Source: Microbacterium esteraromaticum
GTDB taxonomy: Bacteria; Actinomycetota; Actinomycetes; Actinomycetales; Microbacteriaceae
NCBI RefSeq assembly: GCF_014084045.1
Contig: NZ_CP043732.1
Span: forward strand, 3,162,001 to 3,226,000
Length of the DNA: 64,000 nucleotides
Direction: 5' to 3'
Shown: positions 1 through 64,000 of the stretch, piece by piece
Position numbering within the stretch: the first letter of the stretch is position 1
Layout: each line of letters opens with the position of its first letter
Program-made: the position numbers and the translations under genes
The notes under the pieces: model-generated
Told to the model about the DNA's origin: nothing
Databases searched by the model: none
What the model saw: only the letters and a program-made list of their open reading frames with translations

Positions 1-603
1 CCACTGCGTGAGCTTCTTCTTCACGACCTCGGCACCGCAGCGCTCGCAGCGGCCGTCGACGACCTGCTCGTTCGCGAGCACGGTCTGATCGTTCGGGCAC
101 CAGTTGACCGCGCTCTTCTTGCGGTAGGCCAGCCCCCGCTCGTACAGCTTCAGGAACAGCCACTGGTTCCAGCGGTAGTACTCGGGGTCGGAGGTGTGCA
201 GCACACGCGACCAGTCGTACGACATGCCGTAGCCGCGGAAGCCGGCCTTGTGCTGGTCGATGTTCCGGTAGGTCCACTCGCGAGGGTCGGCGCCGCGCTT
301 GATCGCGGCGTTCTCGGCGGGCAGGCCGAACGAGTCCCAGCCGATCGGGTTGAGCACGTTGTGCCCGCGGTGGCGCCAGTAGCGCGCGACGATGTCGGGA
401 TACAGGTAGTTGATCGCGTGCCCCATGTGCAGGTCGCCCGAGGGATACGGGAACATGCCGAGGATGTACTTGCGAGGCCGCTCGTCGTCTTCGCCGCCGG
501 CCACGAAGGTCTCGTTCTCAGCCCAGTACTCCTGCCACTTGAGCTGGATGTCGTGCGCGGACATCACTTCAGGGGACTCGGCGTGGGACGCGTGCTCGGT
601 CAA
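1..603 (-). CDS. leuS: Leucyl-tRNA synthetase, N-terminal part (cut by window edge)
   Basis: Class I aminoacyl-tRNA synthetase that charges tRNA-Leu in the cytoplasm. About 201 N-terminal codons are visible. The class I signature appears as [12 protein letters not shown] (HMGH for HIGH), followed by the conserved [13 protein letters not shown] block, and the visible part ends in the cysteine-containing start of the editing/zinc region. The rest lies left of the window. I chose a TTG at 603 because it gives an [22 protein letters not shown] leader; an ATG at 564 is the conservative alternative. It follows pabB on the same strand after a gap of about 70 bases. Confidence 0.93.
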
Positions 604-675
604 GGGACGGCCAATCTGACGATGCGGAACAGCCCGGAAATCGGGCCCTTCCAGGGTATCGCGAGCGGCGTGCGG

Positions 676-2049
676 TCAGGAAACCGGCAGCAGCTCGCGC
701 CAGGGCTGCGGCAGCGTCGCTCCGAGGGCGGCGAGCGGCGCTCTCGCCTTCGTCGCGACCTCGGCCGCCTCGGCGTCGGGGCGGGACAGCCACGTGATCC
801 CGCCTCCGGCGCCGACGTACGCCCCGTGCGCATCGACCACGATCGTCCGGATCACCATCGCGAGGTCGACGCGCCCGTCGAGCCCCACATGCCCGAAGCA
901 TCCGGAGTAGATGCCGCGCGGCGCCCTCTCGAGCCGGTGCAGGATCGTCATCGCCGACAGCTTCGGCGCGCCGGTCATGCTGCCGGCGGGGAAGGCGGCG
1001 TCGCACAGGTCGCCGAAGGTGACCCCGTCTCGCAGCCGCACGCTCACGGTGCTGACCAGCTGGTGCACCGCGGGGTAGGTCTCCACGTCCCACAGCCTCT
1101 CGACCTCGACCGTGCCCGGCACCCCGATGTGCGACAGGTCGTTGCGCATCAGGTCGACGATCATGACGTTCTCCGCACGCTCCTTGACGTCCGTGCGCAG
1201 CTCCTCGGCGAGCCGCGCGTCGAGCTCGGGCGTCACGCCGCGCGGACGTGTGCCCTTGATCGGGCTCGTCGAGGCTCGTCCGCCGCCCGTCGCCAGGAAC
1301 TGCTCGGGGCTGGCGCTGAGCACGTGCTGGTCGCCGGTGCGCAGATATCCGCCGTGATGCGCGGGCGTCGCAGCCCTGAGCCGCCGGTACACGGTGAACG
1401 GGTCGTCTGGACGCGCAGCGGTGAAGCGCGTGGTGAGGCACAGCTGATAGGCGTCTCCGCGCTGGATCGCCGATCTGCACTCCTCGACCAGGGCGGTGTA
1501 CTCGACGACCCCGTGACGGGCAGCTGCGGTCCGCGCCCCGGTCGCCGGAGGCGCCGGGGCCGGGTGTGGTGCGGCGACCGCCTCACGCACGGCCGCGACC
1601 CAGGAATCGATGTCCGCCGCGGCGGCGAGGGCGTGCAGATCGCCGGTGGCGTGGTCGACCGCGACGGCGCGGGTGACGGCGATCCACGTCGGGGCCGCCT
1701 CGCTCTCGGCGACGGGCGCGCCGCTGGCCGCAGCCCCGTGCTCGTACGGCAGCCATCCGACCCAGCCGCCGAGGAAGGGGATTCGGGATGCCTCCGCCGG
1801 CGCGCTGAGATCGATCGAGCGCACAGCGACCGGGTCGGTCTCGACGACGCCCGTGCCGATCAGGCTCCACCCGCTCCGCGGGTCGACACCGGCATCCAGC
1901 CAGAACGCCTCCCGGGCGTCGCCGAACAGATGCGCGAAGAGGGCCTCGGCATCGGGACGCCCATCGGCGCACGCGACGGCTCGATCGGTCAGCGGGAGCG
2001 GTGCAGGCACCTTCACAGCGTATGGCTCTGCCGCAGGCTTTACGCTCAT
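676..2049 (-). CDS. pabB: Aminodeoxychorismate synthase component I
   Basis: Chorismate-binding enzyme of 457 residues that aminates chorismate to aminodeoxychorismate in p-aminobenzoate and folate synthesis. The C-terminal half carries the chorismate-enzyme core: the PIKGTRPRG motif, NVMIVDLMRNDLS, and AAFPAGSMTGAPK followed by GIYSG. PIKGT with Lys is the usual PabB form; anthranilate synthase I is the main alternative but normally sits with trp genes, which are absent here. The ATG at 2049 gives MSVKPAAEP; a longer frame upstream has no sensible sequence. Its start codon is only three bases from that of the divergent dedA gene. Confidence 0.88.
   Translation of the reverse strand: MSVKPAAEPYAVKVPAPLPLTDRAVACADGRPDAEALFAHLFGDAREAFWLDAGVDPRSGWSLIGTGVVETDPVAVRSIDLSAPAEASRIPFLGGWVGWLPYEHGAAASGAPVAESEAAPTWIAVTRAVAVDHATGDLHALAAAADIDSWVAAVREAVAAPHPAPAPPATGARTAAARHGVVEYTALVEECRSAIQRGDAYQLCLTTRFTAARPDDPFTVYRRLRAATPAHHGGYLRTGDQHVLSASPEQFLATGGGRASTSPIKGTRPRGVTPELDARLAEELRTDVKERAENVMIVDLMRNDLSHIGVPGTVEVERLWDVETYPAVHQLVSTVSVRLRDGVTFGDLCDAAFPAGSMTGAPKLSAMTILHRLERAPRGIYSGCFGHVGLDGRVDLAMVIRTIVVDAHGAYVGAGGGITWLSRPDAEAAEVATKARAPLAALGATLPQPWRELLPVS
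2041..2046 (+). promoter_or_regulatory. -10 box for leaderless dedA
   Basis: TACGCT matches the actinobacterial TANNNT -10 consensus and ends six bases before the GTG at 2053, so transcription would begin at or next to the start codon. It lies inside the first codons of pabB. No clear -35 box is seen. Confidence 0.45.
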
Positions 2050-2052
2050 GGG

Positions 2053-2730
2053 GTGAACGACTTCGTCCTGTGGGTCATCGAGGCCGTGCAGGCTGTCGAC
2101 CCGGTGCTGCGCACAGTGCTGGCCGGGATCGCGATCATGCTCGAGACCAGCATCCTCATCGGCCTGGTCGTGCCCGGCGACACGGTCGTGCTCGTCGCGG
2201 CGATCGGTGTCGACGGATGGTTCGAGGGCATCGCGCTGGGTGTCACGGTGGTCGTCGGCGCGCTGATCGGCGAGTCCATCGGATTCTGGCTCGGCACCTG
2301 GGCGGGACCGCACATCCGCGCATCGTGGCTGGGGCGCAGGATCGGCGAAGAGCACTGGGAGCGGTCGGAGCGGTACCTCCGCCGCCGCGGGGGCGTGGCC
2401 ATCTTCCTCTCGCGCTTCCTGCCCGTCCTGCACTCGCTCGTGCCGCTGACCGTGGGGATGAGCGGCTACGCGTATCGCAGGTTCATCGCCTGGACCCTTC
2501 CCGCCTGCGTGCTGTGGGCAGGGCTCTACGTGGGCGTCGCCGCGACCGCGGCGGGCAACTACCGCGAGCTCTCCGAGCGTGTGCACTATGCCGGATATCT
2601 CTTCGTGGGCCTCATCGTCGTGCTGCTGACGGTGCTGGTCGTCGGCAAGAAGCTCCTCGCCCGCCGCGAGGAGAGGCACATGCGCCACGCCGGCGAACTC
2701 GACCACGATGGCGGGCGCATCGACCCGTGA
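2053..2730 (+). CDS. DedA family membrane protein
   Basis: Integral membrane protein of 225 residues in the DedA/SNARE-associated (VTT) family, implicated in lipid translocation, envelope homeostasis and proton-motive-force maintenance. It shows the family features: an N-terminal hydrophobic helix, the VVPGDTVVLVAA segment, a glycine-rich re-entrant region, the FLSRFLPVLHSLVPLTVG motif, and further hydrophobic helices before a charged tail. The start is a GTG at 2053 giving VNDFVLWVIEAV; the large open frame upstream is an antisense shadow of pabB. A -10 box seven bases ahead suggests a leaderless mRNA. The exact substrate cannot be told. Confidence 0.87.
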   Translation: MNDFVLWVIEAVQAVDPVLRTVLAGIAIMLETSILIGLVVPGDTVVLVAAIGVDGWFEGIALGVTVVVGALIGESIGFWLGTWAGPHIRASWLGRRIGEEHWERSERYLRRRGGVAIFLSRFLPVLHSLVPLTVGMSGYAYRRFIAWTLPACVLWAGLYVGVAATAAGNYRELSERVHYAGYLFVGLIVVLLTVLVVGKKLLARREERHMRHAGELDHDGGRIDP

Positions 2731-2763
2731 CCGTCCGGTCCGAACCGTGAAAGACTGGAGCGG

Positions 2764-3792
2764 ATGTCTCCTGCGTCACCGGCCAAGATCCACTGGTTCG
2801 CTCGACTCGAGCACCGCATCCACGTCTGGCGCGAGCGCCGCGCTCGCCGACGGGGGCGTTCGGCGACCGCCGTGCCCTTCCCCGGCTACGGCAGCACATC
2901 GGGCTGGGTGCGCGTCGTCGGCCGCGCCCTGATCGTGCCGCCGCCGCTGAAGAAGACCCGCGGGGAGGGCAGCGTGCGCGGCTGGCGCTCGTTCGTGAGC
3001 ATCCCGGTCAGCTTCGCCTCCGTCGTGATCGAGATCGGCGGCCGCACGCATACGGTCGTGGCCGACCGCGGCGGTGTGATCGACACGGTCATCGACGCGG
3101 AGCTGCAGCCTGGCTGGCAGGATTTCACGATGTCCGTCGAGGGGCAGAAGCCCGTCGCCGCCACTGCCTTCATCGTCGACGAGCACGTCGACTTCGGTGT
3201 GGTGTCGGACGTCGACGACACCGTGATGGTCACCGCTCTGCCGCGGCCGTTCATCGCCGCATGGAACTCGTTCGTGGTCGATGAGCACGCCCGAACCCCG
3301 GTGCCCGGAATGGCCGTGCTGCTCGAGCAGCTGCGCCGGGACAACCCGGGCTCGCCCATGATCTACCTCTCCACCGGCGCCTGGAACGTCGCGCCGACCC
3401 TGCGCCGGTTCCTCAGCCGTCACCTCTTCCCGGCCGGAGCGATGCTGCTCACCGACTGGGGTCCGACGCACGACCGCTGGTTCCGCAGCGGTCAGGCGCA
3501 CAAGACCAGCAACCTGCGCCGTCTGGCGCAGGAGTTCCCGAACGTCCGCTGGCTGCTGATCGGCGACGACGGGCAGCACGATGAGGCGATCTACTCGCAG
3601 TTCCTCGAGGAGCATCCCTCATCCGTCGCGGGAGTCGCGATCCGACGCCTGCTCCCGGCCGAGGCCGTGCTCGCGGGCGGTCGCGCATCGGGCGAGCACG
3701 CCGAGGGCAGCGTGCCGTGGGTGAGCGCTGAGGACGGCGCAGGGCTCAGGGAGCGTCTCGGCGAGGTCGGCATCCTCACCGACCCCTCATGA
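2764..3792 (+). CDS. App1-family (DUF2183) phosphatase domain protein
   Basis: Protein of 342 residues with the App1/DUF2183 domain, a HAD-like family whose yeast member is a Mg-dependent phosphatidate phosphatase. The catalytic DxDxT-type motif is visible as VSDVDDTVM near residue 158. It is followed by PVPGMAVLLEQL, the IYLSTGAWN segment and LLIGDDGQHD, matching HAD motifs II to IV. The N-terminus is basic (HVWRERRARRR) with no clear membrane helix. A weak AAGACT box ends seven bases before the ATG, so it may also be leaderless. Real substrates in bacteria are unknown. Confidence 0.82.
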   Translation: MSPASPAKIHWFARLEHRIHVWRERRARRRGRSATAVPFPGYGSTSGWVRVVGRALIVPPPLKKTRGEGSVRGWRSFVSIPVSFASVVIEIGGRTHTVVADRGGVIDTVIDAELQPGWQDFTMSVEGQKPVAATAFIVDEHVDFGVVSDVDDTVMVTALPRPFIAAWNSFVVDEHARTPVPGMAVLLEQLRRDNPGSPMIYLSTGAWNVAPTLRRFLSRHLFPAGAMLLTDWGPTHDRWFRSGQAHKTSNLRRLAQEFPNVRWLLIGDDGQHDEAIYSQFLEEHPSSVAGVAIRRLLPAEAVLAGGRASGEHAEGSVPWVSAEDGAGLRERLGEVGILTDPS

Positions 3793-3805
3793 GTGACAGC
3801 CTGTC

Positions 3806-4690
3806 ATGACCTCAGCCGCCCCGTTGTCACCCGCCGAGTGGACTGCTCGCGCGCAGGCGCACGCCGACCGTGCTGACGTGCTCACCGCGGCGCATCGCGC
3901 TCGTCAGCAGCGCGGAGAGAAGCATCCCGTGGAGGACTTCCTCTTCACGTACTACTCGTACAAGCCCGCACAGCTGCGCAGGTGGCATCCGGGCGCCGGT
4001 GTGATGCTCCGTGACGCCGAGGAGCGGGCCGACTGGCGCTGGTACTCCCCCGGTGACGAACCTGGCGGGTACGCGCCCGACGCCGGGGCGTTCCGCTCGG
4101 AGAAGCCTCAGCTCGCCTCCCTCGTCGAGCGGATGCTGAGTCTCACCGCCGCAAGACCGGGCCAGTTCGGCTGCTTCGGCCTGCATGAGTGGGCGATGGT
4201 CTACCGCACCGACGAGCACCGTCATGCCGTGCCGCTCCGGCTCGGCGGGGCGGGCACCGATGCCGTCGTCGAAGCAGGCGACCTGCGGTGCACGCACTTC
4301 GATGCCTTCCGCTTCTTCACGGACGACGCGGTGCCGCGCAATCGCCTGCCTCTGAGCCGGGAGAGCCAGCCCGAGCTCGAGCAGCCCGGCTGCCTGCACG
4401 CCGGCATGGACGTCTACAAGTGGGCGGTCAAGCTCGGCCCCCTGGTGCCGGGCGAGCTGCTGCTCGACGCGTTCGAGCTGGCATCGGAGATCCGTCGTCT
4501 CGACATGGAGGCGGCTCCGTACGACCTGTCGGACTGGGGTGTTCGTCCGGTGCGGATCGAGACCGCCGAGGGCAAGGCCGAGTACGTGCGACGTCAGCGG
4601 GTGTTCGCCGAGCGGGGCAACGCCCTGCGTCACGCCATGCTTGATGCGTGGACCGGCTCGGCCGTCGCGGCGCTCCCGGCTGCGAGCTGA
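3806..4690 (+). CDS. Conserved protein annotated as 3-methyladenine DNA glycosylase
   Basis: Soluble protein of 294 residues. It resembles an actinobacterial family that databases usually label 3-methyladenine DNA glycosylase; marks are the EDFLFTYYSYKPAQLRRWHPG-like segment and FGLHEWAMVYR. I do not see a helix-hairpin-helix motif or another classical glycosylase signature, so the biochemical label should be treated as transferred, not shown. It starts 13 bases after the App1 gene and is probably co-transcribed with it. Its last 61 bases overlap the 3' end of the convergent monooxygenase gene. Confidence 0.7.
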   Translation: MTSAAPLSPAEWTARAQAHADRADVLTAAHRARQQRGEKHPVEDFLFTYYSYKPAQLRRWHPGAGVMLRDAEERADWRWYSPGDEPGGYAPDAGAFRSEKPQLASLVERMLSLTAARPGQFGCFGLHEWAMVYRTDEHRHAVPLRLGGAGTDAVVEAGDLRCTHFDAFRFFTDDAVPRNRLPLSRESQPELEQPGCLHAGMDVYKWAVKLGPLVPGELLLDAFELASEIRRLDMEAAPYDLSDWGVRPVRIETAEGKAEYVRRQRVFAERGNALRHAMLDAWTGSAVAALPAAS

Positions 4691-5750
4691 GCGAGGTGAC
4701 GGCGCACGGCGTTGGCGGCGGTGCGTCCCGCACGATTCGCCCCGATCGTGCTCGCTGACGGTCCGTAGCCGACGAGCTGGATGCGCGGGTCGGCGACCGC
4801 TGTCGTGCCGCGCCCTCCGCGATCGAGCTGGATGCCGCCGCGCGGGCTGCGAAGGTGCAGCGGCGCCAGGTGGGCGATCGCAGGCCGGAAGCCGGTCGCC
4901 CAGAGGATGACGTCGACCTGCTCGAACGAGCCGTCCGACCACCGGACCCCGTCGGGCTCGATCGAGGAGAACATCGGCCGTCGCGCCGCGTATGCGCCCA
5001 GCCGCTCCGCCTCCCTCTCCTGCGGCCGCAGCATCAGCCCGGTCACGCTCACCACGCTCTCGGGCGCCAGTCCCTGCGCGACCCTCTGCTCGACCAGTGC
5101 GACCGCCGCAGCACCGGCTTCGGGGTGAAGTCGTCGCTGCGCCAGACCGGTGGCTTCCTGGTGACCCACAGTGTGTCGGTGATCGGCGCGAGCGCACCGA
5201 GGAACTGCACGGCCGACGCCCCTCCGCCGACGACGAGCACCCGCTTGCCGCGGAACCGCTCGGGCCCTGGGTAGTCGACGGTGTGCAGCTGCTCGCCGAT
5301 GAACGTCTCCATGCCCGGGTAGTGCGGCACGAACGGCTGCGTCCAGGTGCCCGTCGCATTGATGAGGGTGCGGCTGCGCCACGACCGCTCCCCCGCCCGA
5401 ATCACCAGGATGCCATCGTCGTCGACGACCTCGCCGACATGCACCGGGCGGATGACGGGCAGACGGTGGCGCTGCTCGTACGCGGCGAACGTCCGCGGCA
5501 CGGCGAGGTTCGCGCGGGCGTCGTCATGTGCCGGAGCATCGTCTCCAGGCAGCTCGGCGACGCGGTGCACGTCGCTCATGGTCAGGGCGTCCCATCGGTG
5601 CTGCCAGGCGCCGCCCGGGTTCGGGTTCGCATCGAGCACGACGTGCTCGATGCCCAGCCTCTGCAGGTGGTACGACGCCGACAGGCCCGCCTGGCCTGCT
5701 CCGATGACGACGCTCTCGAGTGTGCTCACATCGATGCACAACGTCTGCAC
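4630..5750 (-). pseudogene. Flavin-dependent NAD(P)-binding monooxygenase, frameshifted
   Basis: Group B-type flavoprotein of about 370 residues once the frame is repaired. The first part has the FAD-binding VVIGAGQAGLSASYHL motif, NPGGAWQHRWD, and the NADPH-binding VLVVGGGASAVQF motif. Around 5122-5125 the frame breaks: DDFTP continues in the next frame as EAGAAAVALVEQ, then the conserved ILWATGFRP segment. Adding one C to the run of four restores a single frame. Start is a GTG at 5750 or, more likely, a GTG at 5729 giving VSTLESVVIG. Either a pseudogene or a one-base consensus error. The substrate is unknown. Confidence 0.8.
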
Positions 5751-5772
5751 AGGTCCCGTTGTTCCTGCTTGC

Positions 5773-5778
5773 TACCCT
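5773..5778 (+). promoter_or_regulatory. Candidate -10 box of the cation antiporter gene
   Basis: TACCCT fits TANNNT. It lies in the gap upstream of the antiporter and would give a 5' leader of 70-100 bases containing a GC hairpin at 5823-5838 (GCGGGG/CCCCGC). No good -35 box is visible. Confidence 0.3.
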
Positions 5779-5883
5779 GGTGCTGTAGCCACCGGCGGGA
5801 CGACCCGGCGGACAGATCACACGCGGGGACGGCCCCGCAGATCGGCTCGCACCGTGACCCGTTCCGACCTCCTGCGCTCGGTT

Positions 5884-6993
5884 ATGACGCGCACCGCAGT
5901 CTTCCGTCTCGTGCTGGGATGGGCATCCTTCGCCGCCCTGCTCGCACTCGCCCCGCAGCTCGCCGGCCCCCTGCCGACGCCGATGCTCTGGCTGACCCTG
6001 GCCGCGATCGTCACGGTCATCGCCGTGTGCGCCTTCGGCGTCGTCACCGAGGCCGAGCATCTGGCGCACCGTCTCGGCGACCCGTACGGCACTCTCGTGC
6101 TGACCCTGTCGATCGCGGCGATCGAGGTGATCCTCATCGCGGCAGTGATGCTGGGGCCCGGTGAGCATCACACCATCGCCCGCGACTCGGTGATGGCCGT
6201 GTCGATGATCATCATGAACCTCGTGATCGGCGTCGCGCTCATCGCCGGCGGTCTGCGTCACTCCGGCCTGCGCGCCAACCGGAACGGCGTGTCGACGTAT
6301 CTCGGCATGCTGATCGTGCTGCTCGCGGTGGCCTTCGCGTTCCCGGCGCTCCTCGGCGACGCCGGCGCGTACGCACCGGCTGCGGCGATCACCATGATCG
6401 TGCTCGTCGTGCTGCTGTACGTGTTCTTCCTGCTGCGGCAGATGGGCGCGCAGAAGGCGGACTTCCAGGAGGTGGATGCCAGGCGGGACGCTGTCGACGC
6501 CCCCGCCCGTGCCTCCGTCGGCGCGGTGCTGGTGGAGCACCGCGCCGAGCTCATCGCGCGCACGCTGCTGCTGCTCGCCCTCGTCCTGCCGATCGTGCTG
6601 CTCTCGCACGACATGGCCACGCTGCTGGATGACGGGCTCGGCCGTCTCGGCGCGCCCGTGGCGCTCTCGGGCATCCTCATCGCGATGATCGTCTTCCTTC
6701 CCGAGACGATCACCACCGTGCGCGCGTCGCTGTCTGGTGAGGTGCAGCGCGTGAGCAACCTCTGCCACGGTGCACTCGTCTCCACAGCCGGGCTGACCAT
6801 CCCGGCTGTGCTGACCATAGGCCTGATCACCGGGCAGACTGTCGTGCTCGCCGAGAGCCCGATCAACCTGCTGCTGCTCGGTCTCACACTGCTGCTGACC
6901 ATGGCCACCTTCAGCGCGCGGCGCCTCAACCCACTGCACGGGGCGACCCACGTGATGCTGTTCGTGCTGTACATGTTCAGCGTCTTCGCATAG
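5884..6993 (+). CDS. CaCA-type calcium/cation:proton antiporter
   Basis: Polytopic membrane protein of 369 residues resembling the ChaA/CAX branch of the cation/Ca exchanger superfamily, which expels Ca2+ or Na+ in exchange for protons. Two alpha repeats are visible: the first contains GVVTEAEHLAHRLGDPYG and IEVILIA, the second contains VFLPETITTVRAS. The conserved acidic residues in IEVI and LPET are those expected for ion binding. About eleven hydrophobic segments flank an acidic loop near residue 190. An in-frame GTG at 5854 would add ten residues; neither start has a good ribosome site. A strong terminator follows. Confidence 0.86.
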   Translation: MTRTAVFRLVLGWASFAALLALAPQLAGPLPTPMLWLTLAAIVTVIAVCAFGVVTEAEHLAHRLGDPYGTLVLTLSIAAIEVILIAAVMLGPGEHHTIARDSVMAVSMIIMNLVIGVALIAGGLRHSGLRANRNGVSTYLGMLIVLLAVAFAFPALLGDAGAYAPAAAITMIVLVVLLYVFFLLRQMGAQKADFQEVDARRDAVDAPARASVGAVLVEHRAELIARTLLLLALVLPIVLLSHDMATLLDDGLGRLGAPVALSGILIAMIVFLPETITTVRASLSGEVQRVSNLCHGALVSTAGLTIPAVLTIGLITGQTVVLAESPINLLLLGLTLLLTMATFSARRLNPLHGATHVMLFVLYMFSVFA

Positions 6994-7018
6994 CGGGGGC
7001 ACCCAGGCGGCCGGAAGC

Positions 7019-7052
7019 GACGAGATCCCGCGATTTCTCGCGGGATCTCGTC
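7019..7052. terminator. Hairpin terminator after the antiporter gene
   Basis: Perfect 15-bp inverted repeat (arms 7019-7033 and 7038-7052) with a four-base TTTC loop, between convergent genes. It could serve both strands. Confidence 0.75.
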
Positions 7053-7089
7053 TCGGTGGACCTTCTGCACACCACGCGACGAGAAGGCC

Positions 7090-7136
7090 GAGAGCCTGTT
7101 CTCGGGCGGAGCGGATCCGGCCGAGAACAGGCTCTC
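7090..7136. terminator. Second hairpin, terminator of the M14 peptidase gene
   Basis: Perfect 16-bp inverted repeat (arms 7090-7105 and 7121-7136) around a GC-rich 15-base loop, 30 bases past the stop of the minus-strand peptidase gene. Confidence 0.65.
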
Positions 7137-7165
7137 CAGTAAGGGAATCGAACGGTACCGAGGAA

Positions 7166-8353
7166 TCAGTCGCGCGGGAACGGCTCGCGCGTCGGAATCT
7201 CCTCATAGTCTTCGGGGTCGAGGTTGTCGATGCTGCCATCGACGACCGCGTCGACGAGGCCCGTCAGACCGGTTTCGACCTGCTTGATCAGCTTGCCGCT
7301 GGACTTCGTGCCGTCGTACTGCGTCTGGCTCGAGGTCTCGAAGAGCACCGTGGCGCTGCCGCGCAGAGCGAACGAGCCGAGAGCAGTGCCCGGGAGGTTC
7401 GTGTCCTGCGGGTACAGCGTCGCGTTGCCGAAGCCCGACTCGCCGCGGCTCTGCAGAGCGTTGTACACGGCGACGTTCGCACGCCGCGAGTGGTCGTAGT
7501 CGAACTTGGGCCAGTCGCCGAACGCGGTCGGGTCGGCGATGAAGCGGCCCGAGATCGACAGGAACGAACGCTCTCCCGTGGCGGAGTCGACGTAGCAGCT
7601 GCCCTGGTTGTGCAGGTCCACGAAGTAGTCGACGGTGCCGAACTCGTCTTCGAGGTCGCGATACAGGTCGCGCACGAGCTGGGTCTCGGGGTTGATGTAC
7701 CAGCCGGTGCCGGCGCTCGTACCCGGGAAGTCCGCCGGGTCCGGAACGTAGTCCAGGTCGGGGTTGAAGTCGCGGTTCATGTCGAAGCCGCCGACGCGCG
7801 AGTTGTAGTTCCACGAGGGCTGCGCACCTTCGAGCTGCGGGAAGTCGGCGACGACCTCGTCCCACGAGTGCTGGTTCTGACGCGTGTCGTTCTCGCCGCC
7901 GTCGACGTTCATGCGCGGGATCGTGACGATGGTCACTGCATCTCGCAGCTTCTGGGCGGCAGGCGTGTTGCTGCCCCAGTCGGCGAGGAGGTTGAGCAGC
8001 GCCTCGGTGCCGTGGTTCTCGTTGCCGTGGATCTGCGACTCTATGAAGATGACCGTGTCGCCGTGGCCGACGCGCGCGGTGTAGATGTCGGTGCCATTGC
8101 CTGTCTGACCGAGCACGTCGACAGCGACGGTGCCGTTGGTCGTGTGCTCGATCTTGTGGAGAGCCTTCGTCAGCTGCGCGTGGTTGACGAAGCCGTCGAT
8201 GTTGTTGCTGGCCTCGGTGCCGCAGTGTGCGTTCGCGGGGGGTCCCGCGTAGGCCGGGGCGGTGGCGATGAACAGGCTGCCGACCATGGCCGTAGCACTG
8301 GCGATCGCGGCGACTCTGCCGCGAGTTCTCTTCAGGGGACGTGATTCGATCAT
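7166..8353 (-). CDS. Secreted M14 family zinc carboxypeptidase
   Basis: Exported metallo-carboxypeptidase of 395 residues that trims C-terminal residues from peptides outside the cell. A signal peptide spans residues 1-36 (basic start, hydrophobic core, likely cut after AYA). The M14 zinc site is complete: H109 and E112 in QIHGNEN and H248 in DLHNQG, with the catalytic glutamate probably E339 in LFETSSQT. The mature chain is acidic. The ATG at 8353 follows an AAGGAGAG ribosome site. It stands alone between two terminators. Substrate preference cannot be predicted. Confidence 0.9.
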   Translation of the reverse strand: MIESRPLKRTRGRVAAIASATAMVGSLFIATAPAYAGPPANAHCGTEASNNIDGFVNHAQLTKALHKIEHTTNGTVAVDVLGQTGNGTDIYTARVGHGDTVIFIESQIHGNENHGTEALLNLLADWGSNTPAAQKLRDAVTIVTIPRMNVDGGENDTRQNQHSWDEVVADFPQLEGAQPSWNYNSRVGGFDMNRDFNPDLDYVPDPADFPGTSAGTGWYINPETQLVRDLYRDLEDEFGTVDYFVDLHNQGSCYVDSATGERSFLSISGRFIADPTAFGDWPKFDYDHSRRANVAVYNALQSRGESGFGNATLYPQDTNLPGTALGSFALRGSATVLFETSSQTQYDGTKSSGKLIKQVETGLTGLVDAVVDGSIDNLDPEDYEEIPTREPFPRD

Positions 8354-8596
8354 TGAATCTCTCCTTATATGTTTGATAACCGAACAATCACACGGCTTGA
8401 AGAGAAAACGCAAGCCTGGCCACGCAAATGAGTGATTCTTTGTGTTCGACCTACATGGATTCCGCGACGCGCGCTCACCATGAGGGGATCGTCCGGTGGA
8501 TCTCGGCCAGGATGAGACATTCGGACATCGCCAGAGTGTCCGACCGGACCGGCGAGGCGCGCATCGCCTTCGCGTGGTATGCCTCCGAAAACGAAG

Positions 8597-8620
8597 AACT
8601 CCCCGCCGAGGCGGGGAGTT
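8597..8620 (-). terminator. Terminator of tRNA-Ala
   Basis: Perfect 10-bp stem (AACTCCCCGC paired with GCGGGGAGTT) with a four-base loop just past the tRNA 3' end. On the minus strand it is followed by a T-rich stretch, as for an intrinsic terminator. Confidence 0.7.
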
Positions 8621-8625
8621 CTGTT

Positions 8626-8701
8626 TGGTGGACCTGAGGGGACTCGAACCCCTGACCCCCTGCATGCCATGCAGGTGCGCTACCAGCTGCGCCACAGGCC
8701 C
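8626..8701 (-). tRNA. tRNA-Ala (anticodon GGC)
   Basis: Full cloverleaf on the minus strand: acceptor GGGCCTG/CAGGTCC, anticodon loop TGGCATG giving anticodon GGC, and T-loop GGTTCGAGTCC. The acceptor contains the G3:U70 pair that marks alanine tRNAs. CCA is encoded at 8626-8628. A terminator follows directly. Confidence 0.96.
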
Positions 8702-8843
8702 ATCTTCATCGCCGATCTCGGCAACCTGATCAGCATACTACGCACCGACGGGCAAGCGCCAAATCGCCCCGGCAGGTCGGGAGTGTCGGGTAGCCGTCGC
8801 AGGCCACGCAGTCAAGCGGCTCTGGCCGCGGCGCCGACAGGGC

Positions 8844-8849
8844 TAGATT
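8844..8849 (+). promoter_or_regulatory. Candidate -10 box for the small acidic protein gene
   Basis: TAGATT fits TANNNT and would start transcription about 37 bases before the ATG at 8893, which has its own AGAGGAG ribosome site. Confidence 0.35.
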
Positions 8850-8892
8850 CGCGCCACGCGGCGCGCGCGGCGTCGCCATGAGAGGAGCGATC

Positions 8893-9096
8893 ATGTCGAA
8901 CCCCACACCGAACATGCTTCCCGAAGACCCCGACCTGGGCGATGAAGACGCGAGCATGCCGACCAGGGAGGTGGACGGCGAGGTCGAGCTGGACCCCGAT
9001 GCCGATCCCGATGCGATCGACAGCATCGACGCCGACCGGCTGGCATCCGGCGCCGATGACGACGACGCCTGGGCCGGCGAGGACCGCGTCGGTTGA
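8893..9096 (+). CDS. Small highly acidic protein of unknown function
   Basis: A 67-residue protein, roughly a third Asp/Glu, with almost no hydrophobic core (runs such as DPDADPDAID and DDDDAWAGED). Probably intrinsically disordered. No domain is recognised. Support for its being real comes from an AGAGGAG ribosome site at 8881 placed correctly before the ATG and a plausible -10 box upstream. A similar short acidic protein is common in Microbacterium genomes as a hypothetical. It ends two bases before the convergent acetyltransferase gene. Function unknown. Confidence 0.65.
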   Translation: MSNPTPNMLPEDPDLGDEDASMPTREVDGEVELDPDADPDAIDSIDADRLASGADDDDAWAGEDRVG

Positions 9097-9098
9097 GC

Positions 9099-10067
9099 TC
9101 AGCTCACTGCGAATCGACCTTCGAGGGCGTACGACCTGTCGGCGACCTCGAAGCCGATCGCGCGGTTCAGCGCCAGCATGGGGTGGTTGTCGACGGCGGT
9201 CGTGGTCTGCACCCACCGCGCTGCGGCGGAGGCCGGCAGCGCACTCAGCTGACGAAGGTTCTCGCTCTTGAGCAGTCCGGCGATGCCCCGCCCGCGATGG
9301 GCTCGCTCGACGAAGGTGTCGTCCTGCACAACGATCTCATCACCGTCTGCGGCGACGAAGAGCACGGTGTAGCCGACGCCTTCGCCCGCAAGACGAGCCA
9401 TCGCCCGGACGAGAATCCAGCCCTGGTCGGTCATGCGCTTCTCGTGGGCGCGGACCCACTCCGCATCCAGGGAGGTGACGCGCCGGGTGAGTTCTCCGAT
9501 GGGAACGTCCTCGCGCATCCGCGTGTTCAGGCGGACCCAGTCGTGCATGAGGTCGTCCGGGACGGCACCCGTCCACGTGACGATCTCCACATCGGCGGCG
9601 GCATGACGGTCGGGAGCGGGTGCGACGGCGCTGCGCAGCATCCGGAGCTCGCTGTTGCCCACCGCCAGTCCGCAGCATTCGGCGAATGCGACTCCCGCCT
9701 GCGACCACGTCTCGGACTGCACGACCGAGGGCGCCTCGTCGGCGAGCAGCTCGCGAGCGGCCTCCCAGAGCACGGTGCCGATTCCACGGCGACGGTGGGC
9801 GGGAAGGACGCCGATCGTGACCTCGGCCGGTTCGCCTGGGCCCGCTGAGACGTCGGCCGCACCGGCGAGTGAGCCGTCTTCGGCGCGATGGACCAGCGCC
9901 CAGCGGCGCCGACCCGGCAGCGGATCGGCGAACTGCGCCAGGACGGTCTCGTCGCTCGGCCACCAGACGCCGACGCGATCCTCGACGCACGAGGCCCTGA
10001 GCGCGCCGTTCCATTCGATCAGCGTCTCCGTGTCGAGCCGGCCGACGACGGTGACGCGCACGTTCAC
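9099..10067 (-). CDS. GNAT family N-acetyltransferase (tandem GNAT domains)
   Basis: Protein of 322 residues with two acetyltransferase-like halves. The first has the acetyl-CoA loop IGVLPAHRRRGIGTVLW; the second has TFVERAHRGRGIAGLLK and ends in the DNHPMLALNRAIGF segment typical of GNAT C-termini. Double-GNAT proteins of this layout often act on small molecules or antibiotics, but the substrate is not predictable. The GTG at 10067 overlaps the rsfS stop (GTGA), so it is translationally coupled as the last gene of the nadD-rsfS string. Confidence 0.84.
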   Translation of the reverse strand: MNVRVTVVGRLDTETLIEWNGALRASCVEDRVGVWWPSDETVLAQFADPLPGRRRWALVHRAEDGSLAGAADVSAGPGEPAEVTIGVLPAHRRRGIGTVLWEAARELLADEAPSVVQSETWSQAGVAFAECCGLAVGNSELRMLRSAVAPAPDRHAAADVEIVTWTGAVPDDLMHDWVRLNTRMREDVPIGELTRRVTSLDAEWVRAHEKRMTDQGWILVRAMARLAGEGVGYTVLFVAADGDEIVVQDDTFVERAHRGRGIAGLLKSENLRQLSALPASAAARWVQTTTAVDNHPMLALNRAIGFEVADRSYALEGRFAVS

Positions 10068-10441
10068 TCCCCCGCGGCGGGTGCAGGCAGCTCGATCGGG
10101 ATGACGGGGCAGTCCTTCCACAGGCGCTCGAGCCCGTAGTAGACGCGCTCCTCGGAGTGGAACACGTGCACCACGAGGTCGCCGAAATCGAGCAGGACCC
10201 AGCGTGACTCGGCACGGCCCTCGCGTCGGACGCGACGGTGTCCCGCTTCGAGAAGCTGGTCTTCGATCTCGTCGGCGATCGCGGCGACGTTGCGCTCGCT
10301 GTTTCCGGTGACCAGCAGGAAGACGTCGACGAGCGGCAGCGGCTCGGAGACGTTCAGGGCGATGAGATCCTCGCCGCCCTTCGCATCCGCCGCGCGAGCG
10401 GCGATCTGCAGCATCTCGACGGCGGCTTCAGGGGATTGCAT
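10064..10441 (-). CDS. rsfS: Ribosomal silencing factor RsfS
   Basis: RsfS/Iojap family protein of 125 residues that binds ribosomal protein uL14 and blocks joining of the 30S and 50S subunits under low-nutrient conditions. Family features seen: KGGEDLIALNVSEPLPLVDVFLLVTGNSERNV, here split by small residues, then W-VLLDFGDLVVHVFHSEER and YYGLERLW. The ATG at 10441 overlaps the stop of the upstream membrane protein gene by one base. It sits in the usual nadD-rsfS context. Confidence 0.95.
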   Translation of the reverse strand: MQSPEAAVEMLQIAARAADAKGGEDLIALNVSEPLPLVDVFLLVTGNSERNVAAIADEIEDQLLEAGHRRVRREGRAESRWVLLDFGDLVVHVFHSEERVYYGLERLWKDCPVIPIELPAPAAGE

Positions 10442-11577
10442 CAACCGAGGACTCCTGTGGTGAAGGCGATGATCAGCGCCGCGGCCAGCGCGAGCGCGAG
10501 ACCCCCGGCGACGATCGCCAGGGTGAGTGTGAGCTTGTTGCCCTTGTCGGGCACGGGCGGACGGATGACCTCTCCGGCCGGCTTCGAGGTGCTGATCGCA
10601 GAGCTCGCAGCGATCGGGGTGGGCGATGACGCCGGAGCGAGCTCGCCGTCGATGAGGACGGCGTCGACGTCCTTGCCGTCGGTGGTGCCGAGGGCGTGAC
10701 CCTGCGAGCCCATTCCGTCGGGCAGCGCGTAGGTGCCGGTGATGAGCAGCTCACCGGTCGATGCGACGGGGCCCGAGAGCGATCCGGCGCCCGGCGACGG
10801 GGTGAAGATCAGCGTGCTCGCCGTCTTGTGCGGGCCCGCGGAGCCGGTCTCGAGCAGTTCGTCGAACGCGGCCGGGGCGCTGTTGCCGGACGTCGCCTTC
10901 TTGACGCCGATGCCGAACGCGGCACCGACCATCGGCCGCTCCGAGTCGTCGTCCGCAGGCGTCGGCGCGGCCTCGACGGGCTCGGGAGTGGCCGCCAGGG
11001 GCTCCTCGGACTCGACCGGCTCAGCCCGCTCGATCGGAGCGTCGAATCTGGGCGCAGGCGTCGGCTTCGGTGCGAAAGCCGGGATGCCGGACACGAGCCC
11101 AGGCGACTCATCGACCGGCTCCTCGACGATCGAGGGCTCGACGACCGGTTCCTGGACGACCGGTGCCTCGACGACCGGCGGCTGGACGACGGGTGATTCG
11201 ACGACTGGCGGCTGGACGACGGGCGCCTCGACGGCAGGCGGCTCGACGACGGCGGGCTGCTCCTCCGCGGGCACGACCGGAACGGAGCCGGTGCGGATGC
11301 GCTCCTGGGCGCGGGCGGCGCGGCGGGTGAGCGGAGCCTCGCCTGCACCTGAGGAGGTCGATGCGGGGCGGGCCGAGTCGGGGGCCGACTGTCCGGTCGA
11401 CGCCGGGTCCGAGGATTCGGAGTCCGCTGCGGGCTCCTCGGCGGGCGGCTGAGCCGGCGCCGGTTCGATCGCAGCCGCGGCGGCCTCCTCACCGCCGATG
11501 ACCGGTGTCGAGCCGGTCAGACGAAGCTCACGCAGCTGCTTGCGCGTGAGGGTGTGCCCGTCCTCTTCAGTGCTCAT
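10441..11577 (-). CDS. Disordered, C-terminally membrane-anchored protein of unknown function
   Basis: Protein of 378 residues lying between nadD and rsfS. The start reads [19 protein letters not shown], and a related [17 protein letters not shown] segment appears near residue 100, so there are two copies of a short basic R-x-x-R/TGS-PV motif. Residues 40-210 are Ala/Pro/Glu/Val-rich, including a repeated [10 protein letters not shown] pattern. One hydrophobic helix near the C-terminus ([20 protein letters not shown]) leaves a very short tail. This suggests a tail-anchored protein with a long cytoplasmic disordered arm. It overlaps nadD by ATGA. No function is assigned. Confidence 0.75.
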
Positions 11578-12176
11578 GCCTTGCTCCGATACAGATGATG
11601 CTTCGCGATGTACTGGACCACGCCATCCGGCACCAGGTACCAGACCGGCTGCCCGTCGGCGACGCGCTCTCGGCAGTCCGTCGACGAGATCGACAGGGCC
11701 GGCACTTCGAGCTGACTCACATCCTCGGTGGGCAGTCCGTCCGTGCTCAGCACGTGGCCCGGCCGGGAGACCGCGACGAAGTGGGCGAGATCCCACAGTT
11801 CATCATGGTCCCTCCAGCTGAGAATCTGCGCCACGGCATCCGCACCCGTGATGAAGAACAGCTCCGCGTCGGGGCGCTGCTGCTTCAGATCGCGCAGGGT
11901 GTCGATGGTGTAGGTGGGCCCGTCGCGGTCGATGTCGACCCGGCTGACGGTGAAGCCCGGGTTCGATGCCGTGGCGATCACCGTCATCAGATAGCGGTGC
12001 TCGCTGGGCGACACGTTCTGCTTCTGCCATGGCTGGCCGGTCGGCACGAAGACGACCTCATCGAGGTCGAAGGAGTGCGCGACCTCGCTCGCCGCGACCA
12101 GGTGACCATGGTGGATGGGGTCGAAAGTGCCACCCATCACGCCGATGCGCGGTGCCCGAGCGGTGGAGTCGTGCAT
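11574..12176 (-). CDS. nadD: Nicotinate-nucleotide adenylyltransferase
   Basis: Enzyme of 200 residues that adenylates nicotinate mononucleotide to deamido-NAD in NAD synthesis. The nucleotidyltransferase signature [15 protein letters not shown] is at residues 13-27, and [10 protein letters not shown] near residue 165 matches the ISSTxxR motif that binds [14 protein letters not shown] and FITGADAV are also family hallmarks. The length is normal. It precedes the membrane protein and rsfS with ATGA overlaps, forming one operon. Confidence 0.96.
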
Positions 12177-12182
12177 GCGATC

Positions 12183-12395
12183 CTAGTGGCCGTGGCCGTC
12201 CTTGCCGTGCTTCAGCGCGTACGCCTCGGCCTTGGCCGCGTGGCGGTTGGCGACGTTGCGGAAAGACAGCGTCACGAGGCCGAGCACGGCGAAGATGATC
12301 GCTGCGATGACACCGAAGATGAAGGTTTCAGCCGCCACGTTCCCGTGGTGCTCCGTCTCGGCTGCGGCCATCGCAATCTGTGCGACGAGGTTCAT
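12183..12395 (-). CDS. Small single-helix membrane protein
   Basis: A 70-residue protein with one clear membrane helix (FIFGVIAAIIFAVLGLVTLSF, about residues 25-45) and a His/Lys-rich tail ending in GKDGHGH. The N-terminus contains a short hydrophobic stretch and ETEHHGN. It lies seven bases upstream of nadD and 50 bases downstream of proA, so it is probably part of the same transcript. The histidine-rich tail could bind metal, but that is speculation. It resembles hypothetical proteins found at this place in Microbacteriaceae. Confidence 0.7.
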   Translation of the reverse strand: MNLVAQIAMAAAETEHHGNVAAETFIFGVIAAIIFAVLGLVTLSFRNVANRHAAKAEAYALKHGKDGHGH

Positions 12396-12444
12396 CCTGA
12401 CTCCGTTCCTGACCTGGCAAGCAAACGCCTGTCCATTCTAGTCC

Positions 12445-13722
12445 TCAGCCGCGGATCTGGCCTGACCCGCGCGCGAGCCACTTCGTGCTGGTCAGCTCCC
12501 CGAGTCCCATCGGACCTCGCGCGTGCAGCTTCTGGGTCGAGATGCCGACCTCGGCGCCGAACCCGAACTCGGCGCCGTCGGTGAAGCGAGTGGACGCGTT
12601 CACCATCACGACCGCCGAGTCGACCTCGGCGAGGAAGCGCTCGGCGTTGCGCGAGTCGGTGGTGATGATCGACTCGGTGTGACCCGTGCTGTACCGGCGG
12701 ATGTGCTCGAGCGCCTCGTCGAGATCGTCGACGACCTTGATCGCGATCTCGAGCTTGAGGTACTCCTTCGCCCAGTCGTCCTCCGTCGCGGGGATCGTCC
12801 CTGCGACGAGCCCGACGACCATGTCGTCGCCATGGATCGCCACGCCCTCGCTGAGCAGAGCGCTCGCGATCACAGGGACGAGCTGCGGAGCGGCCTGCCG
12901 ATGAACGAGCAGCGTCTCGACGGCGTTGCAGACGCTCGGCCGCTGCACCTTGGCGTTCACGACGATGTCGCGCGCCCAGTCCATCGGCGCCGACTCGTCG
13001 ATGACGATGTGCACCACCCCTGCACCGGTCTCGATGACGGGGACCGTCGACTCCGTCACGACCGCCTCGATGAGCGACGCGCTGCCGCGCGGCACGAGCA
13101 CGTCGATGAGACCTCGTGCGTGCATCATGGCCTTCGCACCTTCGCGGCCGAAGTCGTCGACGCTCTGGATCGCCTCAGGGTCGTGGCCGAGGCCCTCCAG
13201 GGCCTGGCGCATGACCTCCACCAGCACCGTGTTCGAGCCGCGGGCGGCGCTGCCCCCGCGCAGCACGACCGCATTGCCCGCACGCAGCGCGAGCGCCGCG
13301 ATGTCGACGGTGACGTTCGGGCGCGCCTCGTAGATCGCGCCGACCACGCCGAACGGCACCCGCACCTGCTCGAGAGCGACACCGTTGGGCATCCGGTGCC
13401 CTCCCACGACCTGGCCGATCGGGTCGGGCAGGGTCGCGACGTCACGCACGGCGGATGCCAGCGCCGCGACGCGCTGCTCATCCAGGCGCAGCCTGTCGAT
13501 GAGCGCATCGCCGATGGCATCGGCCCGCCCGCGCTCGATGTCGACGGTGTTCGCATCGATGATGCGTGCCGCGTTCGACTCGATCGCAGCGGCGATCGCC
13601 TCCAGGAGCTCCGCCTTCTGAGCGCTGGTCAGCCGCGCGATCGAGCGCGACGCCTCCTTCGCGCGCACAAGGCGATCCTGCGCGGTGTCCGCCGGGGCGT
13701 CGGTGACGATGGATGTGCTCAT
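12445..13722 (-). CDS. proA: Gamma-glutamyl phosphate reductase
   Basis: NADPH-dependent reductase of 425 residues making glutamate-5-semialdehyde in proline synthesis. It belongs to the aldehyde dehydrogenase superfamily: the catalytic cysteine sits in QRPSVCNAVETLL, with VGAIYEARPNVTVD and LRGGSAARGSN as ProA signatures. The C-terminus has GAEFGFGAEVGISTQKLHARGPMGL. The ATG at 13722 gives MSTSIVTDAPAD. It follows proB by 54 bases. Intact, unlike its partner proB. Confidence 0.96.
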   Translation of the reverse strand: MSTSIVTDAPADTAQDRLVRAKEASRSIARLTSAQKAELLEAIAAAIESNAARIIDANTVDIERGRADAIGDALIDRLRLDEQRVAALASAVRDVATLPDPIGQVVGGHRMPNGVALEQVRVPFGVVGAIYEARPNVTVDIAALALRAGNAVVLRGGSAARGSNTVLVEVMRQALEGLGHDPEAIQSVDDFGREGAKAMMHARGLIDVLVPRGSASLIEAVVTESTVPVIETGAGVVHIVIDESAPMDWARDIVVNAKVQRPSVCNAVETLLVHRQAAPQLVPVIASALLSEGVAIHGDDMVVGLVAGTIPATEDDWAKEYLKLEIAIKVVDDLDEALEHIRRYSTGHTESIITTDSRNAERFLAEVDSAVVMVNASTRFTDGAEFGFGAEVGISTQKLHARGPMGLGELTSTKWLARGSGQIRG

Positions 13723-13776
13723 CCGGTCAGTGTATCGACGCACGAAGCGCCTCCGGGCCGCCGTGACGGACGCTGC

Positions 13777-16398
<2,622 letters not shown>

Positions 16399-16417
16399 GT
16401 CTGAGCCTCTTCCGTGC

Positions 16418-16726
16418 TTACTTGATGCCGGTGATCTTGACGCGCGTGAGCTCCTGACGGTGGCCCTGGCGCTTCTTGTAGCCGGTCTTGTTCTTGTACT
16501 TCTGGATGACGATCTTCGGTCCGCGGAGGTTGCCGAGAACCTCAGCCGTGACCTTGACCTTCGCCAGCTTGTCGGCGTCGGTGGTCACAGAGGCACCGTC
16601 GACGAGAAGCACGGCGGGAAGCTCGATGTTCTCGCCCTGGGCAGCCTGAACACGGTCGAGCTGAACGATCGTGCCGACCTCGACCTTCTCCTGCCGGCCA
16701 CCGGCGCGCACTACTGCGTAAACCAC
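16418..16726 (-). CDS. rplU: 50S ribosomal protein bL21
   Basis: Ribosomal protein of 102 residues. The start is a GTG at 16726 giving [18 protein letters not shown], which matches the bL21 N-terminus; an AGGT element lies upstream. The C-terminus has the expected [21 protein letters not shown]. First gene of rplU-rpmA-obg. A 5' leader of about 140 bases separates it from its promoter. Confidence 0.96.
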
Positions 16727-16872
16727 TTCATACCTGTTTCGTTGGGGAGCGGATCGCTCCGGGAATCTCACGGGAAGACTGTTGCTTGCGTACATCGCCC
16801 GGGGCGACGGGTGCGGACGCAAGACTTATCCTGCGACCGGAAGAGCCGTCAGGGGTCTCGCACCAAAGGACA

Positions 16873-16901
16873 ACTTTACCGGATCATCGCCGATGCCGCA
16901 A
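16873..16901 (-). promoter_or_regulatory. Promoter of rplU-rpmA
   Basis: On the minus strand TTGCGG (16901-16896) and TAAAGT (16878-16873) are separated by exactly 17 bases, the best -35/-10 pair in the window. Transcription should start near 16866, leaving a leader of about 140 bases before rplU. Confidence 0.6.
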
Positions 16902-16928
16902 AGCGAGGCCGCGGGTGTGTCCCCGTCC

Positions 16929-16934
16929 TAAGAT
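16929..16934 (+). promoter_or_regulatory. -10 box for the leaderless DUF4031 gene
   Basis: TAAGAT ends six bases before the ATG at 16941, so the mRNA probably begins at the start codon. Confidence 0.5.
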
Positions 16935-16940
16935 CACGGC

Positions 16941-17207
16941 ATGACCCTTCTCGTCGACGATGCCATCTGGCCTGCGCACGGCAGGCTGTGGGCGCATCTG
17001 GTCAGCGATTCGGACCTGGCCGAGCTGCACGCCTTCGCCGCGCAGCAGGGCATCCCTCCCCGCGCCTTCGACCGCGACCACTACGACGTGCCGGAGGAGT
17101 CGCTGCCGAGGCTCCTCGCCGCCGGCGCGGTGCACGTGGGCGGCAAGGAGCTCACCAGACGACTGATCCGCTCAGGACTCCGGGTTCGAGCCCGCGACCG
17201 GCGCTGA
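16941..17207 (+). CDS. DUF4031 domain protein
   Basis: An 88-residue protein matching the DUF4031 family: MTLLVDDAIWPAHGRLWAHL at the start, then the FDRDHYDVPEE segment with conserved His/Tyr/Asp and an AGAVHVGGKELTRRL end. The function is not known. It has no ribosome site but a -10 box at leaderless distance. Its last 36 bases overlap the 3' end of the convergent rne gene. Confidence 0.8.
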   Translation: MTLLVDDAIWPAHGRLWAHLVSDSDLAELHAFAAQQGIPPRAFDRDHYDVPEESLPRLLAAGAVHVGGKELTRRLIRSGLRVRARDRR

Positions 17208-19595
17208 CGCGTCGGTCGACGAGGCGTTCGGGGTGAGCATGGCGGTGGTGACCCGACGCCGGTTGCGGCCCTGACCCGGCGCCTTCGGCTCGGGAAGCGC
17301 ATCGAGCACCGAGTCGAGCAGCTGCTCGGTCTCGGTCTTCGGACCCTTGCGCTCGCCCCCGCGCTTCTTGCGCTTCTTCGGACGCTCGCTCTGCACGGGC
17401 GCCTCGGCGGCGGCGTGCTGCTCGGCGGCCGGCTGATCCTGCACGGGATCGCCGTTGGCGACGATGGTGGAGGCGGCGATGGCGGCCAGGGCCGACTTCG
17501 CTCCCTCGGTGATGCTGTGCGTGCCGCCGTTCGCGGACGTCGGCTGAGCGGGCGCCGCTGCGGAGGACTGCTGCTGCGACGAGCCGCCCCGCGAGCGCCG
17601 ACTCTGGCCGCCGCCGTTGGAGCCGCCGCCGCTGCTGCTGCGGTGCTTGACCACGGGGTCGTGGTGCACGATCACGCCGCGGCCGGCGCAGACGTCGCAC
17701 GCCTCGCTGAACGTCTCGAGCAGACCGAGACCGAGCTTCTTGCGGGTCATCTGCACGAGACCGAGCGAGGTCACCTCGGCGACCTGGTGCTTCGTGCGGT
17801 CACGGCTCAGGCACTCCACCAGGCGGCGCAGCACGAGGTCGCGGTTGGACTCGAGCACCATGTCGATGAAGTCGACGACGATGATGCCGCCGATGTCGCG
17901 CAGGCGCAGCTGACGGACGATCTCCTCAGCGGCCTCGAGGTTGTTCTTGGTGACCGTCTCCTCGAGGTTTCCGCCCGAGCCGACGAACTTGCCGGTGTTG
18001 ACGTCGACGACCGTCATCGCCTCGGTGCGGTCGATCACCAGCGAGCCACCCGACGGCAGCCAGACCTTGCGGTCGAGAGCCTTCTCGATCTGCTCGGTGA
18101 TGCGGTACGCATCGAAGGGGTCGACGTCGTCGGTGTAGGTCTCGACGCGCTCGAGAAGGTCGGGGGCGACGCTCTCGAGGTAGGCGCGGATGGTGCGCTG
18201 CGCGTCATCGCCCTGGATGGTCATGCGGGTGAAGTCCTCGTTGAAGACGTCGCGCACGATCTTCACCAGCAGGTCGGGCTCGGCGTGCAGCAGCGCAGGG
18301 GCCTGCTGCGTCTGGACCTGCTTCTGGATGTGCTCCCACTGCGAGGTGAGCCGCTGCACGTCGCGCGTCAGCTGCTCTTCGGTGGCGCCCTCAGCCGCGG
18401 TGCGGACGATGACGCCCGACGACTCGGGCAGCACCTCCTTGAGGATGCGCTTGAGACGGGCGCGCTCGTTGTCGGGCAGCTTGCGCGAGATCCCGTTCAT
18501 CGACCCGCCCGGCACGTACACCAGGTAGCGGCCGGGAAGCGAGATCTGGCTGGTCAGACGCGCGCCCTTGTGGCCGACGGGGTCCTTCGTGACCTGCACG
18601 AGAACACGGTCTCCTGCTTTGAGCGCGAGCTCGATGCGACGCGGCTGGTTGCCGATCTCCACACCGTCCCAGTCGACCTCTCCCGAGTACAGCACGGCGT
18701 TGCGACCGCGGCCGATGTCGACGAAGGCGGCCTCCATGCTGGGCAGCACGTTCTGCACGCGGCCGAGGTAGACATTGCCGATCAGCGACGCGTCCTGATT
18801 GCGGGCGACGTAGTGCTCGACGAGCACATCGTCTTCGAGCACGCCGATCTGCGTGCGGCCGTTCTTGGCGCGGACGACCATCATGCGATCGACCGACTCG
18901 CGGCGGGCGAGGAACTCCGCCTCGGTCACCACCGGACGACGGCGGCCCGCGTCACGGCCGTCGCGACGGCGCTGCTTCTTGGCCTCGAGACGGGTGGAGC
19001 CCTTGATCGCCTTCGGCTCGGTGATGTACTCCACCTGGCGCTGGCGCTGACGCGGCTCGTCGCGGCCCTCGTCCCCCTCGCCTCGCCTGCGGTTTCGGCC
19101 ACGGCGGAACGCGCTGCCCCGGTCGTCGCCCTCATCGTCGTCGCGGCTGCCGCGTGCGGGCAGCGGCACGATCTCCGGTGCGTAGAAGTGCAGCTGCGTG
19201 GAGACCTTCGAGACGAAGACCTCAGGCAGCAGGCCGAGGCTCACAGCCGTCAGCGGCTCGGGAGCCTCAGGCTCGGCAGGAGCCTCAGGCTCGGCGGTCG
19301 GCTCGCCCGCGAGGCTCTCGGATGCCGACGCAGCGGGCTGCGCGACGGGAGCCGCCTCGTCAGCCGCGGGCTCGTCAGCGGCCGACGCCTCAGCGGCGGG
19401 CTCGTCTGCGGCGGGGGTCCCGTCGACAGCGGCCTCGTCGATGGCGGGCTGCTCGTCCGCAGCGGGCTGCTGCGGGGCATCCGGCTCCGAGGCGACGGTC
19501 GCGGCCGTCTCGGCGGCCGGTGCGTCCTCGGCTACCGGCTGCGCCGGCGACTCGTCGAGGGTAGGGGTGTTCTTGTCGTCATTCTCATCGGCCAT
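17172..19595 (-). CDS. rne: Ribonuclease E/G family endoribonuclease
   Basis: RNA-processing and decay endonuclease of 807 residues. About 270 N-terminal residues are Ala/Pro/Glu-rich and disordered with a basic RRGRNRRRGEG patch. The S1 domain follows (NVYLGRVQNVLPSMEAAFVDIG), then the RNase H-like and DNase I-like core. The catalytic region is VVDVNTGKFVG and IGGIIVVDFIDM, and the zinc-link CDVCAGRG carries CxxC. The C-terminus is disordered, with Ser/Gln/Gly and Lys/Arg patches that may bind RNA or partners. This arrangement, catalytic core in the middle with both ends disordered, is normal for actinobacterial RNase E. Confidence 0.95.
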   Translation of the reverse strand: MADENDDKNTPTLDESPAQPVAEDAPAAETAATVASEPDAPQQPAADEQPAIDEAAVDGTPAADEPAAEASAADEPAADEAAPVAQPAASASESLAGEPTAEPEAPAEPEAPEPLTAVSLGLLPEVFVSKVSTQLHFYAPEIVPLPARGSRDDDEGDDRGSAFRRGRNRRRGEGDEGRDEPRQRQRQVEYITEPKAIKGSTRLEAKKQRRRDGRDAGRRRPVVTEAEFLARRESVDRMMVVRAKNGRTQIGVLEDDVLVEHYVARNQDASLIGNVYLGRVQNVLPSMEAAFVDIGRGRNAVLYSGEVDWDGVEIGNQPRRIELALKAGDRVLVQVTKDPVGHKGARLTSQISLPGRYLVYVPGGSMNGISRKLPDNERARLKRILKEVLPESSGVIVRTAAEGATEEQLTRDVQRLTSQWEHIQKQVQTQQAPALLHAEPDLLVKIVRDVFNEDFTRMTIQGDDAQRTIRAYLESVAPDLLERVETYTDDVDPFDAYRITEQIEKALDRKVWLPSGGSLVIDRTEAMTVVDVNTGKFVGSGGNLEETVTKNNLEAAEEIVRQLRLRDIGGIIVVDFIDMVLESNRDLVLRRLVECLSRDRTKHQVAEVTSLGLVQMTRKKLGLGLLETFSEACDVCAGRGVIVHHDPVVKHRSSSGGGSNGGGQSRRSRGGSSQQQSSAAAPAQPTSANGGTHSITEGAKSALAAIAASTIVANGDPVQDQPAAEQHAAAEAPVQSERPKKRKKRGGERKGPKTETEQLLDSVLDALPEPKAPGQGRNRRRVTTAMLTPNASSTDASAPVAGSNPES

Positions 19596-19767
19596 CTCTG
19601 GCTAACTCCCTGCGCGGGCACTGCGTGCGCCGCGAAAACTCGTGCGGCGAAACAGCGGCCGCGAACTCGATCGGCTGGTGGTCGGCTCTGCGGCGCGACC
19701 TCCTGGGGCACATGACCCCGAAGTCTTGTCGATTCGATCGCGGGTGAACGCGACGTCATCTTCAGCC

Positions 19768-19773
19768 ATTATC
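19768..19773 (-). promoter_or_regulatory. Candidate -10 box of rne with a long 5' leader
   Basis: GATAAT on the minus strand, about 165 bases upstream of the rne ATG. No -35 box is clear. A long leader fits the known tendency of RNase E genes to be autoregulated through their 5' UTR. Confidence 0.35.
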
Positions 19774-19850
19774 GCACTACCGGACGCCGAGGACCGAACC
19801 GACTGCGACGCGCGTGCCGTGATTCACCCGAGCCGCATAGACACCGCTGG

Positions 19851-19856
19851 GATAAT
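19851..19856 (+). promoter_or_regulatory. -10 box for the leaderless VKOR gene
   Basis: GATAAT ends six bases before the ATG at 19863, suggesting that transcription begins at the start codon. Confidence 0.5.
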
Positions 19857-19862
19857 CGCGCC

Positions 19863-20474
19863 ATGACCACGCAGCGCTCCCGCCATATCGGGTACGGAAT
19901 CTGGCTCGTCTTCGCCGCGATCGTCGGCTGGTGGGCGGCGTTCCAGCTCACGATGGAGAAGTTCTACGTCCTCGAGAACCCCGGCGAGACCACGAGCTGC
20001 TACGTGAGCGTCATGCTGCAGTGCGACAAGAACCTCTCGTCGTGGCAGGGCGAGGTCTTCGGCTTCCCCAATCCGCTCATCGGCGTGACCTGCTGGATGG
20101 CCGTGCTGGTGATGGGCGTGGCCGTGCTGGCCGGCATCCGCTTCCCGCGGTGGTTCTGGGGTCTGTTCGGCGTCGGAGTGCTCGGCGCCTTCATCTTCGT
20201 GTGCTGGCTGATCGGACAGAGCATCTACAGCCTGCACACCCTGTGCCCGTGGTGCATGGCGACATGGGCCGTCACGATCCCCACGTTCTTCGCGACCACG
20301 CTGCACCTCGTCCGAAACGGAACGCTCAGCCGCTCGACCTCGGCTCGAGAGCGCGCGGGCCGCCTCATGGCGTGGGTGCCGCTCGCCTCGATCCTCGCCT
20401 ATGCGGTGATCATCGCGATGGCGCAGCTCGCCGGGCTCGACCTGCTCGGCGAGGTCATCGACATGGTCTTCTGA
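19863..20474 (+). CDS. Vitamin K epoxide reductase family membrane protein
   Basis: Four- to five-helix membrane oxidoreductase of 203 residues. Bacterial VKOR proteins reoxidise a DsbA-like partner using menaquinone and so support disulfide formation outside the membrane. The catalytic CPWC motif is at C128-C131, and the loop cysteine pair C46 and C54 is in place. No thioredoxin domain is fused. The leaderless-type -10 box lies just ahead. A DsbA partner is not encoded nearby. Confidence 0.92.
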   Translation: MTTQRSRHIGYGIWLVFAAIVGWWAAFQLTMEKFYVLENPGETTSCYVSVMLQCDKNLSSWQGEVFGFPNPLIGVTCWMAVLVMGVAVLAGIRFPRWFWGLFGVGVLGAFIFVCWLIGQSIYSLHTLCPWCMATWAVTIPTFFATTLHLVRNGTLSRSTSARERAGRLMAWVPLASILAYAVIIAMAQLAGLDLLGEVIDMVF

Positions 20475-20478
20475 TCCA

Positions 20479-20520
20479 GACGAGAAGAGGGACGCCCGAT
20501 CGGGCGTCCCTCTTCTCGTC
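20479..20520. terminator. Bidirectional terminator between VKOR and ndk
   Basis: Perfect 42-base palindrome (about a 19-bp stem, GATC loop) placed between two convergent genes. It should end transcription from both sides. Confidence 0.8.
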
Positions 20521-20532
20521 TGCGGTCAGCGT

Positions 20533-20949
20533 TCAGTCGAACCAGATCCCCAGCTCACGCGCAGCCGACTCGGGGCTGTCCGAGCCGTGCACGAGGTTCT
20601 GCTGCACCTTGAGGCCCCAGTCGCGACCGAAGTCGCCGCGGATGGTGCCGGGGGCGGCGGTCGTGGGGTCGGTGGTGCCGGCGAGCGAGCGGAACCCTTC
20701 GATGACGCGGTTGCCCGCAAGGCGGATCGCCACCGACGGGCCCGACATCATGAACTCGAGGAGCGGCTCGTAGAACGGCTTGCCCTCGTGCTCTGCGTAG
20801 TGCGCGGCGAGCCGGTCGCGATCGGGCTCGACGAGGCGCAGGTCGACGAGCGCGTAGCCCTTCGCCTCGATGCGGGCGAGGATGCTGCCGGTCAGGCCGC
20901 GGGCGACGCCGTCGGGCTTGACGAGGACGAGGGTTTCTTCAGTGGCCAT
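20533..20949 (-). CDS. ndk: Nucleoside diphosphate kinase
   Basis: Enzyme of 138 residues that balances nucleoside triphosphates using ATP. The start TLVLVKPDGVARGL and the active-site NLVHGSDSPESA (phospho-accepting His) are both present. It is the last gene after ileS-folC-DUF4233 and begins one base after the DUF4233 stop. A palindromic terminator follows. Confidence 0.97.
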   Translation of the reverse strand: MATEETLVLVKPDGVARGLTGSILARIEAKGYALVDLRLVEPDRDRLAAHYAEHEGKPFYEPLLEFMMSGPSVAIRLAGNRVIEGFRSLAGTTDPTTAAPGTIRGDFGRDWGLKVQQNLVHGSDSPESAARELGIWFD

Positions 20950-20950
20950 G

Positions 20951-21358
20951 TCATTCGCTCTCTGTGTGAGGTTCTGCCGGCGGGCCCGCCGGCCGCTGTC
21001 GGTCGATTCGGGCCCCACCGATCGTCGCATACGCCCACATGCCGCCGAAAATCAGCACCACGAAGAGGATCGCGGGCACCAGCAGGCCGCCGAGCGCGAT
21101 CACGCCCTGCAGCACCCAGCCGGCGGGTATCGCCCAAGGCTTCGCGATCGAGCCCGCCACGCCGATCAGGGCGATGGCGACCACCACGCCGGCGACGATG
21201 CCCCACCACGAGGGGATGCCGGTGGGCAGAGCGTCGAGACCGTAGATCACGAGCCCGGCGAGCAGCGCCCCGATCGCCTCGAATCCGAGCACGATCGAGC
21301 CGAGCTTCTGAACGAGGGTGCGCGGAGCGCGAGCGGGTCGCGCGGCGCGAGCGCTCAT
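20951..21358 (-). CDS. DUF4233 membrane protein
   Basis: A 135-residue membrane protein between folC and ndk, the place where DUF4233 proteins occur in Actinomycetota. A basic N-terminus is followed by about four hydrophobic helices: IVLGFEAIGALLAGLVIYGL, GIVAGVVVAIALIGVAG, AGWVLQGVIALGGLL and FVVLIFGGMWAYA. The tail is hydrophilic. The ATG at 21358 overlaps the folC stop by ATGA. Function unknown. Confidence 0.86.
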   Translation of the reverse strand: MSARAARPARAPRTLVQKLGSIVLGFEAIGALLAGLVIYGLDALPTGIPSWWGIVAGVVVAIALIGVAGSIAKPWAIPAGWVLQGVIALGGLLVPAILFVVLIFGGMWAYATIGGARIDRQRPAGPPAEPHTESE

Positions 21359-22707
21359 GCACGCCACCCCGACTTCCAGTCCTCCTCCTCGGAGAGCAGC
21401 AGGGCCTCCCCCGCGAGCACGATGGAACCCGCGATCACGACGGCGCGACGTTCGCCTGACGCCGCCCACTCGCGTGCGGCGTCGACGGCGTCAGCCAGGG
21501 TGGGATGAACGCTCGCGCGGCGCCCCCGCTCTTCAACGAGATCGGCGATGGCGTCCGCGTCCGCGGCGCGATCGGAGTCGGGAGCCGTCGCGAACACCTC
21601 CGTCACCTGCGGGAGCAGCTCGTCGACGATGCCCGCCGTGTCCTTGTCGGCGAAGACGCCGAGCACGAGACCCCACTCGTCGAAGTCGAAGCTGTCGTCC
21701 AGCGAACGCGCAAGGGCTGCGGCCCCGTGCGGGTTGTGCGCGGCATCCACCACGACGGTCGGGGCGATGCCGACCAGCTGCAGCCGACCGGGTGACGTGG
21801 CGTTCTGAAGGCCGTCGGCCAGGATGTCGCCGACGATGCGCTGTGACGCGCCGCCGATCAGCGACTCGACGGCAGCCACGGCGAGGGCGGCGTTGTGTCC
21901 CTGGTGCGCGCCGTACAGGGGCAGGTACTCGTCGACGTACTCGCCTGCGAGTCCGCGGATGCTGATCAGCTGGCCGCCGACCGCGAGCTTCTGCGCGCTG
22001 AGACCGAAGTCCTGGCCCTCGAAGGCGATCGTCGCGTGCTTCTCGCCCGCGACCCGGCTCAGCACCGCGGCGACCTCGGGCTTCTGCTCGGCCGAGACGA
22101 CGGCGGCGCCGTCCTTGATGATGCCCGCCTTGACCTCGGCGATCGCCTCGATGGTGTCACCGAGCCGGTCGGCGTGATCCATGTCGATCGGAGCGAACAC
22201 CGCCACATCACCGTCCGCCGTGTTGGTCGAGTCCCACGACCCGCCCATGCCGACCTCGAGCACGAGCACGTCGACGGGGGCGTCCGACGCGGCGACGAAG
22301 GCGAGCACGGTGAGCAGCTCGAAGAAGGTGAGCGGGGCGTCGCCCGCCGCATCGAGTTCTGCGTCGACGATGCCGACGAACGGCTCGATCTCGTCCCACG
22401 CGTCGGCGATCGCGCCGTCGGCGATCGGCTCGCCGTCGATCATGATCCGCTCGGTGAAGCGCTTGAGGTGCGGACTGGTGAAAAGGCCGGTGCGCAGGCC
22501 GTGCGAGCGCAGCAGGCTCTCGATCATCCGTGCTGTCGAGGTCTTGCCGTTCGTGCCGGTGATGTGCACGACGCGGTAGGTGCCCTGGGGGTCGTCGAGC
22601 AGCGTCAGGATGCGGGCGACCCGCTCCTTGCGCGGCTGCACCCACCGCTCACCCGCCCGCTCGAGCAGCTTCTCGTAGACGACATCGGCACGCTGGACGT
22701 CACTCAT
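21355..22707 (-). CDS. folC: Bifunctional dihydrofolate/folylpolyglutamate synthase
   Basis: Mur-ligase-like enzyme of 450 residues that joins glutamate to dihydropteroate and extends folate polyglutamates. The ATP-binding [13 protein letters not shown] is at about residue 50, LLEVGMGG-like [14 protein letters not shown] follows, and [12 protein letters not shown] is the C-terminal family motif. It overlaps ileS by eight bases and DUF4233 by ATGA, so ileS-folC-DUF4233-ndk form one operon. With pabB also in the window, two folate genes are present but unlinked. Confidence 0.95.
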
Positions 22708-25700
22708 TGCGCCCTCCGATCCGGCTCACGGCGACCGTGAAGTCGCCGCGGTTGGCGTAGGTGCCCTTGGCGATGACAGCGCTGAACTCGTTCTCGGCGA
22801 GATCCTCGCCCGCACGCAGCAGCTGGTGCTCGAGAGCGAGAGTCTCACCGGCGACGTCGGCCACCTCGAACGCCGCCGCGACTGCTTCCGCGTCCTCCGC
22901 GTCGTCGAAGCGCAGCGCGAGACGGATGCGGTCGCTGACGTCGAAATCGGCCTTCTTGCGGGTGTCCTGCACGGCGCGGATGACGTCGCGCGCCAGGCCC
23001 TCGGCCTCGAGCTCGGGAGTGGTGGCGGTGTCGAGCAGCAGGAAGCCGCCGACGGGGACGAGCGCAAGAGCCTCGCCCTCGGGGCGGCCCGAGGTCTCGA
23101 GCACGAGGTCGTACTCGTGCGGCTCGAGGATGATCCCGTCGGCCGTCACCACGCCGTTCTCCTCGGTCCAGAAGCCCTCCTTGGCCGCGCGGATGACCTT
23201 CTGCACCTCCTTGCCGAGGCGCGGGCCCGCTGCGCGGGCGTTGACGCTCAGCCTGTGGCTGATGCCGTAGTCGACGGCGGTGGTCTCGCCGAGCTGAACG
23301 AGCTCGACGGACTTGACGTTCAGCTCCTCGCGGAGGATGCCTTCGAACTGCGCCAGATCGCCGGCCAGGGGCGACACGACGGTGAGGCGGGCGAGCGGGA
23401 GCCGCACGCGCAGCTTCTCCTTCTTGCGCAGAGCGTTGCCCACGCTGGAGAGATCGCGCACAGCGTCCATCGCGTCCCGCACGTCCTCGGCCGCGGGGAA
23501 CGCGTCGGCGTCGGGCCAGTCGGTCAGGTGCACGCTGCGCCCGCCGGTCAGTCCCTGCCAGACCCGCTCGCTGATCAGCGGCACCAGCGGGGCTGCCACG
23601 CGCGTGAGCGTCTCGAGCACGGTGTAGAGCGTGTCGAACGCCTCGGTCGAGGAGCCCTCCCAGAAGCGGTCGCGGGAGCGGCGGATGTACCAGTTCGTCA
23701 GCACCTCGGCGAAATCGCGCAGCCGCGCGGATGCCGTGGTCGAGTCGAGCCCCTCGAGGTCGGCGCGCACCTCTCGGACGAGGTCGCCGAGACGGGCGAG
23801 GATGTACCGGTCGAGCACGTCTGTCGAGTCGGTGCGCCACGATGCCTGGTAGCCGCCCTCGGTCGCGGCGTTGGCATAGGTCGCGAAGAAGTACCACGAG
23901 TTCCACAGCGGCAGGATGAACTCCCGCACGCCGGCGCGGATGCCCTCCTCGGTGACGGCGAGGTTGCCGCCGCGCAGCACCGAGCTCGACATGAGGAACC
24001 AGCGCATGGCGTCGGACCCGTCACGATCGAGCACCTCGCTGACGTCGGGATAGTTGCGCAGCGACTTCGACATCTTGTATCCGTCGCTGCCGAGCACGAT
24101 GCCGTGGCAGCTCACGCCGGTGAACGCCGGACGGTTGAACAGCGCTGTCGAGAGCACGTGCATCACGTAGAACCAGCCACGCGTCTGCCCGATGTACTCG
24201 ACGATGAAGTCGGCCGGCGAGTGGGAGTCGAACCACTCCTGGTTCTCGAACGGGTAGTGCACCTGCGCGTACGGCATCGAGCCCGAGTCGAACCACACGT
24301 CGAAGACGTCCTCGATGCGGCGCATCGTGCTCTTGCCGGTCGGGTCGTCGGGGTTGGGGCGCGTGAGGTCGTCGATGTAGGGGCGATGCAGGTCCACCTC
24401 GCCATCGGGGTTGCGCGGCAGCGTGCCGAAGTCGCGCTCCAGCTCCTCGAGCGAGCCGTACGCGTCGACGCGCGGGTACTCCGGGTCGTCGCTCTTCCAC
24501 ACCGGGATGGGCGAGCCCCAGTACCGGTTGCGACTGATCGACCAGTCGCGCGCGCCCTCGAGCCACTTGCCGAACTGCCCGTGCTTGACGTTCTCGGGCA
24601 CCCAGGTGATCTGCTCGTTGTTCGCCAGCAGGTCGTCCTTGATGTCGGTGACGCGGATGAACCAGCTCGACACGGCCTTGTAGATCAGGGGGTTCCGGCA
24701 GCGCCAGCAGTGCGGGTAGGAGTGCACGTAGCTCTGCTCGCGCAGCATCCGGCCTGCAGCGCGCAGCAGTCGGATGAGCGGCGTGTTCGCGTCCATCCAC
24801 AGCTCGCCGGCGACATCGGTGACCGACGAGAGGAAGCGTCCGCCGTCGTCGAGCGAGATGATCGTCGGGATTCCGGCGGCGTTCGTGACGCGCTGGTCGT
24901 CTTCACCGTAGGCCGGGGCCTGGTGCACGATGCCGGTGCCGTCCGTGGTGGTGACGTAGTCGTCGACGAGGATGCGCCAGGCGTTCTCGGTGCCCCAGGT
25001 CTCGGCATCCGCGTAGTAGTCGAAGAGACGGTCGTACGCGACGTCCTGCAGTTCCCTGCCGAGAACGGTCTGCTGCACCGCGGCGAGCGCGTCGTCAGCG
25101 CTCTCGTAGCCGAGGTCCTTGGCATACCCGCCGACCAGTTCGCGTGCGAGCAGGTAGCGGTGCGCGTCGCTCTCGGCCGGGTCATCGCCCGGCACGATGT
25201 CGGCAGCGCCGTTCGGACCGCCGGGCAGCACGACGTACTCGATCTCGGGACCGACGACGAGGGCGAGGTTGGTGGGAAGCGTCCACGGCGTGGTCGTCCA
25301 GGCCAGGGCCCGCACCGCGGTCAGGCCGAGAGTCTCGGCCTTGGCGCCCACGAGCGGGAAGGTGACGGTGACCGACGGGTCCTGGCGGTCCTTGTAGACG
25401 TCGTCGTCCATCCGCAGCTCATGCGCAGACAGCGGGGTCTCATCGCGCCAGCAGTATGGCAGCACGCGATAGCCCTCGTAGGCGAGCCCCTTGTCGTAGA
25501 GGGTCTTGAACGCCCACAGCACGCTCTCCATGTATCCGAGGTCGAGCGTCTTGTAGCCGCGCTCGAAGTCGACCCAGCGGGCCTGCCGGGTGACGTAGTC
25601 CTGCCATTCCCGGGTGTAGGTGAGCACCGAGTCGCGGGCCTTCGCGTTGAAGACGTCGATGCCCATCTGCTCGATCTCGCTCTTCTCGGTGATGCCGAGC

Positions 25701-26059
25701 TGCTTCATCGCCTCGAGCTCGGCCGGCAGGCCGTGCGTGTCCCACCCGAACACGCGGTCGACCTTCTTCCCGAGCATGGTCTGGAAGCGCGGGAAGACGT
25801 CCTTCGCGTACCCGGTCAGCAGGTGACCGTAGTGCGGCAGACCATTGGCGAAGGGCGGACCGTCGTAGAAGACCCACTCGTCGGCGCCGTCTCGCTGTGA
25901 GATCGAGGCCCGGAAGGTGTCGTCCGCCTTCCAGAAGTCGAGCACCTCGCGCTCGATGTCGGGGAAGCTCGGGCTCGGGGTGACGTCGGCGGCTGCGCCG
26001 ATCCTTCGACTGTCGGCTTCGCCGCCGCTCAGGAACCGGAATGGCTGAGGATAGGTCAT
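22700..26059 (-). CDS. ileS: Isoleucyl-tRNA synthetase
   Basis: Class I synthetase of 1119 residues charging tRNA-Ile. HIGH is seen as [13 protein letters not shown], and KMSKS in [15 protein letters not shown]. The editing domain carries [11 protein letters not shown] and a Thr-rich site. The C-terminus resembles the eukaryote-like IleS type found in many actinobacteria, with no classical zinc finger, instead of the 940-residue E. coli type. Such enzymes are often less sensitive to mupirocin. Expression is set by a T-box leader. Confidence 0.96.
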
Positions 26060-26084
26060 CGTCTCTCGCAGTGGTCGTGGGCGG

Positions 26085-26272
26085 ATGCTGCTGCAGGGAC
26101 GACCCGTGCTTCCACGGACCGCGGTACCACCCTGCGTGCTTCTCGCGAAGCCGCTCTCACTGCGGCGATGACGGGCCTGCCCCGCTCGGTTCTACTTGCC
26201 TCGCCTGCTCGTTCCGAGTCTGCGACGCGTTCTTCCGAGAGCTCCCCGGTGATGGCCGGATCACAGCTTGTG
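26085..26272 (-). promoter_or_regulatory. ileS T-box riboswitch (translational type)
   Basis: On the minus strand the T-box core AGGGTGGTACCGCGG lies at 26133-26119. Its TGGT can pair with the ACCA end of uncharged tRNA-Ile. Upstream, CCGGCCATCACCGG contains an ATC specifier codon (26253-26251) in a short stem I. GCAGGG before the core can pair with CCCTGC after it. No poly-T terminator stands before the ATG, so control is probably by ribosome-site access, as established for actinobacterial ileS T-boxes. Confidence 0.9.
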
Positions 26273-26277
26273 CAGCC

Positions 26278-26283
26278 ATTCTA
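26278..26283 (-). promoter_or_regulatory. -10 box of the ileS T-box transcript
   Basis: TAGAAT on the minus strand just ahead of the T-box stem I, giving a start near 26271. Beyond it, 26284-26417 holds no gene I can support. The only feature there is a perfect 14-base palindrome at 26312-26325 that may end the VOC transcript. Confidence 0.5.
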
Positions 26284-26417
26284 CGCGCTGATCCAAGCCT
26301 CTCGCACCTGTGCGCCGGCCGGCGCGGGTCATCTCGCCAGGTGCAGCCCCTGCGCGTGCCGCGGACGTGTCGGGCCGATTCGTCCGCGCGACGCGCGCGC
26401 GGTCCCTGCCCGGGTGG

Positions 26418-27125
26418 TCAGTCCTCGCGGTGGTAGCCGTACAGGTCATCCTGCGCACCGTTGATCCAGACATCCGGGTCCGCGATCCGGATGGTGCGCC
26501 CGTAGGACTCGTCGATCACGGATGCCTCGAACCCGGCGTCCTCGAGCCGCGCTGCCAGCCCGTCGAGATCGCCCCGGGCCTCGAACGACAGCCCGAACCC
26601 CTGCCCCTCGCCCTCGGAGCGCGTCGCCGCAGCGTGCACGCCGACGCATCCGCCGCCTGCGGCACGCATCTCGACCCATCCCCCGCCGTCGGAGACGATG
26701 GATGCCTGCAGCCCGAGAGCCTCGAGGATGGCGCGGGCCTCGGCCACGTCGTCCTGGAACCAGATCGGCTGGACGGCGAGGCCGCCGTTCACCGCCTCGG
26801 GTGCACCGCGGAAGATCCTGACCTCGAGCCCGGATGACGCCCTGACGGCGAGCATCTCCCCCACTCCGTCCATCTCGCCTCGGGTGATGTCGAAGCCGGC
26901 GAGCGAGCGCGCGGCCTCGTCGAGATCGTCCACCAGCAGGTTCAGCTCGACGGATCCGGCGGGGTGCTCCGCGGCCGCGTGGTGCACAGCGAGCACGCCG
27001 TCGCCGTGGAACTCGCCCCATTCGGGCGACGGAGGGTACGGAGCCTGCAGGCCGAGGGCTGCGGCGAGCGCGTGCCACCGCTGCGGCTGATGAGTGAACA
27101 CGATCTGCTGGACGGCGGCGATCAC
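26418..27125 (-). CDS. VOC (glyoxalase/bleomycin-resistance fold) protein
   Basis: A 235-residue protein with two vicinal-oxygen-chelate modules. The first begins [22 protein letters not shown] and includes [16 protein letters not shown]; the second has [23 protein letters not shown] proteins bind metals or small hydrophobic drugs; no substrate is evident. The GTG at 27125 overlaps the stop of the small RHH gene (GTGA), so the two are coupled. Confidence 0.78.
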
Positions 27126-27274
27126 GACGCGACCTCCTCGAGATAGCGGCGCATCGCGCGCTCGACCAGTGCGGACAAGCTGGATCCCTCATCGATCGCT
27201 CTGTGCTTCACGGCGCGCACGAGGTCCTGCGGCAGGTACACGTTGAACTGCGCCTTCGGCTCATCTGATTGCAT
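27122..27274 (-). CDS. Ribbon-helix-helix (CopG-like) regulator, 50 residues
   Basis: Short gene with a complete reading frame. The protein reads [20 protein letters not shown], then [19 protein letters not shown], which is the beta-strand, helix, turn, helix pattern of RHH DNA-binding proteins. RHH proteins bind operators as dimers and often repress their own operon. It has a leaderless-type promoter and is coupled by GTGA to the VOC gene. The pair resembles an antitoxin-like regulator with its target, but the VOC protein does not look like a toxin. Confidence 0.82.
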
Positions 27275-27280
27275 GCTAGC

Positions 27281-27286
27281 AACCTA
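27281..27286 (-). promoter_or_regulatory. -10 box for the leaderless RHH gene
   Basis: TAGGTT on the minus strand ends six bases before the ATG at 27274. The six bases between are GCTAGC, itself a palindrome. Confidence 0.5.
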
Positions 27287-27292
27287 GCGGAT

Positions 27293-28777
27293 TCAGAGTG
27301 CCGCTGCGAGGAGTTCCCTGGTGAACGGATGCGTGGGATCGGCGAACACGTCGGCCACGCGACCCTGCTCGACGATCTCGCCGTCGCGCATCACCAGCAC
27401 GTCGTCGCACATCGCGGCGACCACAGCGAGATCGTGCGAGACGAGCACCATCGTCAGATGCCGCTCGGCCTGCAGGCGCACGAGCAGATCGAGCACGCGA
27501 GCCTGCACGGTCGGGTCCAGTGCCGAGACCGGCTCGTCGAGTACGAGGACCTGCGGGTCGGCGGCGAGCGCCCTCGCGATCGCCGCACGCTGACGCTGCC
27601 CGCCCGACAGCTCGCGCGGGCGCCGGGCGCCGAGACTCTCGCCGAGCCCCACCTCGGCGAGCAGCGCGGCCACCTCCGCCGGGCGATCGCGCCGCGCCAC
27701 GCCCGCCGCCTGCAGCGCCTCTGCGATCGACCGGCTGATCGTCCAGCGCGGGTCGAAGGCGCCGAGCGGGTTCTGGTGCACGAGCTGAACCCGCTGTGGC
27801 GCGAGCCACCGCAGCTCACCGCCGTCGGGCCGCTCGACGCCGGTCAGCATCCGCGCAAGGGTCGTCTTCCCCGAGCCCGATTCTCCGACGATGCCGAGCG
27901 TGCGGCCGGCACCGAGCGTGAACGACGCCCCGACGACGGCGGGGCGCTGGAACCGCTTCGACACGTCGCCCGCGCGCAGCAGCACCCCGCCGGCCTCCCG
28001 GTCAGGGATGCGGGGCCGCGGAGCACTCGCGTCGATGAGCGCGCGCGTGTATGCCTCTCGCGGCGACGTCATGATCTCGGCGACCGGGCCCTGCTCGATG
28101 ATCCGCCCCTCGCGCATCACCAGCACCCGGTCTGCGACCCTGCGAACAGCGGCGAAGTCGTGGCTGATGAACAGCACAGCGCGCCCCTCGTCGACGATCG
28201 AGCGCAGCAGGGCGAGGATGCGGGCCTGCACCGTCGAATCCAGCGCCGTCGTCGCCTCGTCGGCGACGAGCACCCCAGGATCGGCGGCCAGGGCCGAGGC
28301 GATCAGAGCACGCTGCCGCATGCCGCCGGACAGCTCATGCGGGTGGCTGCGCGCCCGCCGCTCCGGCTCGGGCAGCGCGACGGATGCCAGCAGCCGCACG
28401 ACCTGCTCATCCCGGTCTCGGCGATGCAGCCCATGGATCTCCATGGGCTCGGCGACCTCGCGCCCGACCCGGCGCAGCGGATCGAGAGCGGCGAGGGCAT
28501 CCTGCGAGACCAGTGCGACCCGCGCGCCGCGAAGGGAGCGCCAGCCGGATTCGCCCAGCACGACGGCATCGACGCCGTCGATCCGCAGCTCGTCCGCCGA
28601 CATGCGGGCGCCGTCGGGCAGCATGCCGAGCAGCGCACGGGCGGTGAGGGACTTGCCGGCGCCTGACTCTCCGACGATCGCGACGCACTCCCCGGGGGCG
28701 ACGTCGATGTCGACCCCGTCGACGACCGCTCGTCCGTCGATCTCGATGCGCAGTCCACGCGCGAACACGGCGTTCAT
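27293..28777 (-). CDS. Peptide-type ABC transporter, fused double ATPase
   Basis: ATP-binding protein of 494 residues made of two complete ABC domains (DppD-like and DppF-like in one chain). Each has its own Walker A (GESGAGKS and GESGSGKT), signature (LSGGMRQR and LSGGQRQR) and Walker B (VLVADEATTALD and VLVLDEPVSALD). It powers the two permeases encoded upstream. It overlaps the DppC-like gene by ATGA, and is the last gene of the operon SBP-permease-permease-ATPase. Confidence 0.93.
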   Translation of the reverse strand: MNAVFARGLRIEIDGRAVVDGVDIDVAPGECVAIVGESGAGKSLTARALLGMLPDGARMSADELRIDGVDAVVLGESGWRSLRGARVALVSQDALAALDPLRRVGREVAEPMEIHGLHRRDRDEQVVRLLASVALPEPERRARSHPHELSGGMRQRALIASALAADPGVLVADEATTALDSTVQARILALLRSIVDEGRAVLFISHDFAAVRRVADRVLVMREGRIIEQGPVAEIMTSPREAYTRALIDASAPRPRIPDREAGGVLLRAGDVSKRFQRPAVVGASFTLGAGRTLGIVGESGSGKTTLARMLTGVERPDGGELRWLAPQRVQLVHQNPLGAFDPRWTISRSIAEALQAAGVARRDRPAEVAALLAEVGLGESLGARRPRELSGGQRQRAAIARALAADPQVLVLDEPVSALDPTVQARVLDLLVRLQAERHLTMVLVSHDLAVVAAMCDDVLVMRDGEIVEQGRVADVFADPTHPFTRELLAAAL

Positions 28778-29583
28778 GCGCGCCTCCCCTCGGATCGGGC
28801 GCGCAGAGCACGGCCGATCACGGTCGCGCTGATCACGGTCAGCGTGATGGCGAGGCCGGGGAACACCGAAATCCACCACGCGCGACCGAGCACGTTGCGC
28901 CCGCCCGACAGCATCAGACCCCACTCCGGTGCGGGCTCCGACGGGCCGAGACCGAGGAAACTGAGACCGGCGGCGGCGAGGATGCTGGATCCGATTCCGA
29001 TCGTGGCGAGCACGCTCAGCGACCCGAGCACCCCCGGCAGCACGTGACGACTGAAAGTGCGAACCGGTCCGACACCGATGATGCGCGCCGCCTCGACGTG
29101 CTCGGCGAGTCGCAGCGTGCGGGTCCGCGTGCGGGCGAGGCGGATGTACACCGGCACCGCCGCGATCGTCACCGCGACCGCGACGTTCACGTCACCCGGG
29201 CCGAGCACCGCCACGACGATGAGGGCGATGAGGAACTCGGGGAATGCGAGCAGGACGTCGGTGACGCGCATCGCGACGGCATCCACCGCCCGGGGTGCGA
29301 CACCCGACAGCGATCCGAGGGAGAGCCCGACCGCCAGCGCCAGGGCAGTTGCGAGCAGCCCGATGCCCACAGACCGACCGGCACCGTGCACGACCCGCGA
29401 GAAGACATCGCGGCCGGACTGGTCGGTGCCGAACAGGTGAGCGGCACCGGGCTGCTCGAGAGCGGCGCGCACGTCGGTGCGCAGCGGATCATGCGTCGCC
29501 AGGAGCTCCGGGAAGACCGCGGCGAGCGCGACGACAGCGAGGAAGGCGACAGCGAGACCGAGTCCGATCCGCCGCGCGATCAT
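28774..29583 (-). CDS. Peptide-type ABC transporter permease (DppC-like)
   Basis: Inner-membrane permease of 269 residues with about six helices. The start resembles the DppC family (RRIGLGLAVAFLAVVALAA), followed by HLFGTDQSGRDVFSRVVHGA, the conserved GTDxxGRD motif. The EAA loop that contacts the ATPase is HVEAARIIGVGPVRTFSRHVLP. It overlaps both neighbours by ATGA. Confidence 0.93.
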   Translation of the reverse strand: MIARRIGLGLAVAFLAVVALAAVFPELLATHDPLRTDVRAALEQPGAAHLFGTDQSGRDVFSRVVHGAGRSVGIGLLATALALAVGLSLGSLSGVAPRAVDAVAMRVTDVLLAFPEFLIALIVVAVLGPGDVNVAVAVTIAAVPVYIRLARTRTRTLRLAEHVEAARIIGVGPVRTFSRHVLPGVLGSLSVLATIGIGSSILAAAGLSFLGLGPSEPAPEWGLMLSGGRNVLGRAWWISVFPGLAITLTVISATVIGRALRARSEGRRA

Positions 29584-30545
29584 CGCCGCTCCTCGATCGC
29601 CGGGGCCTCGAAGGCGGCGGCTCGCGCTCGCAGCCGCGGATCGATGACGGGATGCAGCAGCTCGACGACGACGTTGACCACGACGAAGACCGCCGCGCTC
29701 AGCATGATCACCCCGGCCACGACGGGCAGGTCGCGGTCGACGATCGCCGTCAGCGTCGCCCTGCCGAGGCCAGGCCGGGCGAACACGGTCTCGACGAGAA
29801 CGGCGCCGCCGAGCAGCGAGCCGATCAGATATGCGGTCATGGTGAGGGCGCCGGCCGCGCCGTGCCGCAGCGAGTGACGCAGCACCATGCGCGCGGGCCC
29901 GCCACCACGCGAGCGCACCGTCTCGGCGAACGGCTGGCGCTCCGCGTCGTCCATGCCGTCGCGCAGCACCTGGCCGATCAGCGCGGCCACGGGCAGGGCG
30001 AGCGTGACGGCAGGCAGCACCACCGTCGCAGGGCTGCGAGTGCCGGCTACAGGGAACCAGCCGAGCCCGAAGGCGAAGACCGCGAGCAGCAGGATCCCGA
30101 TCCAGAACACCGGAGAGGACAGCACGATCAGCTCCACCGCCGAGACGGCTGTCCTGGCCGCGCCGCGCCGGGCGAGGAGCGCGACGGCGAATGCGATGAT
30201 CACGGCGAGAAGCATCGCGAGCGCGGTCAGCTGCAGCGTCGGGCCCAGCTGTCGCGCGATGACCTCGCTCACGGGCATCCGGAGCTGGTACGACGTGCCG
30301 AGGTCACCGCGCAGCAGCCCCCCGACGTAGCCGAGGTACTGCTCGAGCGGCGGCCGGTCGAGCCCCAGCTCCGCGCGGAGCGCATCCTTGACCGCCTCAC
30401 TCACCTTGGCCTGGGGTCCGAGCATGACCGAGACGGCGTCGCCGGGGATGATCCGGAACGCGAGGAAGGCCAGGGTGGCCGCGCCCCAGAGCACGAGGAC
30501 GGCAGACGCGGCGATCCCCGCAGTCCGGATCAGGGCGCGCCGCAC
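29580..30545 (-). CDS. Peptide-type ABC transporter permease (DppB-like)
   Basis: Inner-membrane permease of 321 residues. The N-terminus has the DppB helix with LAFLAFRIIPGDAVSVMLGPQA. The EAA loop is AETVRSRGGGPARMVLRHSL, and the C-terminal half carries the usual VETVFARPGLGR segment. The start is a GTG at 30545, one base after the binding-protein stop. It pairs with the DppC-like protein to form the channel. Confidence 0.93.
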   Translation of the reverse strand: MRRALIRTAGIAASAVLVLWGAATLAFLAFRIIPGDAVSVMLGPQAKVSEAVKDALRAELGLDRPPLEQYLGYVGGLLRGDLGTSYQLRMPVSEVIARQLGPTLQLTALAMLLAVIIAFAVALLARRGAARTAVSAVELIVLSSPVFWIGILLLAVFAFGLGWFPVAGTRSPATVVLPAVTLALPVAALIGQVLRDGMDDAERQPFAETVRSRGGGPARMVLRHSLRHGAAGALTMTAYLIGSLLGGAVLVETVFARPGLGRATLTAIVDRDLPVVAGVIMLSAAVFVVVNVVVELLHPVIDPRLRARAAAFEAPAIEERR

Positions 30546-30546
30546 G

Positions 30547-32172
30547 TCAGCGGCTGACGCTCGCGTCGTAGAACAGCGGGCGGCCGTACAGGTCGTACTC
30601 GAGTCCGTCGACGCCGTCGGCAGACGCCGTGATCAGCGAGGAGACGTACAGCGGCACGATCGCGACGTGCTGGGCGTTCCACTGCTGAAGCTGCGTGTAG
30701 ATCTTCGCGCGCTCCGCCGTGTCTGCGCTCGAGAGCCCCTGCTCGAGCAGCTCGTCGACCGCAGGGTCGCTCACCTGCGAGGCGTTCTGGAACCCGTCGG
30801 TGCCGAGGTGGCTGCGAAGCAGGTCGGCGTCGACGCCCGAGAAGTCCCAGTCGGTGATGTCGTAGGTCTTCGGGCCGTACTGCTCGTTGTACGCCGCGGG
30901 CTCGAGCTTCTCGCGCACGATCTCGAAGCCGACGTCCTTGAGGTCGGACTGCACGGCGTTGCCGAGAGCGGTGCGGTCGTCGGAGATCGGGGTCCATGCG
31001 ATCCAGCGCGCCGAGAGGCGCTCGCCGTCCTTCATCCGGATGCCGTCTTCATCGCGCTCCGTCCAGCCCGCCTCGTCGAGCAGGGCGTTCGCCTTGTCGG
31101 CGTCGAACGGCCAGCTGCCCTCGAGCGATTCGTCGTAGCCGGGCGTCGTCGGGCCGAGGATGCTCCATGCCCGCGGGAACTCGCCGAAGAAGATCTCCTC
31201 GACGGCGGCGTCGATGTCGATCGCGAGCGAGAACGCCTGTCGCACCTTCTGATCGGCGAAGACGCCGTGCTTCTCGTTGAGGAACAGCGAGTACGGCAGA
31301 CCCGGGTACTCCCTGGCCGTCACTGTGATTCCGTCGCCGAGATCGGCGACGGAATTCGGCGGCAGCTGCGTGGCGACATCGGCCTCGCCCGACGAGAGCA
31401 CGCCGGCGCGGACGGATGCCTCGGGCAGCAGCTCCACTCGCAGCGTCTTGATCTTCGGCGCCTCGGCTCCGTCCGGTCCCCACGCGTAGTCGTCGTTGCG
31501 GGTGTAGACGATCTCCTGATCCGCGGTGTACTCGCTGAGCACGAACGGACCGGTGCCGACCGTGACGTCGGGACCGCCCGCGGCGAGCTGGTCGGCCGAG
31601 GTCTCGAGCACCTTCGGCGACCAGAAGCCCAGCTGGGCGGTGCTGGCAGCCTGCAGGAAGGGTGCGTACGGCTGGGTGAAGCTCACCGCCACCGTGTGCT
31701 CGCCGACGACTTCGGTGCCCGCGTACAGCTCACCGCCGAGCATGCTCGCAGCCTGCGCCGACTCGGTCGCCGGGTCGGCGATGCGGTCGAAGTTCGCCTT
31801 CACGGCCGCCGCGTCGAACGCCGTGCCGTCCGAGAAGGTCACGTCGTCGCGCAGCTCGAACGTGTACGTCCTCCCGTCCTCCGAGACCGTCCAGCTCTCG
31901 GCGAGCCACGGTGAGAACGAGCCGTCCTCCTCCTGGAAGACGAGCGAATCGAGCACCTGGCGCTGAACCATGCCCGACACATCGAGCTGGCTCGTCTGCG
32001 GGTCCATGTGACCCGCAGAGAGGTTGGCGCCCTCGATCGCCCAGACGAGCTCGGAGTCGCCCTCACCGCCGGCGCTTTCGTCGGCGGGTGCTGCGCAGGC
32101 GCTGAGCAGAAGAGCGGATGCGGTTGTCAGCGCGGCCAGGGGCAGCAGTCGACGCGCGGAGAAGGAAGGCAT
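30547..32172 (-). CDS. Peptide-type ABC transporter substrate-binding lipoprotein
   Basis: Family 5 solute-binding protein of 541 residues, anchored outside the membrane. The signal ends in the lipobox LLLSAC. Family features follow: WLAESWTVSEDGRTYTFELRDDVTFSDGTAF in pieces, then RQAFSLAIDID near the middle. Such proteins bind di- or oligopeptides, nickel chelates or opines; the ligand cannot be chosen here. The ATG at 32172 gives MPSFSARR. A -10 box (TAGGAT) lies at 32209-32214. It is divergent from valS. Confidence 0.92.
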   Translation of the reverse strand: MPSFSARRLLPLAALTTASALLLSACAAPADESAGGEGDSELVWAIEGANLSAGHMDPQTSQLDVSGMVQRQVLDSLVFQEEDGSFSPWLAESWTVSEDGRTYTFELRDDVTFSDGTAFDAAAVKANFDRIADPATESAQAASMLGGELYAGTEVVGEHTVAVSFTQPYAPFLQAASTAQLGFWSPKVLETSADQLAAGGPDVTVGTGPFVLSEYTADQEIVYTRNDDYAWGPDGAEAPKIKTLRVELLPEASVRAGVLSSGEADVATQLPPNSVADLGDGITVTAREYPGLPYSLFLNEKHGVFADQKVRQAFSLAIDIDAAVEEIFFGEFPRAWSILGPTTPGYDESLEGSWPFDADKANALLDEAGWTERDEDGIRMKDGERLSARWIAWTPISDDRTALGNAVQSDLKDVGFEIVREKLEPAAYNEQYGPKTYDITDWDFSGVDADLLRSHLGTDGFQNASQVSDPAVDELLEQGLSSADTAERAKIYTQLQQWNAQHVAIVPLYVSSLITASADGVDGLEYDLYGRPLFYDASVSR

Positions 32173-32208
32173 TCGGAACCTCGATGAGTGCAGGAAGGGG
32201 AACACCCC

Positions 32209-32214
32209 ATCCTA
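32209..32214 (-). promoter_or_regulatory. Candidate -10 box of the peptide ABC operon
   Basis: TAGGAT on the minus strand, about 37 bases before the binding-protein ATG. No convincing -35 box. Confidence 0.4.
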
Positions 32215-32264
32215 TCCGCGATTGTTGCACTCGGTCGATCAACGAGTCGCACTCGGACGAGCGG

Positions 32265-32270
32265 TAGACT
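32265..32270 (+). promoter_or_regulatory. Candidate -10 box of valS
   Basis: TAGACT, giving a leader of about 58 bases ahead of the valS ATG at 32335, which has a GAGGAGA ribosome site. Confidence 0.4.
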
Positions 32271-32334
32271 CGCCGGACAACCCACACTCAGGCACGCTCA
32301 CACAGTGCCGCACACATCGCTCGAGGAGACCTCC

Positions 32335-34908
32335 ATGTCCAGCATCCCTGACAAGCCCGCACTCGAAGGCCTCGAGACGAAGTGGGGTGAGCGGTGGTCC
32401 GAACAGGGCACCTTCCTCTTCGACCGCGCCCGCGCAGTGGCATCCGGTCGTGACGGCGTCTACTCGATCGACACTCCCCCGCCCACCGCGTCCGGCAGTC
32501 TGCACATCGGCCACGTGTTCTCGTACACGCACACCGACATCAAGGCGCGCTTCGAGCGCATGCGCGGGCGCAACGTGTTCTACCCGATGGGCTGGGATGA
32601 CAACGGACTTCCCACCGAGCGACGGGTGCAGAACTACTACGGCGTTCGCTGCGACCCCTCACTTCCCTACGACCCCGACTTCACCCCTCCTTTCGAGGGC
32701 GGCGACAACAAGTCGTCCCGTGCGGCCGATCAGCTGCCGATCAGCCGCCGCAACTTCATCGAGCTGTGCGAGAGGCTGACCGTCGAGGACGAGAAGCAGT
32801 TCGAGGCGCTGTTCCGCCAGCTCGGCCTGAGCGTCGACTGGACCCAGACCTACCGCACCATCTCCGACGACACGATCAGGCAGAGCCAGCTCGCGTTCCT
32901 GCGCGGACTTGAGCGCGGCGAGGCCTACCAGTCGCTCGCCCCGACGCTGTGGGACATCGACTTCCGCTCGGCCATCGCACAGGCGGAGCTCGAGGACCGC
33001 GACCAGCAGGCCGCATACCACCGCGTCGCCTTCCACAAGACCGACGGCTCGGGCGACATCCACATCGAGACGACCCGCCCGGAGCTGCTCCCCGCATGCG
33101 TCGCCCTCGTGGCCCACCCGGACGACGAGCGCTACCAGCCCTACTTCGGCAAGACCGTGCGCACCCCGGTGTTCGACGTCGAGGTGCCCGTGCTCGCGCA
33201 CCACCTCGCCCAGCCGGACAAGGGCTCCGGCATCGCGATGATCTGCACCTTCGGCGACGTCACCGACATCATCTGGTGGCGCGAGCTCGATCTGCCGAAC
33301 CGCACGATCCTCGGCAAGGACGGCCGCGTGCTGGCCGAGGCTCCAGAGGCGATCACCTCTGAGACCGGTTTGGCCGCGTACGCCGAGCTCGCCGGCAAGA
33401 CGGTCTTCAGCGCACGCAAGAGCATCGTCGAGCAGCTGCAGGCCTCTGGCGACCTGCTCGAGGTCGGCAAGCCGTTCAACCACGCCGTGAAGTTCTTCGA
33501 GAAGGGCGACCGCCCTCTCGAGATCGTCTCGACGCGCCAGTGGTACATCCGCAACGGCGCCCGCGACCCGCAGCTGCGCGAGCAGCTGCTCGAGAACGGC
33601 CGCGAAATGAGCTGGCACCCCGACTTCATGAGGGTGCGCTACGAGAACTGGGTCGGCGGGCTCACGGGAGACTGGCTCATCTCGCGCCAGCGCTTCTTCG
33701 GCGTGCCCATCCCCGTCTGGTACGCGCTCGACGAGAACGGCGAGCGCGACTACGACCGCGTGCTGACCCCACCGCTCGACAGCCTGCCCATCGACCCGAC
33801 CACCGATGTGCCCGAGGGCTACGCCGAGGACCAGCGCGGCGTGCCCGGCGGATTCGATGCCGAGCAGGACATCTTCGACACCTGGGCGACCTCGTCCCTC
33901 ACCCCTCAGCTCGCCGGCGGCTGGCAGCGCGACGAGGAGCTGTGGAACACGGTCGCTCCGTTCGACCTGCGCCCGCAGGGCCAGGACATCATCCGCACGT
34001 GGCTGTTCTCGACGATGCTGCGCTCGACGCTCGAGGACCAGCGCTCACCGTGGCGCAACGCCGCGATCTCCGGATTCATCGTCGACCCCGACCGCAAGAA
34101 GATGTCGAAGTCGAAGGGCAACGTGGTCACCCCCGCCGACATCCTCTCCACGCACGGCTCCGACGCGGTGCGCTACTGGTCGGCCTCGAGCCGACTCGGC
34201 ATGGATGCGGCGTTCGACCCGCAGAACCCCACCCAGGTGAAGATCGGTCGCCGACTGGCGATCAAGATCCTCAACGCGGCGAAGTTCGTGCTGTCGTTCC
34301 CCGTGCCCGAGGGTGCGCAGGTGACGCACGCGCTCGACGCGTCGATGCTCACCGCGCTCGACCAGGTCGTGCGCGAGGCGACGAAGGCGTACGAGAACTA
34401 CGACCAGGCGAAGGCGCTGGAGGTCACCGAGGCGTTCTTCTGGACCTTCTGCGACGACTATCTCGAGCTGGTGAAGGAGCGCGCGTACGACCAGACCGAC
34501 GTCGGGCAGGCCTCGGCAGCCCTCGCGCTGCGCCTGGCGCTGTCGACGCTGCTGCGTCTGCTCGCCCCAATCGTGTCGTTCGCGACCGAGGAGGCGTGGT
34601 CGTGGTTCGAGGAGGGCTCGATCCACACCGCCGCGTGGCCCGCACCGCTCGGCGTCGAGGGCGACCCCGCCGTGCTCGCCGCCGCCAGTGAGGCTCTGAT
34701 CGGCATCCGCAGGGCGAAGACCGAGGCGAAGGCGTCGCAGAAGACTCCGGTGGCCACCGCCACGATCGCAGCACCGGCGGCCAAGGTCGACGCGCTTCGC
34801 GCCGCGGCCGATGACCTGCGGGCGGTGGGTCGCATCGCCGAGCTGCATTTCGCCGAGGCCGATGAACTCGCAGTCACTGCGATCGAGCTCGCACCGGTGG
34901 AGGCCTGA
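32335..34908 (+). CDS. valS: Valyl-tRNA synthetase (short, archaeal-like type)
   Basis: Class I synthetase of 857 residues charging tRNA-Val. HIGH is PPPTASGSLHIGHVFSYTH, and KMSKS is in DPDRKKMSKSKGNVV. GWDDNGLPTERRVQNYYG is a signature of the archaeal-like ValS form seen in several actinobacteria. It is shorter than the 950-residue E. coli enzyme and shows no long C-terminal coiled-coil arm, ending instead in a short Ala-rich domain. Valine is chosen over isoleucine because a separate ileS is present and the WATSSLTPQ motif fits ValS. Confidence 0.95.
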   Translation: MSSIPDKPALEGLETKWGERWSEQGTFLFDRARAVASGRDGVYSIDTPPPTASGSLHIGHVFSYTHTDIKARFERMRGRNVFYPMGWDDNGLPTERRVQNYYGVRCDPSLPYDPDFTPPFEGGDNKSSRAADQLPISRRNFIELCERLTVEDEKQFEALFRQLGLSVDWTQTYRTISDDTIRQSQLAFLRGLERGEAYQSLAPTLWDIDFRSAIAQAELEDRDQQAAYHRVAFHKTDGSGDIHIETTRPELLPACVALVAHPDDERYQPYFGKTVRTPVFDVEVPVLAHHLAQPDKGSGIAMICTFGDVTDIIWWRELDLPNRTILGKDGRVLAEAPEAITSETGLAAYAELAGKTVFSARKSIVEQLQASGDLLEVGKPFNHAVKFFEKGDRPLEIVSTRQWYIRNGARDPQLREQLLENGREMSWHPDFMRVRYENWVGGLTGDWLISRQRFFGVPIPVWYALDENGERDYDRVLTPPLDSLPIDPTTDVPEGYAEDQRGVPGGFDAEQDIFDTWATSSLTPQLAGGWQRDEELWNTVAPFDLRPQGQDIIRTWLFSTMLRSTLEDQRSPWRNAAISGFIVDPDRKKMSKSKGNVVTPADILSTHGSDAVRYWSASSRLGMDAAFDPQNPTQVKIGRRLAIKILNAAKFVLSFPVPEGAQVTHALDASMLTALDQVVREATKAYENYDQAKALEVTEAFFWTFCDDYLELVKERAYDQTDVGQASAALALRLALSTLLRLLAPIVSFATEEAWSWFEEGSIHTAAWPAPLGVEGDPAVLAAASEALIGIRRAKTEAKASQKTPVATATIAAPAAKVDALRAAADDLRAVGRIAELHFAEADELAVTAIELAPVEA

Positions 34909-34910
34909 TC

Positions 34911-35126
34911 ATGCAGCTGGGCACGAGGTGGCGGGCCGGCGCGCAGCCGCCGTCGTCGGTTCCAGCGACCCTGCTCCCCGCCATCTCCGAGGTCGAGGCC
35001 CAGGGCCTGACGGGGCATTGGACGCTCACGTGGCTGGAGGGACGGGCGATCGCCGAGCTCGACGCCGGGTGGGAGGTCGTCGAGACCGCGACAGGCGAGG
35101 TCATCGCCCGCCCGTTCGAGGACTGA
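34911..35126 (+). CDS. Conserved small protein downstream of valS
   Basis: A 71-residue protein beginning MQLGTRWRAGAQPPSSVP, with a likely small beta-rich fold (HWTLTWLEGRAIAEL, then WEVVETATGEVIARPF). It starts two bases after the valS stop, so it is co-transcribed. I recognise no domain. A strong terminator follows, confirming that it is the last gene of the unit. Confidence 0.72.
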   Translation: MQLGTRWRAGAQPPSSVPATLLPAISEVEAQGLTGHWTLTWLEGRAIAELDAGWEVVETATGEVIARPFED

Positions 35127-35142
35127 ACTCCTCCGATGTGCA

Positions 35143-35187
35143 CCGAGGCCCTCGGACCGCAGCAGCTCTGCGGTCCGAGGGCCTCGG
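35143..35187 (+). terminator. Terminator after valS and the small protein
   Basis: Perfect 20-bp inverted repeat (arms 35143-35162 and 35168-35187) with a five-base loop, between convergent genes; it probably works in both directions. Confidence 0.8.
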
Positions 35188-35202
35188 CATGTGCGGTTCG
35201 CG

Positions 35203-35421
35203 TCAGCGCCCGGTGAGCCCCACGATCGCCAGGAGGTGGTCGACCTCGTGCGGGTCGTGGCGCCGCGTCTGCTGCTGACGCAGCAGCTCGAGACCGAGTT
35301 CGCGTCGCTCTGTGCGGGCCGCGATCCGGCGTACGACGTGCGCGGCGAGTGCGTCGGCGAGCTGCTGCAGGAGGCGTTCGAACGGCGTGGGCGAGGCGAG
35401 GTGAAGCGTTGCGGTGGTCAT
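35203..35421 (-). CDS. Small protein co-encoded with the ArsR-type regulator
   Basis: A 72-residue protein, MTTATLHLASPTPFERLLQQL at the start, largely helical and rich in Arg and Leu (HVVRRIAARTERRELGLELL). It starts two bases after the regulator's stop, so it is part of the same message. No domain is recognised. The amphipathic helix pattern suggests protein or membrane contact, but nothing specific can be claimed. Confidence 0.62.
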   Translation of the reverse strand: MTTATLHLASPTPFERLLQQLADALAAHVVRRIAARTERRELGLELLRQQQTRRHDPHEVDHLLAIVGLTGR

Positions 35422-35423
35422 GA

Positions 35424-36032
35424 TCACTCCTCGTTCATCGTTCGGCGGGTCGTGCCAACCGGAAGGTCGAAGATCTCGGCGCGCAGGGATACGCGGCGGG
35501 TTCCGGGCAGTGATTCCTGCCCCCGGTAGCGCTCGACCGCGGCGTCGACGACCGCGGTGAGCTCCTGTTTGAGCGCGTCCATCTGCTCGGGTGTGAGGTC
35601 GAGCATCGTCGTCATGATGAGACCGGCATCCTTCCACCCCTCGGGCTGCTCGGATGCGGGACGATTGATGTAGTCCATGAGCGTCTCGTGGCGCAGCCGC
35701 AGGAACTCGGTTGTCACGATCTGCGCAGCGGCGCGGTTCGACGGCGACATCGACTCGGCAGGACCCGGCATGTTGATCCGGCCCTTGGGCCGCTCCCACC
35801 ACCGCTCGCGCGCGGTGCCCCGGTCGGGCACCTCGCGGATCAGATCATGCGCGGCCAGCGCGCGCAGGTGGTAGCTGGTCGCCCCGGAGGTCTCGCCGAT
35901 CAGCGCGGCGAGACTGCTGGCCGTCTGCGGCCCTCGTTCGCTCAGCAGATCATAGATCCGTACCCGCAGCGGGTGCGCGAGCGCCTTCAGCGCACTGGCA
36001 TCGAGGGTGCGCACCTGCTCGTTGTTCGTCAT
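35424..36032 (-). CDS. ArsR-like winged-helix transcriptional regulator
   Basis: DNA-binding regulator of 202 residues. The N-terminal winged helix is typical of the ArsR/HTH_20 group: LDASALKALAHPLRVRIYDLL, then SSLAALIGETSGATSYHLRALAAHDLI. The C-terminal half (about residues 90-200) is a helical ligand or dimer domain with no CxC metal motif, so metal sensing is not supported. The start at 36032 lies seven bases past a -10 box inside a repeated operator, pointing to autoregulation. It is co-transcribed with a 72-residue gene. The effector is unknown. Confidence 0.85.
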   Translation of the reverse strand: MTNNEQVRTLDASALKALAHPLRVRIYDLLSERGPQTASSLAALIGETSGATSYHLRALAAHDLIREVPDRGTARERWWERPKGRINMPGPAESMSPSNRAAAQIVTTEFLRLRHETLMDYINRPASEQPEGWKDAGLIMTTMLDLTPEQMDALKQELTAVVDAAVERYRGQESLPGTRRVSLRAEIFDLPVGTTRRTMNEE

Positions 36033-36034
36033 AC

Positions 36035-36096
36035 ATGCAAAGCTACACTTGCAAACATTTCTTTGCAAGCTTTTCTTTGCAATGGATTCTTTGCAA
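36035..36096 (-). promoter_or_regulatory. Five-copy TTGCAA operator array and promoter of the ArsR-type gene
   Basis: TTGCAA, itself palindromic, occurs at 36049, 36063, 36077 and 36091, with a degenerate ATGCAA at 36035. The spacing is exactly 14 bases each time, and the copies read TTGCAAAGAA on the minus strand. The copy at 36063-36068 stands 17 bases from a TAGCTT -10 box (36040-36045), so it doubles as the -35. The ATG at 36032 follows at leaderless distance. Confidence 0.75.
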
Positions 36097-36120
36097 TCCG
36101 CCCACCGGGAGCGAGGCGGT

Positions 36121-37299
36121 TCAGCTCACCGTGTCTCGCGCGGCGACGAACGCGGCAACGCAGCGTTCGACCTGCTCGGCCGTGTGCGCCGCGGAGAGCT
36201 GCACCCGGATGCGTGCCTTGTCTCGGGGCACGACAGGGAAGCTGAACGCCGTCACGTACACGCCCTGACGCTGCATCTCGTCGGCGATGCGGGCGGTGAG
36301 CGCAGCGTCGCCGAACATGACGGGAACGATCGGATGCTCGCCGGGGAGCAGGTCGAAGCCCTCCTCGCTCATCCGCCGGCGGAACAGCTCGGAGTTCGCG
36401 GTCAGTCGTGCACGCAGGTCAGCCGAGCCCTCGACGAGATCGAGCGCCGTGAGGGTACCGGCGACGATCGACGGGGCGAGCGTGTTCGAGAACAGGTACG
36501 GACGCGAGCGCTGGCGAAGCAGCGCGACGATGTCGCTGTGCGCGGCGACGTAGCCGCCGGATGCCCCGCCGAGGGCCTTCCCGAACGTGCCGGTGTAGAT
36601 GTCGACCCGGTCCGAGACCCCGCACAGCTCTGGTGTGCCGCGTCCGTTCTCGCCGACGAAGCCGACCGCGTGCGAGTCGTCGACGAACACGAGCGCGTCG
36701 TAGCGCTCGGCGAGGTCGCAGATGTCCTCCAGCGGCGCGATGTAGCCGTCCATCGAGAAGACGCCGTCGGTGACGACGACACGGAAGCGGGCATCCGCCG
36801 CCGCTTTCAGCTGCTCCTCGAGATCGGCCATGTCGCGGTTGCGGTAGCGAAGGCGGCGGGCCTTCGACAGCCTGATGCCGTCGATGATCGATGCATGGTT
36901 CAGCTCGTCCGAGATGATCGCGTCCTCCGCGGAGAACAGCGTCTCGAAGACCCCGCCGTTCGCGTCGAAGCACGAGGAGTACAGGATGGCGTCATCGGTG
37001 CCGAGGAAGGCCGCGAGGCGCCGCTCGAGCTCGAGGTGCTGCTCCTGCGTGCCGCAGATGAAGCGCACGCTGGCGAGGCCGTATCCCCACTCGTCGAGAG
37101 CGCCCTTCGCGGCGTCGAGGATGCGCTCGTCATCGGCCAGACCGAGATAGTTGTTGGCGCAGAAGTTGAGAACCTCGGCATCGCCGGTGACGATCCGTGC
37201 CTTCTGCGGGCCGCGGATGCCGCGTTCGCGCTTGGTGAGGCCCGCCTCCTCGATTCCGGCGAGCTCCGCCTGCAGGTGATCCTTGAATGTCGCGTACAT
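36121..37299 (-). CDS. kbl: Glycine C-acetyltransferase (2-amino-3-ketobutyrate CoA ligase)
   Basis: PLP enzyme of 392 residues that splits 2-amino-3-ketobutyrate with CoA to glycine and acetyl-CoA. The PLP lysine is K241 in [28 protein letters not shown] holds the Asp and His of the alpha-oxoamine synthase family, and NNYLGLADD is at the start. Length matches E. coli Kbl (398). It follows tdh by nine bases, so the pair degrades threonine. Confidence 0.96.
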
Positions 37300-37308
37300 G
37301 GCGGCTCC

Positions 37309-38352
37309 TTACAGCTCTGTCCAGTCGAGGATGATCTTGCCCGTGCCCGCCGACTCCGCGGCCGCGAAGCCGCGCTCCCAGTCGCGCGCGGGGATCACGT
37401 CGGCGATGACCCGGGTGATCGATTCGCGAAGCGCGGCGCTCGTCTGCAGCATCGCGCCCATGGCGTTCCACGTCTCGAACATCTCGCGTCCGTAGATGCC
37501 CTTGATCGTGAGCATGTGGGTGACCAGCTTGCCCCAGTCGATGTCGAAACCAGCGCTGGGAAGCCCGAGCATGGCGATCTGCCCGCCGTGGTTCATGTTG
37601 TCGATCATCGCCGGCAGCGCCGACGGCGCACCGCTCATCTCGAAGCCGATGTCGAAGCCCTCGCGCATCCCGAGCGCCCGCTGCGCTTCGCGGATGTCCT
37701 GCCTGGAGACGTCGACGACCGCGTCCGCGCCCATCTGCGTCGCCATCTCGAGGCGCGGCGCGCTGACATCGGTGGCGACGATGAAGCGCGCCCCCGCGTG
37801 ACGGGCAACGGCGATCGACATGAGACCGATCGGTCCGCATCCGGTGACCAGCACGTCCTCGCCGATCACGCGGTACATCAGGGCGGTGTGCACGGCGTTG
37901 CCGAGCGGGTCGAAGATCGCTCCGAGCTCGGGAGTCACATCGTCGTGATGCACCCAGACGTTCGTGGCCGGCAGTGAGAGGTACTCGGCGAAGGCGCCGT
38001 CGCGCTGCAGGCCGAGGCCTATCGTGCGGATGCACATCTGGCGGCGTCCGGCTCGGCAGTTGCGGCACGTGCCGCAGACGATGTGCCCTTCGCCCGAGAC
38101 GCGGTCTCCGACGGAGATGTCGTGCACCATGTCGCCGACCTCGACGACTTCGCCGTAGAACTCGTGCCCGGGGATCAGCGGCGCCTCGATCGCGGAGGCG
38201 GCCCATTCGTCCCACCGGTGGATGTGCAGATCGGTGCCGCAGATCCCGGTGCGCAGCACTCGGATCACCACCTCGCCCGTGCCCGCGACGGGATCGGGGC
38301 GATCGACGAGCTCGAAGCCGGCGCGCGGCCCGCTCTTGAACAGTGCCTTCAT
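37309..38352 (-). CDS. tdh: L-threonine 3-dehydrogenase
   Basis: Zinc alcohol dehydrogenase of 347 residues oxidising threonine to 2-amino-3-ketobutyrate with NAD. The catalytic zinc ligands C38 (GICGTDLHIHRWDEW) and H63-E64 (PGHEF) are present, as are the structural zinc cysteines C93, C96, C99 and C107. The nucleotide-binding VTGCGPIGLMSIAVA follows. GTDLHIHRWDEWA is specific to Tdh. Operon tdh-kbl; a divergent LysR regulator lies upstream. Confidence 0.96.
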   Translation of the reverse strand: MKALFKSGPRAGFELVDRPDPVAGTGEVVIRVLRTGICGTDLHIHRWDEWAASAIEAPLIPGHEFYGEVVEVGDMVHDISVGDRVSGEGHIVCGTCRNCRAGRRQMCIRTIGLGLQRDGAFAEYLSLPATNVWVHHDDVTPELGAIFDPLGNAVHTALMYRVIGEDVLVTGCGPIGLMSIAVARHAGARFIVATDVSAPRLEMATQMGADAVVDVSRQDIREAQRALGMREGFDIGFEMSGAPSALPAMIDNMNHGGQIAMLGLPSAGFDIDWGKLVTHMLTIKGIYGREMFETWNAMGAMLQTSAALRESITRVIADVIPARDWERGFAAAESAGTGKIILDWTEL

Positions 38353-38426
38353 GCTTCGATCACACCGCACCCGACGATGTAGAGCAACGACCTCTTCCTG
38401 CATGGTCGATTAAGCAGAACTGAAAG

Positions 38427-38432
38427 TAGAAT
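38427..38432 (+). promoter_or_regulatory. -10 box for the leaderless LysR gene
   Basis: TAGAAT ends six bases before the GTG at 38439. It lies in the 86-base gap shared with tdh, so LysR binding there could control both directions. Confidence 0.5.
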
Positions 38433-38438
38433 CGAGCT

Positions 38439-39347
38439 GTGGAACTCCATCAGCTGCAGATCCTGCGTGAGCTCGGTGCGCTCGGCAGCGTCACCGCCGT
38501 CGCCGAGGCGCTGCGCGTGACGCCGTCGGCCGTCTCTCAGCAACTCGCCGCGCTGCAGCGTGGAGTGCGCACCCCGCTGACCCGGCGTCAAGGCCGCACC
38601 CTCGTGCTGACAGCTGCAGGCCAGGTCCTCGCCGAGGCGGGCGGCGAGGCCCTGGATGCCATGGCCGCCGCCCGCGGCGCACTCGACGCCTTCGAACAGG
38701 ATGCCGCCGGCGTCGTCAGCGTGAGCGGCTTCCACAGTGCGGGCCAGGCGCTGTTCGGGGCGCTGCTGCGAGAGCTCTCCGAGAGCGAGGACGCTCCGAG
38801 CGTTCAGCTCACCGACGAAGATGTTGCGCAGAGCGAGTTCCCCGCGCTCACCGCTCGCTACGACCTGGTGCTCGCGCACCGGATGGAGCATTCGGAGCCC
38901 TGGCCCGCGCAGGGTGTGCGCAGCCTGACGCTCGTGCGCGAGCCGCTGGACGTGGCCGTCGCCGGTTCGCATCCGCTGGCCGGACGCTCGTCTGTGTCCC
39001 CTTCCGACATCGCCGGGGAGCGCTGGGTCACGAGCCGCATCGGATACTCCCCGGATGACGTGCTCGGCGCGATCGCAGCGGTCGCGAACGTCGCCCCGCG
39101 CGTGCAGCACCGCATCAACGACTATGGTGCCGTCGCTGCCGCCGTCGCGGCGGGGGATGTGATCGGGCTGCTCCCCCGCTTCACCTCACGGAGCGTCGAC
39201 GACAGCGAGATCGTGCGCATCCCCCTGCTCGGCGTGAGCACGCACCGCCTCATCGACGTCCTCGCTCGGCCCGAGACGCTTCGCCGTCGCAGCGTGCGCC
39301 TCGTCGTCGAAGGACTGCAGCGCGTGATGGGGCGCCTCAGCGGCTGA
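38439..39347 (+). CDS. LysR-family transcriptional regulator
   Basis: Regulator of 302 residues. The N-terminal winged helix is ELHQLQILRELGALGSVTAVAEAL and RVTPSAVSQQLAALQRGV, typical of LysR proteins. The rest is the effector domain, with GYSPDDVLGAIAAVANVAPRV and VAAGDVIGLLPRF. Start is a GTG at 38439 with a leaderless -10 box. The divergent position next to tdh-kbl suggests that it controls threonine breakdown, but no inducer-binding evidence is visible. Confidence 0.88.
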   Translation: MELHQLQILRELGALGSVTAVAEALRVTPSAVSQQLAALQRGVRTPLTRRQGRTLVLTAAGQVLAEAGGEALDAMAAARGALDAFEQDAAGVVSVSGFHSAGQALFGALLRELSESEDAPSVQLTDEDVAQSEFPALTARYDLVLAHRMEHSEPWPAQGVRSLTLVREPLDVAVAGSHPLAGRSSVSPSDIAGERWVTSRIGYSPDDVLGAIAAVANVAPRVQHRINDYGAVAAAVAAGDVIGLLPRFTSRSVDDSEIVRIPLLGVSTHRLIDVLARPETLRRRSVRLVVEGLQRVMGRLSG

Positions 39348-39359
39348 GCGACCCGGCCA

Positions 39360-39365
39360 TAGACT
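39360..39365 (+). promoter_or_regulatory. -10 box for the leaderless M3 peptidase gene
   Basis: TAGACT ends six bases before the ATG at 39372. Confidence 0.5.
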
Positions 39366-39371
39366 CGGCTC

Positions 39372-41422
39372 ATGACCGAGGCCGTGAATCCGCTCCTGTC
39401 CCCCTCGACGCTCCCCTACGGGATGCCGGACTACGCGGCCATCCGGCCCGAGCACTACCTGCCCGCGTTCCGCGCGGCTTTCGACGAGCACCTCGCCGAG
39501 GTCCGCGCGATCACGGTGAAGCGATCGATGCCGACCTTCGAGAACACGATCGAGGAACTGGAGCGCAGCGGCGAGTTGCTCGATCGCGTCGCCCACGCCT
39601 TCTACACCGTCAGCTCCGCCGATGCGACGGCCGAGATCCAGGAGGTCGACGAGCAGCTCGCCCCGCTGATGGCCGCGCACGACGATGCCGTCCGCCTCGA
39701 CGGCGCCCTCTACTGGCGGGTGTCACAGGTGCATTCGGCGCTCGATCAGCTCGAGCTCACCGCCGAGCAGCGCTACCTCGTGCAGCGGCACTTCCGCGAG
39801 ATGACCCATGCAGGTGCGGCGCTCGACGACCAGGCCAAGGCGCGACTGACCTCGCTGAACCAGCGCCTCTCGACGCTCAGCACGACCTTCGAGAAGAACC
39901 TGCTGAACGACACGAACGACCTCGCCGTCGTCTTCGACGAGGTCGCCGACCTCGACGGCCTCTCCCCCGGTGAGCTCAGCGCTGCGGCGCGCGCCGCGAG
40001 CGAGCGCGGACTGGGAGGTCGCTACCTGGTGTCGCTGCCGCTGTTCAGCGGGCACCCGTACCTGGCATCCCTCACCGTGCGCGAGAGCCGCAGGCGCATC
40101 ATGCAGGCGTCCCTCACCCGCGCCGCGCGTGGAAACGAGCACGACAACCGGGCGGTGCTCGCCGAGATCGTCGCGCTGCGCGCCGAGCGCGCCGCGCTGC
40201 TGGGCTACGACTCGCACGCCGCGTACGTCACCGCGGACGAGACGGCCGGCTCCCCGAGGCTGTGGAGCGGATGCTGCGCGAGCTGGCCGTTCCCGCCGCG
40301 CGCAACGCGCATCGCGAGGCCGCGGCTCTGCAGCGGATCATCGACGAGACCGAGGCCGAGCCGTTCACCCTCGAGGCGCACGACTGGGCGTTCTGCACCG
40401 AGAAGGTGCGTCAGGCCCGCTACGACATCGACACCGCGGCCCTGCGATCGTACTTCGAGGTCGAGCGCGTCCTGCAGGACGGTGTCTTCTTCGCCGCCAC
40501 GAAGCTCTACGGGGTCACATTCACCGAGCGCCCCGATCTGGTCTCGTACCACCGTGGCGCACGGGTGTTCGAGGTGCATGACGAGGACGGTGCCGCCGTC
40601 GGCGTCTACGTGCTCGACCTGTACACGCGCGACTCCAAGCGGGGCGGTGCGTGGATGAACCCGATCGTGAGCCAGTCGGCACTGCGCGGCACCCTGCCTG
40701 TGGTGGCGAACAACCTCAACGTGCCGCAGCCTGCAGACGGCCTGCCCACCCTGCTGACCCTCGACGAGGTGACCACGCTGTTCCACGAGTTCGGTCACGC
40801 GCTGCACGGGCTGTTCGCCCGGGTCACCTACCCTCATTTCTCCGGCACGAACGTGTTCCGCGACTTCGTCGAGTTCCCGAGCCAGGTGAACGAGATGTGG
40901 ATCCTGTGGAACGAGGTGCTGAGCAGCTACGCGCGCCATCACGAGACGGGCGAGCCGCTGGATCCGGCGATCGTCGAGCGGCTGCGCGCATCCGAGACCT
41001 TCGACCAGGGGCATGCGACCAGCGAGTACCTCGCGGCGGCGTGGCTGGATCAGGCCTGGCATCGTGTCGGCCCTGACTTCGTCGCAGAAGATGTCGCCGA
41101 GTTCGAGCGCGCGGCCCTCGATGACGTCGGACTGCTCGATCCCGTCGTGCCGACGAGATACTCGTCGGCGTACTTCGCGCACATCTTCTCGGGCGGATAC
41201 AGCGCCGGCTACTACTCGTACATCTGGAGCGAGGTGCTCGACGCCGACACAGTGGAATGGTTCCATGAGAACGGAGGTCTGACCCGCGAGAACGGCGACC
41301 GCTTCCGCCGACGGCTGCTCGGCGTCGGCGGCTCGAAGGATCCGCTGGACGCGTACCGCGACTTCCGCGGCCGGGACGCGGAGATCGCTCCCCTGCTGAA
41401 GCGCCGTGGGCTGGATGGCTGA
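39372..41422 (+). pseudogene. M3 family metallopeptidase (Dcp-like), frameshifted
   Basis: Oligopeptidase or peptidyl-dipeptidase of about 683 residues after repair. The first frame runs from MTEAVNPLLSPSTLPYG through SLTVRESRRRIMQASL to ADETAGSP. At the C run 40252-40255 it breaks and resumes in the next frame as EAVERMLRELAVPAARN. The second part holds the zinc site FHEFGHALHG, FVEFPSQVNEMW and the substrate tyrosines in GGYSAGYYSY. One more C in the run of four joins the parts. All catalytic residues survive, so the gene may well be intact in the real genome. Confidence 0.87.
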
Positions 41423-41435
41423 GCCGCTCGCCGGA

Positions 41436-41987
41436 TCACGGTGGTTCGGAGCCGGCCATCCACTCCATCGCCTTGTACCAGGTGAGCTGGTGGTAGCTCT
41501 GGGCGAGGTGCTCCCCCAGACCTGACAAGCTCAGCACTCGCACGGCGATCGCCTCCGTCTCGTCGAGGCTCTGCCCGCCCGCCCGGGTGCAATCAAGAGC
41601 GAGGAAGTGATGCACGCGGTTGGTGTGGTTGCCGAAGTTCGCCCAGGTCGCGCCGAGGTCGATCATTCGGGATGCTGCGAAGCCGGTCTCCTCGCGCAGC
41701 TCGCGATGCGCGGCGGCGATCGGAGCCTCGTCGGCCTCGACCGCACCGCCGATCGTGCCCAGGGCGACGATGCCGGCTCCGTGCCGGTACTCCTCCACCA
41801 GAATGGCGTCGCCGCGGTCATCGAGCGCGAGCACCGAGATCCAGTCCGCGGGTTCGAGCACGTAGTACGGGGTGATCCGCCGCCCGTCGACATCCTCGCA
41901 TTCGTCCGCGCGCAGCCGGATCCAGCGATCAGCCGCGATCGTACGCGTTCCGACCACCCGCCAGGGCTGTGGGCGGTCGTCCGTCAC
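41436..41987 (-). CDS. Nudix hydrolase
   Basis: Hydrolase of 183 residues. The Nudix box reads GGAVEADEAPIAAAHRELREETGF, with the REL-EE-G metal-binding core; the starting GG is part of GTIGG. ADP-sugar pyrophosphatase-like features include ITPYYVLEPADWISVLAL and ILVEEYRHG. The likely substrate is a nucleoside diphosphate linked to another group, but it cannot be fixed. The GTG at 41987 gives VTDDRPQPWRVVG, four bases after the clpX stop, so it is probably co-transcribed. Confidence 0.85.
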   Translation of the reverse strand: MTDDRPQPWRVVGTRTIAADRWIRLRADECEDVDGRRITPYYVLEPADWISVLALDDRGDAILVEEYRHGAGIVALGTIGGAVEADEAPIAAAHRELREETGFAASRMIDLGATWANFGNHTNRVHHFLALDCTRAGGQSLDETEAIAVRVLSLSGLGEHLAQSYHQLTWYKAMEWMAGSEPP

Positions 41988-41991
41988 GGGT

Positions 41992-43260
41992 TCAGGCGCT
42001 CTTGCGCTTGCGTGAGAGCACCACGGTCGGCGGGGCGCCCTCTTCGACAGCTGCCTTCGTGACGACGACCTTCGAGACGTCCTCCGCTGAGGGGATCTCG
42101 AACATGATCGGTCCGAGCACGTCCTCGAGGATCGCGCGGAGTCCGCGCGCACCGGTCTTGCGCAGCACCGCCAGGTCGGCGATGGATCGCAGCGCGTCCT
42201 CCTCGAACTCGAGCTGCACGCCGTCGATCTCGAACATGCGCTGGTACTGCTTGACGAGCGCGTTGCGCGGGCCGGTGAGGATGTCGATCAGGGCATCCTG
42301 GTCGAGCGGCGAGACCGAGGTGACGACGGGCAGTCGCCCGATGAACTCGGGGATCAGCCCGAACTTGTGCAGATCCTCCGGCAGCACCTCGCTGAAGAGG
42401 TCGAGGTCCTTGCCCTTGTCGTGCAGCGGTGCGCCGAAGCCGACGCCGTGCTTGCCGACGCGAGCCGAGATGATGTCCTCCAGGCCGGCGAACGCGCCCG
42501 CCACGATGAACAGCACGTTCGTCGTATCGATCTGCAGGAACTCCTGATGCGGGTGCTTGCGACCGCCCTGCGGGGGCACGGAGGCGACTGTGCCCTCGAG
42601 GATCTTCAGCAGCGCCTGCTGCACTCCCTCGCCGGACACATCGCGGGTGATCGACGGGTTCTCGGCCTTGCGGGCGATCTTGTCGATCTCGTCGATGTAG
42701 ATGATGCCGGTCTCGGCGCGCTTGGTGTCGTAGTCGGCAGCCTGCAGGAGCTTGAGCAGGATGTTCTCGACGTCTTCGCCGACGTAGCCCGCTTCGGTGA
42801 GCGCGGTCGCGTCCGCCACCGCGAACGGCACGTTCAGCCGCTTGGCGAGGGTCTGTGCGAGGTAGGTCTTGCCGCAGCCGGTCGGGCCGAGCATGAGGAT
42901 GTTGCTCTTGGCGACCTCGACCTCTTCGGCCTTCTGCTCTGCGGTCTGGATGGTGCCGCGGGCGCGGACGCGCTTGTAGTGGTTGTAGACGGCCACGGCG
43001 AGCGAGCGCTTCGCGGCCTCCTGCCCCACGACGTACTCCTCGAGGAACGAGAAGATCTCGCGCGGCTTGGGGAGCTCGAAGTCGGCGACCGGACCGGCGC
43101 CGGCCTCTGCCATGCGCTCTTCGATGATCTCGTTGCACAGCTCGACGCATTCGTCGCAGATGTAGACGCCGGGGCCGGCGATGAGCTGCTGCACCTGCTT
43201 CTGGCTCTTTCCGCAGAAAGAGCACTTGAACAGATCAGCGCTTTCACCGATGCGTGCCAT
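41992..43260 (-). CDS. clpX: ClpX, ATPase subunit of Clp protease
   Basis: AAA+ unfoldase of 422 residues that feeds substrates to ClpP. The N-terminal zinc domain has CSFCGK and ICDECVELC. Walker A is [13 protein letters not shown] and Walker [11 protein letters not shown]; the pore loop is GYVGEDVEN and the ClpP-binding IGF-type loop is not fully identifiable by eye. The sensor region [14 protein letters not shown] is present. It is not next to clpP2, which lies 10.6 kb away on the same strand. A TACGCT -10 box lies at 43299-43304. Confidence 0.97.
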
Positions 43261-43298
43261 GCCCGTCCTCCTCAGGGGGAATGAGAGATCCTGAATCG

Positions 43299-43304
43299 AG
43301 CGTA
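43299..43304 (-). promoter_or_regulatory. Candidate -10 box of clpX
   Basis: TACGCT on the minus strand, giving a leader of about 30 bases. Its own promoter fits the separation of clpX from clpP1P2. Confidence 0.4.
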
Positions 43305-43345
43305 ACCGCTGGCTCCGACGCGAGGCCGCATTGACGGGCGGATGA

Positions 43346-43384
43346 CACGGGCCCGGCTCCGCTGTCGTCGGAATCGGGCCCGTG
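43346..43384 (-). terminator. Hairpin after the NMT1-type transporter operon
   Basis: 10-bp perfect stem (CACGGGCCCG paired with CGGGCCCGTG) around a 19-base loop, 15 bases past the permease stop. No T-run follows. Confidence 0.5.
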
Positions 43385-43398
43385 GATCATGACCCGCG

Positions 43399-45027
43399 TC
43401 AGCCGCCCCACCGGCGGCGGACGAGCTGCTCGGCCATCGAGGCGAGGCCGTACAGCGCGAGGGACGACACCGTGATCGCGACCACGCAGGCCCACACGCT
43501 GGTGTTGTCGGAGCGGCCGATCGCCGAGACGATCGCGTAGCCCAGCCCGTTGCCGGTGGCCAGCCACTCTGCGAGCAGAGCGCCGCCGATGGCGCCGGGG
43601 ATCGCGATCCTGATCGACGAGAACAGCGCCGGAAGAGCGGCGGGCACCCGCGCCAGGCGCATGACCGTCGTGCCCCGACCGCCGTACACGCTGATGAGGT
43701 CTGTCAGCTGGGGCGGGGTGCTGCGCAGGCCCATCGTCAGGTTCACCAGTGCCGGGAAGAAGACGACGAGGCCTCCGATCACGGAGAGCGTCATGATGTC
43801 GCGGCCGAAGATGAGGATGACGATCGGCGCCAGGGCCACGAGCGGCACCGAACGCATCATCATCGCGAGGGGCATGATCGCGAACTCGAGCGGCGGGACC
43901 AGCACGAACAGCACGGCCACGATCGCGGCGACCCCGAGACCCGCGCCGAAGCCGATCGCCGCGTGTCCGAGTGTGACCGCGGTGTCTGCGCCGATCTGCG
44001 CCCGGTTTACGGCGGCCTCCTCTGCTGTGAAGAAGTGCGCGATCACCTCCAGAGGCCCCTTGCCGACGAATGGAGAGACCCCGAATACCCGGAGCGCGAG
44101 ATCCCACAGCACGACGAGCAGCGCGACCGTCGCGATGCTCGACGCGATCGCGCGCCATCCCCCTGCTCCGCGGAGCGCGTCGTCGGCGCCGAATCCCGCC
44201 GTGGTGCTCTCTGCCACGAGGCCGACGGCGCGTGCGAGCCTCTCGAGCAGCCCGATCACGGCGAAGGAGACACCCGCGATCGCCGCCGCGACGATCGCGA
44301 CGCCCCAGGTCCGCTCGACGTCCATGTTCTGCTGGGCGTTCACCATGGCGGGTCCCAGTCCCCGGTCGACCCCGCCGACGTACTCACCCAGGATCGCGCC
44401 CAGGAGGGCACCGGGTGCCGCGATCTTCAGAGCGCTGAAGATCGAGGGCAGCGCGGAGAACACCTGGACCTTGCGCAGTCGGGTCGCGGCTCCGCCGCCG
44501 TACGCGGTGACCAGATCGAGCGCGCGCCGATCCGCGGATCGGAAACCGAGCAGCGCATTGATGACCGTGGTGAAGAACACGGCGAACGCCGCGAGCACCA
44601 CGGCGGTGCCGGAGGGGCCCCCGCCGCGCGGTGCGCCGACGAGCAGGTAGACGATCGGGCCGATCGCGACGATGGGCACGCAGTAGCTGATGACCGCGAT
44701 CTGCACCACGAACCGCTCCGAGATCGGGAGCACGAGTGCCGTCGCCGCCGCGACCAGGCCGAGACCGACCCCTATCGCGTAGCCCTGCACGGCCTCGAGC
44801 ATCGTGACGGTCGTGTTCGGCACGTAGAAGGCGAACCCGTCCTGCACCAGCTGCGCCACGACCGCCGGCGGCGTCGGGATCGTCCCCGCCGCTGCGAGCG
44901 GACCCGCGGCGAGCATCCACCAGACTGCGACGATGCCGAGGGTGCCGAACACTCCGACCAGACGGGGGTCGAGGCGGCGACGACGTGCGCTCGGGGCTCC
45001 GGTGGCGATCGCGACGGTCGCGCTCAT
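43399..45027 (-). CDS. ABC permease with two fused permease modules (NMT1/SsuC type)
   Basis: Membrane protein of 542 residues consisting of two BPD permease modules of about 260 residues in tandem. Each has its own EAA-type loop: [21 protein letters not shown] in the first and [21 protein letters not shown] in the second. Each is preceded by periplasmic-loop motifs of the SsuC/TauC/ThiX family. One polypeptide can therefore form the whole channel. It overlaps the ATPase gene by four bases. It is the last gene of the operon. Confidence 0.9.
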
Positions 45028-45866
45028 CGAGCGCTCCCGTCGGAGGGCAGCCCGTTGCGCTCCTCGAAGAGCAGCTCGGTGGCCTCGTCGACCAGGGCGT
45101 GGAACTCGGGCGATCGCATCAGCTCAGGGGTACGCGGGCGAGGCAGGTCGATCTCGAGGATCCTCTTGACCCGGCCGGGACGCGCGCTCATCACGGCCAC
45201 ACGGTCGGCGAGGAAGATCGCCTCCGTGATGCCGTGCGTGACCAGCAGGGTGGATGCCGGCTTGGCTGCGAGGATGCGCTGCAGTTCCAGGTTCATCCTC
45301 TGCCGCGTCATGTCATCGAGCGCACCGAAGGGCTCGTCGAGCAGCAGCACCGAGGGCTGGACGGCCAGTGCTCGCGCGATCGAGACGCGCTGACGCATTC
45401 CGCCGGACAGCTGCGCCGGCTTCGCGTTCTCGAAGCCCTTCAGGCCCACGAGGGCGATCAGCTCGTTGAGCTCGTCGCGATCCACGTCGACGCCGGAGAT
45501 CTCCAGCGGCAGGCGCACGTTGGCGTACACGCTGCGCCACGGCAGCAGAGCGGAGTCCTGGAAGGCGATGCCCATCTGGTGCGCGGCGCGGATCCGCGCG
45601 GGGTCCTCTCCGTGCACGAGGGCGGAGCCGGATGTCGGCTCGTCGAGTCCGGCGAGGATCCGCAGGATCGTCGACTTGCCGCACCCCGAAGGCCCCAGCA
45701 GTGCGAGCAGCTCGCCGCGTCGCGTCGACAGCGAGACGTCCGACAGTGCGACCACCTCCTTGGCACCGCGGCCGAACCGCTTGGTGAGGCCGGTGAGTGT
45801 GAAGCCCTCGCCCTGCTGCTGCGTGCTCGCGGTCACATCGCGGATGACGTCGGCGGCGGCGCTCAC
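45024..45866 (-). CDS. ABC transporter ATP-binding protein (SsuB/TauB/ThiZ type)
   Basis: ATPase of 280 residues. Walker [15 protein letters not shown]-loop [14 protein letters not shown], signature [13 protein letters not shown], Walker [14 protein letters not shown] and the switch His in [10 protein letters not shown] are all intact. The family serves importers of sulfonates, nitrate, pyrimidine precursors and similar small molecules. Overlaps both neighbours by ATGA-type junctions. Confidence 0.93.
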
Positions 45867-46906
45867 TTGGTCACCTTCAGAAGCTCGGGGTTCTCCTCGT
45901 AGATCTCCTCGAGAAGGGACATGTCGAACAGGTCCTCGGCGTCGATGTCGACGCCCGCGTAGCCGATCGCCTGGATGTTCGCGTCGATCTGCTCAGGGGT
46001 GAGCAGGAAGAGTCCGCTCTCGCGGATCGACTCCGGATACACGTAGTCGTTCTGCATCTCGGCCTGCGCCGCCTCCTTCTCGGGGTTCAGACCGAGGTCG
46101 GAGCCGTACTCGGTCAGCGTGAGCTCGACGCCGGCCTGCGGGTCGGCGATGGCGTCCGTCCACCCCTGGATCTCCGCCATCAGGAACGCCTTGATGCGCT
46201 CGCGGTCCTTGGCGATCGCCTCGTCGGTGACGATGAAGCTGGTGCCCGCGAACGGCAGTCCGTTCTCGGCCAGCGGCAGCGAGACCACCTCGGCTCCCTG
46301 CTGCTCGAGGACGATGCGCTCGTTGGTGTCGAGGCCGAAGTATCCGTCGACCTCACCACCGGTGAGCAGGGCCGGGTTGCCCTCGGCCGGCACGAAGGTG
46401 ATGCTCGCGGGGTCGATGTCGTTGGCGCGGGCGAGCGCCTCGACGATGATCTGCGCGGTGCCGGCGGTGACGCCGATGCGCGCGCCCTCCAGGTCGGCCG
46501 GAGTGCGGATGGCGTCCGGTCCTTCGATGGAGAGGATCGTGAAGGCGTTGCGCTGGTAGACCGATCCGACGATCTTGACGGGCATCTTCTCCTTGGAGAT
46601 GACGTTCGCCGCAGTCAGCGCGGTCGAGAAGCCCACGTCGGCCTTGCCGGAGGCCACCGAGGCCTCGACGGCCGTGGGGCCGGCGATCAGGTCGACGCCG
46701 GTGAATCCCTCGTCCAGGTAGTGGCCTTCCGAGTCGGCCAGGTACTCCCCGATGTTCTGGGAGTTCTTCACGAACGAGAGCTGCAGCGCCAGGTCGCCGT
46801 ACGACCCCTCGCCATCGCCCGCCGGTGCGGAGCAGCCGGCGAGGCCGAGGGCGAGGATCGTCGCGGATGCCGTGGCGAGCAGGGCACGGGAGCGGATGGA
46901 CATCAT
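45863..46906 (-). CDS. NMT1/THI5-like substrate-binding lipoprotein
   Basis: Solute-binding lipoprotein of 347 residues. The lipobox is [31 protein letters not shown] is the typical first segment (split here), then [20 protein letters not shown] and [17 protein letters not shown]. Members of this group import thiamine pyrimidine precursors, riboflavin, nucleobase-like compounds or sulfonates. The two adjacent ATGs at 46906 and 46903 follow an AAGGAG site. Located 38 bases after the LOG-like gene. Confidence 0.9.
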
Positions 46907-46944
46907 TGTTCTCCTTGCGGGGGTTCGGGTTGTGTGGAGGAGGT

Positions 46945-47523
46945 TCAGTTGCCGGCGTGGCCGAGGTGGGCGACGAGCCCGCCCTCGCGGCGAGGACGCG
47001 AGACGGCCGCGAGCGCCTGCGCGACGGCGTCGGCGGGATCGGTGGCGAACTCGATCTCGGAGGTGCGCCGCTCGTCGAGCCAGCGCTGCTCGATGAGCGA
47101 CAGCTCGATGCGGTCGGACCACCCGCCCGTGCCGCGAAGAACGATGACCGGTGTGCCGACGTCGTAGGCGATGGTGAGCTCGTTCAGGGTGCCGACGCCC
47201 CCGCCGACCATGATCAGGGCATCGCAGCAGCGGGCGGTGAGCACATTGCGCATGGTGCCCATGCCGGTGGGAAGGGCGACGTCGAGGTGGGGGTTCGCGT
47301 GACTGTAGTCGGCCTGGGGCAGGAAGCCGATGACGAAGCCGCCCGCGCTCTGCGCCCCCTCGGCGGATGCCTCCATCACGCCGCCCGTGCCGCCGTTCAC
47401 GAGTACGGCGCCGGCCTCGGCGATACCGCGACCCACGTCGCGAGCTGCCTGCAGCAGCTCGGCGGGCAGCTCGACACCGGGGCGGGCGGCATTGCCGATC
47501 ACGCCGATCGTGGTCTTCCTCAT
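46945..47523 (-). CDS. LOG/TIGR00725-like Rossmann protein
   Basis: A 192-residue protein of the lysine-decarboxylase-like (LOG) superfamily. Features: NGGTGGVMEASAEGA, then GTMRNVLTARCCDALIMVGGGVGTLNE, which keeps the Arg and the GGGxGTxxE motif used by LOG phosphoribohydrolases to cleave nucleoside monophosphates. It is closer to the TIGR00725 branch, whose activity is not established. It overlaps the PfkB kinase gene by ATGA, which suggests a shared pathway. Confidence 0.82.
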   Translation of the reverse strand: MRKTTIGVIGNAARPGVELPAELLQAARDVGRGIAEAGAVLVNGGTGGVMEASAEGAQSAGGFVIGFLPQADYSHANPHLDVALPTGMGTMRNVLTARCCDALIMVGGGVGTLNELTIAYDVGTPVIVLRGTGGWSDRIELSLIEQRWLDERRTSEIEFATDPADAVAQALAAVSRPRREGGLVAHLGHAGN

Positions 47524-48515
47524 AGCGGGGTCACTCCTTCTCGGATGCGGGCGCAATCGGCCAGCCATCGCTCTTCATCGGGTCTGGTCAGGGCAAGAGG
47601 GCTGGCGACATGGAGAGCACGGCTCGCCGCCACGGTGGCTTCGACGGCGGCCTCGACCAGCGCGGCGCCCGTGGTGCGCACGTGTGCGAAGACTCCGCAG
47701 AACACGTCGCCCGCGCCGGTCGCATCGAGGTGCTCGCCCACGGGGAGAGCAGGGATCGACCAGGCCTCTCCGGTGTGCGCGTCGGAGACGATCGCACCGT
47801 GCTCGCTGCGCTTGAGCACGACCACGGGCGCGCCGTAGTCGTGGAAGCGGCTGATCAGGTCGCGATGAGGGATTCCGGGTGCGAACACATCGGTGTCGGA
47901 GCTGCTCGGAAGGAACACGTCCAGGTCGCGCAGGTGGGTGCGCAGCACCGCGTCGCCGTCCCGACGCAGCTCGAACCGCGCAGGGCAGTCGGCCTGGATG
48001 CTGGACGCACCGCCTCCGCGCAGCGCGGCGACGAGCTCGCCGAAGCGCGCCCCCGGCAGCAGCCCGAGGTGCCAGGCTCCGCCCCGGCCCGCAGCGGTGC
48101 GCACCGTGCCGGCGTCGGGAAGCGACGCGAGCGTGAGAGATGTGTCACGGGTCGTGTCGGCGAACTCGGGCTGCACGGCATGAGGCAGCACCGCGACGGC
48201 ACCGGCGGGCGCCGGCTGCGAGCGCGAGCCGTCGGTGAGGTATTCGAAGGTGACGCGCGCGTTACGCTGCTGCGTCCTGCGCTGGACCGCGGTGACGTCC
48301 ACCCCGTGAGCGCTGATGTCGGCGAGCGCATCGGCCGGATAGTCATCGCCCACCACGGCGTGGGCGACAGGGCAGCCGTGAGCCAGCGCGGCGACGCCTG
48401 CAGCCGCCCACAGCGCGTTGCCACCGAGCTGTCCGGTGACCCACGATCCGTCGGCGCGGATGATCGCGTCGATCGTGAATCCGCCGACGATGTGCACGGG
48501 GCTCGCTGCCTGCAC
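47520..48515 (-). CDS. PfkB-family carbohydrate/nucleoside kinase
   Basis: Ribokinase-fold kinase of 331 residues. The N-terminal VGGFTIDAII and QLGGNALWAAAGVAAL match PfkB signature 1, and the catalytic HLDATGAGDVFCGVFAH (general base Asp) is signature 2. The family phosphorylates sugars and nucleosides; the sequence alone does not choose. The start is a GTG at 48515 with an AAAGGAG site. First gene of the operon with the LOG-like protein and the transporter, divergent from a GntR regulator. Confidence 0.88.
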   Translation of the reverse strand: MQAASPVHIVGGFTIDAIIRADGSWVTGQLGGNALWAAAGVAALAHGCPVAHAVVGDDYPADALADISAHGVDVTAVQRRTQQRNARVTFEYLTDGSRSQPAPAGAVAVLPHAVQPEFADTTRDTSLTLASLPDAGTVRTAAGRGGAWHLGLLPGARFGELVAALRGGGASSIQADCPARFELRRDGDAVLRTHLRDLDVFLPSSSDTDVFAPGIPHRDLISRFHDYGAPVVVLKRSEHGAIVSDAHTGEAWSIPALPVGEHLDATGAGDVFCGVFAHVRTTGAALVEAAVEATVAASRALHVASPLALTRPDEERWLADCARIREGVTPL

Positions 48516-48601
48516 TGGCCGCTCCTTTATACAAAGTGACTACAATGTCTAATGCTCGACAACATACTACACATTGAGACCGAGAGTGAAGCACTGACAG
48601 A
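48516..48601. promoter_or_regulatory. Divergent control region between PfkB operon and GntR gene
   Basis: AT-rich 86-base gap. ACTACA occurs twice in direct orientation (48539-48544 and 48566-48571). CAATGT near 48543 and ACATTG near 48571 form an inverted pair. TACAAT (48541-48546) is a possible plus-strand -10 box. Likely binding site for the GntR/UTRA protein. Confidence 0.45.
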
Positions 48602-49330
48602 ATGACGTTCATGCAGCTGCCCCCGGTGCGAGATCGCCGCCCGCTCGCCGTGCAGGTCTACGACCGCCTCTTCGATGCGCTCTCGCGCAGCGACGACAGA
48701 ACGGGGGCCCTTCCCACCGAAGAGGAGCTCACCCGACAGCTCGGCGTCAGCCGCACCACCGTCCGCCAGGCCCTCGCGCTCCTCGAGGAGGACGGGGTCA
48801 TCGAACGCGGACCGGGCAGGCGGCGACACGTCGCGGGCACCGCACCCGCCACCGACGGCACGGTGCTGCCGCTCGAGGAGACCGTGCGCACCGCGAAGAA
48901 GGTCGTCGTGCGCCGTATCGCGAGAACGGTGTCGCCCGCGACCGAATGGAACTCCCGGCTGCTCGACATCTCGCGCGGCGACGAGATCTGCACGTGGGAG
49001 AGCGAGATCGTCGTCGGCGGCAAGGTTCTGGCCAGCGCTCTCGAGTTCATCCAGGCCGGTCACGAACCGGCGCCTCAACTCGAAGAGGCGACGATGTACG
49101 CGCAGCTCGGGTCGCAGTACCGCACGAAGGCGACGCTCGCATCACTGCGGCTGTCGCCGTACATCACCGACACCAGACGCTTCGGACGCGGGCACTCCGG
49201 CAACCTCCTCACCGTGACCTACACGACCCGTGCACCCTCGAAGCCGCTCTATCTGGCCAAGCACGTCATCGACATCTCCGCCATCTCGATCGAGCTGCTG
49301 GCCGGCGCCGCGTCGAGCGTCGAGGACTGA
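48602..49330 (+). CDS. GntR/HutC-family transcriptional regulator with UTRA domain
   Basis: Regulator of 242 residues. The winged helix is LAVQVYDRLFDALSRS and LPTEEELTRQLGVSRTTVRQALALLEEDG. After it comes a UTRA effector domain (about residues 85-235). HutC-type regulators bind sugars, sugar phosphates or related metabolites. The divergent position strongly suggests that it controls the PfkB-LOG-transporter operon. A terminator follows. Confidence 0.88.
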   Translation: MTFMQLPPVRDRRPLAVQVYDRLFDALSRSDDRTGALPTEEELTRQLGVSRTTVRQALALLEEDGVIERGPGRRRHVAGTAPATDGTVLPLEETVRTAKKVVVRRIARTVSPATEWNSRLLDISRGDEICTWESEIVVGGKVLASALEFIQAGHEPAPQLEEATMYAQLGSQYRTKATLASLRLSPYITDTRRFGRGHSGNLLTVTYTTRAPSKPLYLAKHVIDISAISIELLAGAASSVED

Positions 49331-49348
49331 CGGTCCGGGCACGACGAC

Positions 49349-49380
49349 ACGAGGGCCCGGCGCATCCGCCGGGCCCTCGT
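49349..49380. terminator. Terminator between the GntR gene and the aldehyde dehydrogenase operon
   Basis: Perfect 14-bp stem (arms 49349-49362 and 49367-49380) with a CATC loop, between convergent genes. Confidence 0.75.
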
Positions 49381-49394
49381 CTCTCGTCAGCTGC

Positions 49395-50246
49395 TCACAC
49401 CATCGACTTGGTGTGCCACACCGTCTTCGTCTCGGTGAACGCCGTGATCCGGTCGAGGCTCGGCTCTACCGTGCCTGGTCGGAGGACGCGCTTGAGCGTG
49501 TCGGCCGCGGCGATCTCGAGGTCCACCCAGTCGAGGGCGCCCGCGCCCGCGAGGTCGAGCGCGTTCACGTCGGCGTGAGATGCCAGCCACGGAGCGATCT
49601 CGGCCGGTGAGCCGGTGAGCACGTTCACCACTCCCCCTGGCACATCACTGGTCGCGAGCACCTCGGCCAGGCTGATCGCCGACAGCGGGAATCGCTCGCT
49701 CGCCACGACGACCACCGTGTTGCCGGTGACCAGAGCCGGCGCGATCGCCGAGACCAGACCGAGCAGCGCCGAGTCCTGCGGTGCGACCGTCGCCACGATG
49801 CCGGTGGGCTCGGGCACGGAGATGTTGAAGTACGGGCCCGACACGGGGTTCGCGTTCCCGCCGACCTGCGCGTACTTGTCGCACCAGCCCGCGTACCAGA
49901 CCCACAGGTCGATGGCTGCATCGACCTGTGCTCCCGCGGCGGCGGCGGAGCCGCCCTCCTGGTCGACGATCTCGTCGACGAACTGCGCACGGCGGCCCTC
50001 GAGGATCTCCGCCACCCGGTACAGCACCTGACCGCGGTTGTAGGCGGTGGCTCCCGACCAGCCCTTCACGGCCGCACGCGCCGCGACGACGGCGTCCCTC
50101 GCGTCCTTGCGCGATGCCTTCGCGGCGTTCGCCAGGAAGGCGCCCTTCGGCGAGACGACCTCATAGGTGCGCCCCGACTCGCTTCGCGGGAACGCGCCGC
50201 CGATGGCCAGCTTGTAGGTCTTCGGAACGGTGAGACGCTTGCTCAT
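49395..50246 (-). CDS. Truncated aldehyde dehydrogenase-like protein, no catalytic cysteine
   Basis: A 283-residue protein with the N-terminal NAD-binding part of the aldehyde dehydrogenase fold (PEPTGIVATVAPQDSALLGLVSAIAPALVTGNTVVVV in pieces, then VPGGVVNVLTGSP). The chain ends before the position of the catalytic Cys loop, and the usual PWN and LELGGK motifs are missing, so it cannot be an active dehydrogenase alone. The reading frame is clean, so this is not decay. It starts four bases before the end of the full-length enzyme gene. It may be a partner or structural subunit. Confidence 0.82.
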   Translation of the reverse strand: MSKRLTVPKTYKLAIGGAFPRSESGRTYEVVSPKGAFLANAAKASRKDARDAVVAARAAVKGWSGATAYNRGQVLYRVAEILEGRRAQFVDEIVDQEGGSAAAAGAQVDAAIDLWVWYAGWCDKYAQVGGNANPVSGPYFNISVPEPTGIVATVAPQDSALLGLVSAIAPALVTGNTVVVVASERFPLSAISLAEVLATSDVPGGVVNVLTGSPAEIAPWLASHADVNALDLAGAGALDWVDLEIAAADTLKRVLRPGTVEPSLDRITAFTETKTVWHTKSMV

Positions 50247-51685
50247 GCCGAGGCTCCCTTCAGGTACGCGGTCAGCCCGTGGCGGCCGCCCTCACGGCCG
50301 TAGCCGGACTCCTTGTATCCGCCGAACGGGCTCGACGGGTCGAAACGGTTGAAGGTGTTCGCCCACACCACACCGGCGCGCAGCCGGTCGGCGACCGCGA
50401 GGATCCGCGAGCCCTTGTCGCTCCAGATCCCGGCGGAGAGCCCGTAGGGCGTGTTGTTCGCCTTCGCGATGGCCTCGGCGGGCGTGCGGAAGGTCAGCAC
50501 CGACAGCACGGGGCCGAACACCTCGTCGCGGGCGATGCGATGCGATGCCTCCACGCCGGTGAAGATCGTCGGCGCAAACCAGAAGCCCTTCTCGGGGATG
50601 GCGCAGTCCGCGGTCCAGCGCTCTGCGCCCTCGGCCTCGCCGATCTCGCTCAGCTCGCGGATGCGCGCCAGCTGAGCTGCGGAGTTGATCGCGCCGATGT
50701 CGGTGTTCTTGTCGAGCGGATCGCCCAGCCGCAGCGTCGACAGGCGGTGCTTGAGCCGGTCGACGACCTCGTCGTGGATTGACTCCTGGACGAGCAGCCG
50801 GCTGCCGGCGCAGCACACGTGGCCCTGATTGAAGAAGATGCCGTTCACGATGCCCTCGACCGCCTGATCGATCGGCGCGTCGTCGAAGACGATGTTCGCC
50901 GCCTTGCCGCCGAGCTCGAGGGTCACCTTCTTGTTCGTGCCCGCGATCGCCTTGGCGATGTCGCGACCGACGCCGGTGGAGCCGGTGAACGCCACCTTGT
51001 CGACGTCCGGATGACGGACCAGGGTCGCACCCGTGGCGCCGGCGCCGGTCACGATGTTCACCACACCCGCCGGCAGGTCGGCCTGCTGCAGGATCTCGGC
51101 GAAGATCAGCGCGGTGAGCGGGGTCGTCTCGGCGGGCTTGAGCACCACGGTGTTTCCCGCGGCGAGAGCCGGGGCGACCTTCCACGCCAGCATGAGCAGC
51201 GGGAAGTTCCACGGGATCACCTGTGCGGCGACTCCGAGCGCCTTGGGGTCGGCACCGAGGCCGGCGTAGTCGAGCTTGTCGGCCCATCCTGCGTAGTAGA
51301 AGAACCACGACGCGACGAGCGGCACGTCCACATCGCGGCTCTCCTTGATGGGCTTGCCGTTGTCGAGGCTCTCGGCGACGGCGAGCTCGCGGGCGCGCTC
51401 CTGCACGAGTCGCGCGATGCGGAACAGGTACTTGCCGCGGTCACGACCGCTCATCTTCGACCACACCTTGTCGTGAGCCCGCCGAGCAGCGGCGACGGCA
51501 CGGTCGACGTCCTCGTCGGACGCCGAGGCGATCTCGGCGATCCGGCTCTCGTCGGCGGGCGAGATGGTGTGGAAGCTCGTGCCGGAGCCGTCGACGAACT
51601 CGCCGTCGATGAACAGGCCGTAGCTGTCGTTGAGGCGCAGGATCGCCTTGGACTCCGGCGCGGGAGCGTATTCCAGGAATGACAT
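50243..51685 (-). CDS. Aldehyde dehydrogenase family protein
   Basis: NAD(P)-dependent dehydrogenase of 480 residues. Catalytic residues are in place: N160 (IPWNFP), E258 (LELGGK) and C291 (GHVCCAGSR). The C-terminal motif EVFGPVLSV follows. In the deoC operon it probably oxidises the acetaldehyde made by the aldolase to acetate, or an aldehyde of similar origin. The start at 51685 lies nine bases after the deoC stop. Confidence 0.92.
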   Translation of the reverse strand: MSFLEYAPAPESKAILRLNDSYGLFIDGEFVDGSGTSFHTISPADESRIAEIASASDEDVDRAVAAARRAHDKVWSKMSGRDRGKYLFRIARLVQERARELAVAESLDNGKPIKESRDVDVPLVASWFFYYAGWADKLDYAGLGADPKALGVAAQVIPWNFPLLMLAWKVAPALAAGNTVVLKPAETTPLTALIFAEILQQADLPAGVVNIVTGAGATGATLVRHPDVDKVAFTGSTGVGRDIAKAIAGTNKKVTLELGGKAANIVFDDAPIDQAVEGIVNGIFFNQGHVCCAGSRLLVQESIHDEVVDRLKHRLSTLRLGDPLDKNTDIGAINSAAQLARIRELSEIGEAEGAERWTADCAIPEKGFWFAPTIFTGVEASHRIARDEVFGPVLSVLTFRTPAEAIAKANNTPYGLSAGIWSDKGSRILAVADRLRAGVVWANTFNRFDPSSPFGGYKESGYGREGGRHGLTAYLKGASA

Positions 51686-51694
51686 GCGGGGCTC

Positions 51695-52696
51695 CTAGTC
51701 GATGGTCACGTAGTCGGGGCCGGAGTAGTGTCCGGAGGTGAGCTTCTGGCGCTGCAGCAGCACGTCGTTGAGAAGGCTGGAGGCGCCGAAGCGGAACAGG
51801 TGGGGCTGCAGCCACTCCTCGCCCGCGGTCTCGGCGACAGTGACGAGGTACTTGATCGCATCCTTTGACGAGCGGATGCCGCCTGCCGGCTTCACGCCGA
51901 TCTTCTCGCCGGTCGCACGGTGCCAGTCGCGCACGGTCTCGAGCATGAGCAGCGTGGTCGGAAGCGTGGCCGCCGGCTGCACCTTGCCCGTGGACGTCTT
52001 GATGAAGTCGCCTCCTGCGAGGATCGACAGCCACGATGCGCGCTTGATGTTGTCGTAGGTGTTGAGCTCACCGGTCTCCATGATGACCTTGAGCGAGGCG
52101 TAGCTGCCGTCCTCACGGCGACACGCCTCCTTCACCTGGGCGATCTGGTCGAACACGAAGCCGTAGCGTCCTTCGAGGAAGGCCCCCCGGTCGATGACCA
52201 TGTCGATCTCATCTGCTCCCGCGGCGACGGCATCCGCCGTGTCGGCCAGCTTGATCTCGAGCGACGAGCGTCCTGACGGGAAGGCCGTCGCGACGGCGGC
52301 GACCGAGATCCGGCCGTCGTCGGGGTCGCCGTGCAGATCGCCGAGTGCCTCGACGGCGTGGCCGACCATGTCGCCGTACACGCAGACCGCGGCCACGAGC
52401 GGGGTGCCGGAGTCGGCGGCATCCGGGTTCTTCGCCTTCGCGACCAGCGAGCGCACCTTGCCCGCTGTGTCGGCCCCCTCGAGGGTCGTCAGGTCGATCA
52501 GCGAGATGATCCTGTCGAGCGCCCATGCCTTCGACGTGGTCTTGATCGAGCGCGTGCCGAGCCCGGCCGCGCGCTGCTCCAGGCCGACGGCGTCGACGCC
52601 GGGCAGCCCGTGCAGGAAGCGTCGCAGGGTCTGGTCATCGGGCTCACCGCCCAGGACGTCGACCGCACTGCGGCGGGCCAGTTCTGTTGTCGTCAC
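51695..52696 (-). CDS. deoC: Deoxyribose-phosphate aldolase
   Basis: Class I aldolase of 333 residues splitting 2-deoxyribose-5-phosphate to glyceraldehyde-3-phosphate and acetaldehyde. The Schiff-base lysine is K233 in FIKTSTGK, with K270 in GVKPAGGIR as the second active-site lysine. It is longer than the 259-residue E. coli enzyme, with an extra N-terminal helix region of about 60 residues. The GTG at 52696 overlaps the regulator stop (GTGA). Confidence 0.94.
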   Translation of the reverse strand: MTTTELARRSAVDVLGGEPDDQTLRRFLHGLPGVDAVGLEQRAAGLGTRSIKTTSKAWALDRIISLIDLTTLEGADTAGKVRSLVAKAKNPDAADSGTPLVAAVCVYGDMVGHAVEALGDLHGDPDDGRISVAAVATAFPSGRSSLEIKLADTADAVAAGADEIDMVIDRGAFLEGRYGFVFDQIAQVKEACRREDGSYASLKVIMETGELNTYDNIKRASWLSILAGGDFIKTSTGKVQPAATLPTTLLMLETVRDWHRATGEKIGVKPAGGIRSSKDAIKYLVTVAETAGEEWLQPHLFRFGASSLLNDVLLQRQKLTSGHYSGPDYVTID

Positions 52697-53628
52697 TTCT
52701 CCTCCAAGAGTTCACGGGCGGTGGATTCGTCGGTCACCAGGATGCTGCACAGCCCGTTGCTCACGACTGTGCGAGCGATGTCGTGCTTGGCAGCACCGGC
52801 TGTGACGAAGATGGATCGGGGCGCGGCGCGCAGCTGATCGAGTCCGACGCCGACGGTGCGGGCGTCGAGGCGGGGGTCGACGATGTTGCCGTCGGCATCG
52901 ATGTAGCGGCCGAGCAGGTCTCCGACGGCGCCGCGGCGCACCAGCTCCGCGATGTCGTCACTGGTGAGATAGCCGTTCTCGACGTGCGCGGATCCGGCAT
53001 CGGCGGGCCCGGCGGTGAACAGGAACGTGTTCGCCCCCGCAGCCTGCTCGAGGATCGCGGCGACAGTGCGATCGGACTCGATCGCACGTTTGGTCTCGAC
53101 CCGCTCGAGGATCGCGGGGCTCGGCAGCAGCACCGCCTGGCCTCCACCGCGCTGCGCGATCGTGGCGGCGACGGACGCCGCACCACCGGCCCGCCGGTTG
53201 AGGCTCACGCCTCCGTTCGCCTGAACGACGGTGACGCCACGTGTCCAGCCCTCCGGCAGGGCATCGGCGATAGCTGTGAGGGTGCGACCCCAGCTCACGG
53301 CGAGGGTGCGCGGCACGGGGCGAAGGGCGGTGAGCATGTCGGCCGCGGCTCGCGCGACGCGCTCGAGCACGGCATCCTGCTCGTCGGGGGCGGGGACGAC
53401 GACGGCGTCGCGCAGCCCGAACCGCTCGACGATGGCCCTCTCGAGGCCCAGTCGGCGCGCTCGCGGGTGCACGATCTCTATCCGCACGATGCCGAGCTCC
53501 CTGGCCTGCACGAGCAGCCGTCCGACCTTCCAGCGCGAGATGCCGAGGAGGGCGCCGATCTCGTCCTGCGTCTTGTTCTCGTCGTACGAGAGCTCGGCGA
53601 CACGCACCATGAGCAGTTCGTCGTCCAC
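52693..53628 (-). CDS. SorC/DeoR-type sugar-binding transcriptional regulator
   Basis: Regulator of 311 residues. The N-terminal helix-turn-helix is VAELSYDENKTQDEIGALLG with ISRWKVGRLLVQARE, typical of SorC family members. The large C-terminal sugar-phosphate-binding domain has VSWGRTLTAIADAL, VVQANGG and FVTAGAAKHDIARTV. By analogy with Bacillus DeoR it may sense deoxyribose-5-phosphate and control deoC. The start is a GTG at 53628 behind a strong AAGGAGG site; a TAAGCT -10 box lies at 53649-53654. Confidence 0.88.
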   Translation of the reverse strand: MDDELLMVRVAELSYDENKTQDEIGALLGISRWKVGRLLVQARELGIVRIEIVHPRARRLGLERAIVERFGLRDAVVVPAPDEQDAVLERVARAAADMLTALRPVPRTLAVSWGRTLTAIADALPEGWTRGVTVVQANGGVSLNRRAGGAASVAATIAQRGGGQAVLLPSPAILERVETKRAIESDRTVAAILEQAAGANTFLFTAGPADAGSAHVENGYLTSDDIAELVRRGAVGDLLGRYIDADGNIVDPRLDARTVGVGLDQLRAAPRSIFVTAGAAKHDIARTVVSNGLCSILVTDESTARELLEEK

Positions 53629-53648
53629 GGCATCCTCCTTCCGCGTCC

Positions 53649-53654
53649 AGCTTA
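53649..53654 (-). promoter_or_regulatory. Candidate -10 box of the SorC-deoC operon
   Basis: TAAGCT on the minus strand, about 14 bases before the transcription start that would precede the AAGGAGG site. Confidence 0.4.
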
Positions 53655-53798
53655 GGAGCCCTCCGACGTGCGCGCACTGTTCTGCTCAGATGAGCAGCAC
53701 GTGGGCATCCGCCCGCGCATCCGTTGGCGATCCGCGTTCATCGCCGCGTGCGCTTCACGCGGCGATGTGCGCCTCGCGCCGACGGAACGGAGCCACCC

Positions 53799-53834
53799 CT
53801 CCGCGGCAGGCGCACGTCTCCGCGGCAGGCGCAC
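53799..53834. repeat. 19-base tandem repeat, two copies
   Basis: CTCCGCGGCAGGCGCAC occurs at 53799-53815 and again at 53818-53834, a 19-base period, in the non-coding gap between the SorC gene and clpP2. No gene is evident in 53655-53838. Confidence 0.7.
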
Positions 53835-53838
53835 ATGC

Positions 53839-53874
53839 GAAGAGCGGCCCGGACGGATGTCCGGACCGCTCTTC
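53839..53874 (-). terminator. Terminator of clpP1-clpP2
   Basis: 16-base arms (53839-53854 and 53859-53874) pair at 15 of 16 positions around a GGAT loop, 13 bases past the clpP2 stop. Confidence 0.7.
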
Positions 53875-53886
53875 GGAAGAGGATTC

Positions 53887-54528
53887 TCAGCCTCGCTTGC
53901 GCGAGGTGAGCACCTGGTCGACGATGCCGTACTCGAGTGCCTCGTTCGCCGAGAGGATCTTGTCGCGGTCGATGTCGCGGTTGATCTGATCGACGGGCCT
54001 GCCGGTGTGGCGTGCCATGGTCTCTTCCAGCCAGGTGCGCATGCGAAGGATCTCGGCTGCCTGGATCTCGATGTCGGATGCCTGTCCGTGGCCGGCCTCG
54101 CCCATCGCCGGCTGGTGCATCAGCACACGGGCGTTCGGCAGCGCGAGGCGCTTGCCGGGGGCGCCGGCCGCGAGCAGGACGGATGCCGCGGATGCGGCCT
54201 GTCCGAGCACGACCGTCTGGATGTGCGGCGCGACGTACTGCATGGTGTCGTAGATCGCCGTCATCGCCGTGAACGAGCCGCCGGGCGAGTTGATGTACAT
54301 GGTGATGTCGCGCTCGGCGTCCTGGCTCTCGAGAACGAGCAGCTGCGCCATGACGTCATCCGCCGAGGCGTCGTCGACCTGCACGCCGAGGAAGATCACG
54401 CGGTCTTCGAACAGCTTGTTGTACGGGTCCTGACGCTTGAAGCCGTAGGCCGTGCGCTCCTCGAACTGCGGGAGGATGTAGCGGCTCGAGGGCAGGTTGC
54501 CGGCGGCGCGGAACGTGGGTGTGTACAT
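53887..54528 (-). CDS. clpP2: ATP-dependent Clp protease proteolytic subunit ClpP2
   Basis: Serine peptidase of 213 residues. Catalytic S113 is in LGQAASAASVLL and H138 in VLMHQPAMGEAGHG; the acidic residue lies further on near NRDIDRDK. The N-terminal extension with RYILPQFEERTAYGFKRQ is typical of actinobacterial ClpP2, which pairs with ClpP1 to form a mixed ring that binds ClpX or ClpC. The start ATG at 54528 gives MYTPTFRAAG. It follows clpP1 by 16 bases. Confidence 0.96.
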   Translation of the reverse strand: MYTPTFRAAGNLPSSRYILPQFEERTAYGFKRQDPYNKLFEDRVIFLGVQVDDASADDVMAQLLVLESQDAERDITMYINSPGGSFTAMTAIYDTMQYVAPHIQTVVLGQAASAASVLLAAGAPGKRLALPNARVLMHQPAMGEAGHGQASDIEIQAAEILRMRTWLEETMARHTGRPVDQINRDIDRDKILSANEALEYGIVDQVLTSRKRG

Positions 54529-54544
54529 GCGTTGTCTTCCTGCC

Positions 54545-55135
54545 TTACTTGTCCGCGCCGGTGCCGCCGCCGCCGTGCACGTCACTGGCGTGCTCGCGGA
54601 TGTGGTCGACGAATCCGTACTCGAGCGCCTCGTCGGCGGTGAACCAGCGGTCGCGGTCGCCGTCGGCGTTGATCTGCTCGACCGTCTTGCCGGTCTGGGC
54701 TGCCGTGATCTCGGCGAGGCGTCGCTTCATCGACAGGATCAGCTGAGCCTGGGTCTGGATGTCGCTCGCCGTGCCGCCGAATCCGCCGTGCGGCTGGTGC
54801 AGCAGCACGCGGGCATTCGGAGTGATGTAGCGCTTGCCCTTGGTGCCGCTGGTGAGCAGCAGCTGGCCCATCGACGCGGCCATGCCGATGCCGACCGTCA
54901 CGATGTCGTTGGGCACGAACTGCATGGTGTCGTAGATGGCCATGCCTGCGGTGATCGAGCCACCGGGCGAGTTGATGTAGAGGTAGATGTCCTTCTCAGA
55001 GTCCTCGGCGGCGAGAAGGAGGATCTTCGCGCAGATCTCGTTCGCGTTCTCATCGCGCACCTCAGAGCCCAGCCAGATGATGCGGTCCTTGAGCAGCCTG
55101 TCGAAGACGCTCGTCGCCATCAGGGGTTCAGCCAT
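54545..55135 (-). CDS. clpP1: ATP-dependent Clp protease proteolytic subunit ClpP1
   Basis: Serine peptidase of 196 residues. Catalytic S88 is in [10 protein letters not shown] and H113 in [11 protein letters not shown]. The ATG at 55135 has an AGGAG site five bases ahead; an upstream in-frame extension is less likely. Together with ClpP2 it forms the two-ring protease. A TAGATT -10 box lies at 55168-55173. Confidence 0.96.
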
Positions 55136-55167
55136 GTCAGCTCCTGTTTCCGTGTTTCGGTGTTTCG

Positions 55168-55173
55168 AATCTA
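55168..55173 (-). promoter_or_regulatory. Candidate -10 box of clpP1-clpP2
   Basis: TAGATT on the minus strand, giving a leader of about 26 bases. I looked for a ClgR-type palindrome nearby and did not find a convincing one. Confidence 0.4.
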
Positions 55174-55236
55174 CCGGCGACAACGCACGCGCCCGCCCGT
55201 GTTCGCCGTCGGCATATCAGCGTGGCGGTGCCCCGC

Positions 55237-55740
55237 TCAGACGCTCCTCGGGTTCAGCAGCTCGGCCGCATATCCCGTGACGGATCGCGTGTAGCGGCTC
55301 AGGTGCGGAGCGAGCGCGGTCAACGCGATGGATGCACCGCGCGTCGCGTCGCCGGATGAGACGAGCGCGAGCGCATAGAAGGCCGCGGCCTCGTCGGCCA
55401 TCGCCGCCCCGCGGGTGCGCTCGTACTCGTCGGCCAGCAGCGCGAGAGACTCGTCGACCCTGCCCAGATTGCGGATCGTGCTGGCGAGCTGGATGATCGC
55501 CCGCGTGCGCCGCACGGGGTCGAGTCCGGCATCGAGCGCTGATCGGTACAGCGGCTCGGCCGCCTCCTCCTCCCCCGCGCTGTCACGCGCACCGGCGCGT
55601 TCGAACAGCGCGACCGGATGCCCTGCGTCGAGCTCCGCGGCGAGCTCGTCGATCCGGGCTATGCGCTCCCCGTCGTCCAGCGCATCGTCCTCCCACACCG
55701 CGTCGATGCGCGACTGCCACTCTTCGGGTACCTGATCCAT
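55237..55740 (-). CDS. Tetratricopeptide-like protein
   Basis: Soluble all-helical protein of 167 residues with TPR-like repeats: HPVALFERAGARDSAGEEEAAEPLYRSALDAG, here split, then RAIIQLASTIRNLGRVDESLALL and AFYALALVSSGD. TPR folds mediate protein contacts. It lies between tig and clpP1 on the same strand, a position where such proteins occur in Microbacteriaceae, but a direct role in proteolysis is not shown. Confidence 0.8.
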   Translation of the reverse strand: MDQVPEEWQSRIDAVWEDDALDDGERIARIDELAAELDAGHPVALFERAGARDSAGEEEAAEPLYRSALDAGLDPVRRTRAIIQLASTIRNLGRVDESLALLADEYERTRGAAMADEAAAFYALALVSSGDATRGASIALTALAPHLSRYTRSVTGYAAELLNPRSV

Positions 55741-55758
55741 GTCGTCCTCCTCGTACGA

Positions 55759-55790
55759 CGAAGGGCGGATGCCGCAGCATCCGCCCTTCG
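55759..55790 (-). terminator. Terminator of tig
   Basis: Perfect 14-bp stem (55759-55772 with 55777-55790) and a CGCA loop, 17 bases past the tig stop. Confidence 0.7.
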
Positions 55791-55806
55791 TGCGATCACG
55801 CGGTGA

Positions 55807-57336
55807 TCACTCGGCCTTGTCGGCCTCGTCCTTGGCCGCAGCCTTCTTGGCCGGAGCCTTCTTGGCCGGAGCCTTCACTTCGTCTCGCTCCGCTCGCTCA
55901 GTGCGGCGCTTCGCGGCGGGCTTCTCGGCCTCCGCCTCGTCGGCGGCGTCCTTCTCGGCGGGAGCCTTCTTCTTGGCCGGAGCCTTCTTGGCCGGAGCCT
56001 TCTTGGGCTTCTCCTCGGCGGCCGGGGCCTCCTCGGCCTCAGCGGCGTCCTCGTCCTCGGCGTCGCCGATGAACTCCGACAGGTCGACCTTGGCGCCGTT
56101 GCTGTCGACGATGTTCACCTTGCCGAGCGTGGCGGCGAGAGCCTTGTTGCGCGCGACCTCGCCGACGAGGGCGGGCAGCTGGCCCGCACCCTGCAGCGCC
56201 TCGACGAACTCCTGCGGAGCCATGCCGTACTGGGCGGCCGACTGGATCAGGTACTGGCTGAGCTCCTCCTGCGACACCTGCACGTTCGCGCTCTCGGCGA
56301 TCGTGTCGAGCAGGACCTGCGTGCGGAACTGCTTCTCGCTGGCTTCGGCGACCTCGGCCCGGTGCTCGTCGTCCTCGAGGCGGTTCTCGTTCTCGAGGTG
56401 CGCGTGCACCTCGTCCTCGATGAGCTGAGCGGGGACGGGGATGTCGACCTGCTCGAGCAGCTTCTCGATCAGCTGGTCGCGAGCGGCGGCACCCTGGGTG
56501 AACACGCCCTGCTGAGCGACGCGCTCGGCGAGGCTCGCACGCAGCTCGGCGACGGTGTCGAACTCAGACGACATCTGCGCGAAGTCGTCGTCGGCCTCGG
56601 GCAGCTCGCGCTCCTTGACGGCCTTGAGCGCGACCGAGACCTCAGCCTGCTCGCCGGCGTGGTCGCCACCCACGAGGGCCGAGCGGAAGGTGGTCTCCTC
56701 GCCGGCGGTGAGGGAGTCGAGCGCTTCGTCGATGCCCTCGAGCAGCTCGCCCGAGCCGATCTCGTACGACACGCCGTCGGCGCGGTCGATCTCGGCACCG
56801 TCGATCGTCGCGACGAGGTCGAGCTCGACGAAGTCGCCCTTGGCGGCGGGACGGTCGACGGGGATCAGGGTGCCGAAGCGTGCGCGCAGGCTGTCGAGCT
56901 CTGCGTCGATCGCGGCCTCGTCCGCCTCGACTGCGTCGACGGTGAGGGTGATGTCCGAGAGCTCGGGGAGCTCGATCTCGGGACGCACGTCGACCTCGAT
57001 GTCGACGAGCAGGTCACCCGAGAAGTCCTTCTCGTTCGGCCACTGCGTGATGTCGGCGGCCGGGCGTCCGACCATGCGGACGTTGTGCTCGGCGGCGGCC
57101 TCGCGGAAGAAGCCGTCGAGCGCCTCGTTCACCGCGTGCTCGATGACGGCGCCGCGGCCGACGCGCTGGTCGATGATCGGAGCGGGGACCTTGCCCTTGC
57201 GGAAGCCGGGGATCTGGACGTCCTGAGCGATGTGCTCGTAGGCGTGCGCGATGCTGGGCTTGAGGTCCTCAGGGGTGACCGTGATGGTGAGCTTGACCCG
57301 GGTCGGGGACAGCTTCTCGACGGTGCTGTTGGCCAT
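55807..57336 (-). CDS. tig: Trigger factor with Lys/Ala-rich C-terminal tail
   Basis: Ribosome-bound chaperone of 509 residues. The ribosome-binding GFRKGKVP motif is at about residue 44, in [15 protein letters not shown]. The FKBP-type prolyl isomerase domain (about 150-240) and the helical substrate-binding domain follow. After about residue 420 the chain becomes a disordered tail with repeated KKAPAK and KKAPAEK units between acidic stretches. The tail is unlike E. coli trigger factor (432 residues). It could bind nucleic acid or the ribosome. Confidence 0.95.
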
Positions 57337-57396
57337 GCTGGTGTGTTCTCCTTGTGGTTTCCGCGCGAACGGCGCGGTCGTGAAGTCTTGGGACCG

Positions 57397-57473
57397 TGGT
57401 CGGGGCGACAGGATTTGAACCTGCGACCTCCCGCTCCCAAAGCGGGCGCTCTACCAAGCTGAGCTACGCCCCG
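57397..57473 (-). tRNA. tRNA-Pro (anticodon TGG)
   Basis: Minus-strand cloverleaf with acceptor CGGGGCG/CGCCCCG, anticodon stem CCCGC/GCGGG and loop TTTGGGA giving TGG. T-arm GCAGGTTCAAATCCTGT; CCA is encoded at 57399-57397. The lack of a 5' G and the C1:G72 pair fit bacterial proline tRNA. Confidence 0.96.
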
Positions 57474-57601
57474 GCGTGAACCCGCACACACGGGAACGGC
57501 CCTCACGAGTCTAACGGACGGAACACGTCGCTCCGTCCGCTATGCTTTACGAGGTGCTTCGCTCTGCGGGGCATCGCAGAGGGCGCAAGCCCCGGAATTC
57601 C

Positions 57602-57672
57602 GGGGATGTAGCTTAATGGTAAAGCCTTAGTCTTCCAAACTAATGACGCGGGTTCGATTCCCGTCATCCCCT
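57602..57672 (+). tRNA. tRNA-Gly (anticodon TCC)
   Basis: Plus-strand cloverleaf: acceptor GGGGATG/CATCCCC, anticodon stem TTAGT/ACTAA with loop CTTCCAA giving TCC, T-arm CGGGTTCGATTCCCG. CCA is not encoded (CCG follows). A TATGCT box at 57541-57546 is a possible -10. A terminator follows at once. Confidence 0.96.
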
Positions 57673-57678
57673 CCGATC

Positions 57679-57710
57679 AGAAGGCCCCCACCGCCAGGTG
57701 GGGGCCTTCT
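57679..57710 (+). terminator. Terminator of tRNA-Gly
   Basis: Perfect 14-bp stem (57679-57692 with 57697-57710) with GCCA loop, seven bases past the tRNA. Confidence 0.75.
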
Positions 57711-57747
57711 GCTGATTCGGGCGGTGATCTCGCCGGAGTGAATGCGC

Positions 57748-57780
57748 AGAACCCCCGGAGCCGATGACTCCGGGGGTTCT
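57748..57780 (-). terminator. Terminator of rbpA
   Basis: Perfect 13-bp stem (57748-57760 with 57768-57780), seven-base loop, 14 bases past the rbpA stop on the minus strand. Confidence 0.7.
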
Positions 57781-57793
57781 GATGATGCGGGGC

Positions 57794-58150
57794 TCAGCTG
57801 CCGCCGCGACGCTCGCGCAGCTGGGTGAGGGCGTCCTCCAGAAGCTGCTCGGCCTCTGCGTCGGTGCGGCGCTCCTTCACGTACGCGAGATGCGTCTTGT
57901 ACGGCTCCGCCTTGGCGAGAGCCGGCGGGTTCTCGCGGTCGCGACCGGCCGGAAGACCGCTCTGCGGGTGGTCGATGATCTCGGGGATCTCCTCGTCGGG
58001 GAGCCCTGCCGCGAAGTAGCGGACGGTCTCGTTGCCCAGACCATCCCAGTACGACACGGCGATGCGGTCGGCGTGGTAGCCGTGGTCCTGCTCGCCCATC
58101 GGGCCCGAGCCGACACGCGTGCCGCGGATCGCGTTTCCTCCGGTCGCCAT
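57794..58150 (-). CDS. rbpA: RNA polymerase-binding protein RbpA
   Basis: Actinobacterial RNA polymerase and sigma-factor-binding activator of 118 residues. It has GNAIRGTRVGSGPMGE at the N-terminus, the RYFAAGLPDEEIPEIID core and the sigma-interacting PYKTHLAYVKERRT C-terminus. No cysteine occurs anywhere, and the site that is a zinc-binding CPxCG in some homologues reads HPQSG here, so it cannot bind zinc through cysteines. It overlaps secG by one base (TGATG). Confidence 0.92.
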   Translation of the reverse strand: MATGGNAIRGTRVGSGPMGEQDHGYHADRIAVSYWDGLGNETVRYFAAGLPDEEIPEIIDHPQSGLPAGRDRENPPALAKAEPYKTHLAYVKERRTDAEAEQLLEDALTQLRERRGGS

Positions 58151-58398
58151 CAGATCACCTGGAACTTCGTGATGAGACCGAGCGCGACGATCGAGATGAA
58201 CCAGACCAGCGCGAGCACGATCGTGAATCGGTTCAGGTTGCGCTCGGCGAGGCCCGAAGAGCCCACCGCAGCGGACATGCCGCCGCCGAACATGTCGGAG
58301 AGGCCGCCACCGCGGCCCTTGTGGAGAAGAATGAGGAGCGTCAGCAGCACACTGGTGATGCCAGTGAGCACCTGCAGAACGAACTCGAGAACCTGCAC
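58150..58398 (-). CDS. secG: Preprotein translocase subunit SecG
   Basis: Two-helix SecYEG subunit of 82 residues. The first helix is VLQVLTGITSVLLTLLILLH, followed by the KGRGGGLSDMFGGGM loop of the family and a second helix VLALVWFISIVALGLI. It follows tpiA in the conserved gap-pgk-tpiA-secG order. Confidence 0.96.
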   Translation of the reverse strand: MQVLEFVLQVLTGITSVLLTLLILLHKGRGGGLSDMFGGGMSAAVGSSGLAERNLNRFTIVLALVWFISIVALGLITKFQVI

Positions 58399-58476
58399 GG
58401 AAAAGCCTTTCGCCGGGGCCGATGGCCCACCTAGCGGTCAATTATAGGACGAGGCGCTCGCGCGCCCCGCCCCGAC

Positions 58477-59274
58477 TCACACGCCGACGTGCTTCTGGAA
58501 GCGCACGATCGCCGCGAATTCGTCCACGACCAGGCTCGCACCTCCGACCAGAGCGCCGTCGACGTCGGGCTCGCGCATGAAGCTCGCGATGTTGCCCGAC
58601 TTGACCGATCCGCCGTACAGCACGCGGGTGCGCGCGGCGGCGTCCTCGTCGAGGGTCTTCGCGAGAACCCCGCGCAGGGCTGCGCAGACATCCTGCGCCT
58701 GAGCAGGCGTCGCCGCCTGACCCGAGCCGATCGCCCACACGGGCTCATAGGCCACGACGATGTCCGCGGACGCGGGCACCCCGTCGAGAGCCTTCTCGAG
58801 CTGCCCCGCGGGCACTGCACTGGCGCCGAACCGCTCGAGGTCCTCCGCGGTCTCCCCCACACAGATCACGGGCACGAGCCCGTGCTTCAGCGCTGCCTTG
58901 ACCTTCGCATTGACGACGGCGTCGTCCTCACGGTGGTACTCGCGACGCTCGGAGTGGCCGATGATGGCGTAGCCGACGTTCAGCTTCGACAGGAACGCAC
59001 CGGAGACCTCGCCGGTGTACGCGCCGGAGTCGTGTGCCGACAGATCCTGAGCGCCCAGGGCGAACGGGATCTTGTCCGCGTCGATGAGCGTCTGCACGCT
59101 GCGGATGTCGGTGAAGGGCGGGAAGACCGCCACCTCGACCGAATCGCCCTCGTGCCCTGCGTCCTTCAGCGTCCAGTGCAGCTTCTGCACCGTGGCTACG
59201 GCCTGCAGGTGATCGAGGTTCATCTTCCAGTTGCCGGCGATGAGCGGGGTACGGCGGTTCTTCGCGCTGGTCAC
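58477..59274 (-). CDS. tpiA: Triosephosphate isomerase
   Basis: TIM-barrel enzyme of 265 residues interconverting dihydroxyacetone phosphate and glyceraldehyde-3-phosphate. Active-site residues are visible: Asn-Lys in GNWKMN, His in GHSERR, and Glu in [14 protein letters not shown] prefer the GTG at 59274, giving [15 protein letters not shown], because GGGAG lies eight bases ahead. An ATG at 59289 would overlap pgk by ten bases. Confidence 0.95.
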
Positions 59275-59279
59275 AGGGT

Positions 59280-60494
59280 TCACTCCCATCCGAGGACCGT
59301 CAGGCCCGGTAGCTTCTTGCCCTCGAGGAATTCGAGGCTTGCTCCTCCGCCCGTCGAGATGTGGCCGAACTGGTCGTCCGAGAATCCGAGCTGACGCACG
59401 GCGGCTGCGGAGTCGCCGCCGCCGACGACGCCGAGGCCGTCGACCTCGGTGAGCGCCTGTGCGACGGCCTTGGTGCCGGCGGCGAACGCCGCGAACTCGA
59501 ACACGCCCATGGGCCCGTTCCAGAAGACCGTCGCCGAGGAGCGCACGGCGTCGGCGAACGCGGCGGCCGTGTCGGGGCCGATGTCCAGGCCGATACCGGA
59601 TGCTCCGAACGAGCTCTGCTCGATGGCATCCGCCGCGACGACCTCGTGGTCGGCGTCAGCCGCGAACCCGGAGGCGACGACGACGTCCGTCGGCAGCACG
59701 AGCTCGACCCCGCGCTGCGTCGCCTCGGCGATGTAGCCGCGGACGGTGTCGAGCTGATCCTTCTCGAGAAGGCTGGATGCCACGGCGTGGCCCTCAGCCG
59801 CCAGGAAGGTGAAGAGCATGCCGCCGCCGATGAGCAGGCGGTCCACCCGCGGCAGCAGGTGCGAGATCACGCCGAGCTTGTCGCTGACCTTCGATCCGCC
59901 GAGCACCACGGTGTAGGGACGCTGCGGGTTCTCGGTCAGCCGGTCGAGCACGTCGAGCTCTGCGGCGATCAGCAGCCCTGCGGCGGAGGGCAGCAGCTCG
60001 GCAAGGTCGTACACGCTGGCCTGCTTGCGATGCACGACGCCGAACCCGTCCGACACCATCGCGTCGCCCAGCTCGGCGAGCTGCGCGGCGAAGTCGCGGC
60101 GGGCCGCGTCGTCCTTCGAGGTCTCTCCGGCGTTGAAGCGCAGGTTCTCGAGGACGGCGATCCCGCCGTCCTCGAGACCCGCGACGATGTCCCGTGCGGA
60201 GTCGCCGACGGTGTCCGCCGCGAAGGCGACGGGCGCGTCGAGCAGCTCCGACAGTCGCTGCGCGACCGGCTCGAGGCTGTACTGGGGGTCAGGGGCGCCG
60301 TCAGGGCGTCCCAGGTGCGAGCACACGACGACGCGTGCGCCGGCATCGGCGAGGGCCTTGAGCGTCGGCAGCGAGGCCCGCACGCGACCGTCGTCGGTGA
60401 TGACGCCGTCGCGCAGCGGAACGTTCAGGTCGCAGCGGACGATGACCCGCTTGCCTGCCAGGGACCCCAGAGACTCGAGAGTGCGCAGCGCCAT
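59280..60494 (-). CDS. pgk: Phosphoglycerate kinase
   Basis: Glycolytic kinase of 404 residues making ATP from 1,3-bisphosphoglycerate. [15 protein letters not shown] matches the signature near the N-terminus; SHLGRPDG and the C-terminal [13 protein letters not shown] with [13 protein letters not shown] are present. It starts three bases after the gap stop, forming gap-pgk-tpiA. Confidence 0.97.
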
Positions 60495-60497
60495 GAG

Positions 60498-61600
<1,103 letters not shown>

Positions 61601-61608
61601 CCGGTCTT

Positions 61609-62235
61609 TTACGACAGTACCAGCAGACCGGAGGTCTTCTCGCGCGCGATTTCGAAGCGTGACGCGACGTTCTGCCAGTTGGCGATGTTCCACGCGGCCT
61701 TGATGTAATCGGCCTTCACGTTGAGGTAGTCGAGGTAGAAGGCGTGCTCCCACATGTCGAGCTGGAAGAGCGGAACGGTGCCCTGCGCGGTGTTCGCCTG
61801 CTGGTCGAACAGCTGCTGGATGATCAGGCGTGCGCCGATCGGATCCCAGCTGAGCACGGCCCAGCCCGAGCCCTGGATGCCGGCGGCCGCGGCGGCGAAG
61901 TGCGCCTGGAACTTCTCGAACGAGCCGAAGAACTCGTCGATGGCGGCCTTGAGCTCGCCCTCGGGCTGTCCGCCGCCCTCGGGCGACAGGTTGGTCCAGA
62001 AGATGGAGTGGTTGACGTGTCCGCCGAGGTTGAACGCGAGGTCCTTCTCGAGCTTGTTCACGTTCGCGAGGTTGCCGCTCTCGCGAGCCTCGGCGAGGCC
62101 GTCCAGCGCCGCGTTGGCGCCGGCGACGTAGGCGGCGTGGTGCTTGTCATGGTGCAGTTCCATGATCTTGCCGCTGATGTGCGGTTCCAGAGCCGCGAAG
62201 TCGTAGGGAAGGTCGGGGAGCGTGTAGGTCGCCAT
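61609..62235 (-). CDS. sodA: Superoxide dismutase (Mn/Fe family)
   Basis: Enzyme of 208 residues. Metal ligands are H28 (ELHHDKHH), H76 (HVNHSIFW), D160 and H164 (DMWEHAF). The DxWEHAxY motif is intact, and GSGWAVLSWD is normal. Mn or Fe cannot be told by eye alone. The ATG at 62235 gives MATYTLPDLP. It is encoded between whiA and gap, as in related genomes, and has its own -10 box (TAGGAT) at 62320-62325. Confidence 0.96.
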   Translation of the reverse strand: MATYTLPDLPYDFAALEPHISGKIMELHHDKHHAAYVAGANAALDGLAEARESGNLANVNKLEKDLAFNLGGHVNHSIFWTNLSPEGGGQPEGELKAAIDEFFGSFEKFQAHFAAAAAGIQGSGWAVLSWDPIGARLIIQQLFDQQANTAQGTVPLFQLDMWEHAFYLDYLNVKADYIKAAWNIANWQNVASRFEIAREKTSGLLVLS

Positions 62236-62319
62236 GTCGATTTCATCCAATCCGCGCCGCGCCGCGGCGCTTGCCGATCCTCTGCGACGCCGAAGTGCCT
62301 CGCAGAGCAGACGTTTTTC

Positions 62320-62325
62320 ATCCTA
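62320..62325 (-). promoter_or_regulatory. Candidate -10 box of sodA
   Basis: TAGGAT on the minus strand in the gap after whiA, giving a leader of about 78 bases. Confidence 0.4.
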
Positions 62326-62381
62326 CTGACGACAACGCAGCAGCCGGTGGGATGTTCCGGATGACGGATCGGACGGGAGGG

Positions 62382-63374
62382 TCAGCCGTCCAGGCCGGCC
62401 GGAACGGCCGCCTCGGTGCCGGGGATGCCCTCCTGCTGAGCCCGCTTGTCGGCCATCGCGAGGAGACGGCGGATGCGGCCGGCGACGGCATCCTTGGTGA
62501 GCGGCGGGTCGGCGTGGTGGCCGAGCTCGTCGAGGCTGGCGTCTCGGTGCGCGAGTCGAAGGCTGCCCGCGGTGCGCAGGTGCTCAGGCACGTCGTCGCC
62601 GAGGATCTCCAGGGCGCGCTCCACGCGCGCGCATGCGGCGACGGCGGCCTGAGCCGAGCGGCGGAGGTTCGCGTCGTCGAAGTTGACGAGGCGGTTCACT
62701 CCGGCGCGCACCTCGCGGCGCTGGCGCATCTCCTCCCACGCGACGGCGGTGCGGCGGGCACCCATCGCGGTGAGGATGGCGCGGATGGCCTCCCCTTCGC
62801 GCACGACCACGCGCGGCAGGCCGCGTACCTCGCGCGCCTTCGCCGCGACACCGAGGCGGTGCGCGGCGCCCACGAGCGCCATGGCGGCCTCGCCCGACGG
62901 GCAGGCGACCTCCAGCATGGCTGATCGGCCAGGCTCGCTGAGGGAACCGGATGCCAGGAATGCGCCGCGCCAGATGCCTGCGAGCTCCTCGGGGGATCCT
63001 GTGGTGAGCCGGTTCGGCAGGCCGCGAACGGGCCGACGACGCGCGTCGAGCAGACCGGTCTGGCGGGCCAGGGTCTCCCCCGCCGCGATGACGCGGACGG
63101 CCCAGCGGGCACCGCTGCCGGCACCGGCGGAGTTCGCGACGCTGGCCTTGACCTGCGCGATCTCCGGACGCACGCCGTAGATCTCCGCGAGATCGCGGCT
63201 CACACGACGAGCCAGCAGCTCGGCATCCACTTCGGCCTCGACCGCGACGCGACCGGCGATGGAGTGCAGACCACCCGCGAAGCGCAGGATCGTCGTCACT
63301 TCAGCGACACGCACCGTCGGGGGTGCGTTGCGCACGCTGACGAGCTCGGCCTTGACGTCGGTGGTTAGTGCCAC
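62382..63374 (-). CDS. whiA: DNA-binding protein WhiA
   Basis: Sporulation/division regulator family protein of 330 residues, conserved even in non-sporulating actinobacteria. It has a LAGLIDADG-like N-terminal domain ([20 protein letters not shown] and [17 protein letters not shown]) and a C-terminal helix-turn-helix ([22 protein letters not shown]). The GTG at 63374 lies four bases after AGGAG; the in-frame GTG at 63386 contains that site and is rejected. Confidence 0.95.
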
Positions 63375-63460
63375 GGGACTCCTCACGATCCAGGCGTCGG
63401 ATCGCGACGCAAGGGACTAGCCTACAAGGCGCCCGGCCTCGGCACCGACTCGATCCAGGG

Positions 63461-64000
63461 TCACTCCCGGCCGAGATCCCGATGACGCACGTTGATCGCG
63501 ACGCCGGGAGCGTCGGCCAGACGCCTGGCGAGCTCCTCGCTCATGGCCACCGAGCGGTGCTTGCCGCCCGTGCATCCGATTGCGACCGTGGAGTGGCTCT
63601 TGTTCTCGCGCTGGTAGCCCTCGAGCACCGGACGCAGCGCCTCGGCATAGGAATCCAGGAACTGCGCCGAGCCGGGGAGGCCGAGCACGTAGTCGCGCAC
63701 CGCCTCGTCGCGGCCGCTGAGATCGCGGAGATCCTCGTTCCAGAACGGATTCGGCAGGAACCTCATGTCGGCGACCAGGTCTACGTCGGTGGGCAGGCCG
63801 TACTTGAATCCGAAGCTCAGGATGGTGAGGCGGTGGCGCGCCGCCCCCTCCTCGGAGAACATCTCGGAGACCTGCATCGCCAGCTGGTGGATGTTCAGTG
63901 ACGAGGTGTCGATGAGCAGGTCGGCCGCCTCGCGGATCGTGGCCAGTCGGGCACGCTCGGCGCGGATGCCGTCGAGGAGCGTGCCGTCGCCCTGCAGCGG
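63461..64000 (-). CDS. rapZ: RapZ/YvcJ nucleotide-binding protein, C-terminal part (cut by window edge)
   Basis: The last 179 residues of the RapZ/YvcJ family, which bind nucleotides and, in E. coli, RNase E and small RNAs. Visible features: LSFGFKYGLP, ADMRFLPNPFW and the GCTGGKHRSVAM phosphate-binding motif. The Walker A end is off the window. It precedes whiA by 86 bases, as in other actinobacteria. Confidence 0.95.
   Translation of the reverse strand, partial: PLQGDGTLLDGIRAERARLATIREAADLLIDTSSLNIHQLAMQVSEMFSEEGAARHRLTILSFGFKYGLPTDVDLVADMRFLPNPFWNEDLRDLSGRDEAVRDYVLGLPGSAQFLDSYAEALRPVLEGYQRENKSHSTVAIGCTGGKHRSVAMSEELARRLADAPGVAINVRHRDLGRE

Follow-up and report, generated by a model that had tools for sequence, protein, structure and literature searches.

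A six-gene cassette of Microbacterium esteraromaticum pairing a PfkB-family kinase with a LOG-like protein: a probable system for nucleoside uptake and breakdown

In the window, the 64,000-nucleotide stretch of Microbacterium esteraromaticum DNA analysed here, genes for a PfkB-family kinase and a LOG-like protein lie together with an ABC importer and a divergent regulator in a six-gene cassette, which probably serves the regulated uptake and breakdown of a nucleoside. The first-pass annotation had read the cassette as import, phosphorylation and base release, and genomic context and fold both support this order of events. We infer the individual reactions, the ligands and the direction of regulation as follows. 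The NMT1-type ABC importer would bring in a nucleoside or deoxynucleoside, the PfkB protein would phosphorylate its 5'-OH, and the LOG-like protein would hydrolyse the N-glycosidic bond of the 5'-monophosphate, giving the free base and (deoxy)ribose 5-phosphate. Ribose 5-phosphate would enter the pentose phosphate pathway and the deoxy form the neighbouring DeoC/ALDH route, and the GntR protein would act at an operator within the divergent promoter, keeping the operon repressed as long as the ligand is absent. A nucleoside is favoured as the substrate because of the LOG-kinase pairing, the BMP-type importers at related loci and the nucleoside hydrolase of one relative, all described below. The features are:

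43399..45027, minus strand: ABC importer permease, two fused BPD_transp_1 domains (PF00528, two stretches)
45024..45866, minus strand: ABC importer ATPase (PF00005, 119 bits), overlapping both neighbours
45863..46906, minus strand: NMT1/THI5-type substrate-binding lipoprotein (PF09084, 113.6 bits, cut-off 20.5, scored on a version three codons too long at its start)
46945..47523, minus strand: LOG-like TIGR00725 protein (TIGR00725, 141 bits, cut-off 106.9; PF18306, 141 bits)
47520..48515, minus strand: PfkB/ribokinase-family kinase (PF00294, 48.3 bits, cut-off 25.8)
48546..48562, minus strand: predicted operator TTGTCGAGCATTAGACA, within the 86-bp divergent intergenic region
48602..49330, plus strand: GntR-family regulator (PF00392, 49.6 bits), divergent from the kinase operon
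49395..53628, minus strand: neighbouring operon of short ALDH, full ALDH, DeoC (TIGR00126, 157 bits, cut-off 117) and a DeoR/LsrR-type regulator

The open reading frames, the sequence itself and the family matches bear out the five-gene minus-strand operon, its overlaps and the divergent regulator that had been described at first pass. The kinase stop and the LOG-like start share ATGA, a 4-nt overlap. We took the lipoprotein to start at the first ATG of ATGATG, behind AAGGAG; a lipobox, LAGC, was seen by eye within its signal peptide. Nitrate/sulfonate-type subfamily models in the Pfam/NCBIfam profile search scored below their cut-offs for the ATPase. The regulator had been called GntR/UTRA: the GntR domain was confirmed, and a UTRA domain was absent among 16 Pfam matches at E <= 0.01; its best NCBIfam match was HutC, with 38.7 bits against a cut-off of 220. 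L113, L114 and L096 show this gene order again, so the gene set is more than a chance assembly.

This kinase was found in 14 genomes (13 of them at E <= 1e-40, and G1155 from a tblastn genome scan, among the matches listed), and in 12 of the 14 the LOG gene stood directly behind the kinase gene. The tblastn scan, run with the kinase alignment, gave at least 80 loci, of which L003 and L004 (39%, >300 residues) were taken up and L005-L082 left out. The first-pass annotation had named a missing conserved linkage to the kinase as evidence against its own reading; the linkage proved to be conserved. Ten of the 12 paired loci shared the 4-nt ATGA overlap, and a regulator homologue was present at nine. 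Pairwise identities of kinase and LOG correlated with r = 0.88, a value reached by none of 9999 permutations, and shared descent alone would give such a correlation too. The six-gene set is sporadically distributed. At phylum level the kinase search reached E <= 1e-25 in 5 of 396 genomes, namely the own genome (1.9e-137) and four weak matches (1e-26 to 1e-28); at order level it reached E <= 1e-30 in 3 of 396, of which G963 is a weak match. A plasmid search with P0059, a rhizobial relative of the kinase, gave no match. LOG relatives at E <= 1e-40 were found in 1/133 and 1/129 genomes, each time the centre genome only, and thus in 0 of 260 other genomes, which measures rarity and not linkage. 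By eye, two of the four weak phylum-level kinase matches adjoined a methylthioadenosine phosphorylase-like gene.

In distant bacteria both enzymes occur together with an importer of another kind, belonging to the nucleoside type. At 5 of the 12 kinase-LOG loci a BMP-type importer replaced the NMT1-type one; L105 matched PF02608 ('PnrA-like') with 220 bits, and the other BMP importers were identified by phmmer. The nearest solved chains of these BMP proteins were BmpA (167 bits), tmpC (150 bits) and BmpD (134 bits). Thymidine, cytidine and adenosine are reported ligands of BmpA (PMC13325309), and a nucleoside importer has been described with BmpD as its binding protein (PMC7093131). By our own equation of residues, the two Phe essential in BmpA match conserved positions in all five BMP proteins. 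In G1021, which belongs to another family, the window-type operon ends with a nucleoside hydrolase gene (PF01156, 268.7 bits).

The window's own lipoprotein had 4nmy as its nearest solved chain (47 bits), and it matched both NMT1/THI5 and the THI5/THI13 chains, the latter at 35-37 bits. Together with a ribokinase-fold kinase such a binding protein resembles ThiXYZ/ThiD, so that the compound taken up and phosphorylated might be a pyrimidine of the thiamine type or some other small heterocycle. The exchange for a BMP importer in relatives speaks against this, as does the kinase, which matched PF00294 only. Moreover, no TPP riboswitch at gathering score was among the window's four Rfam matches, and no thiamine families beyond NMT1/THI5 were found among the six operon proteins (Pfam, NCBIfam). 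Altogether, we regard a thiamine-type substrate as most improbable.

In the fold comparison the best matches of the kinase were nucleoside kinases and ribokinase, the latter within 1.5 Z, so ribokinase fits almost as well as the nucleoside kinases. The best PF00294 stretch covered residues 216-300, and the catalytic Asp of the GAGD motif, D270, was kept in 12/12, as were D16 and N33. Compared with the ribose contacts of PsuK (N14, D16 and N45), D16 and N33 are retained, N33 being equated with N45 by motif and not by structural alignment, and the N14 position is Ser/Thr in 12/12. The kinase might instead be a sugar kinase in a free-sugar or sugar-acid pathway, with the LOG handling a by-product. 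The LOG and nucleoside-class partners accompany the kinase, and at all nine loci with an importer directly behind the LOG gene this importer was NMT1- or BMP-type, which makes a free-sugar pathway very unlikely.

The LOG-like protein had been named as the weakest point of the nucleoside reading, and so it stays: TIGR00725 is a 'hypoth_equivalog' model without an assigned activity, and in fold the protein lies closer to Moco-binding proteins than to LOGs. The closest solved folds were TM1055 and then Moco carriers. The cytokinin-type LOG model CtkRMPhLog (NF058542) gave 43.9 bits, under its equivalog cut-off of 300, and the name TIGR00725 was not found in our literature search of open-licence papers. 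The PGGxGTxxE motif was not matched, the protein reading GGGVGTLNE. By spacing and alignment, R92 and E115 correspond to the catalytic pair R99 and E122 of CgLOG, and they were present in 45/45 rows of alignment A2 and in 12/12 paired LOGs; the Moco carrier 2iz5 also keeps the catalytic Arg and Glu. At two base-contact positions, where LOG has Lys and Glu, the LOG-like proteins invariably carry Asn/Asn. Such a protein might be a Moco-carrier-like nucleotide- or cofactor-binding carrier and no hydrolase, in a cassette that only imports and phosphorylates. We consider this unlikely: the constant place behind the kinase, beside nucleoside-class importers, suits a hydrolase better, a nucleoside hydrolase accompanies the cassette once, and a review (PMC8234997) describes a Sulfolobus islandicus LOG with the GGGxGTxxE motif, which a title among its references names a phosphoribohydrolase.

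A defence role of a SLOG-type protein was rejected. PADLOC scores for the LOG (PsyrA, 23 bits over ~50 residues), the ATPase (mad3 99, mad8 31 and AriA 20 bits) and the regulator (Csa3, 20 bits) were taken to reflect no more than common ATPase and DNA-binding domains; the remaining three cassette proteins had no PADLOC match.

The GntR protein is proposed to bind the shared predicted operator. The motif, derived from two rhizobial loci only, had its sole match with <= 3 mismatches in the 64 kb at 48546..48562 (0 expected, 100 shuffles), the next-best match having five. One motif was common to both importer types, across two phyla. In the rhizobial genomes single-mismatch matches weigh little, because the reversed-motif control also gave three matches in each of the two. 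At L091 the site falls a little way into the kinase frame when the first start codon is used, and at L111 and L112 it also reaches the start called for the kinase. A second operator-like site with one mismatch was seen in the own genome at C1:2523584.

DeoC/ALDH genes adjoined the cassette in the window, L113, L114 and G1021. They were rejected as a dedicated part, since deoC-type neighbours occur within the genus without the cassette; of 29 genomes of the genus, 17 carried the short ALDH (ALDH1), counting the own genome, and clpX lay directly beside it in 8 of the 16 others. Because they are adjacent in G1021 as well, DeoC/ALDH are kept as a possible downstream route.

The substrates may be modified purine nucleosides, as the BMP-type clusters add oxygenases, and the promoter of their NtaA/DmoA-type oxygenase and amidohydrolase bears the same operator motif. 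We tentatively suggest, as a possibility rather than an expectation, that bacteria use the kinase-LOG pair as the centre of a pathway handling modified purine nucleosides released by RNA or DNA turnover. N-alkylated adenosines (methylated, or prenylated/cytokinin ribosides) would be trapped as 5'-monophosphates, and the odd base would be cut off before it enters the nucleotide pool, the LOG branch with the Asn/Asn base site acting as a selectivity filter. In BMP-type clusters, Rieske (NdmA/SxtT-like) or NtaA/DmoA-type oxygenases and the deaminase-like amidohydrolase would then strip the base. This last step is not clearly common to window-type hosts, since the amidohydrolase had no match at E <= 1e-20 in three of six genomes (G1458, G1539, G361) and relatives of only 29-36% in G000, G155 and G1021.

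For the nucleoside system as a whole, no kinase-LOG operon was described in the titles and abstract starts of the open-licence papers searched, and the cassette appears to follow the logic of pseudouridine kinase and glycosidase in a new form, absent from that literature. The TIGR00725 family would thereby gain a concrete, easily assayed candidate reaction with a known partner enzyme. In the deo pathway a phosphorylase and a phosphopentomutase precede the 5-phosphate sugar, which the cassette would yield directly, without these two enzymes. In PsuK/PsuG pseudouridine breakdown a PfkB-family kinase is likewise followed by a second enzyme that frees the base: PsuK is reported to make the nucleoside 5'-phosphate, from which base and ribose 5-phosphate are released (PMC9247573). 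The cassette differs in having its own importer and GntR regulator and a LOG/TIGR00725 protein as second enzyme; no PsuG-type pseudouridine-5'-phosphate glycosidase matched among the operon's six proteins (Pfam). With BMP/PnrA-type nucleoside importers it shares the importer position at related loci, the window's own importer being NMT1-type. The Moco carrier protein is near in fold, and the nucleoside-type gene context sets the cassette apart from it. Finally, PpnN and the LOG phosphoribohydrolases of cytokinin riboside 5'-monophosphates share the fold, the positions of the catalytic Arg and Glu and the GGxGTxxE motif with the cassette protein, which in contrast has GGG for PGG, the Asn/Asn base site and the coupling to a kinase and an importer.

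In the host genome of the window (3.37 Mb, one contig), the cassette lies between clpX and a deo-type operon. ORFs, sequence and family matches bear out the five minus-strand genes opposite a GntR gene described in the first-pass annotation, and the ATGA overlap of the kinase and LOG-like genes is present in the window sequence.

41992-43260, minus strand, clpX, flanking the cassette on one side
43399-45027, minus strand, permease
45024-45866, minus strand, ATPase
45863-46906, minus strand, NMT1-type lipoprotein
46945-47523, minus strand, LOG-like protein, overlapping the kinase gene
47520-48515, minus strand, PfkB kinase
48602-49330, plus strand, GntR-family gene, the cassette regulator gene
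49395-53628, minus strand, deo-type operon, flanking the cassette on the other side

The regulator had been read as GntR/UTRA; the GntR family assignment stood, whereas a Pfam scan of the product of 48602-49330 gave no UTRA domain at E <= 0.01. Near clpX, a peptidase-like gene (39372-41422, oligopeptidase type by eye) is split into two overlapping frames of 428 and 386 aa, while its counterparts at L113 and L114, two kinase-bearing loci of relatives, are single ORFs (683 and 684 aa), which points to a frameshift or sequencing error. A Guanidine-II riboswitch match at 5792-5837 barely exceeded the gathering score (33.2 vs 32).

Fourteen kinase-bearing genomes were found, 13 at E <= 1e-40 and G1155 from among the tblastn matches listed. 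LOG is the next gene after the kinase in 12 of them (the window, L091, L092, L093, L096, L104, L105 and L111-L115); the two genes overlap by 4 nt in 10/12, whereas 14 and 16 nt separate them in the two rhizobial loci. The conserved linkage on which the earlier proposal had been made to depend beforehand was thus found. LOG was not found within the 20 kb read in G1179 and G1348, whose kinases (2.3e-60 and 1.8e-49) score below the weakest pair-bearing genome (2.1e-97, same kind of search). The pairwise identities among the 12 kinases correlated with those among the 12 LOGs (r = 0.88, a value reached by 0 of 9999 permutations); shared ancestry by itself can produce such a correlation. A LOG-led search gave matches only in two centre genomes and in 0/260 others, which shows rarity only. 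Among the protein matches listed, at least 575 LOG and at least 80 kinase relatives occurred (from lists of different maximum length), which may count against exclusive pairing. In G1348 (L101:4228-11349) two PfkB kinases, with no LOG beside them, stand among genes that by eye resemble hydantoin racemase, an allantoinase-type deacetylase and an SIS protein. Weak PfkB relatives of the kinase at L088:1483-3276 and L090:1474-3277 adjoin a methylthioadenosine phosphorylase-like gene (by eye).

The cassette is a sporadic add-on. Searched with alignment A1 (28 rows, selected out of 80 hits and the window; cut-off E <= 1e-40), the kinase occurred in 6/295 genomes of the genus and 4/398 at family level, own genome included in both. 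The L113 and L114 cassettes occupy the same site as that of the window, between ALDH1, the short ALDH of the deo-type operon, and clpX. ALDH1 is present in 16 other genus genomes; in eight clpX directly adjoins it, the unoccupied arrangement, and in the remaining eight neither clpX nor cassette genes were found inside the 1.5-kb flank. This short ALDH (49395-50246, 283 aa; 283-289 aa in L113 and L114) matches the ALDH profile over roughly its first half and adjoins a full-length ALDH, as do homologues in 17/29 genus genomes.

The importer is swapped between loci, and the substitute belongs to the nucleoside class. An NMT1-type importer adjoins the pair in four of the 12 loci (window, L096, L113, L114) and a BMP-type importer in five (L091, L104, L105, L111, L112); no directly adjoining importer was found in L092, L093 and L115. 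In L092 the closest ABC set, sugar importer-like, is on the opposite strand, L115 has the pair close to a contig end, and in L093 an ABC set some kilobases off matches that of the window in ATPase (6e-56) and permease (3e-17). The L105 importer comprises PF02653 permeases and a PF02608 binding protein (220 bits), which among solved chains comes closest to BmpA (167 bits), chains named 'Lipoprotein' (153; 6yab and its kin), tmpC (150) and BmpD (134); tmpC and the 6yab group we take to be PnrA proteins. The Phe residues of GFN and GSF are present in 5/5 BMP proteins. To these map (offset 6 in the printed alignment) Phe27 and Phe176 of BmpA, which PMC13325309 describes as essential; the same paper has BmpA binding thymidine, followed by cytidine and adenosine. 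In G1021, from another family, a nucleoside hydrolase (PF01156, 268.7 bits) lies behind the window-type operon in the same orientation, and the operon faces GntR-DeoC-ALDH-ALDH.

One predicted operator motif appears common to loci of both importer types. The motif TTGTTGAACAATRGACA, derived from two rhizobial BMP-type loci, fits the 64-kb window best at a single place, between the GntR and kinase genes (3 mismatches, against 5 for the runner-up); at <= 3 mismatches it had no match in any of 100 shuffles. The locus-wide best match fell at the cluster promoter in 6/7 loci tested, with two mismatches in L114, L111 and L091 and three in the window, L113 and L112 (in L112 tied fourfold); in L096 (6 mismatches) it did not. 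The L091, L111 and L112 sites touch or fall just within the kinase frame, as called from the first start codon. A degenerate form (<= 1 mismatch) was searched in 9 genomes. In G000, the window's own genome, it matched perfectly at the operon and once more, with 1 mismatch, at another position; in G1458 and G1539 it matched at the operon alone. G1628, G1575 and G093 have an extra site about 2 kb off, before a reductase gene (1, 1 and 0 mismatches), at which the monooxygenase/amidohydrolase unit of L111 and L112 also starts. In G1155 and G1156 sites precede the reductase and the kinase, and further 1-mismatch matches are scattered over the genome; G1021 has no site at <= 1 mismatch. The reversed motif, used as a control, matched 0 times in seven actinobacterial genomes and 3 times in each rhizobial genome. 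The degenerate pattern derives from these very sites, so its cluster matches arise by construction, and the independent test is that of the motif from rhizobial loci only.

BMP-type clusters carry extra enzymes that would suit breakdown of a substituted purine base. All five have an aldo/keto reductase, the only one of these enzymes called in L104. In L105 there are a reductase and a Rieske oxygenase (PF00355, PF19112), the latter with SxtDIOX/SxtT (142 bits) and two methylxanthine N-demethylases, NdmA (121) and NdmB (117), as its closest matches; ORFs in L111 and L112 match this Rieske protein, and L091 has an ORF with PF19112. The L111 and L112 amidohydrolase most resembles 5'-deoxyadenosine deaminase (scores of 409 and 413 bits, under the cut-off of 522), and both loci have a flavin monooxygenase (TIGR03860 in L111, 423 bits against a cut-off of 279.7; by eye in L112). 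Because the window cassette is without these enzymes, the substituted-purine reading may not hold for it. In G155 (L093:9491-19607) the pair lies near an allophanate hydrolase/AtzE-kind amidase, a gene read by eye as a flavin monooxygenase, a protein resembling ureidoglycolate lyase, and an ABC set, neighbours that hint at purine ring breakdown.

Altogether, the cassette probably serves a scheme whose every reaction we infer: a nucleoside would be imported by the cassette importer and phosphorylated at the 5' position, and LOG-type hydrolysis would follow. TIGR00725 was not found by name in the open-licence literature searched, and no kinase-LOG operon appeared in the titles and abstract openings listed. 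The working principle would be the same as that of pseudouridine kinase and glycosidase, but the second enzyme of the cassette is from a different family.
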